Shown here in pieces: positions 1-41,415 of a stretch of 41,415 nt of DNA (the first letter of the stretch is position 1; every line of letters begins with the position of its first letter). The position numbers and the translations under genes are program-made. Origin of the DNA: Cardinium endosymbiont cBtQ1 of Bemisia tabaci (GTDB lineage: Bacteria > Bacteroidota > Bacteroidia > Cytophagales > Amoebophilaceae); the NCBI RefSeq assembly GCF_000689375.1, contig NZ_CBQZ010000006.1:1-41415 (forward strand), given 5' to 3'. The notes below the pieces were generated by a model. It was not told the origin of the DNA. It did no database searches and was given only the letters and a program-made list of their open reading frames with translations.

Positions 1-751
1 TCTGACTAATATTTTTAAGCTGATCGATAATGGTTTCAATGATAGATCTCTTTCGAAGCATTAGCCTATCCCAGATAGGCATGAAAGCATTTTTCATATT
101 TTTTCTGATTTGAGTAATCAGTTCTATGCCTTTTCCCATAAGTTTTTCAAATAATTCTTTACTCAAGTAGCCTTTATCAGCAAATACTTTTCCGATCAAA
201 TTTTTACATAAGTTTTCTACTGGCCATCTATCATTGGACTTACCTGTAGTAAGAGAAAAATTCATAATTTCTCCTAAATCATTGACAATCAAGTTTAATT
301 TGATTCCGTAAAACCATCCAGTAGTAGTTTTACCTTTACTAGCAATTGTCTTAAATACTTTATGAGCATAAGCTCTTTTTATATTACAAACCTTTATAGC
401 GGTTGAATCCATAAAATAACAGCCTGTTCTCGTTTTAGAAAGACTTTGAGAAAAAAAGTAAAATGGAACTACTGTTCTTTAAACTAGGGATATAAATCTA
501 CTATAGCTTACTAACTTGCAAAAGTCATTAGAATGAAATTGTTGTAAATGAATATAATACAACTTAAAATTTCTAAAGCCAATTACATGAAAAGCAATTA
601 ATATTGTCATTATTTCGCTCAAAGTCAGTGAACATGTTCTAGTAGGTTTTCTATCTGAAGTAGGTAACAAATGTGATTCCATATAAGGCATAAATTTTAT
701 AAGAAATTCATCAACAGCGTAATATATTTCAACTAATTTTGATACATTCAT
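1..751 (-). pseudogene. IS982-type transposase, nonsense-mutated and cut by window edge
   Basis: The reading frame matches the intact 291-residue transposase at 39679-40554 codon for codon, starting at the ATG at 751. At codon 91 the CAA (Gln) of the intact copy has become TAA, so translation ends after 90 residues, before all three DDE residues. Downstream of the stop the frame continues without further damage to the window edge, including the DSTAIKV motif that carries the first catalytic Asp. One more coding change is visible, Leu to Gln at codon 102. The element could still be mobilised in trans because its end is intact. The family call rests on the DDE layout and motif spelling. Confidence 0.88.
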
Positions 752-854
752 ATCCGGCTCCTTTGGTTTTTATGATTATTTTTCAATCCCACAAATTTAA
801 AACACAAAGGAGCTTTTTATACTCTTTTCTTAATTTCTAATCCAAAACTGACGT
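1..854 (-). mobile_element. IS982-type element, copy 1 (truncated by window edge)
   Basis: This is nearly the whole of an IS982-type element on the minus strand; its transposase-3' end lies outside the window. Base 1 corresponds to base 39804 of the complete copy at 39659-40657, and I see only three substitutions over the shared 854 bases. The terminal repeat ends at 854 (reverse complement ACGTCAGTTTTGGATTAGA), where similarity to the other copy stops. The missing end prevents a check for a target duplication. The near identity implies recent transposition or gene conversion. Confidence 0.9.
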
Positions 855-916
855 TAATACGAACTACAAACCTAATATACAAAATATTTCATGACGACAC
901 TATCTAGTACAGCAGT

Positions 917-1705
917 ATGTCAACCTCTATAAGAATTAAAAAATCATTGGGTCAACATTTTTTAAGAGATTCAGATTTAGCCAGTCAAATAGCCAATCTA
1001 TTAACAGACGAAAGTTTAGGAGGTACGGTAATTGAAGTTGGACCGGGTAAGGGAAACTTGACAGATGTATTGCATCATAAGGCTATTGCTCGTTTATACC
1101 TTGTAGAAGTGGATCGTGACCTTATACCCTATCTAAAAAAGAAATATCCCTCTTTAAGTGATGGCATCATAGAAGCAGACTTTTTAAAGCTGCCGCTAAG
1201 AGAACATTTTCAAAACAAACACTTAACGATTATTGGCAATTTTCCTTATAATATTTCTTCTGAAATCTTCTTTAAAATTTTGGATAACCGAAATGTAGTA
1301 GGTGAAATCGTAGGCATGTTTCAAAAAGAAGTAGCACAACGCATCACTGCTAAACCAGGTAGTAAGGTCTATGGTATGCTTAGTGTGCTTTTACAAGCGT
1401 TCTATACTATCACATACCATTTTACAGTGCCACCTGATCGTTTTTTTCCCCCACCTAAGGTGGATTCTGCGGTTATTACGATGCACCGCAATAATGTACA
1501 AAAACTCCCATGTGATGAACTGTTGTTTTTTCAAATAGTAAAAAGGGGATTTCAGCACCGTCGAAAAAAATTACAAAATGCACTAGGTGGGTTGAACCTA
1601 TCAAACAGATGTTATGCCGGTTTATTGCATAAACGTGCAGAAGAACTAAGTGTGACTGAATTTATAGAACTTACCAATGCATTGGCTGTCAAAACGTTGG
1701 TTTAA
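917..1705 (+). CDS. rsmA: 16S rRNA (adenine-N6) dimethyltransferase RsmA/KsgA
   Basis: This enzyme dimethylates two adjacent adenines in the 3'-terminal hairpin of 16S rRNA using S-adenosylmethionine, late in small-subunit assembly. At 262 residues it has the usual family length. Visible motifs are GQHFLRD near the N-terminus, the SAM-binding loop EVGPGKGNLT, and the catalytic NFPYNISS (N-x-P-Y type). A FFPPPKVDSAV segment typical of the family follows, and the C-terminal helical part contains the GFQHRRKKLQNAL stretch. The ATG at 917 fits the family N-terminus. No Shine-Dalgarno sequence is obvious. The gene starts 63 bp downstream of the IS982 end, so its promoter region may have been changed by that insertion. 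It is separated from thyA by 140 bp. Confidence 0.96.
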   Translation: MSTSIRIKKSLGQHFLRDSDLASQIANLLTDESLGGTVIEVGPGKGNLTDVLHHKAIARLYLVEVDRDLIPYLKKKYPSLSDGIIEADFLKLPLREHFQNKHLTIIGNFPYNISSEIFFKILDNRNVVGEIVGMFQKEVAQRITAKPGSKVYGMLSVLLQAFYTITYHFTVPPDRFFPPPKVDSAVITMHRNNVQKLPCDELLFFQIVKRGFQHRRKKLQNALGGLNLSNRCYAGLLHKRAEELSVTEFIELTNALAVKTLV

Positions 1706-1845
1706 CCTATGCTAGGTTGGGTGTAGAAGTTAATATTTGATCTTACAGACAATAAAAATCGTAGCCTTTTATATAGGTCTTTTACTATAACGACATTTTA
1801 CAGCATTCACATAATAATAACCATCTATAGCAACGGCCTCATATC

Positions 1846-2640
1846 ATGAAACCATATTTAACATTACTACAACATATTTTAGCAGAAGGAGTTGATAAAA
1901 AAGATAGAACTGGAACGGGGACAAAAAGTCTTTTTGGCTACCAAATGCGGTTCAACCTAGAAGAAGGATTTCCACTGATTACTACTAAAAAAGTGCATCT
2001 ACGCTCTATTATCTATGAATTACTGTGGTTTTTAAGTGGTGATACAAATGTACGTTATTTACAAGAACATGGCGTTACCATATGGGATGAATGGGCCTCC
2101 AAAGAGGGAAGACTAGGCCCCATTTACGGCCACCAATGGCGAAGCTGGTCTACAGAAACAGGTGTAAAAATTGATCAAATAAGCCAAACGATAAAAGAAA
2201 TTAAAACTAATCCTGATTCACGTAGGCTATTGGTAAGTGCATGGAACGTGGGTGAAATTTCTAAAATGGCATTGCCACCTTGTCATGCTTTTTTTCAATT
2301 TTACGTAGCAAATGGGAAACTATCTTGTCAACTCTACCAACGTAGTGCGGATGTTTTCCTAGGGGTTCCTTTCAATATTGCCTCTTATGGACTCCTCACG
2401 ATGATGATGGCGCAAGTGTGCCAATTAAAACCTGGTACGTTGATTCATACGCTTGGTGATGCACATTTATACTATAATCACCTGGAACAAGCAAGTCTAC
2501 AACTGAAACGTTCTCCTTATCCATTGCCTACTATGCAACTTAACCAAAACGTAACAGATTTATTTAGTTTTGTTTATGAAGATTTTACATTGTTACACTA
2601 TCTGCATCATCCAGCTATTAAAGCAGTGGTTTCTGTATAA
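1846..2640 (+). CDS. thyA: thymidylate synthase (ThyA)
   Basis: ThyA methylates dUMP to dTMP with methylene-tetrahydrofolate, which is oxidised to dihydrofolate. At 264 residues it has the same length as the E. coli enzyme. The catalytic cysteine is Cys146 in LPPCHAFFQ, and the dUMP-binding stretch [13 protein letters not shown] follows, as does the conserved arginine pair in DSRRLL. The C-terminus ends in the family-like KAVVSV. No dihydrofolate reductase gene is adjacent within the window. The gene converges with the downstream minus-strand carboxypeptidase across 49 bp. All key residues are present, so the enzyme is expected to be active. Confidence 0.97.
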
Positions 2641-2689
2641 CGATATATTTTGTATTAAATCTTAATTTCCTTTTAGGTATTGGGGAAAT

Positions 2690-3673
2690 TTATACTTTCA
2701 TGATTAGCTTAAAGCTACCGTCATGGACAAGAACAATTTGACTAATGGTATTATAAATAATGGGATCATTTGTGCTTCCATGTCCAAACCTATTTGTTTT
2801 AAAGACTGGGATAGGTAAAACAGATGCAAATTGATTCAGTGTTGTTATAATGTCTTTATTATCGCTACCACAATGGCCAAATAGTATGGCTTTTACATTT
2901 TTTAGTAGACCAGCTTGTTTAAAATGCAGTAAGGTACGATCTAGTTGATAAGCTTTTATTTGCGTGTCTTCCAGAAAAAGAATCTTCCCTTCTGTTTTTA
3001 CTTCCCAGGTTGTACCAATACCTGTTTGCAGCACAGTTATATTACCACCTGTAAGCTTACCATCTACAGTATCGATAGATTGCGCTGCTGCATTAATCGG
3101 AAATAGTTGATCAACTGTAGCGTGTTTAACTTTTCCGCAAATGATCTCAGCTATCTTTGTAAAATTAGCACGTTTTTTATCACTTTTAAGTATTTCAACT
3201 ATTCCACTTCCATGAATGGTTTTCCAGTCCCATGTTTGTGTAAAGAAAATATGGAGTGCAGTTATATCACTATATCCTATAAAAAATTTCTCTTGGGTAG
3301 GTATCGTTAATTTCTGTAAAGCAGGTATCAACTTAGCAGCACCATATCCTCCACGCAATGTCCATACTACATGATTGGTCTTATCAAACAATGCATCCTT
3401 TAAGTATTTAAATCTTAATTCATCACTATTAGAATGAAAAACAGATCGGCTTTGATCAAAGCATCCATTTGGTATATTTAATTGCAATGAAATGATGGTT
3501 TTCAAAGTAGTTAACTCGTTTTTATTGATACCTGAAGCAGGTGCAACGATTGTAATGGGTATATCTTTTAAGAGACTAATAAAATTTATATTCTGATTTT
3601 CAAATTTTACAATTGAAAAATTAGCTAATAAAAAGAACATAGTGGGAATAAAGCACTTATGCATAATGGCCAT
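2690..3673 (-). CDS. LD-carboxypeptidase, S66 family, probably exported
   Basis: Members of this family remove the terminal D-Ala from muropeptide tetrapeptides during peptidoglycan recycling. The sequence (327 residues) shows the S66 elements in order: RGGYGAAKLIP (107-117), nucleophile Ser135 in GYSDIT, Glu235 in FLEDTQ and His298 in RFGHGS, which form the expected Ser-Glu-His triad. Unlike typical cytoplasmic LdcA proteins, it begins with a basic residue followed by a hydrophobic run at about residues 8-22 (FIPTMFFLLANFSIV), which resembles a signal peptide or anchor; export is inferred from this. The start could also be Met4. It is a single gene between convergent thyA and the tRNA-Arg region. 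With murE and ftsI further along, it supports a retained peptidoglycan metabolism. Confidence 0.88.
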   Translation of the reverse strand: MAIMHKCFIPTMFFLLANFSIVKFENQNINFISLLKDIPITIVAPASGINKNELTTLKTIISLQLNIPNGCFDQSRSVFHSNSDELRFKYLKDALFDKTNHVVWTLRGGYGAAKLIPALQKLTIPTQEKFFIGYSDITALHIFFTQTWDWKTIHGSGIVEILKSDKKRANFTKIAEIICGKVKHATVDQLFPINAAAQSIDTVDGKLTGGNITVLQTGIGTTWEVKTEGKILFLEDTQIKAYQLDRTLLHFKQAGLLKNVKAILFGHCGSDNKDIITTLNQFASVLPIPVFKTNRFGHGSTNDPIIYNTISQIVLVHDGSFKLIMKV

Positions 3674-4076
3674 ATTTAAATTTATTTACAAATCTATAAA
3701 CATCAATTCCAAAAACAACTTAAATAAAATTGTGAAAAATTATTAAGATTATGTTCTGTTGCATTTTTTATCCGTCAAGCATAGTGGCCTGAAGAAATCG
3801 GAGAAAAAAAATAAGAAAATTGTTGCCTATAGTTTCAATTTTATTGTTTTAAAATTGAGGTTATAAAATAGGGAAAAAGCAAATTGGAAATTTTAGTTCA
3901 TGAAAAGATGACTAAAATAGTATTAGATATACTAAAAGAAGATTTCACATCCAGTTATCGTGCAAATATGGCGTAACGGTTAAAACGCTCTAAAATTGGG
4001 GGCGTCAATTTTTGTAAAATGGCTTCTTAGCCTTTGATCCATCCAAGGTTATGAGCATATATTTTGAACTTTTACG
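3674..4076. other. 403-bp gene-free stretch with one AT-rich hairpin
   Basis: No convincing gene is present on either strand. A perfect 9-bp inverted repeat, TCAATTTTA at 3835-3843 and TAAAATTGA at 3850-3858, has a 6-base loop; being AT-only, it is a weak structure. A short open stretch around 3897-3975 resembles a decayed coding fragment but matches nothing I recognise. The stretch lies upstream of the minus-strand carboxypeptidase and downstream of the minus-strand tRNA-Arg, so part of it may hold that gene's promoter. Confidence 0.4.
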
Positions 4077-4150
4077 TGGACTTGAAGGGATTCGAACCCC
4101 TAACCGCTGCATCCGTAGTACAGTGCTCTATCCAGTTGAGCTACAAGTCC
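4077..4150 (-). tRNA. tRNA-Arg (anticodon ACG)
   Basis: The minus strand folds into a full cloverleaf: acceptor GGACTTG with CAAGTCC, D stem GCTC/GAGC, anticodon stem CTGTA/TGCAG with loop CTACGGA (anticodon ACG), and a T arm with loop TTCGAAT. The discriminator base is A. The anticodon implies decoding of CGN codons after conversion of A34 to inosine by TadA, as is usual in bacteria. The 3' CCA is not encoded. An open frame on the opposite strand across this gene is an artefact. Confidence 0.95.
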
Positions 4151-4274
4151 ATCTTAGTGGCTGCTATGCAAATTTAATAAACAAAAATTTATTTCAAAGT
4201 AATGTTTTGACATATTTAAAAAAAAAAGTACCTTTGTTAGGTAATATTTATACGCTATAATGTCATTAATTTAC

Positions 4275-5144
4275 ATGAAAAAAAAAATTCTTCGTTCGTT
4301 ATTTCTTTCTGTGGCCTTACATCTTCCTTATGCAGCTTCTGCAGGTAACACAGCTTCTACTCCCATAGATACTGAAGTCGGTCAGCCAGATGCCTCTGCA
4401 GATAACGCAGCTGCTACTCCTATAGATACTGAAGTCGATCAGCCAGATACCTATCTGCCGGTAGTACAAAATTACTTTAGCTTTATATACGAGCCCCTAA
4501 AAATGGATTACTTATATGATTCAAACTCTAAAAACTCGCCAAAATTTCCCAGTACAAAAAAAATAGATTGGGCTGCTTTATTCCCTAACAATGGTGCATT
4601 TCTGTATGATATTCGTCTCAATCAATCTCGTTTTGCTTTGTGTGTAGGGGTTGGTTGGAGTAGTTTGTATTATTCTTTTGTTGGTGAAAAACGTGGTAAA
4701 GATACAATCTATAAAGAGCTTAAAAGAGTTTCAGAGTCTGATGTAAGTTTTCAGGATATAGATAATACCCCAGGTAAACAAGTCTACCGTTCCACTCTTA
4801 ATATCCCCTTCTTTGATTTCTTGGTTAGGATTCGATTCAATAGTGTTTTGGAAGCACCTAAAGAAGGGTTTCATAGTTGGTTTGGCCTCAAGCTTGGTCT
4901 GCGTAAGCTTCCTGCTATGAAGTATTATTATAAGGAATACAATGATTCAGGTGCTTCTTTAGTTACAAATGGTAGTTTTAACCTTAAGTCGTTTGCTTGT
5001 GTATTCCAAACTGGAATGGGGTATCATCGTTTTGGTTTTACAGGAGGAATTCATTTGACTCCTCTCTTTGAGAAAAATAAAGGTCCTGATGGTTCTGATT
5101 CTAATAGCCCTTTTTCTTTTGGTATTTATGTAGATCTAATGTAA
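4275..5144 (+). CDS. exported protein, probably outer-membrane beta-barrel, function unknown
   Basis: I do not recognise a specific family. I chose the ATG at 4275 rather than 4260 because it gives a clean signal peptide: MKKKILR, a hydrophobic core, then an AASA-type cleavage site before GNTAST. The mature N-terminus carries two 19-residue repeats sharing the core PIDTEV, followed by alternating hydrophobic/aromatic strands (for example FALCVGVGWSSLYYSFVG and FGFTGGIHLTPLF). The C-terminus, FSFGIYVDLM, looks like a final beta strand. This fits a small outer-membrane barrel of the kind common in Bacteroidota; that is inference. The length is 289 residues from this start. It stands alone between tRNA-Arg (-) and the tRNA-Tyr cluster (+). 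In an endosymbiont such a protein could face the host. Confidence 0.7.
   Translation: MKKKILRSLFLSVALHLPYAASAGNTASTPIDTEVGQPDASADNAAATPIDTEVDQPDTYLPVVQNYFSFIYEPLKMDYLYDSNSKNSPKFPSTKKIDWAALFPNNGAFLYDIRLNQSRFALCVGVGWSSLYYSFVGEKRGKDTIYKELKRVSESDVSFQDIDNTPGKQVYRSTLNIPFFDFLVRIRFNSVLEAPKEGFHSWFGLKLGLRKLPAMKYYYKEYNDSGASLVTNGSFNLKSFACVFQTGMGYHRFGFTGGIHLTPLFEKNKGPDGSDSNSPFSFGIYVDLM
4344..4457 (+). repeat. tandem 57-bp in-frame duplication in the exported protein gene
   Basis: Two adjacent 57-bp units, 4344-4400 and 4401-4457, encode 19-residue repeats. Unit 1 begins GNTASTPIDTEV and unit 2 begins DNAAATPIDTEV; both continue with x-QPD. The nucleotide match is high but not perfect, so the duplication is not brand new. 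It lies directly after the predicted signal-peptide cleavage site, in a low-complexity acidic linker. Confidence 0.85.
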
Positions 5145-5286
5145 CGGATAGATCCGCACTGCGTATAAATTACTTGTGTTTACTGTTAAAAACTTTATCT
5201 CCTTTTTGTAAGAAAAAATATTTTTTGTAGCTTTGGTTAAGCTATATTATTTGGCATAGTATGTACTGATTTTGTGCTTATTTTTT

Positions 5287-5367
5287 GGGGAGATGCCAGA
5301 GCGGCCAATTGGGGCGGACTGTAAATCCGTTGCGTAAGCTTCGAAGGTTCGAATCCTTCTCTCCCCA
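5287..5367 (+). tRNA. tRNA-Tyr (anticodon GTA)
   Basis: This is a type II tRNA with a long variable arm. Acceptor GGGGAGA pairs with TCTCCCC, anticodon stem GCGGA/TCCGT carries loop CTGTAAA (anticodon GTA), and the T arm has loop TTCGAAT. The discriminator is A and CCA is not encoded. It is the first of three tRNAs directly ahead of tuf, an arrangement widely seen in Bacteroidota. It is probably cotranscribed with the following genes. Confidence 0.95.
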
Positions 5368-5389
5368 CTAGTTAGTAAAGATATGTAAA

Positions 5390-5462
5390 GCGGGAGTAGC
5401 TCAGTTGGTAGAGCGGCAGCCTTCCAAGCTTCAGGTCGCGAGTTCGATTCTCGTCTCCCGCT
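5390..5462 (+). tRNA. tRNA-Gly (anticodon TCC)
   Basis: Acceptor GCGGGAG pairs with CTCCCGC, and the D arm is GCTC/GAGC. Anticodon stem GCAGC/GCTTC has one C-T mismatch and loop CTTCCAA (anticodon TCC). The T arm is GCGAG/CTCGT with loop TTCGATT. The discriminator is T and CCA is not encoded. It lies 22 bp after tRNA-Tyr and 14 bp before tRNA-Thr. Confidence 0.95.
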
Positions 5463-5476
5463 CTTAATTATATAGG

Positions 5477-5551
5477 GCCGGTGTAGCTCAGTGGTAGAGT
5501 GCTTCCTTGGTAAGGAAGAGGTCACGGGTTCAAATCCCGTCATTGGCTCCA
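5477..5551 (+). tRNA. tRNA-Thr (anticodon GGT), CCA encoded
   Basis: Acceptor GCCGGTG pairs with CATTGGC through two G-T pairs. Anticodon stem CTTCC/GGAAG has loop TTGGTAA (anticodon GGT). The T arm is ACGGG/CCCGT with loop TTCAAAT. The discriminator is T5548, and 5549-5551 spell CCA, so this is the only tRNA in the window with an encoded 3' CCA. That could be chance. It lies 99 bp upstream of tuf. Confidence 0.95.
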
Positions 5552-5650
5552 TGTTAGCATAGATCTGAGGAAGTTGATTTTAGCGTAGATCCAAGAATTT
5601 ATATTGGATAAGTTATTTATTTTATTGAAAATCTTAAAGAATTATAAGCT

Positions 5651-6841
5651 ATGGCAAAAGAAACATTTAATCGATCAAAGCCACATGTCAATATTGGTAC
5701 AATTGGCCACGTTGACCATGGCAAAACGACATTAACAGCTGCAATTACTACTGTTTTAGCTAAAGCGGGGTTGGCAGAAAAAAAAGAGTTTTCAGCTATT
5801 GATGCTGCTCCAGAAGAAAAAGAACGGGGTATTACCATTAATACTGCGCACGTCGAATACCAAACCCAAAACAGACATTATGCCCATGTAGATTGTCCAG
5901 GTCACCGGGATTATGTTAAAAACATGATTACTGGGGCCGCTCAGATGGATGGTGCGATTCTTCTCGTAGCGGCCACAGATGGTGCGATGCCTCAAACTAG
6001 GGAGCATATTCTCTTGGCTAGCCAAATTGGCGTACCTGGTATCGTAGTTTTCTTAAATAAAGTAGATCTAGTAGATGATCCTGAAATGATCGAGTTGGTA
6101 GAACTTGAAATTAGGGAGCTTTTGAATGCCTATAATTTTGATGGGGACAATGCACCTATTATTCGTGGTTCTGCTTTAGGTGCTTTGAATGGCGAGCCAG
6201 AATGGGAAGCAAAAGTTGAAGAGCTTATGGCTGCAGTAGATAGTTATATTCCGCTTCCTGTACGGTTAGTAGATAAAGATTTTTTAATGCCTGTAGAAGG
6301 GGTATGTACGATTACAGGTCGCGGAACAGTTGTAACTGGTAGAATTGAAAAAGGTGTGATCACCACCGGTAGTACGGTTGATATTATTGGTATGGGCGCT
6401 GAAAAATTGACTTCTACGGTTACAGGTGTCGAAATGTTCCGAAAAAACTTAGATAGGGGCGAGGCAGGTGACAATGTAGGTCTCTTGCTGCGTGGTATTG
6501 ATAAGGCTTCTATTCAACGTGGTATGGTGATCTGTAAACCGGGAAGTGTTAAGCCACATAGTAAGTTTAAAGCTGAAGTTTATGTTTTAACCAAACAAGA
6601 AGGAGGGCGCCATACTTCATTTTTTAACAAGTACAGGCCACAGTGCTACTTTAGAACAACAGATGTTACAGGTGAAGTAAAACTACCGGAAGGCGTAGAA
6701 ATGGTTATGCCAGGTGATAACGTCAATTTAGAAATTACCCTTATCCATAGTATTGCTATGGAAGTAGGATTGCGTTTTGCTATTCGTGAAGGAGGAAGAA
6801 CAGTTGGTGCTGGGAGGGTTACTGAAATTCTTGATTGTTAA
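5651..6841 (+). CDS. tuf: elongation factor Tu
   Basis: EF-Tu delivers aminoacyl-tRNA to the ribosomal A site and hydrolyses GTP on codon recognition. At 396 residues it has normal length. G1 is GHVDHGKTT (about 18-26), G3 is DCPGH, and G4 is NKVD (about 135-138). The effector Thr region is in [13 protein letters not shown]. Domains 2 and 3 follow, with the kirromycin/tRNA-binding surface spelled normally. The ATG at 5651 gives the canonical [20 protein letters not shown]. The tRNA-Tyr/Gly/Thr cluster precedes it; a 233-bp gap with nothing recognisable and then tRNA-Trp follow. It is probably transcribed with the upstream tRNAs. Confidence 0.99.
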
Positions 6842-7074
6842 TTATAAGCTTTATAGAGGTGGCTTACATAGTATTAAGGGGCTGCTTAAATATAATAAAG
6901 TAGCTACTAGACTATATTTTTATCTTAAGTTAGGGTAAAAATGTATGTACAGTCCGTCTCTATTCTGCAATTGTTTGTAAAACATAAGTTTACGTCTAAT
7001 CATTTCGCTTATCAAACAGACCTTATTCTAAGCAGTATAATTTTTACCTAATTGTTAAGTGTAAATACATAAAT

Positions 7075-7147
7075 ACGGGTGTAGCTCAACTGGTAGAGCG
7101 ATGGTCTCCAAAACCATAGGCTGGGAGTTCGAGTCTCTCCACCCGTG
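7075..7147 (+). tRNA. tRNA-Trp (anticodon CCA)
   Basis: Acceptor ACGGGTG pairs with CACCCGT, and the D arm is GCTC/GAGC. Anticodon stem ATGGT/ACCAT carries loop CTCCAAA (anticodon CCA). The T arm is GGGAG/CTCTC with loop TTCGAGT. The discriminator is G and CCA is not encoded. It lies 11 bp upstream of secE, the standard Bacteroidota and general bacterial order. Confidence 0.96.
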
Positions 7148-7158
7148 CATAAAACAAT

Positions 7159-7350
7159 ATGTCAAAAGCAAAGCTATTTATACAGAATCTAATACAAGAA
7201 GTAAGGTATAAGATTACTTGGCCTCCCTATCATGGGTTACAAAGTAGTTCCCTGCTTGTACTAGTAGCCTCTTTTATATTTGCGCTTCTTATTGGGCTTA
7301 TGGATTGGTCTTTGAAAAAAATTTTTGTTTGGTTTTATAATGCTTTTTAA
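7159..7350 (+). CDS. secE: preprotein translocase subunit SecE
   Basis: This is the small essential subunit that clamps SecY in the inner membrane. It has 63 residues, typical of single-span SecE proteins. An amphipathic N-terminal helix (FIQNLIQEVRYKITWPP, with the conserved K-x-x-W-P motif) precedes one transmembrane helix at about residues 30-50 (LLVLVASFIFALLIGLMDW). Position between tRNA-Trp and nusG confirms the assignment. The nusG start is 16 bp downstream, so the two are certainly cotranscribed. Confidence 0.93.
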   Translation: MSKAKLFIQNLIQEVRYKITWPPYHGLQSSSLLVLVASFIFALLIGLMDWSLKKIFVWFYNAF

Positions 7351-7366
7351 AAAAAGGACATATTGA

Positions 7367-7921
7367 ATGGATGCATTACAGTGGTATGTGCTTAAAGTAG
7401 TCACTAAGCAAGAAGAAAAAGTAAAAGCCAATCTACAAGTAGAGCTTGTAAAAAATAATTTACAGCAAATTGTTGGCGAGATATTGATACCTTACGAAAA
7501 GGTATATGAAGTCCGTTCTGGGAAAAAGTATGTAAAAAATAGAAATTTATTTCCTGGCTATATATTTTTGCAGGCAGATCTTGCAAACGGCTTATTGGTA
7601 CAGTTATTAAAAGGTATAACAGGTGCCTTGGGGTTCTTAGGTGTGAAAGGGTGGCGTGGGACTCCTGTTCCATTGAGTCAAACAGAAGTAAATAGAATTA
7701 TAGGTAAAACCAATAGCCTTGAATCTAGTGATTTAAAGTTAAACGCTATTTTTGCCCTAGGAGAAGTAGTTGAGATTATAGATGGACCTTTTGCAGGTTT
7801 TTCTGGAAAAGTTCAAGAAATTTTTGAAGAAAAGAAAACACTTAATGTAGTGGTTAAAATTTTTGATGAGCGGAGTACACCTGTAGAGCTAAGTTATACG
7901 CAGGTTAAAAAGCTTTTCTAA
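7367..7921 (+). CDS. nusG: transcription termination/antitermination protein NusG
   Basis: NusG binds the RNA polymerase clamp and couples transcription to translation and Rho. It has 184 residues. The NGN domain starts with WYVLKVVTKQEEKVKANL and contains RNLFPGYIFLQADL; it is followed by the KOW motif around residues 128-160 (GEVVEIIDGPFAGFSGKVQEI). No extra domain is inserted. It lies between secE and rplK as usual. Confidence 0.96.
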   Translation: MDALQWYVLKVVTKQEEKVKANLQVELVKNNLQQIVGEILIPYEKVYEVRSGKKYVKNRNLFPGYIFLQADLANGLLVQLLKGITGALGFLGVKGWRGTPVPLSQTEVNRIIGKTNSLESSDLKLNAIFALGEVVEIIDGPFAGFSGKVQEIFEEKKTLNVVVKIFDERSTPVELSYTQVKKLF

Positions 7922-7948
7922 TGCTTTGTAAATATGCCTGTAAAGCAT
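7921..7948 (+). promoter_or_regulatory. hairpin between nusG and rplK
   Basis: ATGCTTT at 7921-7927 pairs perfectly with AAAGCAT at 7942-7948 around a 14-base loop; one inner G-T pair is possible. It begins on the last base of the nusG stop codon, in the 45-bp nusG-rplK gap, and is followed by a T/A-rich run. It could be an attenuator, a processing site or a weak terminator controlling the ribosomal-protein/polymerase genes. Function is unproven. Confidence 0.35.
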
Positions 7949-7966
7949 TTGTAAAATTTATATAAT

Positions 7967-8410
7967 ATGTCTAAGCCAGTTTTAGGTTATGTAAAGTTAA
8001 GGGTTAAGGGTGGTTCAGCCAATCCTTCTCCACCAGTAGGTCCCGCATTAGGTAGTAAGGGTATCAATATTATGGAGTTCTGTAAGCAGTTTAATGCCAG
8101 AACAAAAGATCAGCAAGGAGAAATTGTACCTGTAATCATTACAGTTTATCAAGACAAGTCTTTTGACTTCATCGTTAAAACATCTCCTACTGTTATTGCC
8201 ATTATGAAGCTTTCAGAAATTGCAAAAGGCTCTCCTGAGTCCAATAGGCGTAAAGTGGCCAGTATTAGTTGGGAACAGATTCAACAAATTGCAGTAGAAA
8301 AGCTTCGAGATTTAAACACCTTAGATATACATGCCGCGATGCGTATGGTAGCTGGAACAGCAAGAAGTATGGGTGTTACGGTACAAGGTACTGCCCCTTG
8401 GGTTAAATAA
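7967..8410 (+). CDS. rplK: 50S ribosomal protein L11
   Basis: L11 binds the GTPase-associated region of 23S rRNA. It has 147 residues, as expected. The N-terminal domain contains the proline-rich [20 protein letters not shown] hinge, and the C-terminal rRNA-binding domain includes [12 protein letters not shown]. It starts the L11-L1-L10-L12 group, with rplA beginning 5 bp after its stop. Confidence 0.98.
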
Positions 8411-8415
8411 AAGAG

Positions 8416-9114
8416 ATGAAAATGGCAATTCAAAAAAAGAATAAGCATAGTGCAACAGATAATGCTAAAGAAGCCTATACTTTAACCGAGGCTGTTCAGC
8501 TGGTGCAAAAAAGTACTTCTACAAAGTTTGATGCTTCGATGGATGTTGCAGTTCGCTTGGGTGTAGACCCTAAAAGGTCTGACCAAATGGTAAGGGGAAC
8601 AGTTTCTTTGCCACATGGAACAGGTAAATCTTGTAGGATCTTAGTGCTCTGTACAGCTGATAAAGAACAAGAAGCCAAGCAGGCTGGTGCAGATTATGTA
8701 GGGTTAGACGACTTTATTGAAAAGATAGCAGCTGGGTGGACAGATATAGATGTGATTATAACGATGCCAACCGTTATGGTTAAACTGGGTAGATTGGGTA
8801 AAATATTAGGCCCTCGTGGCCTTATGCCTAATCCTAGGGTAGGTACTGTAACAATGGATGTAGCTAAAATGGTTAAAGAGGTAAAGGGTGGGAAGTTAAG
8901 TTTTAAGGTAGATAAATATGGCATTGTACATAGTAGTGTAGGTCGTGCATCTTTTCCACAGGAAAAAATAGTAGAAAATGTGATGGAGCTGTTAAAAGCG
9001 ATTGTTAAATTAAAGCCTGCCTCCTCAAAAGGGCTTTACGTAAATAGTATTAGTCTTTCTAGCACGATGAGTAGAGGCGTTTTTGTAGATAGGAGTATTG
9101 CCGTTGGGCTTTAG
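8416..9114 (+). CDS. rplA: 50S ribosomal protein L1
   Basis: L1 forms the mobile stalk at the E site and in many bacteria represses its own L11 operon; no L1-like mRNA site was identified here. The protein has 232 residues and shows the family signature around [20 protein letters not shown]. The start may be the ATG at 8416 or the one at 8422; both follow the rplK stop closely. Its stop at 9112-9114 lies 4 bp before the preferred rplJ start. Confidence 0.97.
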
Positions 9115-9118
9115 AAAA

Positions 9119-9658
9119 ATGAAACGAGAAGAAAAATTACAGGTTATAGAAAGTCTAGTAGAAAAATTTTCTGCTTTCGACTGCTTTTATGTAGTAGACG
9201 CTATGGGGCTTACTGTAGAACAGGTAAATAAATTTAGAAAAAGTTGTGCAGAACAAAATATAGTCTATCAGGTAGCTAAAAATACCCTGATACAAAAGGC
9301 CCTAGAACGATCTGAAAAATGTACCGCCCATGCGCCTGCTTTTTCAAGCGTATTAAAAGGATTTTCAGGTATTTTATTTAGCCGTGATAGTGGCCGTGCT
9401 CCTGGAAAAATGTTAAAAGCTTTTTTAGAAGCCGAAAAGTTAAACTTGCCTGTTTTAAAAGCTGCTTCGATTTATGGTGATTTATTTATTGGCGCAGAGC
9501 ACTTGGATCGGTTAACAAACTTAAAATCAAAAGAAGAGATTTTGGCCGATATTATCACGCTTTTGAAATCTCCTATTTTAAATGTACTAGCTACAATGCA
9601 ATCTGGCGAGAAACGTTTGATGGGAGTGATAGAAACTTTTTTGAAAGCATCAACTTAA
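9119..9658 (+). CDS. rplJ: 50S ribosomal protein L10
   Basis: L10 anchors the L7/L12 dimers to the ribosome. I chose the ATG at 9119 (MKREEKLQVIESLVEKF, 179 residues) over the upstream ATG at 9098, because the longer form overlaps rplA and adds seven residues (MPLGFRK) unlike the family N-terminus. The N-terminal rRNA-binding domain contains YQVAKNTLIQKAL, and the C-terminal helix that binds L12 ends near AST. The usual order rplA-rplJ-rplL holds. Confidence 0.95.
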   Translation: MKREEKLQVIESLVEKFSAFDCFYVVDAMGLTVEQVNKFRKSCAEQNIVYQVAKNTLIQKALERSEKCTAHAPAFSSVLKGFSGILFSRDSGRAPGKMLKAFLEAEKLNLPVLKAASIYGDLFIGAEHLDRLTNLKSKEEILADIITLLKSPILNVLATMQSGEKRLMGVIETFLKAST

Positions 9659-9709
9659 TAAAAAAGTCACTTTTTATATTTATCTAAATTTTATAAACTT
9701 TTACAAATT

Positions 9710-10087
9710 ATGATCGACTTAAAAGATTTAGCAAAAACGCTTGTTAACTTAACGGTTAAGCAGGTAAGTGATCTGGCTGATATTTTGAAGAATGAACATG
9801 GCATTGAACCAGTTGCCTCAGCTCCTATGATGATGGCTGCTGCACCTCCAGTTTCTGTTGAAAACGTACCAGAAAAAACTACATTTGATGTTATTTTAAA
9901 ATCAGGTGGTGCGGCTAAGTTAGCAGTTGTAAAACTGGTAAAAGAAATAACAGGTTTAACATTAAAAGAAGCCAAGGAATTTGTAGATGGTGTACCAGAT
10001 ACGATGAAACAAAGACTCACTAAAGAAGAAGCAGAGACTATTAAAAGAAAATTAGAAGAGGCTGGTGCAGAGGTTGAGTTGAAATAG
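9710..10087 (+). CDS. rplL: 50S ribosomal protein L7/L12
   Basis: This stalk protein recruits translational GTPases. It has 125 residues. An N-terminal dimerisation helix pair ([20 protein letters not shown]) is followed by an Ala/Met-rich hinge (MMMAAAPP) and the C-terminal domain with [20 protein letters not shown] and a final [10 protein letters not shown]. The downstream 207-bp gap before rpoB is AT-rich and could hold an internal promoter or attenuator, but no clear site was found. Confidence 0.97.
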
Positions 10088-10294
10088 TCAATAGGCGTAT
10101 ATAATATAATTTTTGCTGCGTTAAAGGTTACCTATTTAGGTCTGAGTGCATATCTATTTGTAATGTACTCCCTTTAGCGCTTGCCTTGCTTCATGTCAAT
10201 GTAGCTAAACCCGCATTCTAGTTTTGCTTTCTATAAGTTATAAACATGTAGCACCTACGTAAAGAAAACACAATCTAGTAAACAAAATTGTCAT

Positions 10295-13200
10295 ATGCCT
10301 TCTGTTGATGCCGCCGCAAACTACACTGATTTGCTTGAAATCCAGTTGCAATCTTTTAGAGACTTTTTTCAACTCGGTATTAGTCCAGAAAATAGAATAA
10401 ATGAAGGGCTTTATAAGGTTTTTATGGAGCATTTTCCCATTGAAGATTCTAAGCGAAACTATATTCTAGAGTTTATTGACTACAATTTAGAGCTTCCCCA
10501 ATATACGCCTCGGGAGTGTATTGAACGAGGCTTAACCTATGATGTTCCTTTGAAGGCAAAGTTACGCTTGTTACAAAATGACGAACATACTGGGAAATAT
10601 GAAGGCGTTGAACAAGAGGTTTTTTTAGGGAATATACCTTATATGACCGATCAAGGTTCTTTTATTTTAAGTGGTGTAGAACGTGTAGTGGTTTCTCAAG
10701 TACATAAGTCTTCTGGTATTTTCTTTTTTCAAAATAAGCACATTAGTGGTTCGAATGTTTACGCTGCTAAAGTAGTCCCTGCCAAAGGTGTTTGGATTGA
10801 ATTTTCGGTTGATATTAATTCAGTGATGTATATCTATTTAGATAGGAAAAAGAAAATACCCATTACTACTATGTTGCGTGCCATTGGATATAGTAGTGAC
10901 AAAGATATTTTAGGTATATTTGGTCTTGCCGATGAGGTAGAGGCAAGTGGTGCAGTATTGGAAAAATGTATAGGCCGTAGATTAGCCGCTCGGGTTTTAA
11001 AAAGTACGGTAGAGCATTTTGTAGATGAAGAAACTGGCGAAGAACATGTTTCTACCAGACATGAAGTCCTTATAGAGCGCAATACAGTATTAGATGAAGC
11101 AGGTATAGAAGTCATTTTATCTTCTGGTGTTCCCTCTGTTATTTTACATCATTCAGAAGAAGCTCCTGCAGACTACCACCTTATATATAATACTTTTGGG
11201 AAAGATAGTACCAATGATACCAAAGAAGCAACAGAGCAAATTTACCGCCAACTCCGCAATGCAGAAGCACCTGATGAACAAACGGCCCGTGAAACGGTAG
11301 AAAGCCTTTTTTTTAGTAGTAAGCGTTATACGTTGGGTGAAGTAGGTCGTTATCGAATCAATAAAAAATTAAATCTGGATATTTCAGTAGAGGCTTCTGT
11401 TTTGACCCAAGAAGATATCATACAAATCATTCATTATCTTATTAAGGTAGTCAATGGTAAAGCAGAAGTAGATGATATTGATCATTTAAGCAATCGCCGG
11501 GTACGTTGTGTTGGGGAGCAGCTTTTTACTCAATTTGGTATAGGGTTTTCTCGTTTGGCCAGAACGATTCGTGAGCGCATCAACATTAGAGACAATGAGC
11601 TATTTAAGCCTGCAGACTTGATTAATGCACGTACCCTTTCCTCAGTTATTAATTCTTTTTTTGGTATTAATCCACTGTCTCAGTTGATTGACCAAGTCAA
11701 CCCATTGGCAGAAATTACCCATAAGCGTCGCGTATCCGCATTAGGACCTGGCGGACTTTCTAGGGATCGTGCTGGTTTTGAAGTCCGGGACGTGCACTAC
11801 TCCCATTATGGAAGGTTATGTACCATTGAAACACCGGAAGGTATGAACATTGGTTTGATTTCTTCCCTCTGTATGTATGCACGTGTAAATAATATGGGCT
11901 TTATTGAAACACCTTATAGGCGGGTAGAGCATGGTAAAGTTGACCTTAGTGGTGCCATTTGTTACCTCAGTGCTGCAGAAGAAGAGCATGCTAATTTTGC
12001 TCCAGCTAATGTACAGTTAGATGCAAATGGTGTCATATTAGATAATCGAGTCAAAGTCCGAAATGGCGATGAGTATCCTCTGGTAAAACCAGAACAGGTT
12101 AATTATATGGATGTTTCGAGCAGTCAGATTGCATCAGTTGCTGCTTCTTTGATTCCGTTTTTGGAACACAATGATGCCAGTCGTGCCTTGATGGGATCTA
12201 ATATGCAGCGTCAAGCCGTTCCTTTGGTAAGGCCAGATGTGCCTATTGTTTGTACAGGTGTAGAAAAAAGAGTCGCTAAAGAGTTTAGGGGGTTACCTAC
12301 TGCAGAAGGTAGTGGTTTGGTTACTTATGTGGATGGTAGAAAAATTGTGGTTCAGTATGATCGTTCTGAAGAAGAAGCACTTGTTTCCTTTGATGAAGCC
12401 TCTGTAACCTATTCTATGGATAAATTTAGAGGTACCAACAGGAGTACCTGTATTAACCTATCGCCAATTGTTTCTAAAGGCAGTCGTGTAGAAAAAGGCC
12501 AAGTGCTTTGTGAAGGATATGCCACTAAAAATGGCGAGTTAGCCCTGGGTAAAAATTTAAAAGTAGCTTTCTTATCTTGGAAAGGCTATACCTTTGAAGA
12601 TGGTATTGTAATTTCTGAACGCATTGTGCGGGATGGCGTTTTTACCTCTATTCATATTAAGGAATTTATTCTGGAAGTAAAGGATACAAAATTTGGTGCA
12701 GAAGAGTTGACCAATGAAATTCCAAATGTTAGTGAAGAAGCTATTGCCAAATTAGGTATTGATGGCATTGTTAAAGTAGGTACAGAAGTTAAAGAAGGTG
12801 ATATCTTAATTGGTAAAATTACCCCAAAGGGAGAGATAGATGTTACACCAGAAGCAAGGCTTTTGAAGGCTATTTTTGGTGACAAAGCAGGCGATGTAAA
12901 GAATACCTCTTTAAAAGTGCCATCTGGTATGGAAGGTATTGTAATCGATACTAAAATATTCTCTAGTCCTGAAAGAAATAAGGAAAGTAAGCAAAAAGTT
13001 AAAAAAGAACTGGAGCTATTAAAAAAGGCACATGCTAGAAATTTATTAAAATTGCGCGATATAGCTATTCAAAAATTATCAGTAGTTTTAGATGGAGTGG
13101 TTACCAATGGTATTTATCACCAATTTGGTGATGAAATTATTCCAGAGGGTACCAAACTTACTACTTCACTAATCGGTGAAAAACTCTTCCCTCCTAAAAA

Positions 13201-14134
13201 TATTTACCGTGATGAGTCACTTTATAATATTCCAGCAGAAGCCAATCTAGTTGGAGACCTTGTACTCAGTAATTGGACTCCTGATCCATCTAAAAACCAT
13301 CTAGTCCAACGTATTTTAGGCAACTATATTAAAAAATGTACCGCTTCTATTGTACGTTTTAAGCGTGAAAGATTTACACTAGAAGCAGGAGATGGGTTAC
13401 CCAAAGGAGTTGTAAAAGTAGCTAAAGTCTATATTGCAGAAAAAAGGAAGCTCAAGGTGGGTGATAAAATGTCTGGAAGGCATGGTAACAAAGGTATTGT
13501 TTGTAAGATTGTACCCCAAGAAGATATGCCATTCTTAGCAGATGGTACACCAGTAGACGTTGTATTGAGTCCACTCGGATTGCCTTCTCGTATGAACTTA
13601 GGTCAGTTGTATGAAACTGTGTTAGGGTGGGCTGGTGAGCAATTAGGTAAACGGTATCTCAACCCTATTTTTGAGGGTATGACCTTAGAGCAGATTTCCA
13701 ATGAGTTGGATCAAGCCGGCTTACCTGCTTTTGGTAAAACAACCGTTTATGATGGAGGAACAGGTATGCCATTTAATCAAAGCGTTACAGTTGGGGTAGT
13801 CTATCTCCTCAAACTTGCCCATTTGGTAGATGATAAAATGCACGCCCGTTCTACAGGTCCTTATTCTTTGATTACGCAGCAACCATTAGGTGGTAAAGCC
13901 CAATTTGGAGGCCAACGATTTGGTGAAATGGAAGTATGGGCATTAGAAGCCTATGGAGCTGCTTATACATTACAAGAAATGCTCAATACAAAGTCAGATG
14001 ATGTAGTGGGTAGATCTAAAGCCTATGAAGCAATCGTTAAAGGCAATAACATTCCAAAGCCCAATTTGTCAGAATCATTTAATGTATTAATGCATGAATT
14101 AAGGGGGCTAGGTCTTGAAATTACGCTTGTATAG
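10295..14134 (+). CDS. rpoB: DNA-directed RNA polymerase subunit beta
   Basis: This is the catalytic beta subunit, 1279 residues. The rifampicin region is intact, with [20 protein letters not shown] near residues 467-486. Residues aligning to E. coli 514-515 are Leu-Ile rather than Phe-Met, and 518 and 522 are Val and Ala, while the His526 and Ser531 equivalents are kept. The [12 protein letters not shown] motif near the active site lies at about 1056-1067, and the C-terminal clamp contains [20 protein letters not shown]. The only in-frame ATG is at 10295; an in-frame stop lies about 50 bp upstream. This gives just eight residues before the conserved YTDLLEIQL, somewhat shorter than usual for Bacteroidota. 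rpoC follows after 53 bp. Confidence 0.98.
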
Positions 14135-14187
14135 CAAATAGCCAGTTTGACATTCCATATCTCACATCGCTTACCAAGTTTAACCGT

Positions 14188-17100
14188 ATGAAGTTTAAAA
14201 GAAATAGGCCACAATCCATTCAATTTTCTGGTATCATTGCCAGTCTTTCTTCTCCAGAAGTTATTTTATCTCGTTCTTCAGGAGAAGTCACCTTGCCAGA
14301 GACCATTAATTATAGAACCCATAAGCCTGAAACGAAAGGATTATTTTGTGAACGCATATTCGGTCCTGTAAAAGATTGGGAATGTCATTGTGGTAAATAC
14401 AAAGGCATTCGTTATAAAGGTATTGTATGTGATAGATGTGGTGTTGAGATTACAGAAAAAAAACAACGTAGAGAACGCGTTGGCCACATCGAGCTGGTTG
14501 TGCCGGTAACCCATATTTGGTACTTTAGGGTGTTACCTAGTAAAATTAGTTACTTGCTCGGTATACCTACTAAAAAAGTTGAACAGATTGTATACTATGA
14601 GCGTTATGTAGTCATTCAACCTGGTATCAAGAAAGAAGATGGTATAGCCGCTATGGATCTGCTATCTGAGGATGAGTATTTGGCCATTTTAGATGAATTG
14701 CCTCCAGATAATCCATTATTAAGCCATTCAGATCCTAATAAATTTATTGCCCTTATTGGTTCAGAAGCTATTGAGTCTATCCTAAAAAATCTTGATTTAG
14801 AAAAACTTTCAGTTGACTTACGCGAGCAGTTACTTACTGATGGTTCTCAACAACGCCGTTTGGAGATTGTCAAAAGACTAAAAATTGTAGAAGGGTTTAG
14901 AGATGTCCATAAAAAAGTAGAAAACCGACCAGAATGGATGGTGATGCGTATATTACCTGTTATTCCGCCTGAATTACGTCCTCTTTTCTCACTGGGCGGT
15001 GGTAAATTTGCTACTTCTGATTTAAATGACCTTTATAGAAGAGTTATTATTAGAAACAATAGGCTTAAGAGATTATTAGATATTAAGGCACCACAAATCA
15101 TCATACGCAATGAAATGCGTATGTTGCAAGAGGCTGTAGATTCTTTATTTGATAATTCTCGTAAAGTAAATTCTGTTGCTTCAGAGGGGATTCGACCATT
15201 AAAATCTCTTTCAGATATGTTAAAAGGTAAGCAGGGCCGTTTTAGGCAGAATTTGCTTGGCAAACGTGTAGATTATTCTGGCAGATCTGTTATTGTGGTA
15301 GGGCCTGAGTTGCAGTTGCATGAGTGCGGGTTACCTAAAGAAATGGCAGTTGAACTATTTATGCCTTTTATCATACGTAGGCTCATAGAGCGTGGGGTAG
15401 CAGAGACTGTAAAAGTAGCTAAAAGATTAATAGAAGAAAAAGCCCCTGTTATCTGGGATGTATTGGAGAATGTATTGAAGGGGCATCCTGTATTACTCAA
15501 CCGAGCACCAACCTTGCACCGATTGGGTATACAAGCCTTTCAACCTAAATTAATTGAAGGCAAAGCTATTCAATTGCATCCTTTGGTATGTACTGCGTTC
15601 AATGCTGACTTTGATGGAGATCAAATGGCCGTTCACGTTCCCCTTGGTCAAGAAGCCATTGCAGAAGCTTCATTGCTTATGTTGGCATCGTATAATGTAT
15701 TAAATCCCTCAAACGGTATTCCTATTACTATTCCATCCCGTGATATGATTTTGGGATTGCATTATCTAACCAAAGGAAGGCGTAGTACTCCAAAAAATGT
15801 AGTATTAGGAGAGGGCATGTCTTTTTATGCACCTGAAGAAGTATTAATTGGATTGGCCCATGAAAAAGTGTCTAAGCATGCTTATATCAAGCTTCGTTTG
15901 CCTGTAATCCAGTCAGATGGATCACAAGTTTATACCCTGATAGAGACTACTGTTGGTAGGGTAGTATTCAATGAGTATTGTCCAGATGGAATGGCATTTG
16001 TTAATGAAACGTTGAACGTAAGAAACATGCAGCGTATTGTAACAGATATGTACCGTAAGTTTGGTACGGTCATTACCGTTGAATTTTTAGATAACATTAA
16101 AGCTTTAGGCTTTAATAGCGCATTTCAGGCAGGCATGACAATTGGGTTAGATGATGTAAAGATACCAGCTAACAAACATGAATTAATTGACCAAGCTACT
16201 TCAGAGGTGGAGTCGATTTGGGGTAATTATATGTTGGGTTTGATAACCGATAATGAAAGATACAACCAGGTCATTGACGTTTGGACCAGAGCCAATACCC
16301 GTATTACCAATCAACTCATGGAACAGTTGGAGTCCGACCAGGATACCTTTAACTCTGTTTACATGATGATGATTTCTGGTGCAAGGGGATCGCGTGAACA
16401 GGTACGTCAGTTAGGTGGTATGAAAGGATTAATTGGTAGACCTCAAAAAAGTACACAAGGATCAGTAGGGGAAATTATTGAACATCCTATTATTTCTAAT
16501 TTCCAAGAAGGGTTGAATGTGATTGAGTATTTTATTGCTACCCATGGTGCTAGAAAAGGGTTGGCTGATACAGCTTTAAAAACAGCAGATGCTGGATATC
16601 TCACTAGAAGGTTGGTAGATGTAGCACAAGATTTAACGGTTGTTGAAGAAGATTGTGGTTCCCTTAAGGGTATTACTGTAACTGCTGTAAAAGTTGAAAA
16701 TAAAGTAGTTGAATCGCTTGCAGAACGTATTCTAGGTCGTGTGGTAGTAGAAGACGTCTTGGATCCACAAACAGGTGTCCTATTAGTTGCACGTAGCAAT
16801 GGAATTGATGAGCAGATTGCTGCCCGTATAGAACAGACGGGTCTAGAAGAAGTATTTGTACGTTCTGTTTTAACATGTGATTTGTCTCAAGGCGTTTGTG
16901 TAAAATGTTATGGCCGAAACTTAGCCACAGGTAATATGGTATCTGTTGGCGAGGCAGTGGGGGTCATCGCTGCCCAATCTATTGGGCAACCTGGTACACA
17001 GCTTACTATGAGAACCTTCCATGTTGGAGGTACTGCCTCTAATGTTACTGTTGATGCTAAGGTTAAAGCAAAATATGCAGGTGTAGTAAATTTTGAAGAC

Positions 17101-18483
17101 TTGATCGTTACAAATTATGTAGATGCAAATGGACAGGCAGTAGAAGTTGTTATGAGCCGTTCTGCTGAGCTACAAATTTTAGATACAGATACAAGAAAAG
17201 TATTAACCAGTACCCATTTGCCATATGGTGCCCATCTTAAGGTAGCAAGCAATCAAACGGTAAGTTACGATCAAGAACTTTACCATTGGGATCCTTACAA
17301 TGTTGTATTATTGGCTACTCAGGACGGGGCAGTCAGTTTCCTAGGTCTTAAAGAAGGCGTTACCTATCAAGAAGAATTCGATGAGCAAACTGGTCGTAAA
17401 GCAAAGGTAATGATTGAGTCCAGGGATAAGACCAAACATCCAAGTATCATCTTATCTGATGATGCTGGTGTAACCATTGCCTCCTATACCCTTCCTGTTA
17501 AAGCACAGTTGGTAGTAGAAGCAGGTGATAAGATACGTAAGGGAGCAGTATTGGCTAGAGTCCCCCGTATTATTAATCAATCTAGAGACATTACAGGTGG
17601 GTTGCCTCGTGTGGTAGAGCTTTTTGAAGCTAGAAAACCTGCCAATACTGCTTTTATTAGTGAATTAAGTGGTGTTGTAACCTATGGAGGCATTAAAAGA
17701 GGCAATAGGGAAGTTTTTATTGAATCGAAAGAAGGTATACAGGTTAAGTATATGATACCATTGTCTAAGCACATATTGGTCCAAGATAACGATTACGTTA
17801 AAGTAGGAGAGGTAATCACAGATGGCGCGGTAGCCGCTGCTGATCTTTTGGTTACAAAAGGGCCACTGGTTACCCAGGAATATATCATGAATGAGTTGCA
17901 AAGCGTATACCGTTTACAAGGTGAAAAAATTAACAATAAGCATATTGAAATCATCATTAAACAGATGATGCGTAAGGTAGAGGTATTGGATCCAGGAGAT
18001 ACTATGCTCTTACACGGACAAATTATTGATAAAGTTAAATTCTTTCAAGAGAATGATAGAATCCGTGATAAAGTTATTGTGCTCACACCTGGTGATTCTA
18101 AATTATTCAAGCAGGGACAATTTGTTTCCGCTAGCAGATTGTTACAAGAGAACAATAAACTTACTCAACAAGGGCTGGTGCCTATTGAAGCTAGGCCAGC
18201 AGAATTGGCTGTTGCCCAGCCAAAGTTGCAAGGTATTACACAAATCTCCTTGGCTACCGAAAGTTTCTTATCTGCAGCTTCTTTCCAAGAAACAGCTAAA
18301 GTATTGAGCGATGCGGGTATTAGTGCCAAGTATGATACATTAAAAGGACTGAAAGAGAATATTATTGTAGGTCATCTGATTCCTGCTGGAACAGGTATGC
18401 GTGCCTATGAACGATTGGTTGTAAGTTCTAAAAATGAGTATGATGCTTTGGTCTATGCTAAATCTAGTGTAACCACACGTTAG
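14188..18483 (+). CDS. rpoC: DNA-directed RNA polymerase subunit beta'
   Basis: This is the beta' subunit, 1431 residues. The N-terminal zinc ribbon uses C66, C68, C81 and C84 (CHCG and CDRC). The catalytic Mg2+-binding motif NADFDGDQ is at about 472-479. The second zinc site involves the Cys of EEDCGS and the cluster [11 protein letters not shown]. The trigger-loop region ([25 protein letters not shown]) is normal. The long C-terminal part carries the insertions common in Bacteroidota. It ends the tRNA-tuf-rpoC block; the DNA beyond is IS debris, so the operon probably ends here. Confidence 0.98.
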
Positions 18484-18499
18484 ATTCTAAAGGAATCTA
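18481..18499 (+). terminator. putative terminator-like hairpin overlapping the rpoC stop
   Basis: TAGATTC and GAATCTA form a perfect 7-bp stem around loop TAAAG. The TAG of the left arm is the rpoC stop codon itself. A second imperfect stem (ATAAGC with GCTTTAT) follows at about 18498-18520, leading to a modest TCTTTT run. The location at the operon end supports termination, but the stems are AT-rich and the T-tract is not immediate, so this is tentative. Confidence 0.35.
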
Positions 18500-18595
18500 T
18501 AAGCTACCTCTATGGCTTTATCAAATCTTTTATAAAAAAATAAGAAAAGGCAGTGTCCCACTTACAGTTAAAGCAACGTTAGTGTTAGTGTATTA

Positions 18596-19030
18596 ACGTC
18601 AATTCTGAATTATTCTTAGTGTAAGCCAGTTATATATAAATTAAATATAGAAGGTTTTTTTCTTTTAGCCCATAAGCCGCAATTCCAGCAATGAAATTGA
18701 CAAAGAAATCAGGTATGCTTCTATGCCTGGAGTATTCTATCTGACTAATATTTTTAAGCTGATCGATAATGGTTTCAATGATAGATCACTTTCGAAGCAT
18801 TAGTTTATCCCATAGTGGCATAAAAGCGTTTTTCATATTTTTTCTGATTCGTGTAATCAGTTCTATACTTTTTTCCATAAGTTTTTCAAATAATTCTTTG
18901 CTAAGGCAAGCCTTTATCCGAAAATATTTTACGCATTAAATTTTTGTAAACTTTTTACAGAGAATCTATCATTGACCCTATCTGGGGTAAGTGTAAAACT
19001 CATTATTCCACCTAAATCATTAACAATTAG
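18596..19030 (-). pseudogene. decayed IS982-type element, transposase 3' part
   Basis: This is a diverged relic of the element found intact at 39659-40657. Its outer end at 18596 keeps a recognisable terminal repeat (acgtcaattctgaatta, against acgtgagtttcggatta in the intact copy). It then follows the transposase C-terminal half with many substitutions and small indels. Similarity stops abruptly at about 19030, where IS256-type sequence begins. The divergence shows it is a much older insertion than the two near-identical copies in this window. Confidence 0.85.
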
Positions 19031-19250
19031 TGGCGTATTAATTTCAATTTCAGGAAAATCACCTTTTAATCACTTAGGAGGGTAACCATTACGGCTATTT
19101 CCCATATTCCTACCTTCTATAGAATGCTTTTCATAGCTAAGATGATCGTCTAATTCTGCATCTACGGCACGTTCTACGGTGAGTTTTAATAGTTGCTTGC
19201 TTAGAAGAGCTAAATCTTTTTCACTCTTAAATAGACTCCCGATAATTCAT
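19031..19250 (-). pseudogene. IS256-type (mutator) transposase N-terminal relic
   Basis: The minus strand from about 19228 down encodes a stretch typical of IS256-family N-termini: LLKLTVERAVDAELDDHL, then SYEKHSIEGRNMGN, then SRNGYPPK, an in-frame stop, and LKGDFPEIEINTP. Only about 65 codons remain and the DDE domain is absent. The region upstream of 19228 also has stops in frame. It directly abuts the IS982 relic, suggesting one insertion or deletion removed the missing parts of both. The similarity is from recognition of the family motif, not from a search. Confidence 0.8.
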
Positions 19251-19276
19251 TTTTAAAAACAAGATGACAGCCCCCT

Positions 19277-20425
19277 CTAAAACCCTTTCCAGTTAACAAT
19301 TGGTTTTAAATGTTTGAGTACTTTAACACTATCTTTCTGTAATGCCATGACTTCTGTTATATTTTTATAAGCAAATGGGCTTTCATCAAGTGTTTTTGTG
19401 TATACAGGTGCAATGATTCCTTGCATGGCTTCTTTGAACGCACTTAGCATGATATGCTTTCGTGCTTTTTTACGGGACATCATTCTACCCGCTCCATGCG
19501 AAGAGCTATTTAAAAAGTCAGCATTACCTAACCCTTGAACTAACAAACAACCATCTTTCATATTGGCAGGTATTACACCACGCTCATCTTTATCCGAAGA
19601 GGTTGCACCTTTCCTGTGTAAGAATAGATCATCGGCTAATTCAATACAATGATTATGATTTTTATTTGTCCACAAATTTTCCATAGTGTTGTATGTAATA
19701 CCTACTACTTTACTGATAGCTTTTTCAACTTTTATGGCCATAGACATTCTATTTAACAAAGCAAATTCCAAACAATATTTTTGAAAAAGCATATATTCGT
19801 TACGTACACTTAGATCCTCAATAGGAAACGTCTCTTCAAACCCTTCTTCCAATCCAGAAACAGCTTTCATAAAATGAGTAGCTATATGATGGCCAACCCC
19901 TCTTGACCCACTGTGAATCACTAACCATGTTTCATCATTACTGATCAATATTTCAATAAAATGATTACCCGAACCTAAAGTACCTAAATTTGGTTTTGAT
20001 TTATGATATACCTGACTCCATAAAGTTTGATAAGATGTAGCATCTTTTAATTTTTTAAGTTCTATTTCCATTTCATCAACTAAATAAACTCGGTCATTTT
20101 GTTTATTGTAACGACCTGCACCCATAGGTATATCTCTATTCACTTGATTAAACAATTGTTTCGCCTTGTCTTGTATAATTTTTTGTTCATTTATATGGTT
20201 TGATACCTTAACAGCAATCATGCCACATCCTATATCATAGCCCACCCAAGCAGGTACAATGACTTTTGATGTTTTGATCACACTACCTATAGGTGCAACA
20301 TATCCAGAATGGGCATCTGGCATCAGTGCAGCCTCGACCACAAAGTTCTTACTACAACAATTGTTGAATTGTGTTAAGGCTTCTTCTTCTATATTCAAAC
20401 CATAAATATTAATTTTTTTATCCAT
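19277..20425 (-). CDS. rtcB: RtcB-family RNA ligase
   Basis: RtcB joins RNA 2',3'-cyclic phosphate or 3'-phosphate ends to 5'-OH ends through a guanylylated histidine, with Mn2+ and GTP. The sequence has 382 residues, at the short end for the family. Recognisable are MPDAHSGYVAPIGSV, the metal-binding D64 and C67 in GYDIGCG, H155 in GSGNHFIEI, H171 in IHSGSRGVGHH, the NHNH segment near 256-259, and H310 in SSSHGAGR, the expected guanylylated residue. All catalytic positions seem kept. No archease or RtcR-type gene is adjacent, and it stands alone after the IS debris, 255 bp from gltX. Likely roles are RNA repair or rRNA/tRNA healing; the physiological substrate cannot be told from sequence. 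Confidence 0.93.
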   Translation of the reverse strand: MDKKINIYGLNIEEEALTQFNNCCSKNFVVEAALMPDAHSGYVAPIGSVIKTSKVIVPAWVGYDIGCGMIAVKVSNHINEQKIIQDKAKQLFNQVNRDIPMGAGRYNKQNDRVYLVDEMEIELKKLKDATSYQTLWSQVYHKSKPNLGTLGSGNHFIEILISNDETWLVIHSGSRGVGHHIATHFMKAVSGLEEGFEETFPIEDLSVRNEYMLFQKYCLEFALLNRMSMAIKVEKAISKVVGITYNTMENLWTNKNHNHCIELADDLFLHRKGATSSDKDERGVIPANMKDGCLLVQGLGNADFLNSSSHGAGRMMSRKKARKHIMLSAFKEAMQGIIAPVYTKTLDESPFAYKNITEVMALQKDSVKVLKHLKPIVNWKGF

Positions 20426-20680
20426 AACAACTATTTAATGGGTTGTCGAGTCTGTCGTTGATTTTGTATAAGTTTCTGAATTGTCTTAAAATTTGACTAT
20501 TATGCAGCTATAAGGTTAGGAAGGTTCTCAAAAAGTAGACACCTGTTTTTTAGATCCAATTATTGATTCTATCAAATCTATACAATATAAAGATAAGTTT
20601 GTGTATCGCGAAAAAGAGATAAGAAAATAAAATCAACAAAAAATTGTCAGAATATTTCGGTCCACTATAATAAAGCTAGT

Positions 20681-22180
20681 TTACCCTATTTTCTCTAAAA
20701 ATGTAGCAATTCTCATATGGGTCTTCTTATTACCCAGTAGAACTATAATTTCTATAAGGTCTGGGCCAGCCATTTTTCCTGTAAGGGCCATACGCAATAG
20801 AGGCATCATACCAGCAATACGCGTTGTTTCTAACAACTGTTTAATTTCACTCGAATTCCACTCTACGAGGGTAGAAAGCCCTTTATGAAAAGCCATGATC
20901 CCCTCTTTGGTTTGGTGATGCCATCTTTGCTGGATTAGTTCAGCGTTATAATCTACAGGATCAAAGAAAAAAAATCTACCTTCTTGCCAGAAATCCTTTG
21001 GAAAAGTAATTCTATCTTTTACCAAGTTACAAATGGCTACCGCATCTTGTTGGCTACAAACTATGTTTTCTTGCGCAGCTTCTGTTATAAAGTAGTTCGC
21101 CCAAACAGTTGGACCTTGTTTTTTAATATGTTGTTGGTTAAACCATTTGGCTTTTGCCACATCAAACTTCACACCTGATTTGCCTAATCGCTCCAAAGAA
21201 AAAGCCTCTATTAAGCCTTTTTTGGTAAATATTTCTTGATGGGTACCTGGGTTCCATCCCAATAAAGCCAAGAAATTCAACAATGCTTCTGGCAAATAAC
21301 CTGCTTCTCTAAATGCGTTTTCAACGGTCAGATCTGAGCTGTTCCAAGCAATAGGGAAAGCAGGAAAGCCATATTGATCCGCATGACGCTTACTTAATTT
21401 GCCATGACCATCGGGGGCCAACAACAGTGGTAGATGTATAAATTGGGGCATTTTATCTGCCCAGCCTAGGCAACGGTATAAACATATATGAATAGGGGTG
21501 GAGGGTAGCCACTCTTCACCACGGATGACATGGCTGATTTGCATCAGATGATCATCTATAACACTGGCAAAGTGATAAGTAGGCAACCCATCTGATTTCA
21601 TCAAAACCTTATCGTCCAAGACCGTAGTATCTACTTTTACCCAGCCACGGATGCCATCATGAAAACGTATAAGGGTTTTATGGGGTATTTTTAGTCGAAT
21701 CACATAGGGTTTTCCTGCAGCGATCCATTCGTTAACCTGTTCCATAGGCATGGTTAGCCCATTGCGCATCCATTCACGGCTAGTAGCATTATATTGTGGG
21801 TTGGCCACCCTTGCCGCTTTAAGTCGTTCGCGCATCGCCTCAATTTCTACCGGTGTGTCAAATGCATAATAGGCATGTCCACTATCCAATAAGGGTTGGA
21901 TATACTTTTGATAGATCCCGATCCGTTCAGATTGTTTATAAGGACCAAATGGCCCCCCTACTTGAGGACCTTCATCTGGTACAATCCCTAACCAATTCAA
22001 GCTTTCTAGAATGTAAGCCTCTGCATCAGCCACCCAACGTTTTTGATCCGTATCTTCAATACGGAGTATAAAACTACCTCCTTCTTTTTGGGCTAAAAAG
22101 TAATTATAAAGAATGGTTCTAACACTACCAATATGTAGTGCGCCTGTTGGACTAGGTGCAAACCGTACACGTACTGCCAT
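20681..22180 (-). CDS. gltX: glutamyl-tRNA synthetase
   Basis: This class I synthetase charges tRNA-Glu. It has 499 residues. The HIGH-type motif is HIGS at residues 16-19 (PSPTGALHIGSVRT), and the KMSKS-type motif is KLSKRH at about 258. The anticodon-binding helical domain fills the C-terminal 170 residues. Whether it also charges tRNA-Gln cannot be judged here. The ATG at 22180 gives the canonical MAVRVRFAPSPTG. psd ends 73 bp upstream on the same strand. Confidence 0.97.
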   Translation of the reverse strand: MAVRVRFAPSPTGALHIGSVRTILYNYFLAQKEGGSFILRIEDTDQKRWVADAEAYILESLNWLGIVPDEGPQVGGPFGPYKQSERIGIYQKYIQPLLDSGHAYYAFDTPVEIEAMRERLKAARVANPQYNATSREWMRNGLTMPMEQVNEWIAAGKPYVIRLKIPHKTLIRFHDGIRGWVKVDTTVLDDKVLMKSDGLPTYHFASVIDDHLMQISHVIRGEEWLPSTPIHICLYRCLGWADKMPQFIHLPLLLAPDGHGKLSKRHADQYGFPAFPIAWNSSDLTVENAFREAGYLPEALLNFLALLGWNPGTHQEIFTKKGLIEAFSLERLGKSGVKFDVAKAKWFNQQHIKKQGPTVWANYFITEAAQENIVCSQQDAVAICNLVKDRITFPKDFWQEGRFFFFDPVDYNAELIQQRWHHQTKEGIMAFHKGLSTLVEWNSSEIKQLLETTRIAGMMPLLRMALTGKMAGPDLIEIIVLLGNKKTHMRIATFLEKIG

Positions 22181-22253
22181 ATATCAATGTGAAAAATAAT
22201 ACAAATACAATGGTTAGAAAAATTTGCCCAGATGGGCATTTAGTAGGTAGAAT

Positions 22254-22910
22254 TTATATTTTGGCCAAAACGGTAATGCCCCCTTTCACTTTATCCCCTA
22301 CAGATACTTGAATATGGGCATCTAGCGGCAAATAGACTTCTGCTCTTGACCCAAACTTAATAAAGCCACATTTTTCACCTTGCTGGACTGCTTCACCTTC
22401 TTTAAAATAAAACTTGATGCGACGTGCCATAAAACCAGCTATTTGTCTAAAAAGAATTTGCTGACCATTGTCATTTTCAATTACAATAGAGGTCCTTTCG
22501 TTATGTGTACTAGCTTTGGGATGAAAAGCAACTAGGTACTTACCTGGGTGATACTTAAAAAAGACAATTCTTCCAGACATGGGAAATCGATTGACATGTA
22601 CATTAAAAGGAGACATAAATATACTAACTTTGATGCGATCTTCCCGTAAGTACTCTTCTTCATAGACCTTTTGAATACTCAAAATTTTACCATCTGCTGG
22701 CCCTAATATATATTGATCTTGGGTATGAATGATCCGGTATGGATCCCTAAAAAAATAGATCAACCAAAAATACAAAGCACTACTTACTACTGCAAATCCT
22801 ATGGATTGGCGGTAACTAAACACCACTTTTTTATGCATGCCATAATAAATGAGCAGCAGCAAAACGGGTGTCCATAATAAAATTCCTTTTCCTTCTTTAT
22901 GTATTTTCAT
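22254..22910 (-). CDS. psd: phosphatidylserine decarboxylase proenzyme (archaeal/short type)
   Basis: Psd converts phosphatidylserine to phosphatidylethanolamine in the inner membrane, using a pyruvoyl group made by self-cleavage. It has 218 residues, the short form common in Bacteroidota. Two N-terminal hydrophobic segments (about 11-24 and 38-54) anchor it. The conserved MSPFNVHVNR is at 99-108, with HNERT at 136-140. The cleavage site is FGS with Gly187-Ser188, Ser188 becoming the pyruvoyl group. It lies just downstream of cdsA, so lipid genes are grouped. No phosphatidylserine synthase is seen in the window. Confidence 0.93.
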   Translation of the reverse strand: MKIHKEGKGILLWTPVLLLLIYYGMHKKVVFSYRQSIGFAVVSSALYFWLIYFFRDPYRIIHTQDQYILGPADGKILSIQKVYEEEYLREDRIKVSIFMSPFNVHVNRFPMSGRIVFFKYHPGKYLVAFHPKASTHNERTSIVIENDNGQQILFRQIAGFMARRIKFYFKEGEAVQQGEKCGFIKFGSRAEVYLPLDAHIQVSVGDKVKGGITVLAKI

Positions 22911-22947
22911 TATTAGAAGCCTTATAATCTATAGCTATAGTGGGGTT

Positions 22948-23001
22948 TTATAACTCACCCACTGGTCTATAAGTAAACTGAATTTGATCTTTCTTATCCA
23001 T
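22948..23001 (-). CDS. possible 17-residue ORF overlapping the cdsA end
   Basis: A short frame (MDKKDQIQFTYRPVGEL) starts at an ATG overlapping the last 8 bases of cdsA and stops 37 bp before psd. The overlap is of the type used for translational coupling. I do not recognise the peptide. It may be a chance frame, a relic of a longer gene, or a real micro-protein; nothing beyond position supports it. Confidence 0.25.
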   Translation of the reverse strand: MDKKDQIQFTYRPVGEL

Positions 23002-23836
23002 ATAGTAAAGTTATTTTCAAAAATGCAACTACGGTAGGAATGGTTAGCAATAGGCTATCCACCCTATCCAAAAGTCCTCCATGGCCTGGAATCATTTCGC
23101 TAGCGTTTTTTACATCTACACTTCTTTTAAGTAATGAGGCAACCAAATCTCCATAGGTCCCTGTAAGTATGGTAATTGCCGAGATGGCAAGCCACTGCCA
23201 TGGAAGTAAAATAGTAAAAAAACAGGCTATAACATGACCTGTTACAAGGGCAAAGAATGCCCCCCCAAAAAAACCTTCCCATGTTTTTTGAGGAGAAATC
23301 CGCTTAAACAGTTTAGATTTTCCTATGGTAGAGCCTACTAGATAGGCCCCTGTATCCTGGCTCCAAACAATGATCAGTAAGCCCAGTATCAATTGGTGCG
23401 AATAGATACCTTTAAAAAAGGCCAAATAATGTAGCATGCCACAAGGAACCGCAATATACAAAATACCCAAAAAGGTAACCGCAATATCTAAAAAAGGGTT
23501 AGAGGGCTTACGGCTATACAGTGCAACGATATATACCAAAATAGTGAACAAGATAGCCCCATAGCTCAATAGGGGTGAAAAGTTATCTTGAAGATAATAG
23601 GAGAAGACTAGCGTATATAAAAGCAAGCCTAGCCAAATGCCGTAGCCACGCATAGGCGCAACATTTGCTTGTTTAAGCAGCTTATAAAACTCTAGCATCG
23701 CCAGCATAACTACATAAAAAAAAAGAAAAAAATAGGTCCATGCGGACCAAAAAATCGCAAAAACAATAACAGGTGTAAAAAAGACAATTGAAAAAAAACG
23801 TTGTAGAAAATTGTTTTGGTTTTTTACCATAGCCAT
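22994..23836 (-). CDS. cdsA: phosphatidate cytidylyltransferase
   Basis: CdsA makes CDP-diacylglycerol from phosphatidate and CTP in the inner membrane, the branch point to all phospholipids. It has 280 residues and about seven or eight hydrophobic helices. The C-terminal signature is present: SLLKRSVDVKNASEMIPGHG, followed by GLLDRVDSLL, matching the family S-x2-K-R-x4-K-[DN] then P-G-H-G-G-x3-D-R-x-D pattern. Met1 or Met3 may be the start. It is followed by psd on the same strand and is divergent from the fusion transporter gene; the 344-bp space between them holds a palindrome. Confidence 0.95.
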   Translation of the reverse strand: MAMVKNQNNFLQRFFSIVFFTPVIVFAIFWSAWTYFFLFFYVVMLAMLEFYKLLKQANVAPMRGYGIWLGLLLYTLVFSYYLQDNFSPLLSYGAILFTILVYIVALYSRKPSNPFLDIAVTFLGILYIAVPCGMLHYLAFFKGIYSHQLILGLLIIVWSQDTGAYLVGSTIGKSKLFKRISPQKTWEGFFGGAFFALVTGHVIACFFTILLPWQWLAISAITILTGTYGDLVASLLKRSVDVKNASEMIPGHGGLLDRVDSLLLTIPTVVAFLKITLLYG

Positions 23837-24180
23837 AGGAGCTGTTTTTAAATACAGAATAGACCGCTTGCATAACGCCTTATGCCAAACAGGACAGCAA
23901 AACGTTGTTACAATGATATAAAATTTAACAGGAGGAACAAAATAGCTTCTCTCGTGTAGCTCTTTTTACCCTACTTAGTATGGGATAAAATCTATAAAAT
24001 TACCTCATCACAGCGCTAGAAGTATCATCGGTCTCAAACGAGACCAAACCGGATTGGAAAAATTTTTTAGCATACCCCGTCTTTTACGGATTTGTTTTTT
24101 AAACCAAAATTTGTATTATATAAACTCAATATTTATCTCTATAATATTTTCTATACCTTACTTTATTAATTTGTTGCTTT
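23837..24180. other. divergent intergenic region with palindrome at 24030-24045
   Basis: This 344-bp gap lies between the divergent starts of cdsA (-) and the fusion transporter gene (+), so it should hold promoters for both. It contains a perfect 6-bp inverted repeat, GGTCTC then AAAC then GAGACC, at 24030-24045, the most GC-rich structure in the gap. An outer ATC(C)GG/CCGGAT pairing around it is possible. It may be an operator or an RNA hairpin in the 5' leader of the transporter mRNA. No promoter boxes were convincing. Confidence 0.35.
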
Positions 24181-27100
24181 ATGATTTACTTCAATATGGC
24201 TATTGTAATAGTAGCAACTTTTTTATTATCAACCTTAGTGGTAGGTATTTACTTTAGTAAAAAAAAACCCACTTTTCGAGAATATGCGGTAGGGAATAAA
24301 CAATTTACTACGGCTACCTTGGTAGCTACGGTGTTGGCTACTTTTTTTGAAGGAGGTGGGTTAGTTCGTAATGTAGAGTGTATTCATGACCTTGGTTTGT
24401 GGTTCATAGTCGTTTTGCTTATAGTACCTTTTGGTATGTGTACTATTAGCAAATTATCCTTACGTATGGGGCCATTCATGCAACACTTCTCGACAGCAGA
24501 GACAATGGGTAGTATCTATGGTAGATATCCAAGGTTTATAACTGTGTTGGTGAGTATTTGTCGAAACATCGTTCTAATTACTTCTCAAATCATCATAATG
24601 TCCCATGCTATTAGTATGTGCGTAATCTCATCTAACCCCTATATAATACCGATATTTTCTACATTAATTCTTATTTTCTATTCTATGTTTGGAGGAGTTC
24701 GCGTTGTTACTTTTACAGATGTGTTTCAATTTATAACCTTTGCAATTATTATTCCACTTCTTTCTTGGTTTATGTTTGTAAATGTAGAAAAACCAGTTGC
24801 AACAATTATTCCCATACTACAGAATTACACTAAATTTCAGTTTAACGAATTACTTAACACAAAACTAATAGGTATGTTGCTACTTTTGCTAGCTGATATG
24901 CCAAGTAATATAGTAGAACCCGCTCTTATGCAGCGTGTTTACATGGCTTCTAGTCCTACTCAGGCACAAAAGGTTTTTTGGTATGCTTCTGTTTTTGGCT
25001 GTATAATTCAGGTTTTTATAATTTTAATCGGTCTATTTACTTTTGTGGGAGCACCAGATTTACCCAAAGAAGAGATATGGAGTTATATAGTAACCCATAT
25101 CCCTCCTCTTTTTAAGGGTTTTATTACGATTAGTTTGCTCGCTATGGCAATGTCTACAGCCGATTCTGCTTTAAATACTTGTTCTGTTATGGTCGGACAT
25201 GATATCGTACAGAGCTTACAAAAAGAAATTCCTGATACCCGTAAGCTTACAATAGCTAAAACTACGACACTCATAATTGGTCTACTATCTATGATGGTAG
25301 CTTTTAAGTGTAACGATCTGTTGAAATTAGTGTATTGGTCCCTTGATTGCAGTGTACCTATATTAACTGCTCCCTTTATTTTAGCTATTTTAGGTTTTCG
25401 AAGTAGCTCCTCGATAGCTTTGATCGGTATGACCACCGGCCTACTTACTATTTTGGCCTGGAACAAGTGGCTTGAACCTATAATAGAAATAGATGGAGCT
25501 TTCGTAGCTATGCTTGCCAATGGCTTTGCTATGCTAGCGGCCCACTATTTACTCAAACAGCCAGATGGTTCCGGTTGGGTCAAACCCGACAACGTATTTA
25601 AACAACTCCAACAAGAGAATGCCCGCAAGCGCACAGAGCGAAAAGAAGCCATTAAAAACGCTTGGGCCAATAGAAAAAACACCTTAGCCAATCTGATAAC
25701 CAGTGACCTTACCCTATATTTAATAGGACTTTATGCAATCACTACTGCCATTCTAAGTTATTGGTTTATTAGACCAGATTGCATCCATGCTGCCCTATGT
25801 CAAGTGGTTGTAGGGGCTTTTTTTATAGTTTCTAAAGCTTTCTTGGGCAGAATACTTCCCAACTGGTTTATTAACCTAGTTTCGCTGATAACCTTAGCCA
25901 TTTATCTACCTTTAAAATTGATTGCGAACTGGTGGGACATGGTAGATCCCATCTTTAGTCTAGCTTTATCTTTGACCCATTCTGCGGTAATCTTATGGAT
26001 ATTGCCCCTCTATCTTGCTATAGGGGCGGTAACCACTACATTTTTAGGGGGCCTTTTTGCATTTGGCTGGTCTTTTGCCCTATTCGCTTCCCTATGGCCG
26101 CTATTGCTAGCGGGCCTATGTATGTTTTCGATTATAGTCTATTTTAAAACCAAAATAAATAAGCTTACCCGACAAAATATTTACCTGAAAGATCAAAAAA
26201 AGATTACTGCCTCCCAACAACTAAAAGCCTCTCTCTATGAGGCGGCTCTGGTTCCCTCCACGCGTGCTACCTCTCCTAGAGGATATGGATCCATTTTAGC
26301 ACAAGTAGTGCGTAAAGTAGAAGAATCTATTTCCTTTTTAGACAACCATACACCCCTTTATAAAGAAGATTTCCAAACCATTATCCATAAACTTTACGAT
26401 TGGATAGCCTATTTTAACAGCAGAGAAGCTGCCAAAGCCCATGCACTATTGCAGCCTAACAATATTACTTTAGATAAGCTGATTCGTACAGTAGAGGTTA
26501 GTTTATCCCAGGAGATAGAACATCCACCTAAACTACTGGTAAAAAAAATAAAATCGCCTAGTAATCCATTAGCTACCGATGTAGTATGTGATATCCATCA
26601 GGTAACCTATGCATTGGTTAAAATTATCTTACGAATGGGTAAGCTCACTCAAACCATTCCACCTATTGTTAAAGTAGCACTCCATCCTACTGCTTTGCAA
26701 TTTAAACAAGCTGATGGTATTGGAAGCAGTGGTCCGGTCTGTATCGATTTTCAAGCTATTGCGCTAGTCATCAGCCCGTCTACTGTGCATCATACTGACC
26801 TACCTAAGGTAAAAGGGTGCTATGATCCAATAGATTGTGTGGATCTTAAAGAAGAAAAACAGGCGCCACCATCTATAGATCTGGAGCAAGATACCCTATC
26901 CAGTGTAGTCCGTGCCCATTATGGCTATCTAGACGCTTCTCTTGATGAAAAGAAAATTTATACCCTAATGGTATTCCCTATAGATGTTACCGATATTCTA
27001 GATAAAATGACTGCTAGATTGCCTATAGATTCCTTAACTAGAGAAGCCCCTATTACGCCTAAAGAACAAGCTGATTCGATGATGAAGCTCATGCAATTCC

Positions 27101-27708
27101 ATGACTATGTCTGCAAAGCTTCGTCTGAAGCGGATCCTATTGATGTAAAGATTATTTCAGGTATACTTTTATTGCTCAGGAAGCACTTTGGCTTTAAGCG
27201 CCATATTTCTGGACAATTGTTTTATGTACGGGCAGTAGGGATTGCCCAACTGGTAATAGATTGGGTTTTCCACTCTCCTAAGGTGGTGTACGCTGCTTTG
27301 CTTTATGGATTGGTACGCTGTACCTGTTTGCCCCTTTCTTATATCAAGGAACATTATAACTTAGGCGTTTACGTTTTTGTATCCAATGTAATAAAAATAG
27401 ACAAACGGGAGGAGTTAGACCATCCTTCTTTGCTTTATGTCCAAAATAGACTGGCACAAGCCATTAAAGAAGAACACGTACAGCTTTCTGTACTATTTAT
27501 CAAACTAGCCGAACGGCTTTATGACCTACGCCATGCAGCTGGCTATATCCATTTAACAGAGGTAAAGCATATGGCACAAGAAACACTCAATATAGATGTA
27601 CAAATAGCCCATACATACCTGGACCCAGCAATAGGGCAAGCATTAGAAAAGGCTGCCAAAGAAGCATTGAAGCTCTGTACCCTTTCCGAAAATGACCAAC
27701 ATAATTAG
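24181..27708 (+). CDS. symporter-like transporter fused to degenerate kinase-like and RelA/SpoT HD-like parts
   Basis: This 1175-residue protein has four parts. Residues about 1-460 resemble the sodium:solute symporter (SSF) fold: about 13 hydrophobic helices with YAVGNKQFTTATLVATVLAT near the start and GGVRVVTFTDVFQF. Residues about 510-655 add a second cluster of hydrophobic helices. Residues about 660-940 resemble a histidine kinase core: CDIHQVTYALVKIILRMGK (about 801-819) recalls an N box and VVRAHYGYLDAS recalls the end of an ATPase domain, but no phosphoacceptor H-box or glycine-rich G boxes are evident. Residues about 960-1165 resemble the RelA/SpoT hydrolase HD domain: YAALLYGLVRCTCLPLSYI, where the family has LLHDVxEDT, and VLFIKLAERLYDLRHA. 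The HD pair is lost, so hydrolase activity is unlikely. A sensory or transport-linked scaffold is inferred. Start may be Met1 or Met6. Confidence 0.75.
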   Translation: MIYFNMAIVIVATFLLSTLVVGIYFSKKKPTFREYAVGNKQFTTATLVATVLATFFEGGGLVRNVECIHDLGLWFIVVLLIVPFGMCTISKLSLRMGPFMQHFSTAETMGSIYGRYPRFITVLVSICRNIVLITSQIIIMSHAISMCVISSNPYIIPIFSTLILIFYSMFGGVRVVTFTDVFQFITFAIIIPLLSWFMFVNVEKPVATIIPILQNYTKFQFNELLNTKLIGMLLLLLADMPSNIVEPALMQRVYMASSPTQAQKVFWYASVFGCIIQVFIILIGLFTFVGAPDLPKEEIWSYIVTHIPPLFKGFITISLLAMAMSTADSALNTCSVMVGHDIVQSLQKEIPDTRKLTIAKTTTLIIGLLSMMVAFKCNDLLKLVYWSLDCSVPILTAPFILAILGFRSSSSIALIGMTTGLLTILAWNKWLEPIIEIDGAFVAMLANGFAMLAAHYLLKQPDGSGWVKPDNVFKQLQQENARKRTERKEAIKNAWANRKNTLANLITSDLTLYLIGLYAITTAILSYWFIRPDCIHAALCQVVVGAFFIVSKAFLGRILPNWFINLVSLITLAIYLPLKLIANWWDMVDPIFSLALSLTHSAVILWILPLYLAIGAVTTTFLGGLFAFGWSFALFASLWPLLLAGLCMFSIIVYFKTKINKLTRQNIYLKDQKKITASQQLKASLYEAALVPSTRATSPRGYGSILAQVVRKVEESISFLDNHTPLYKEDFQTIIHKLYDWIAYFNSREAAKAHALLQPNNITLDKLIRTVEVSLSQEIEHPPKLLVKKIKSPSNPLATDVVCDIHQVTYALVKIILRMGKLTQTIPPIVKVALHPTALQFKQADGIGSSGPVCIDFQAIALVISPSTVHHTDLPKVKGCYDPIDCVDLKEEKQAPPSIDLEQDTLSSVVRAHYGYLDASLDEKKIYTLMVFPIDVTDILDKMTARLPIDSLTREAPITPKEQADSMMKLMQFHDYVCKASSEADPIDVKIISGILLLLRKHFGFKRHISGQLFYVRAVGIAQLVIDWVFHSPKVVYAALLYGLVRCTCLPLSYIKEHYNLGVYVFVSNVIKIDKREELDHPSLLYVQNRLAQAIKEEHVQLSVLFIKLAERLYDLRHAAGYIHLTEVKHMAQETLNIDVQIAHTYLDPAIGQALEKAAKEALKLCTLSENDQHN

Positions 27709-29263
27709 TCGGCCCTGAAATACCATATAATTATTTGTTAATCAGCAAATAAATGGTTAAATTTATATATGGTTAATAACCAGTTTTTAGGTTGTTTTGT
27801 ATAAAAAGCTTGCAAAATAAGGATGAAATCTAAGAAAATAAATAATAGCCTTGAGCGTTTGTTTGAGCAACGCTTATCTAGTTTTCTCAACCCGAAACAT
27901 CCATTATTCCAGTTATCTGATTCGATTCCTTTTCACTCCTTAGCATCAGATTTAGACCGCGGTTTTAGCTATGGACCTGGTCAACCTCCTTTGCCTATTC
28001 GTTTAATTATAGGTCTTCTCATTATCAGTCATATGTATAATATTTCTGATGAACAAGTAGTGGTTAGATGGGTAGAAAAACCCTTATTGGCAATACTTTT
28101 GTGGATATGATTATTTTCAGTTTAAGATAGCCTTGTAACCCCAGTTCATTGACCCGTTGGCGCCATAGATTAGGTCAAGAAGGTCTCAATAAGATTTTAT
28201 CTTATGACTATAGACTTAGCGCTAAAAAAAAAAGTACTGACCCGAAAAGAACTTGAAAAAGTTATAGCTGATACTACTGTAATGGAGAAAAATATCCGTT
28301 ACCCAACTGACTCTTCTTTGCTTAATAAATCCAGAGAAAAATTGGTCAGTATAGCCAAGAAAACAGGTATTAAACTGCGTCAAACTTATCAGCGTTTAGG
28401 TCTATCTATCAAACGTAAAGTTGATTGCTATGCTCATGCTAAACAGTATAAACGTTTATCTAAAGGCATTAAAACATTAAAAACCTATCTTGGTAGAGTA
28501 GTCAGAGATGTAGAACGTTCTATACAATCCTCTGATGATCTAATACGGAATCAATTTACCAATCTACTATCTATAAGTAAAAAACTTATAAACCAATCAA
28601 AAAAAAGTAAAGATAAAATTTATAGCATCCATGAACCATCCGTCTACTGTGTAAGTAAAGGTAAGTCTAAACATCCTTATGAGTTTGGTTGCAAGGTACA
28701 ATTTACAGTAACGCATAAAAAAGGTTTAATTGTTTCAACAGAAGCAATACATCCTAATGCTTACGATGGCCATACTTTGCAGAAGAGTTTATTACAAGCC
28801 GAGCAATTATCTGGTACCAAAGTAAAGTATGCTTTTGTAGATAAAGCCTACCGGGGTAATAATATACCTGTTAGTGAATGTAATATATTTATAAGTGGTT
28901 CTAAAAGGGGAATAACGCCTGCTCTAAAAAAAGCTATAAAAAGAAGATCTTCTATTGAACCGCATATTGGTCATATGAAATCCGATGGTAAATTATCTGT
29001 TAACTATTTGAAAGGTATTCTAGGAGATAAACTTAACGTTATTTTATGTGCTATTGCTCATAACCTACGACTGATTACAAGAAAGTTATTCTTAACACAC
29101 TCACAATCACATAAATTAAAACCTATATAATTAAAATTCTTAATCCAAAACCAGTTATACCTATATCTTGGGTAGGAAAAATAGAGCGCCTGCTAAACCA
29201 TAAATATTGTAAAAAAAGATCCATTCAATAAATTTATTCAAAAATAATATTTCAGGGCCGACT
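27707..29263 (+). mobile_element. IS5-type element copy A (1557 bp) with 4-bp target duplication
   Basis: The ends are perfect inverted repeats, AGTCGGCCCTGAAATA at 27707 and its complement ending at 29263. The flanking AATT at 27703-27706 and 29264-29267 is a 4-bp target duplication. The transposase is split by frameshifts. A second copy in opposite orientation is at 36994-38556. The element inserted within the stop codon of the fusion transporter gene and regenerated TAG from its own first two bases. It ends 32 bp before the murE 3' end. Confidence 0.93.
27823..29130 (+). pseudogene. IS5-type transposase, frameshifted (copy A)
   Basis: The first frame (27823-28110) encodes the N-terminal DUF772-like part up to VVRWVEK. 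Then an extra A in GTAGAAAAACC (copy B has one A fewer) shifts the frame. Further single-base indels near 28127, 28186 and 28210 relative to copy B precede the second frame (28204-29130). That frame carries the DDE domain: VIADTTVME, VDKAYRG and RRSSIEPHIGHMKSDG. Merging the undamaged parts of both copies gives a normal single transposase, so each copy is separately damaged. Translation as two pieces is unlikely to give an active enzyme unless slippage on the A-runs restores frame. Confidence 0.85.
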
Positions 29264-29295
29264 AATTAGAGCAAAACAATATGGTTGGGTTACAC

Positions 29296-30765
29296 CTAAA
29301 CTACTTTTGCAGCGCCTAAAACTTCCTGAACTATTTTTGCTTCAAAAAAAGGATATTTTACGCCTTTGATCTCTTCATAATATTGATGGCCCTTCCCTGC
29401 TATTAAAATTAGATCGTTTGCGTGCGCAACTAAGCAAGCTGTTTTAATGGCCATTGCTCTATCTATGATATGCAGTACCTTTGGCAGGTCTGTTTCAGAT
29501 ACACCTTGTTGCATCGCATGTATAATTTGTTGTGGATCTTCTTCTCTTGGATTATCACTGGTAAATATAGCGATATCACTATTTTGAGATAAAATCTTTC
29601 CAACCATCGCCCGTTTTCCTTGGTCACGGTTGCCTCCACACCCCATAATGGCAATAAGCCTGCTGCCAGCAGGACGGATGGCATGCAAGGTATCCATTAC
29701 TTTTTGAAGGGCATCTGGCGTATGGGCATAGTCTATGATAACTTGTTGTGATTTTCCATGGTGCACCCGATTCATTCTTCCTAAAATAGGGGGAATGGCT
29801 GAAAGTGCGACCAAACTTTCTTGCCCATTTAACCCTAATAACTGAGCGGTACCATAAGCAGCCAAGAGATTACTGGCATTGAATGCACCCAGTAGTTGAA
29901 ACCATATCAACTGATGGTCTAGGGCTAATTCTAACCCATGCAAACTATTGGTCACTATTTTTGCTCTAAAATCAGCAACGTCTTGAAGTGAAAAAGTAAA
30001 TTTTTTAGCTTTAGAATTCTGAAGCAGTATCCGACTGTGTTTGTCTTGCTGGTTCATAAGGGCAAAAGCAGTAGGAGGCAAATGGTCAAATAGTTTTTTT
30101 TTAGCCTGAATATATTGGGAAAAGTTAAGGTGATAGTCCAAATGTTCATGGGTAATATTGGTAAATATAGCACCTGTAAAATGGAGGCCTGCCAACCTTT
30201 CTTGCACTATGGCATGTGAACTGGCTTCCATAAAACAATATTGGCAACCCGACGCGACCATAAAATGTAAGAATGACTGTAATTGCAAAGGATCTGGTGT
30301 GGTATGGCTAGCGGGATAGGTTTGGTCTAAAACCTTATTGTATATGGTAGAAAACATACCAGCTTTATAGCCCATTTTGCAGACCATATGATATAGTAAG
30401 TGTACAATAGTGGTTTTACCATTTGTACCAGTCACTGTTACTAGTTTTAGTTTTTTACTGGGCTGTCCGTAAAAATTAGCAGCCATAATCCCCAGTGCTT
30501 TAGCGGTAGAATAGACCACTATATAGGTTACATTTTCGTGAATGGACTCAGGCAGCGATTCGCATACAATAACGCTACTACCTGCTGCTATGGCCATTGA
30601 TATATAGCTATGTCCATCCAATTGGCTGCCATTTATGGCAATAAAACAAGAACGGCGTACTGCTTTACGGCTATCAAAACAAATACTTTCTACAGATAGG
30701 TCGGTTGAACCGCACATTTTTTTTACAGAAATGCCTACTAAAAGCTGTTGAAGATGGTGCATCAT
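29296..30765 (-). CDS. murE: UDP-MurNAc-tripeptide synthetase MurE (mDAP type)
   Basis: MurE adds the third amino acid to the peptidoglycan stem peptide in the cytoplasm. It has 489 residues. The ATP loop TGTNGKTT starts at residue 112. The DNPR motif at 404-407, which selects meso-diaminopimelate in MurE enzymes, is intact (SDNPREEDP). The N-terminal UDP-binding domain includes DSRKAVRRSCFIA. The start ATG at 30765 shares one base with the ftsI stop (TAATG), so translation is coupled. The FtsL-FtsI-MurE order matches the classic division/cell-wall cluster. Confidence 0.96.
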   Translation of the reverse strand: MMHHLQQLLVGISVKKMCGSTDLSVESICFDSRKAVRRSCFIAINGSQLDGHSYISMAIAAGSSVIVCESLPESIHENVTYIVVYSTAKALGIMAANFYGQPSKKLKLVTVTGTNGKTTIVHLLYHMVCKMGYKAGMFSTIYNKVLDQTYPASHTTPDPLQLQSFLHFMVASGCQYCFMEASSHAIVQERLAGLHFTGAIFTNITHEHLDYHLNFSQYIQAKKKLFDHLPPTAFALMNQQDKHSRILLQNSKAKKFTFSLQDVADFRAKIVTNSLHGLELALDHQLIWFQLLGAFNASNLLAAYGTAQLLGLNGQESLVALSAIPPILGRMNRVHHGKSQQVIIDYAHTPDALQKVMDTLHAIRPAGSRLIAIMGCGGNRDQGKRAMVGKILSQNSDIAIFTSDNPREEDPQQIIHAMQQGVSETDLPKVLHIIDRAMAIKTACLVAHANDLILIAGKGHQYYEEIKGVKYPFFEAKIVQEVLGAAKVV

Positions 30766-32966
30766 TACTTTAATAAAATAGTAATATGGTTATCGATTAC
30801 TTTAGATTGTTTGGATACTGCACCATGTATATTGCCCACTACTGTAACTTTAAGACCATGTTCTTCTAACAAAAAAAGTGCATCACGTAGCTTCATATGC
30901 AATACATAGGGTACTTCTTTTGGAGAGGGGTTGTGGCATGGTTGAAAGGTTACGCCTGTAGGACTGATCTGCATGGTGCCCCAATTTGGGGCTAGATCAT
31001 CTATAGGTTTAGGTAGAGGGAGGTGTAAACATTGGTATAAAAAACGGAGTTCATGGGTATTACCTACATTAGAAAGTAAGGTTGGATAGGGTCCTACAGA
31101 CCCATTAATGGGTTTTCTTGCCTGCAAATCTTTCCCAGCTATTCTATCCACAATATCTTTAAATATAGGCGCAGGTACTTCTGAACCAAAGCGGAAGGTT
31201 GCACCTTGCGGATCATCTACTACAATAATGCAACTGTAATAGGGACGATCTGCTGGAAAATAACCAGCAAATGAGGTGAGGTGGTGGTCCGTGTACCTTC
31301 TATTCACCAATTTTTGAGCAGTACCCGTCTTACCAGCTATTTTATAAAATCCATGCTTAATGCGTTGTGCAAGCCCCTTTTCTACGGTTCCTTCTAACAT
31401 AACTTTTAGTTTATGCAACGTTTCATCTGAACAGATCTTTTCTTTTAAGACTGTAGTTGGAAAACTTTTGATGATGCCATGGGATGATTGTACATGTTGC
31501 ACGAACATAGGTTTGACCATTTTACCATTATTGGCTACTGCGTTATACAGTACCAACATCTGAAGTGGGGTTACCTGTAAGTTGTAACCAATAGAAAGCC
31601 ATGGAAGTGCTACGCCACTCCACATTTTGCTTTTAGGGGTAACCATATAGGGTTTCCCTTCTCCAACTAGTTCAATCCCCAATGGTTGGTGGATACCCAA
31701 CTGCTCCATATAATGGATAAATTTTTGAGGGGCTGCACCAAACGTTTCATGAATGGCCATAGAGATACCCACATTAGATGATTTTTCAAATACCTCTTGC
31801 AAAGTAAGCAATCCATATCCTCCTTTTTTAACATCTTTCATCCATCTGTTATAAAATCGTATCATGCCTTGGCCAGTATCTATTGGCTTGGTAAGCGGCC
31901 ATCTTGTTTCCTCTAACAAAGCCAACATAGATGCCAACTTAAAAATTGAACCCGGTTCTACGCTACCTTGATGGCCTATGGCATAGTTATAGGCTTCTAT
32001 ATATTTTCCAGATTCTGTACGAGACAAATTAGCCATTGCTTTAATAGCCCCAGTAGCAACCTCCATTACAATTGCGCAACCATTTTGCGCATCTGTTTGC
32101 TCAAGAACGGTTAACAAACTGCTTTGGGCTACATCTTGTAAATTGATATCTAGCGTAGTGACCAAATCACATCCATGTATAGGGGGTATCACGGTACCTT
32201 CCGGAACTTTTTTCCAATTGCCACCTACCACTTTCTGGTAAAATGTTTTTTCATCTACCCCTTTCTTACCACCCACTACTTTTTGATACAGTGCTTTGCC
32301 ATCTACTCCTTTTAATGCTTGGTTAAAGGAATATTCTAGACCATACCCATGTGCTTCCCTGTGCATGCCAATGGTACGCCTGGCCAATTCCTTAAAGGGA
32401 TTGTACCGTTCGTATTGCGCTTCAAAAATGACCCCTCCCTTAAACCTACCCTGATTAAAAATAGGCCAACGGCTCATCATCTTCTTTTCTTCATAGGTGA
32501 TGCATCTTTGATCCAAGAGTAGGTACCTCCGTTTTCTGGCACGGGCATCTATAATTAACTTTTTATAATAATCAGACGGATAGGTTTTATAAAAATCAGA
32601 CAATGCTTGGCTAAGTGGATCTATTCCTGTTTTAAAACAGAGATCTGAAGCCAGAACAGGATCTAAAGCAACTCTGTAAAAGGGAAGAGAAGTGGCCAAT
32701 AAAGCGCCATCATCGGCATAAATATTACCTCTGGTGGCTAGAATAGGTCTATATTCTAATTGTGCCACTTTGGCAAGATGGCGCCACTTATCTGCTTCTA
32801 TAAACTGTAAATGGACTATCTTCCATATAACGACCCCGAAAAAAAATACAACAGAAAGAAAGACTATTCTGGCACGCAATAAAATTGCCTTAGTATGCGT
32901 CACTTTTTTTATTGGCTTTAATGGTATAAGGAGGGGTTTTACTTTCATAAATAGCCAATCGTGCAA
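30765..32966 (-). CDS. ftsI: division-specific transpeptidase FtsI/PBP3-like, with C-terminal PASTA-like domain
   Basis: This is a class B penicillin-binding protein that cross-links septal peptidoglycan. It has 733 residues: a short cytoplasmic tail, one transmembrane helix (about 31-46, RIVFLSVVFFFGVVIW), the dimerisation domain, then the transpeptidase with S340-x-x-K343 (GSIFK), S396-S397-N398 and K546-TGT. The C-terminal 50 residues (MKLRDALFLLEEHGLKVTVV) resemble a PASTA repeat, as in Bacteroidota FtsI. The first ATG gives a 77-bp overlap with ftsL; an ATG at 32948 or a GTG at about 32900 would shorten it, and the true start is uncertain. A 48-bp tandem duplication lies ahead of the transpeptidase domain. 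murE follows with a one-base overlap. Confidence 0.94.
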   Translation of the reverse strand: MHDWLFMKVKPLLIPLKPIKKVTHTKAILLRARIVFLSVVFFFGVVIWKIVHLQFIEADKWRHLAKVAQLEYRPILATRGNIYADDGALLATSLPFYRVALDPVLASDLCFKTGIDPLSQALSDFYKTYPSDYYKKLIIDARARKRRYLLLDQRCITYEEKKMMSRWPIFNQGRFKGGVIFEAQYERYNPFKELARRTIGMHREAHGYGLEYSFNQALKGVDGKALYQKVVGGKKGVDEKTFYQKVVGGNWKKVPEGTVIPPIHGCDLVTTLDINLQDVAQSSLLTVLEQTDAQNGCAIVMEVATGAIKAMANLSRTESGKYIEAYNYAIGHQGSVEPGSIFKLASMLALLEETRWPLTKPIDTGQGMIRFYNRWMKDVKKGGYGLLTLQEVFEKSSNVGISMAIHETFGAAPQKFIHYMEQLGIHQPLGIELVGEGKPYMVTPKSKMWSGVALPWLSIGYNLQVTPLQMLVLYNAVANNGKMVKPMFVQHVQSSHGIIKSFPTTVLKEKICSDETLHKLKVMLEGTVEKGLAQRIKHGFYKIAGKTGTAQKLVNRRYTDHHLTSFAGYFPADRPYYSCIIVVDDPQGATFRFGSEVPAPIFKDIVDRIAGKDLQARKPINGSVGPYPTLLSNVGNTHELRFLYQCLHLPLPKPIDDLAPNWGTMQISPTGVTFQPCHNPSPKEVPYVLHMKLRDALFLLEEHGLKVTVVGNIHGAVSKQSKVIDNHITILLK
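32214..32309 (-). repeat. 48-bp in-frame tandem duplication within ftsI
   Basis: Two adjacent 48-bp units encode 16-residue repeats. The N-terminal unit (32262-32309) encodes GVDGKALYQKVVGGKK and the next (32214-32261) encodes GVDEKTFYQKVVGGNW. Family members normally have one such G-x-DGK-x-x-x-QK-x-x-GG unit here. The units differ at several bases, so the duplication is not recent and the frame has been kept. Confidence 0.88.
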
Positions 32967-33261
32967 CCTTTCTAGCTACTTCAGATTGTTTGCTATCAAA
33001 CATATAACTAGATTGTAGCCGCATATGTTTGACACGAAGCCCATCTACCATAGGCTGGAGCTGATGGATTTTATGCAAAATTTTTTCATGGTAATGCGCA
33101 TTCCAAATATAAAGCAACCCTAAAAAGAAAAGGTACAACAGACGAAATACATAGTAAGGGGTATCTAAAGAGATACCTTTTAAACCCAACTTTTTCTCCA
33201 ATCGACCAAATAAAGTGAATCTTTTAATAGGTTTATAACTATTTTCCTTCATTTCTACCAC
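32890..33261 (-). CDS. ftsL: FtsL-like cell-division protein
   Basis: This is a small bitopic protein of 123 residues: a basic cytoplasmic N-terminus, one transmembrane helix (about 40-56, YYVFRLLYLFFLGLLYIWNA), then a coiled-coil-like periplasmic region (HEKILHKIHQLQPMVDGLRV, followed by SSYMFDSKQSEVARKVARLA). The SKQSEVA and late-PP layout is like Bacteroidota FtsL proteins placed just before ftsI. It recruits FtsI and FtsW with FtsB in known systems. The 3' end overlaps the ftsI start. mraZ and rsmH, which often precede it, are not present; an M32 carboxypeptidase gene is upstream instead. Confidence 0.85.
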   Translation of the reverse strand: MVEMKENSYKPIKRFTLFGRLEKKLGLKGISLDTPYYVFRLLYLFFLGLLYIWNAHYHEKILHKIHQLQPMVDGLRVKHMRLQSSYMFDSKQSEVARKVARLAIYESKTPPYTIKANKKSDAY

Positions 33262-33363
33262 TAGAAGCCATAATTTTTTTAAAAACTTACTTTTTTATCA
33301 CCGCTAATACAAAAAATTAGTTGGCATAGGAACTCAATTAAAATTTTGATGGGATTATTAGGA

Positions 33364-34866
33364 TTATTTAGACAAATTTTGATATTTCCTCCTAATATAA
33401 TCTTTGTAGGGTTGAGTAGATATAGGATGACCGGTAACACGTTGCATACTTTCCGGAGCATTATACATTCTACCAAACTGATGAATATGGTTATGTAACC
33501 AATCTTTCATAAATGCAATTGATCCTTTCGCTACTTTTACATCCCAGTCTGGAAAAGATTGAACAAACGCAGCAAAGTATTGAACCGCATAAATATTACC
33601 CAATGCATAGGTGGGAAAATAACCAAAATGACCTGAAGACCAATGAATATCTTGTAAACATCCTTCCGCATCATTTTTAGGTGTAATGCCCAAAAGCGTT
33701 TGCATCTTCACATTCCACATCTCTGGTACATCTGACACATCCATAGTCCCCTCTATCAATGCTTTTTCTAACTCAAACCTAAGGATAATATGCAACGGAT
33801 AGGTTACTTCATCCGCATAAATACGAATAAAAGAAGCTTGCACATGGTTGATGTGCTGGTAAAAATTGGCAAGTGATAGCCCATTAAAATGGGGAAAATG
33901 TTTTTGAAAGATAGGGTACATATAAGACCAAAAAGGAAGAGACTGACCCACCATCACTTCCCACCACCTGGATTGACTTTCATGCACCCCCATCGAAATA
34001 GCTTGACCATAAGGTGTAGCCCAGTCTTCTTTAGAAAGGCCCAATTCATAAAGTGCATGGCCACCCTCGTGTAAAACAGCAAAAATATTCTGCAACAACC
34101 CACCCTCTAGGTTTGTAGTTATCTTTACATCAGAAGGATGTATGCCGGAGCAAAAAGGATGTGCAGAACAATCTAATCTGCTATTTTCACCACTAATGCC
34201 CATGGTCTTTAAGAGCAAATGGTTGAATCGCATTTGTGCTTCTTGTGGAAAAGAATGGTCAAAATATACCTTATAAGGACTATCTTTACCATTGGTATTT
34301 TTTACGATACCAGATAAAAAAGAAGATATGTCCGCAAAAAGGGTGGATAAAGTAGAGGCGGTTACACCAGGTTCATACAAATCAATTAATGCATCATAGG
34401 GACTATCTACATAGCCCAGTAGATTGGCCTTTTCTCGATTAAGATCCACCACCTTCTGCAACCAAGGACGAAATAAGGAAAAATCAGAAGTTGCCCTAGC
34501 CTTTTTCCATACTTCTGTTGCGGTAGCAGTTGTAGTATAGTATGCCTGAACAAAAGATTGTGGCAGCTTAGTGGTCCGCTTAAAATCCTTACACCACTGC
34601 TTGAGATTGGATACTGCTATTTTAGATAAGCCTTCTAACTTAATTTCTTCTGTTTCTATATCAATCATTTCTGCCAAGGCATCTCGGTATTTACTACTGG
34701 TTGCCTCCCCATGCGCTAAGCTGGCAACATAAGCAAGTTGCTTGGCACGTATATCAACCGAACCAGCGGGCATATAGGTTTGCTGATCCCATGATAAAAG
34801 TCCTTTTATCTGACGAAGCAACTGAATATGGCTAAACCTTTCTACAAAGCTTTTGTATAGTAACAT
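33364..34866 (-). CDS. M32-family metallocarboxypeptidase (carboxypeptidase Taq type)
   Basis: This zinc carboxypeptidase removes C-terminal residues from peptides, probably in the cytoplasm. It has 500 residues, the usual length. The HExxH motif is HEGGH at 266-270, followed by HESQSRWWE, which supplies the third metal-binding Glu. Other family blocks include DVKITTN, near CSGIHPSDVKIT, and RIYADEVTYPLHIILRFELE. No signal peptide is seen. It is 102 bp upstream of ftsL and 71 bp downstream of recG, all on one strand. A nutrient role in peptide degradation is inferred. Confidence 0.94.
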   Translation of the reverse strand: MLLYKSFVERFSHIQLLRQIKGLLSWDQQTYMPAGSVDIRAKQLAYVASLAHGEATSSKYRDALAEMIDIETEEIKLEGLSKIAVSNLKQWCKDFKRTTKLPQSFVQAYYTTTATATEVWKKARATSDFSLFRPWLQKVVDLNREKANLLGYVDSPYDALIDLYEPGVTASTLSTLFADISSFLSGIVKNTNGKDSPYKVYFDHSFPQEAQMRFNHLLLKTMGISGENSRLDCSAHPFCSGIHPSDVKITTNLEGGLLQNIFAVLHEGGHALYELGLSKEDWATPYGQAISMGVHESQSRWWEVMVGQSLPFWSYMYPIFQKHFPHFNGLSLANFYQHINHVQASFIRIYADEVTYPLHIILRFELEKALIEGTMDVSDVPEMWNVKMQTLLGITPKNDAEGCLQDIHWSSGHFGYFPTYALGNIYAVQYFAAFVQSFPDWDVKVAKGSIAFMKDWLHNHIHQFGRMYNAPESMQRVTGHPISTQPYKDYIRRKYQNLSK

Positions 34867-34937
34867 GATCTTTTCATTAAAAATTAAGCTAGAACGAATG
34901 GTATTTGCTCAATCCTTTATTATTTACAAAAGCACTT

Positions 34938-36993
34938 TTATCCTACTCTATTCCAATCTCCACCTGAGGCCAGTAATCTAGTATATTCCTTATGAATTAC
35001 CAAATGATCAGGCTGCTGAAAATTTGGGTCTTGTTGAATAATATCTTTAGCAATCCCACGTGCTACTTCTAAAATACCAGCGTCCTTAGACAAATCGGCT
35101 ATTTTTAAATTTAGTAGGCCACTTTGTTGCACCCCCATTAGATCTCCTGGGCCACGGAGTTTGAGGTCCAACTCAGCTATTTCAAATCCATTATTGGTTT
35201 TAACCATTACTTCCATTCGTTTTTTTCCTATTTTATTTAAACGATAATCGGTCATCAATATACAATAAGATTGCCCACTACCACGCCCTACTCTGCCACG
35301 TAGCTGATGCAATTGGGACAATCCAAATCGCTCTGCGCTTTCAATAAGGATTACTGTAGCATTGGGTACATTAATGCCGACCTCTATAACCGTTGTCGCT
35401 ACTAGAATACGTGTTTCATTCTTTTCAAAACGCTTCATTTCTATTTCTTTGGCAGAACCGTCCATCTTTCCATGTATTATGCCAATAGGCGTACCTGGAA
35501 AAGCCTTAGAAACAGAAGTATAACCATCCATCAGGTTGTGGTAATCCAATACAGCAGAAGCTTCTACAAGAGGGTAAACAATATATACCTGTCTACCTAA
35601 TAGAAGTTGCTCTTTTATAAGTTGAAAAACTTTTAACCGAAAGTTTTCATAGTAGTGTTGCGTCTTAATAGGTTTCCTCCCTGAAGGCAATTCATAAATA
35701 GTGGAAAGATCCAAATCACCATAAAAGGTCATGGCCAAAGTCCTTGGAATAGGCGTAGCTGTCATAATCAGTATATGCGGCGCATAAACTTGATTTTTAA
35801 TTAAAAGGCCAGCACGTTGTGCGACACCAAAACGGTGTTGTTCATCTATTATAAAAAAGCCCAGTTCATTAAAAACAACTGCATCACTAAGTAACGCATG
35901 GGTACCTACCACAATAGGAAGTAAACCTACCTTCAGCCGGTATAAAGTATGTTCTCTTTCTTTTTTTTTGGTACTTCCTGTCAGTAAGGCAATATTCAAA
36001 TTTAAATGTTGCGCAAAAACACGAAAACGTTCAAAATGCTGATGAGCTAAGATCTCAGTAGGCGCCATAACCGCCACCTGTACTTTGCTGCTCACCACCA
36101 TTAACATGGCCAAAAAAGCAACTATCGTTTTGCCGCTTCCCACATCACCCTGTAAAAGTCTGTTCATCTGCTTTCCAGAACGTATGTCGCGATAAATCTC
36201 CTTAATGGCCTGCTTTTGGCCATCGGTCAAATGAAAGGGTAAATGGTGGTGGTAAAACGCGTTGAACAGTGACAAGTCATTAAAAACTTTACCATTTTGT
36301 TTGGTAGAATAAATCTGTTTTTGCTTGAGCAACTTTAATTGAATATAGAATAATTCCTCAAACTTAAGCCGCCTTCGCGCCTGTCTTAGCACCGATTCGT
36401 CATTAGGGAAATGAATATTTTGAAAGGCTTCTTTTAAAGAAAATAGTTGATAGCGTCTTAATAAATAGTTCGGTAAGGTTTCTTCTATCGTTGTACAGAG
36501 CTGGCCCAACAGCTTTTTTTGCAAACACGCAATTCCCTTTGTATCTAGCTGATGCCGCTTTAGTTTTTTCTGTAGCATGATACAAAGGCAATAAGTTATC
36601 TTTTTTTTTTGATAAGCCTCTATAAAACAAACTTCTGGATGCATTATTTGTATGGGACCTTGTGGTAGAAAAATAGGTTTACCCCAGATACGGTACAATA
36701 CATTTGGTCTAATTTTTTTTATAATCCAAGAAAAGTTATGGAACCACACCAATTGTAGTTGTCCAGTTTGGTCTTTAAACTGTGCCACCAGTTTCTTTTT
36801 TCCTTTATCAATCTTTTCCAATTTGGTAACGTATCCCTGCAGTTGTACACTGGAAGTAGTAGGCGTTAAGGATATAATTGTAACAAGACGGCTTCTATCT
36901 TCGTATCGAAATGGATAGTGTTTTAAAAGATCTTCATAGGTATGTATATTCAGTTCATCTTTAAGGAGACGGGCTTTATCTAGTCCTGTAAGT
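34938..36993 (-). pseudogene. recG: recG, main part, 5' end severed by IS5-type copy B
   Basis: RecG is the ATP-dependent helicase that remodels stalled forks and Holliday junctions. The frame is open from inside the IS to the stop at 34938. It keeps the N-terminal TGLDKARLLKDELNI and YEDLLKHYPFRYEDRSR, the OB-fold wedge, Walker A GDVGSGKT, DEQH, TATPIPRTLA and the C-terminal QLRGRVGRG. Without the IS the protein would have 695 residues, close to E. coli RecG (693). The first 12 codons lie beyond the IS at 38557-38592. No ATG remains in the open frame before the wedge; the first usual start codon is TTG at 36821, which would omit much of the N-terminal wedge domain. Activity is therefore doubtful, though an IS-borne start cannot be excluded. 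Confidence 0.92.
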
Positions 36994-38556
36994 AGTCGGC
37001 CCTGAAATATTTTTTTTGAATAAATTTATTGAATGGATCTTTTTTTACAATATTTATGGTTTAGCAGGCGCTCTATTTTTCCTACCCAAGATATAGGTAT
37101 AACTGGTTTTGGATTAAGAATTTTAATTATATAGGTTTTAATTTATGTGATTGTGAGTGTGTTAAGAATAACTTTCTTGTAATCAGTCGTAGGTTATGAG
37201 CAATAGCACATAAAATAACGTTAAGTTTATCTCCTAGAATACCTTTCAAATAGTTAACAGATAATTTACCATCGGATTTCATATGACCAATATGCGGTTC
37301 AATAGAAGATCTTCTTTTTATAGCTTTTTTTAGTAGCAGGCGTTATTCCCCTTTTAGAACCACTTATAAATATATTACATTCACTAACAGGTATATTATT
37401 ACCCCGGTACGGCTTTATCTACAAAAGACATACTTTACTTTGGTTACCAGATAATTGCTCGGCTTGTAATAAACTACTTCTGCAAAGTATGGCCATCGTA
37501 AGCATTAGGATGTATTGCTTCTGTTGAAACAATTAAACCTTTTTTAATTGCGTTACTGTAAATTGTACCTTGCAACCAAACTACATAAGGATGTTTAGAC
37601 TTACCTTTACTTACACAGTAGACGGATGGTTCATGGATGCTATAAATTTTATCTTTACTTTTTTTTGTATTGGTTTATAAGTTTTTTACTTATAGATAGT
37701 AGATTGGTAAATTGATTCCGTATTAGATCATCAGAGGATTGTATAGAACGTTCTACATCTCTGACTACTCTACCAAGATAGGTTTTTAATGTTTTAATGC
37801 CTTTAGATAAACGTTTATACTGTTTAGCATGAGCATAGCAATCAACTTTACGTTTGATAGATAGACCTAAACGCTGATAAGTTTGACGCAGTTTAATACC
37901 TGTTTTCTTGGCTATACTGACCAATTTTTCTCTGGATTTATTAAGCAAAGAAGAGTCAGTTGGGTAACGGATATTTTTCTCCATTACAGTAGTATCAGCT
38001 ATAACTTTTTCAAGTTCTTTTCGGGTCACTACTTTTTTTTTAGCGCTAAGTCTATAGTCATAGATAAAATCTTAATTGAGACCTTCTTGACCTAATCTAT
38101 GGCGCCAACGGGTCAATGAACTGGGGTTACAAGGCATCTTAAACTGAAAATAATCATATCCACAAAAGTATTGCCAATAAGGGTTTTCTACCCATCTAAC
38201 CACTACTTGTTCATCAGAAATATTATACATATGACTGATAATGAGAAGACCTATAATTAAACGAATAGGCAAAGGAGGTTGACCAGGTCCATAGCTAAAA
38301 CCGCGGTCTAAATCTGATGCTAAGGAGTGAAAAGGAATCGAATCAGATAACTGGAATAATGGATGTTTCGGGTTGAGAAAACTAGATAAGCGTTGCTCAA
38401 ACAAACGCTCAAGGCTATTATTTATTTTCTTAGATTTCATCCTTATTTTGCAAGCTTTTTATACAAAACAACCTAAAAACTGGTTATTAACCATATATAA
38501 ATTTAACCATTTATTTGCTGATTAACAAATAATTATATGGTATTTCAGGGCCGACT
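36994..38556 (-). mobile_element. IS5-type element copy B (1563 bp), inserted in recG
   Basis: It has the same terminal repeats as copy A (AGTCGGCCCTGAAATA at both ends, inverted) and a 4-bp target duplication AAGT at 36990-36993 and 38557-38560. It lies in the opposite orientation to copy A. Different target duplications show the two copies inserted separately. Removal of the element plus one AAGT restores an uninterrupted recG frame. Confidence 0.94.
37127..38440 (-). pseudogene. IS5-type transposase, frameshifted (copy B)
   Basis: The first part (38440 down to 38072) is intact where copy A is damaged, reading through WVENPYWQYFCGYDYFQFK to RHRLGQEGLN. An extra T then shifts the frame. The second part (38029-37655) begins TRKELEKVIADTTVME; a poly-A tract of 9 A's against 10 in copy A precedes it. 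More single-base indels follow, for example the extra A near 37668 and others near 37335 and 37585, so the catalytic domain is broken several times. The same ORF boundaries as copy A are visible at both ends. Confidence 0.85.
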
Positions 38557-38592
38557 AAGTAAAGTTATATCTCTTGAGAAAAAATTATCCAT
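38557..38592 (-). pseudogene. recG: recG 5' fragment (first 12 codons) stranded beyond the IS
   Basis: On the minus strand an ATG at 38592 opens MDNFFSRDITLL, ending exactly at the AAGT target duplication. Joined across the IS, with one duplication removed, it continues in frame into TGLDKARLL of the main recG part, matching the family N-terminus. This fixes the original start codon of recG. A transcript reading from here would run into the IS. Confidence 0.9.
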
Positions 38593-39658
38593 GGGTACCC
38601 CTATTTTCTAGATTGTCTTAATCGATTAAACCATTATACTGCTATTCAGCGCACAGTAGCACCTACCCCTTACACTTTCATATTTATCCCCATCCACCCC
38701 AGGAGCATTATAAATAATTTGATTTAAAAAAAGAATATAAGTCTTTACTATCTAGTGGATATGTGGAGAACATATCTTAAAAGGAAGATTGTGTATAATT
38801 TTTTATTAAAACGATCGACTTATCCACTTTCTATTTGGTCTTAAGACGGATCTGTGCGTTTACTCTAGGTGGTAACTTGAAAAGTTTTTAAAATCAATGT
38901 CAATAACTCAATTTTTATCAATTGGCATATGTTCCGTATTTAGTATATAATTAATTGGATACCAAGTAAATAGATCTATTTTAGACACTATATTAAAATA
39001 TAAATCCATTATAAACAACTTTTTATGTTTGTTTTACCTAAGCTTTGGCTTATATACTTTTGTATTGATAGCGTGATTCTCGAATTAAAAAGTATTTTTA
39101 AAATACTGATTATCAAACTTTTATTTCTTTAATCAATAAATAAGTATAAATGCATTTTACTATATTTTTTATAATAAAGTTATTAATACAAAAAGTTTAG
39201 CTAATTCATAATTAACGTTGATAATCAATTTATAAAGTTTAACATAGAAACTATTTTTTATGTATCTCTTGTGACTTTTGTGACTTAAAAAATAAATATA
39301 TGATATGATTATAAACGTATTTAAAAATATTTTCCTATAAAATTACGATTATAAATTCGTTAAAAAGATATTTTATGATTTCAAGTCTACTTGACCGGTA
39401 CGCGAGGGGGACTATGAATAAAAAGTGCATAACTTTTTTCTTAATAGTTTTAGTTATATCAAGTGTATAACTATTGATGGTCTTATTTTTATATGATTTG
39501 TCTTGCTTAAGTAATTCATAAGAAGATCAATATGTTAAATTTTTGTGTAAAAACTTTAAAAAATATCATAAAGAATCTAAAATATCCATTTATTTTATTA
39601 TCCCATTTTGAGGATTTGGGAAAAAAGGGTTTTCCTTGTCCCTATATAAAACTGTATA
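38593..39658. other. about 1.07 kb of very AT-rich DNA without a convincing gene
   Basis: No gene was recognised on either strand. The part next to recG should hold its promoter. Noted elements: an odd-centred palindrome AGTATTTT-T-AAAATACT at 39091-39107; three near-DnaA-box 9-mers between 38755 and 38827 (reverse complements TATCCACTA and TTCTCCACA, and TTATCCACT on +), each one or two bases off TTATNCACA; and a short signal-peptide-like frame at 39414. The composition differs from the rest of the window and is consistent with gene decay. Confidence 0.45.
39414..39470 (+). pseudogene. possible 5' relic of an exported protein gene
   Basis: An 18-codon frame, MNKKCITFFLIVLVISSV, resembles a signal peptide. 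It is preceded by GAGGGGG at about 39404-39410, an unusually good Shine-Dalgarno-like run for this window. The same frame continues after the stop with two more stops through hydrophobic then KFLCKNFKKYHKESK-like sequence up to the IS982 left end. This looks like a decayed gene whose 3' part is lost, but chance is possible. Confidence 0.25.
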
Positions 39659-40657
39659 ACGTGAGTTTCGGATTAGACTTATTGTAAACCAGTTGTATAT
39701 ATATTAGCTATAGCCGGTTTTTTCTCTTTTAGTGAATAAGCTGTAATACCAGCTATTAAATTGACAATAAAATTAGGTATACTTCTATGCCTGGAGTGTT
39801 CTATCTGACTAATATTTTTAAGCTGATCGATAATGGTTTCAATGATAGATCTCTTTCGAAGCATTAGCCTATCCCAGATAGGCATGAAAGCATTTTTCAT
39901 ATTTTTTCTGATTTGAGTAATCAGTTCTATGCCTTTTCCCATAAGTTTTTCAAATAATTCTTTACTCAAGTAGCCTTTATCAGCAAATACTTTTCCGATC
40001 AAATTTTTACATAAGTTTTCTACTGGCCATCTATCATTGGACTTACCTGTAGTAAGAGAAAAATTCATAATTTCTCCTAAATCATTGACAATCAAGTTTA
40101 ATTTGATTCCGTAAAACCATCCAGTAGTAGTTTTACCTTTACTAGCAATTGTCTTAAATACTTTATGAGCATAAGCTCTTTTTATATTACAAACCTTTAT
40201 AGCGGTTGAATCCATAAAATAACAGCCTGTTCTCGTTTTAGAAAGACTTAAAGAAAAAAAGTAAAATGGAACTACTGTTCTTTGAACTAGGGATATAAAT
40301 CTACTATAGCTTACTAACTTGCAAAAGTCATTAGAATGAAATTGTTGTAAATGAATATAATACAACTTAAAATTTCTAAAGCCAATTACATGAAAAGCAA
40401 TTAATATTGTCATTATTTCGCTCAAAGTCAGTGAACATGTTCTAGTAGGTTTTCTATCTGAAGTAGGTAACAAATGTGATTCCATATAAGGCATAAATTT
40501 TATAAGAAATTCATCAACAGCGTAATATATTTCAACTAATTTTGATACATTCATATCCGGCTCCTTTGGTTTTTATGATTATTTTTCAATCCCACAAATT
40601 TAAAACACAAAGGAGCTTTTTATACTCTTTTCTTAATTTCTAATCCAAAACTGACGT
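39659..40657 (-). mobile_element. IS982-type element, copy 2, complete (999 bp)
   Basis: Terminal inverted repeats are acgtgagtttcggattaga on the left and ACGTCAGTTTTGGATTAGA (reverse complement of the right end), with two mismatches in 19. GTATA at 39654-39658 and 40658-40662 is a likely 5-bp target duplication. It contains one intact transposase gene. It lies beside an ankyrin-repeat relic and the gene-poor AT-rich stretch. Confidence 0.92.
39679..40554 (-). CDS. IS982-type transposase, intact
   Basis: The transposase has 291 residues with an undamaged DDE triad: D115 in FMDSTAIKV, D192 in FADKGYLSKEL and E239 in RSIIETIIDQLK. The YGIKLNLIVNDLGEI and LTTGKSNDR segments are typical of the IS982 family. 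The ATG at 40554 lies 104 bp inside the right end. As the only undamaged transposase in the window it could mobilise copy 1 in trans. Family assignment is by motif pattern. Confidence 0.93.
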   Translation of the reverse strand: MNVSKLVEIYYAVDEFLIKFMPYMESHLLPTSDRKPTRTCSLTLSEIMTILIAFHVIGFRNFKLYYIHLQQFHSNDFCKLVSYSRFISLVQRTVVPFYFFSLSLSKTRTGCYFMDSTAIKVCNIKRAYAHKVFKTIASKGKTTTGWFYGIKLNLIVNDLGEIMNFSLTTGKSNDRWPVENLCKNLIGKVFADKGYLSKELFEKLMGKGIELITQIRKNMKNAFMPIWDRLMLRKRSIIETIIDQLKNISQIEHSRHRSIPNFIVNLIAGITAYSLKEKKPAIANIYTTGLQ

Positions 40658-40688
40658 GTATATGTTTAAACTCAATTTCAGATGTCTG

Positions 40689-40868
40689 TTATTCTTCTAA
40701 CACTTTTTCTAATACACAAATGCATGCTGCATGTTTATGCTTTCTGGCTAAATCAAGCGATGTACTAATTATTTTATTTTTTCATTGAGGAGCATTCCTA
40801 TTCTTTTCCAATAAAAGCTTAATCATTTCCACATGATCCTTTAATGCTGTCCAACGAAGTGGGGTAAC
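40689..40868 (-). pseudogene. ankyrin-repeat protein, 3' relic
   Basis: The minus strand encodes two degenerate ankyrin units in one frame: VTPLRWTALKDHVEMIKLLL then EKNRNAPQ, an in-frame TGA, and TSLDLARKHKHAACICVLEK ending at TAA (40689). The TPL..A and (V/I)xxLLL spacing is characteristic. Upstream of 40868 the similarity ends, at the left arm of an inverted repeat (CTCACATT 40868-40875, AATGTGAG 40923-40930). The rest of the gene is absent. Ankyrin proteins are common candidate host-interaction factors in this group. Confidence 0.7.
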
Positions 40869-41043
40869 TCACATTCCGCACCAGAAAATATTTGCTTATT
40901 TAATTATTTTCTATTGATTAATAATGTGAGACCGTTGCAATAGGTTTTTAGATTTTAGTATAAAAAAGTAATTGTTAATTTTATTAAAAGTTTAACTTGT
41001 AATTATTGTTTAGGTTTTGTAATAAAAATTTTATGATATTATT

Positions 41044-41415
41044 ATGTCAATCAAAGTGAGCGGTCAGTTAAGTTTATCAGATATATCAGCTAGTCGTCGT
41101 AAATGCAAGCATACTTTTTTGATCAAATCAATAATCTGATTAACTGGTCATTAGTAGAAAAAGAACTGCGTATTTATTATCCTAAAGGTTTACGTTTATC
41201 AGGCAAGCCTGCTTATAGTCCCCTTCTTTTGTTTAAAATGCTATTGCTTGAGCAGTGGTATGGGTTGAGCGATTACCAAGTCGAAGAGGAAGTAAATGAT
41301 CGTATTACTTTTAGCAGGTTTTGTGGTATATCGATGGATAATTCCGTACCAGATCATAGTGTATTAAGCAGATTTAGGACTGCTCTTACAGAAAAGAAAG
41401 CTTTAGATAGATTAG
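41044..41415 (+). pseudogene. IS5-type (DUF772-like) transposase, frameshifted, cut by window edge
   Basis: The ATG at 41044 opens MSIKVSGQLSLSDISASRRK, which resembles a normal start for this type. The frame then ends at TGA after KCKHTFLIKSII. A run of six T's at 41115-41120 seems one T short: adding one restores FFDQINNLINW, which continues LVEKELRIYY, LLLFKMLLLEQWYGLSDYQ and VPDHSVLSRFR to the window edge. The element's left end may be near 40928 (gagaccgttgcaatag). The rest is outside the window. It differs from copies A and B. Confidence 0.75.

Follow-up and report, generated by a model that had tools for sequence, protein, structure and literature searches.

Architecture of the fusion protein

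The window, a stretch of 41,415 nucleotides from the Cardinium endosymbiont cBtQ1 of Bemisia tabaci (contig NZ_CBQZ010000006.1, positions 1 to 41,415), contains at positions 24181..27708 of the forward strand a gene, here called P0001, that encodes a protein of 1175 amino acids. The frame runs uninterrupted from ATG to stop over 1175 codons. Its product combines an SSF (sodium/solute symporter) domain, a second membrane block, a degenerate histidine-kinase-like module and a RelA/SpoT-type HD domain, and belongs to a clade of pseudohydrolases described below. A sequence-only reading of the locus had proposed this four-part order, which was upheld by matches to SSF and HD_4 above the Pfam cut-offs. 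At the level of sequence, the architecture is established, as is membership in a family, defined here as the SSF-kinase-HD family, with which P0001 shares the order of the four parts and common descent.

The SSF part (24181..25560, residues 1-460) matched the Pfam model over residues 119-420 with 37 bits (cut-off 22.8, E = 2.5e-9). TIGR00813 was found at E = 1.5e-12, a match under that model's own cut-off, and a search against PDB sequences returned a choline transporter (E = 1.8e-9). In the family alignment, the segment MSTADS of the SSF part is conserved, and it may resemble the Na2-site Ser/Thr of PutP. The second membrane block (25561..26160, residues about 461-660) consists of several hydrophobic segments by hydropathy, and is followed by the kinase-like module (26161..27135, residues 661-985), which has the appearance of a DHp domain with an ATPase remnant.

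The pseudo-HD domain (27136..27675, residues 986-1165) matched Pfam HD_4 over residues 1001-1144 with 32.7 bits (cut-off 27.2, E = 7.7e-8), and the RelA/SpoT chain 1vj7 matched residues 1000-1146 in the PDB sequence search (E = 4.3e-4). AlphaFold2 was run with four input sequences. Residues 660-1175 gave a pLDDT of 36.1 and a pTM of 0.22, and residues 980-1170 an all-helical, low-confidence model (pLDDT 49.5, pTM 0.51), with which Foldseek placed Mesh1 (3nr1) in first rank (E = 0.49, TM = 0.25). Models of this quality speak neither for nor against an HD or ATPase fold.

The fusion is no accident, since cBtQ1 contains two full-length paralogs (59-62% identity) and the Cardinium genome cEper1 a syntenic ortholog with 76% identity; a lone chimera or an assembly artefact can thus be ruled out. 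The ortholog, AL022_RS01610/CAHE_0352, was assigned by gene counting, and passages of a published study place CAHE_0352 among the most expressed genes (PMC5698495). The search for orthologs in Cardinium and Amoebophilus, which the sequence-only reading had suggested as a check, also found the family spread through the Amoebophilaceae, where HD_4 matched 45 times in a single genome of 1.2 Mb. A scan of viral contigs gave 21 pattern matches and no family relative.

Catalytic positions of the HD domain across the family

In RelSeq numbering, we take His53, His77, Asp78 and Asp144 to be the metal ligands of the hydrolase, and Arg44 and Asn148 to be substrate contacts. P0001 has R1017, Y1042, G1043 and E1111 at the four metal-ligand positions and is therefore not classed as a hydrolase. 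The substrate contacts are likewise absent, with H1008 in place of Arg44 and D1115 in place of Asn148. The motif LLYGLV (residues 1040-1045) occupies the place of LLHD in relatives with an intact site. The earlier suggestion of a dead RelA/SpoT HD domain with LLYGLV is supported by these replacements and by the HD_4 match.

The replacements are shared by a large group. We aligned 138 distinct HD rows of the family and used 49 family ORFs, leaving out repeat readings from overlapping stretches (two HD rows of genome G038 and one further ORF). In this alignment, 47 rows, all from the genus Cardinium and distributed over 8 genomes, carry R44H, H53R, H77Y, D144E and N148D. His1008 (27202..27204, forward strand, as are all codons given here) corresponds to a histidine in 47/47 of these pseudo rows and to an arginine in 90/91 others. 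Arg1017 (27229..27231), at metal ligand His53, is arginine in 47/47 pseudo rows and histidine in 90/91 others. Tyr1042 (27304..27306), at metal ligand His77, is tyrosine in 47/47 pseudo rows and histidine in 91/91 others, at a position where the tyrosine also served to define the pseudo group. Glu1111 (27511..27513, within KLAERLYDL), at metal ligand Asp144, is glutamate in 46/46 lettered pseudo rows and aspartate in 90/91 others, and Asp1115 (27523..27525), at Asn148, is aspartate in 46/46 lettered pseudo rows and asparagine in 90/91 others. HD identity among the pseudo rows goes down to 26% (median 50%), and the five replaced positions are among only 13 fully invariant columns of 204. The alignment demonstrates a fixed alternative to the catalytic site.

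A tree placed the 46 pseudo tips that were long enough in one clade, with a support of 1.0 and a stem length of 2.01 substitutions per site. The clade was limited to the genus Cardinium in the tree and was present in 8/8 genomes of the genus sampled. P0001 is one of nine HD-bearing cBtQ1 paralogs examined, which provided seven pseudo and two non-pseudo rows; the sole cBtQ1 copy with the classic motif sits in an interrupted gene. The sequence-only reading had regarded the fusion with a dead HD domain as unusual. This was not supported: the family is large, and all four metal ligands are kept in 89/138 of its HD domains, that is, in 89/91 non-pseudo rows. Most family members thus look like working (p)ppGpp hydrolases, as judged from these residues.

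Invariance of the five replaced positions is also what a new active site would predict, and the pseudo-HD domain might be an enzyme that has an altered site and acts on another nucleotide or independently of metal. NADPH, according to passages of PMC9765508, is a substrate of some small alarmone hydrolases. However, three of the four metal ligands are now R, Y and E, and the position of the fourth (Asp78) varies in the pseudo rows (D in 26, E in 11, G in 10), as do positions 81 and 82, making an altered enzyme quite unlikely.

Kinase-like module and selection

The region between the membrane block and the HD domain had been described as an inactive-looking kinase, and our searches agree with that description. 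HisKA and HATPase_c did not match P0001 in Pfam at E up to 10, and neither was among the best 25 of 36 Pfam families for 30 relatives. A profile of the kinase-like region of 30 non-pseudo relatives was compared with the PDB, and sensor kinases were the top 3 of 45 sequences (ZraS, E = 1.2e-5; 7z8n, 1.3e-5; 3a0r, 6.6e-5). ZraS also aligned in a second, colinear piece that was very weak (6 bits), and many of the lower matches were coiled coils such as SNAP25. The pseudo version of the module was linked to the non-pseudo version through hhalign, with a probability of 99.5%. On the strength of these profile comparisons, we consider that the module is homologous to DHp and ATPase domains. The DHp part of the family alignment has no invariant histidine, the sole invariant one lying outside it, in AHYG near the end, and neither a phosphorylatable histidine nor N and G boxes were seen in the P0001 module.

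The cBtQ1 genome gave three HATPase_c matches, which look like GyrB, MutL and HtpG, and thus no histidine kinase was found there. Across the phylum, the kinase-like module had matches in 141/395 genomes, and G000 was the only family member among the matching genomes listed. The matches listed outside G000 fall within positions about 6-216 of 337, with two exceptions that reach 296 and 299, and we read them as probable ordinary kinases.

Comparison of P0001 with P0004, with L038 and with the cEper1 ortholog (bootstrap intervals) gave, in descending order, HD dN/dS values of 0.143, 0.129 and 0.107 (upper limits 0.24, 0.20 and 0.17), the interval for the first being 0.08-0.24. The HD domain had the lowest ratio of four regions in each of the three comparisons, with the reservation that for P0001 and P0004 its interval (0.07-0.20) overlaps that of the SSF part (0.14-0.25). 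The second membrane block was the highest of the four regions against the cEper1 ortholog (0.52). HD ratios of 0.11-0.14 bear out the earlier claim of selection on the frame and demonstrate purifying selection, which seems to keep the dead version of the HD domain intact. Broken relatives are also low (L040, 0.19-0.32 by region and 0.24 for 74 HD codons; L044, 0.28), and therefore the ratio cannot tell present from past constraint.

These low ratios in broken copies would also fit a decaying duplicate that is intact merely through youth, as would the presence in cBtQ1 of the broken family copies L034 and L040 and the disruption both of P0002 and of the relatives nearest to it in genomes G122 and G215. 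Against this stand the HD ratio of 0.143 with its interval of 0.08-0.24 and the uniform motif of a clade found in every Cardinium-genus genome sampled. The tree and dN/dS disfavour a young pseudogene, to which we give hardly any credence. Replacements shared across one clade together with a low HD dN/dS argue for a conserved pseudohydrolase and not for simple decay.

The gene could instead be kept as a sodium/solute symporter, with the HD domain merely stabilizing or anchoring it and the C-terminal half playing no signalling role. The SSF part is conserved, cBtQ1 also has SSF-only paralogs (36-43% identity), and published work, in passages of PMC5698495 and PMC8831229, takes such genes as nutrient symporters. 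We nevertheless consider this unlikely, given that HD dN/dS is the lowest and not the highest, and that several Cardinium genomes keep proteins which lack the SSF part but have the membrane segments, the kinase-like module and the pseudo-HD domain. A selfish or mobile gene family that spreads without benefit to the cell seems very unlikely in view of purifying selection and of the cEper1 ortholog at the same place, even though copy number differs widely, adjacent copies occur in runs, one copy is on plasmid CP101109, and SSF/HD fragments are given as MITE candidates in passages of PMC12039267.

Soluble RSH proteins, proposed function and known systems

Soluble RSH proteins that keep the synthetase site and have a degraded HD domain were found in 15 fusion-bearing genomes. 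In 16 genomes other than G194, 20/20 RSH rows covering the HD domain lack at least one metal ligand. The synthetase site is kept in 22/22 RSH rows that cover it. G194 has a Rel with intact HD domain; this Rel is its single HD_4 match, and no fusion is shown. The RSH of A. asiaticus keeps His53, His77 and Asp78, has Glu at 144, and is changed at 44, 81 and 148. We call its HD domain degraded on the basis of these residues, in contrast to its listing as Rel[HS], with the HD domain counted as present, in the part of Atkinson 2011 (PMC3153485) that deals with it. Because the three ligands are kept, there may be some HD activity in this protein.

We therefore interpret P0001, with a probability of roughly 0.5, as a conserved pseudohydrolase that regulates without catalysis, within an Amoebophilaceae family of proteins composed of SSF domain, membrane block, dead kinase-like module and HD domain. 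We infer that ppGpp hydrolysis was shifted to the transporter fusions: ppGpp would be made by the soluble, synthetase-only RSH and destroyed by transporter-fused HD proteins. The SSF part would read the solute or Na+ state and signal to the HD domain through the kinase-like module, assumed to form a dimer. In P0001, hydrolysis would be lost and substrate binding probably lost too, and the protein would act by contact, either in mixed dimers with active copies or by binding the synthetase, so that solute state would set the ppGpp level without catalysis by the P0001 copy. Scaffolding or titration of a stringent-response partner, which the sequence-only reading had put forward together with nutrient sensing, is a putative mode of action that we favour as well.

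A wider scheme, a split stringent response, is tentative. The Amoebophilaceae Rel may have been split into one soluble synthetase and a large set of membrane hydrolases fused to transporters, each reading a solute through its SSF part and destroying ppGpp locally. Cardinium may then have evolved a second class of fixed pseudohydrolases, P0001 among them, which would block or modulate the active hydrolases, or else stand in, in trans, for the HD arm that the synthetase has lost. If so, a single soluble enzyme with both activities would have been replaced in the ppGpp pathway by a division of labour, in which a soluble protein makes the alarmone, numerous transporter-linked membrane proteins destroy it, and a conserved subfamily of dead copies acts as regulators. 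Direct coupling of nutrient transport to alarmone level, and the way in which stringent-response pseudoenzymes work, would become testable. The scheme also bears on the great abundance and high expression of "sodium/solute symporters" in Amoebophilaceae symbionts.

Parts of this picture are already in print, namely the family expansion and the link between spoT and cotransporter, as passages of the literature state; the pseudo clade did not come up in them. Atkinson 2011 describes rickSpo[H], a group of RSHs with the hydrolase function only, which is present in many copies in Rickettsiales and in A. asiaticus; for the latter, 15 RSHs are given (PMC3153485). These small alarmone hydrolases are very probably the active sisters of the SSF-kinase-HD family. 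The article groups them with HD-only proteins, neither "symporter" nor "transmembrane" appears anywhere in its available text, and its passages on the group mention no pseudo clade. Brown 2018 (PMC6232779) reports a "spoT / sodium glucose cotransporter" ortholog group that names both halves of the P0001-type fusion, with 18 homologs in Amoebophilus, 7 in cPpe, 3 in cEper1 and 2 in cBtQ1, whereas we count 2 non-pseudo and 7 pseudo rows in cBtQ1; HD inactivation is not mentioned for the group in the passages concerned.

Like P0001, the SLC5sbd+HK or CbrA-like transporter-kinases combine SSF domain, membrane segments and a DHp/ATPase module, as described in passages of PMC5615194. In the Megaera protein L201, HisKA and HATPase_c both matched in full and there is no HD domain, whereas P0001 has lost the kinase boxes and gained an RSH HD domain. 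RelA is soluble and has synthetase, TGS and ACT domains. The E. coli protein, like P0001, retains an inactive HD domain of the same superfamily, as stated in passages of PMC3153485; unlike it, P0001 has a transporter and no synthetase.

The P0001 gene and its replaced HD site

The P0001 gene (24181-27708, forward strand) encodes 1175 aa in a frame without stops, as the sequence-only reading had it. Pfam identified an SSF transporter domain (residues 119-420) and an HD_4 domain (residues 1001-1144), both above cut-off. NCBIfam returned the SSF and HD regions again with scores under its cut-offs, and a PDB sequence search matched RelA/SpoT chains to residues 1000-1146. The frame directly downstream (27823-29130), transposase-like by reading, is repeated elsewhere in the cBtQ1 genome (11 contigs, 1,012,588 bases).

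The HD alignment comprised 143 proteins from fetched stretches, reduced to 138 rows by removal of 3 RelA/SpoT homologs (RSH) and 2 duplicate readings. Site positions follow the numbering of the reference Rel (RelSeq). In the 91 non-pseudo rows, Arg44, His53, Asp78, Asp144 and Asn148 were each present in 90, His77 in 91, Glu81 in 82 and Asp82 in 81; all four metal ligands were kept in 89, and the full eight-letter pattern in 80. The 47 pseudo rows, chosen by Tyr at position 77, all had His at 44, Arg at 53 and the selecting Tyr, with Glu at 144 and Asp at 148 in 46 rows, the remaining one being truncated. The position of Asp78 held D (26), E (11) or G (10), and positions 81 and 82 were variable. 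Identity among these rows fell to 26% (median 50%), and 13 of 204 columns were fully invariant, including the five replaced positions and Arg145. The suspected inactive-looking RelA/SpoT HD part is supported by the HD_4 match and by five replacements uniform in the pseudo rows, and P0001 would not be classed as an active hydrolase.

For the kinase-like part, a Pfam search of P0001 found no kinase domain, and single family sequences gave no kinase families among those listed. A profile of 30 non-pseudo relatives ranked three sensor histidine kinases first and coiled coils lower; the pseudo version aligned with the non-pseudo version at a probability of 99.5% (hhalign). No catalytic boxes were seen, and the description of this part as an inactive-looking kinase is likewise supported. 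A HATPase_c search of the cBtQ1 genome gave three matches, which by reading of their sequences look like GyrB, MutL and HtpG.

A family with a Cardinium pseudohydrolase clade

The idea of a lone unusual fusion did not survive the searches. The cBtQ1 genome alone gave 24 match rows to P0001, self counted: 4 were long (1 with a stop) and 3 lacked the SSF part, while others, several of each, consisted of SSF alone or were broken. Its nine HD-bearing proteins in the alignment comprised 7 pseudo and 2 non-pseudo members. Within the bacterial family, P0001 was matched in 19 of 21 genomes (threshold 1e-15) and HD_4 was present in 18 of 21. In an order-level sample of 390 genomes, with at most 2 candidates scored per genome, 384 matched; among the matches listed from outside the bacterial family, coverage was confined to the query's HD end (about 791-1007), in frames mostly of 731-858 aa. 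SSF and HD were matched together in at least 2 Cardinium plasmids (30 listed of 149 records). On a plasmid of the D. farinae Cardinium (CP101109; L200:1647-6012), a classic-motif fusion gene adjoins a NUDIX hydrolase gene; a ppGpp-degrading NUDIX enzyme is known from Thermus, according to the text available of PMC3153485.

The copy-rich genome G038 (1.19 Mb) had 45 HD_4 matches and, by our own count, 35 full-length family genes with HD; the 49 distinct family ORFs in its fetched stretches amount to 137.6 kb, or 11.5% of the genome. Family genes of 3.5 kb lie side by side there in runs (L180-L188; about 178-212, 312-380, 397-423 and 461-472 kb), classic and pseudo types occupying different runs. 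In four Cardinium genomes, two pseudo-HD membrane proteins that lack the SSF part lie together as a pair, encoded on opposite strands (L031:2975-5218 and 7527-9383; also L118, L126 and L131).

In a tree of 136 kinase-HD regions, 46 pseudo proteins (the 47th was too short and was left out) formed one clade with support 1.0 and a stem of 2.01. Its members, 44 fitting the pattern and 2 missing it, all came from the eight Cardinium-genus genomes. A separate clade held seven proteins with Q-N or R-N replacing E-D at the HD site, one in each of seven Cardinium genomes; the P0001 paralog P0003 (L030:2117-5470), whose SSF part was not recognised by Pfam, belongs here with six relatives.

Selection and recombination

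Pairwise NG86 estimates with bootstrap gave, for P0001 versus its syntenic ortholog in Cardinium cEper1, dN/dS of 0.30 (SSF), 0.52 (second membrane block), 0.36 (kinase-like) and 0.14 (HD; 0.08-0.24). HD values were 0.13 (0.07-0.20) versus the paralog P0004, for which SSF gave 0.19 (0.14-0.25), and 0.11 (0.06-0.17) versus the paralog L038. Neighbouring genes gave 0.06 (rpoB) and 0.17-0.18 (two others). The proposed selection on the frame is supported by HD values of 0.11-0.14, which partly reflect past constraint, because broken relatives also gave low values (L040, 0.19-0.32 by region; L044, 0.28).

Within one pair, dS varied strongly by region, from 0.21 up to 0.83, a pattern suggestive of gene conversion between family copies. 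The P0001 locus of cEper1 (L111, 362-369 kb) holds two adjacent copies with SSF dS to P0001 of 0.21 and 1.22; the regional differences in dS to P0001 suggest recombination between copies.

Synthetases, hydrolysis and known systems

RelA_SpoT synthetase domains occurred in 18 of 21 bacterial-family genomes. In an alignment of 23 RSH frames from 17 genomes (a weak G156 match was left out), R-K-D-x-Y-E-Q-R was kept in all 22 rows covering the synthetase site, and the whole HD pattern in one of 21 covering HD. That one, a 769-aa Rel, is the only HD_4 match of its genome (G194, a fragmented assembly of about 530 contigs). In each of the remaining 20 rows (16 genomes), one or more of the four metal ligands was missing. 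Fifteen of these 16 genomes had non-pseudo HD fusions or fusion fragments in the alignment, and G206 had one by search only. The A. asiaticus RSH, entered as Rel[HS] by Atkinson 2011 (PMC3153485, in the part available), lost only Asp144 (to Glu) among the metal ligands, with 44, 81 and 148 also changed. The combination of Tyr77 and Glu144 was also seen in RSH proteins of G053, G108, G135, G189 and G206. An ankyrin-repeat-like protein, by reading (L033:3583-4698), directly follows the second synthetase-only RSH gene of cBtQ1.

The sole classic-motif copy in cBtQ1, the paralog P0002, is interrupted (L029:2460-3780; G000:C1:217960-219280): a transposon-like insert of about 0.84 kb, by reading probably IS5-like, divides its SSF part. 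Its remaining frame (1012 aa) has an ATG at the end of the insert. Its nearest relatives are broken too, with HD in a separate frame in cEper1 and 14 stops in G215. From its sisters and the RSH pattern, we infer that P0001 may work in ppGpp control.

The accessible text of PMC5698495 reports all 12 putative sodium/solute symporters of cEper1 as expressed, with CAHE_0352 and CAHE_0796 among its most expressed genes; gene counting from rpoC points to RS01610/CAHE_0352 as the P0001 ortholog. For A. asiaticus, 10 of 19 such symporter genes were down early and 10 of 19 up at 72-144 h, as excerpted from PMC8831229. No mention of the pseudohydrolase clade was found in the open-licence literature searched. 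The RSH expansion (PMC3153485) and the spoT/cotransporter label (PMC6232779) had already been published, as far as the available portions of these articles go; judged by its sequence, P0001 is a real pseudohydrolase, apparently under selection, in a known but little-studied family.
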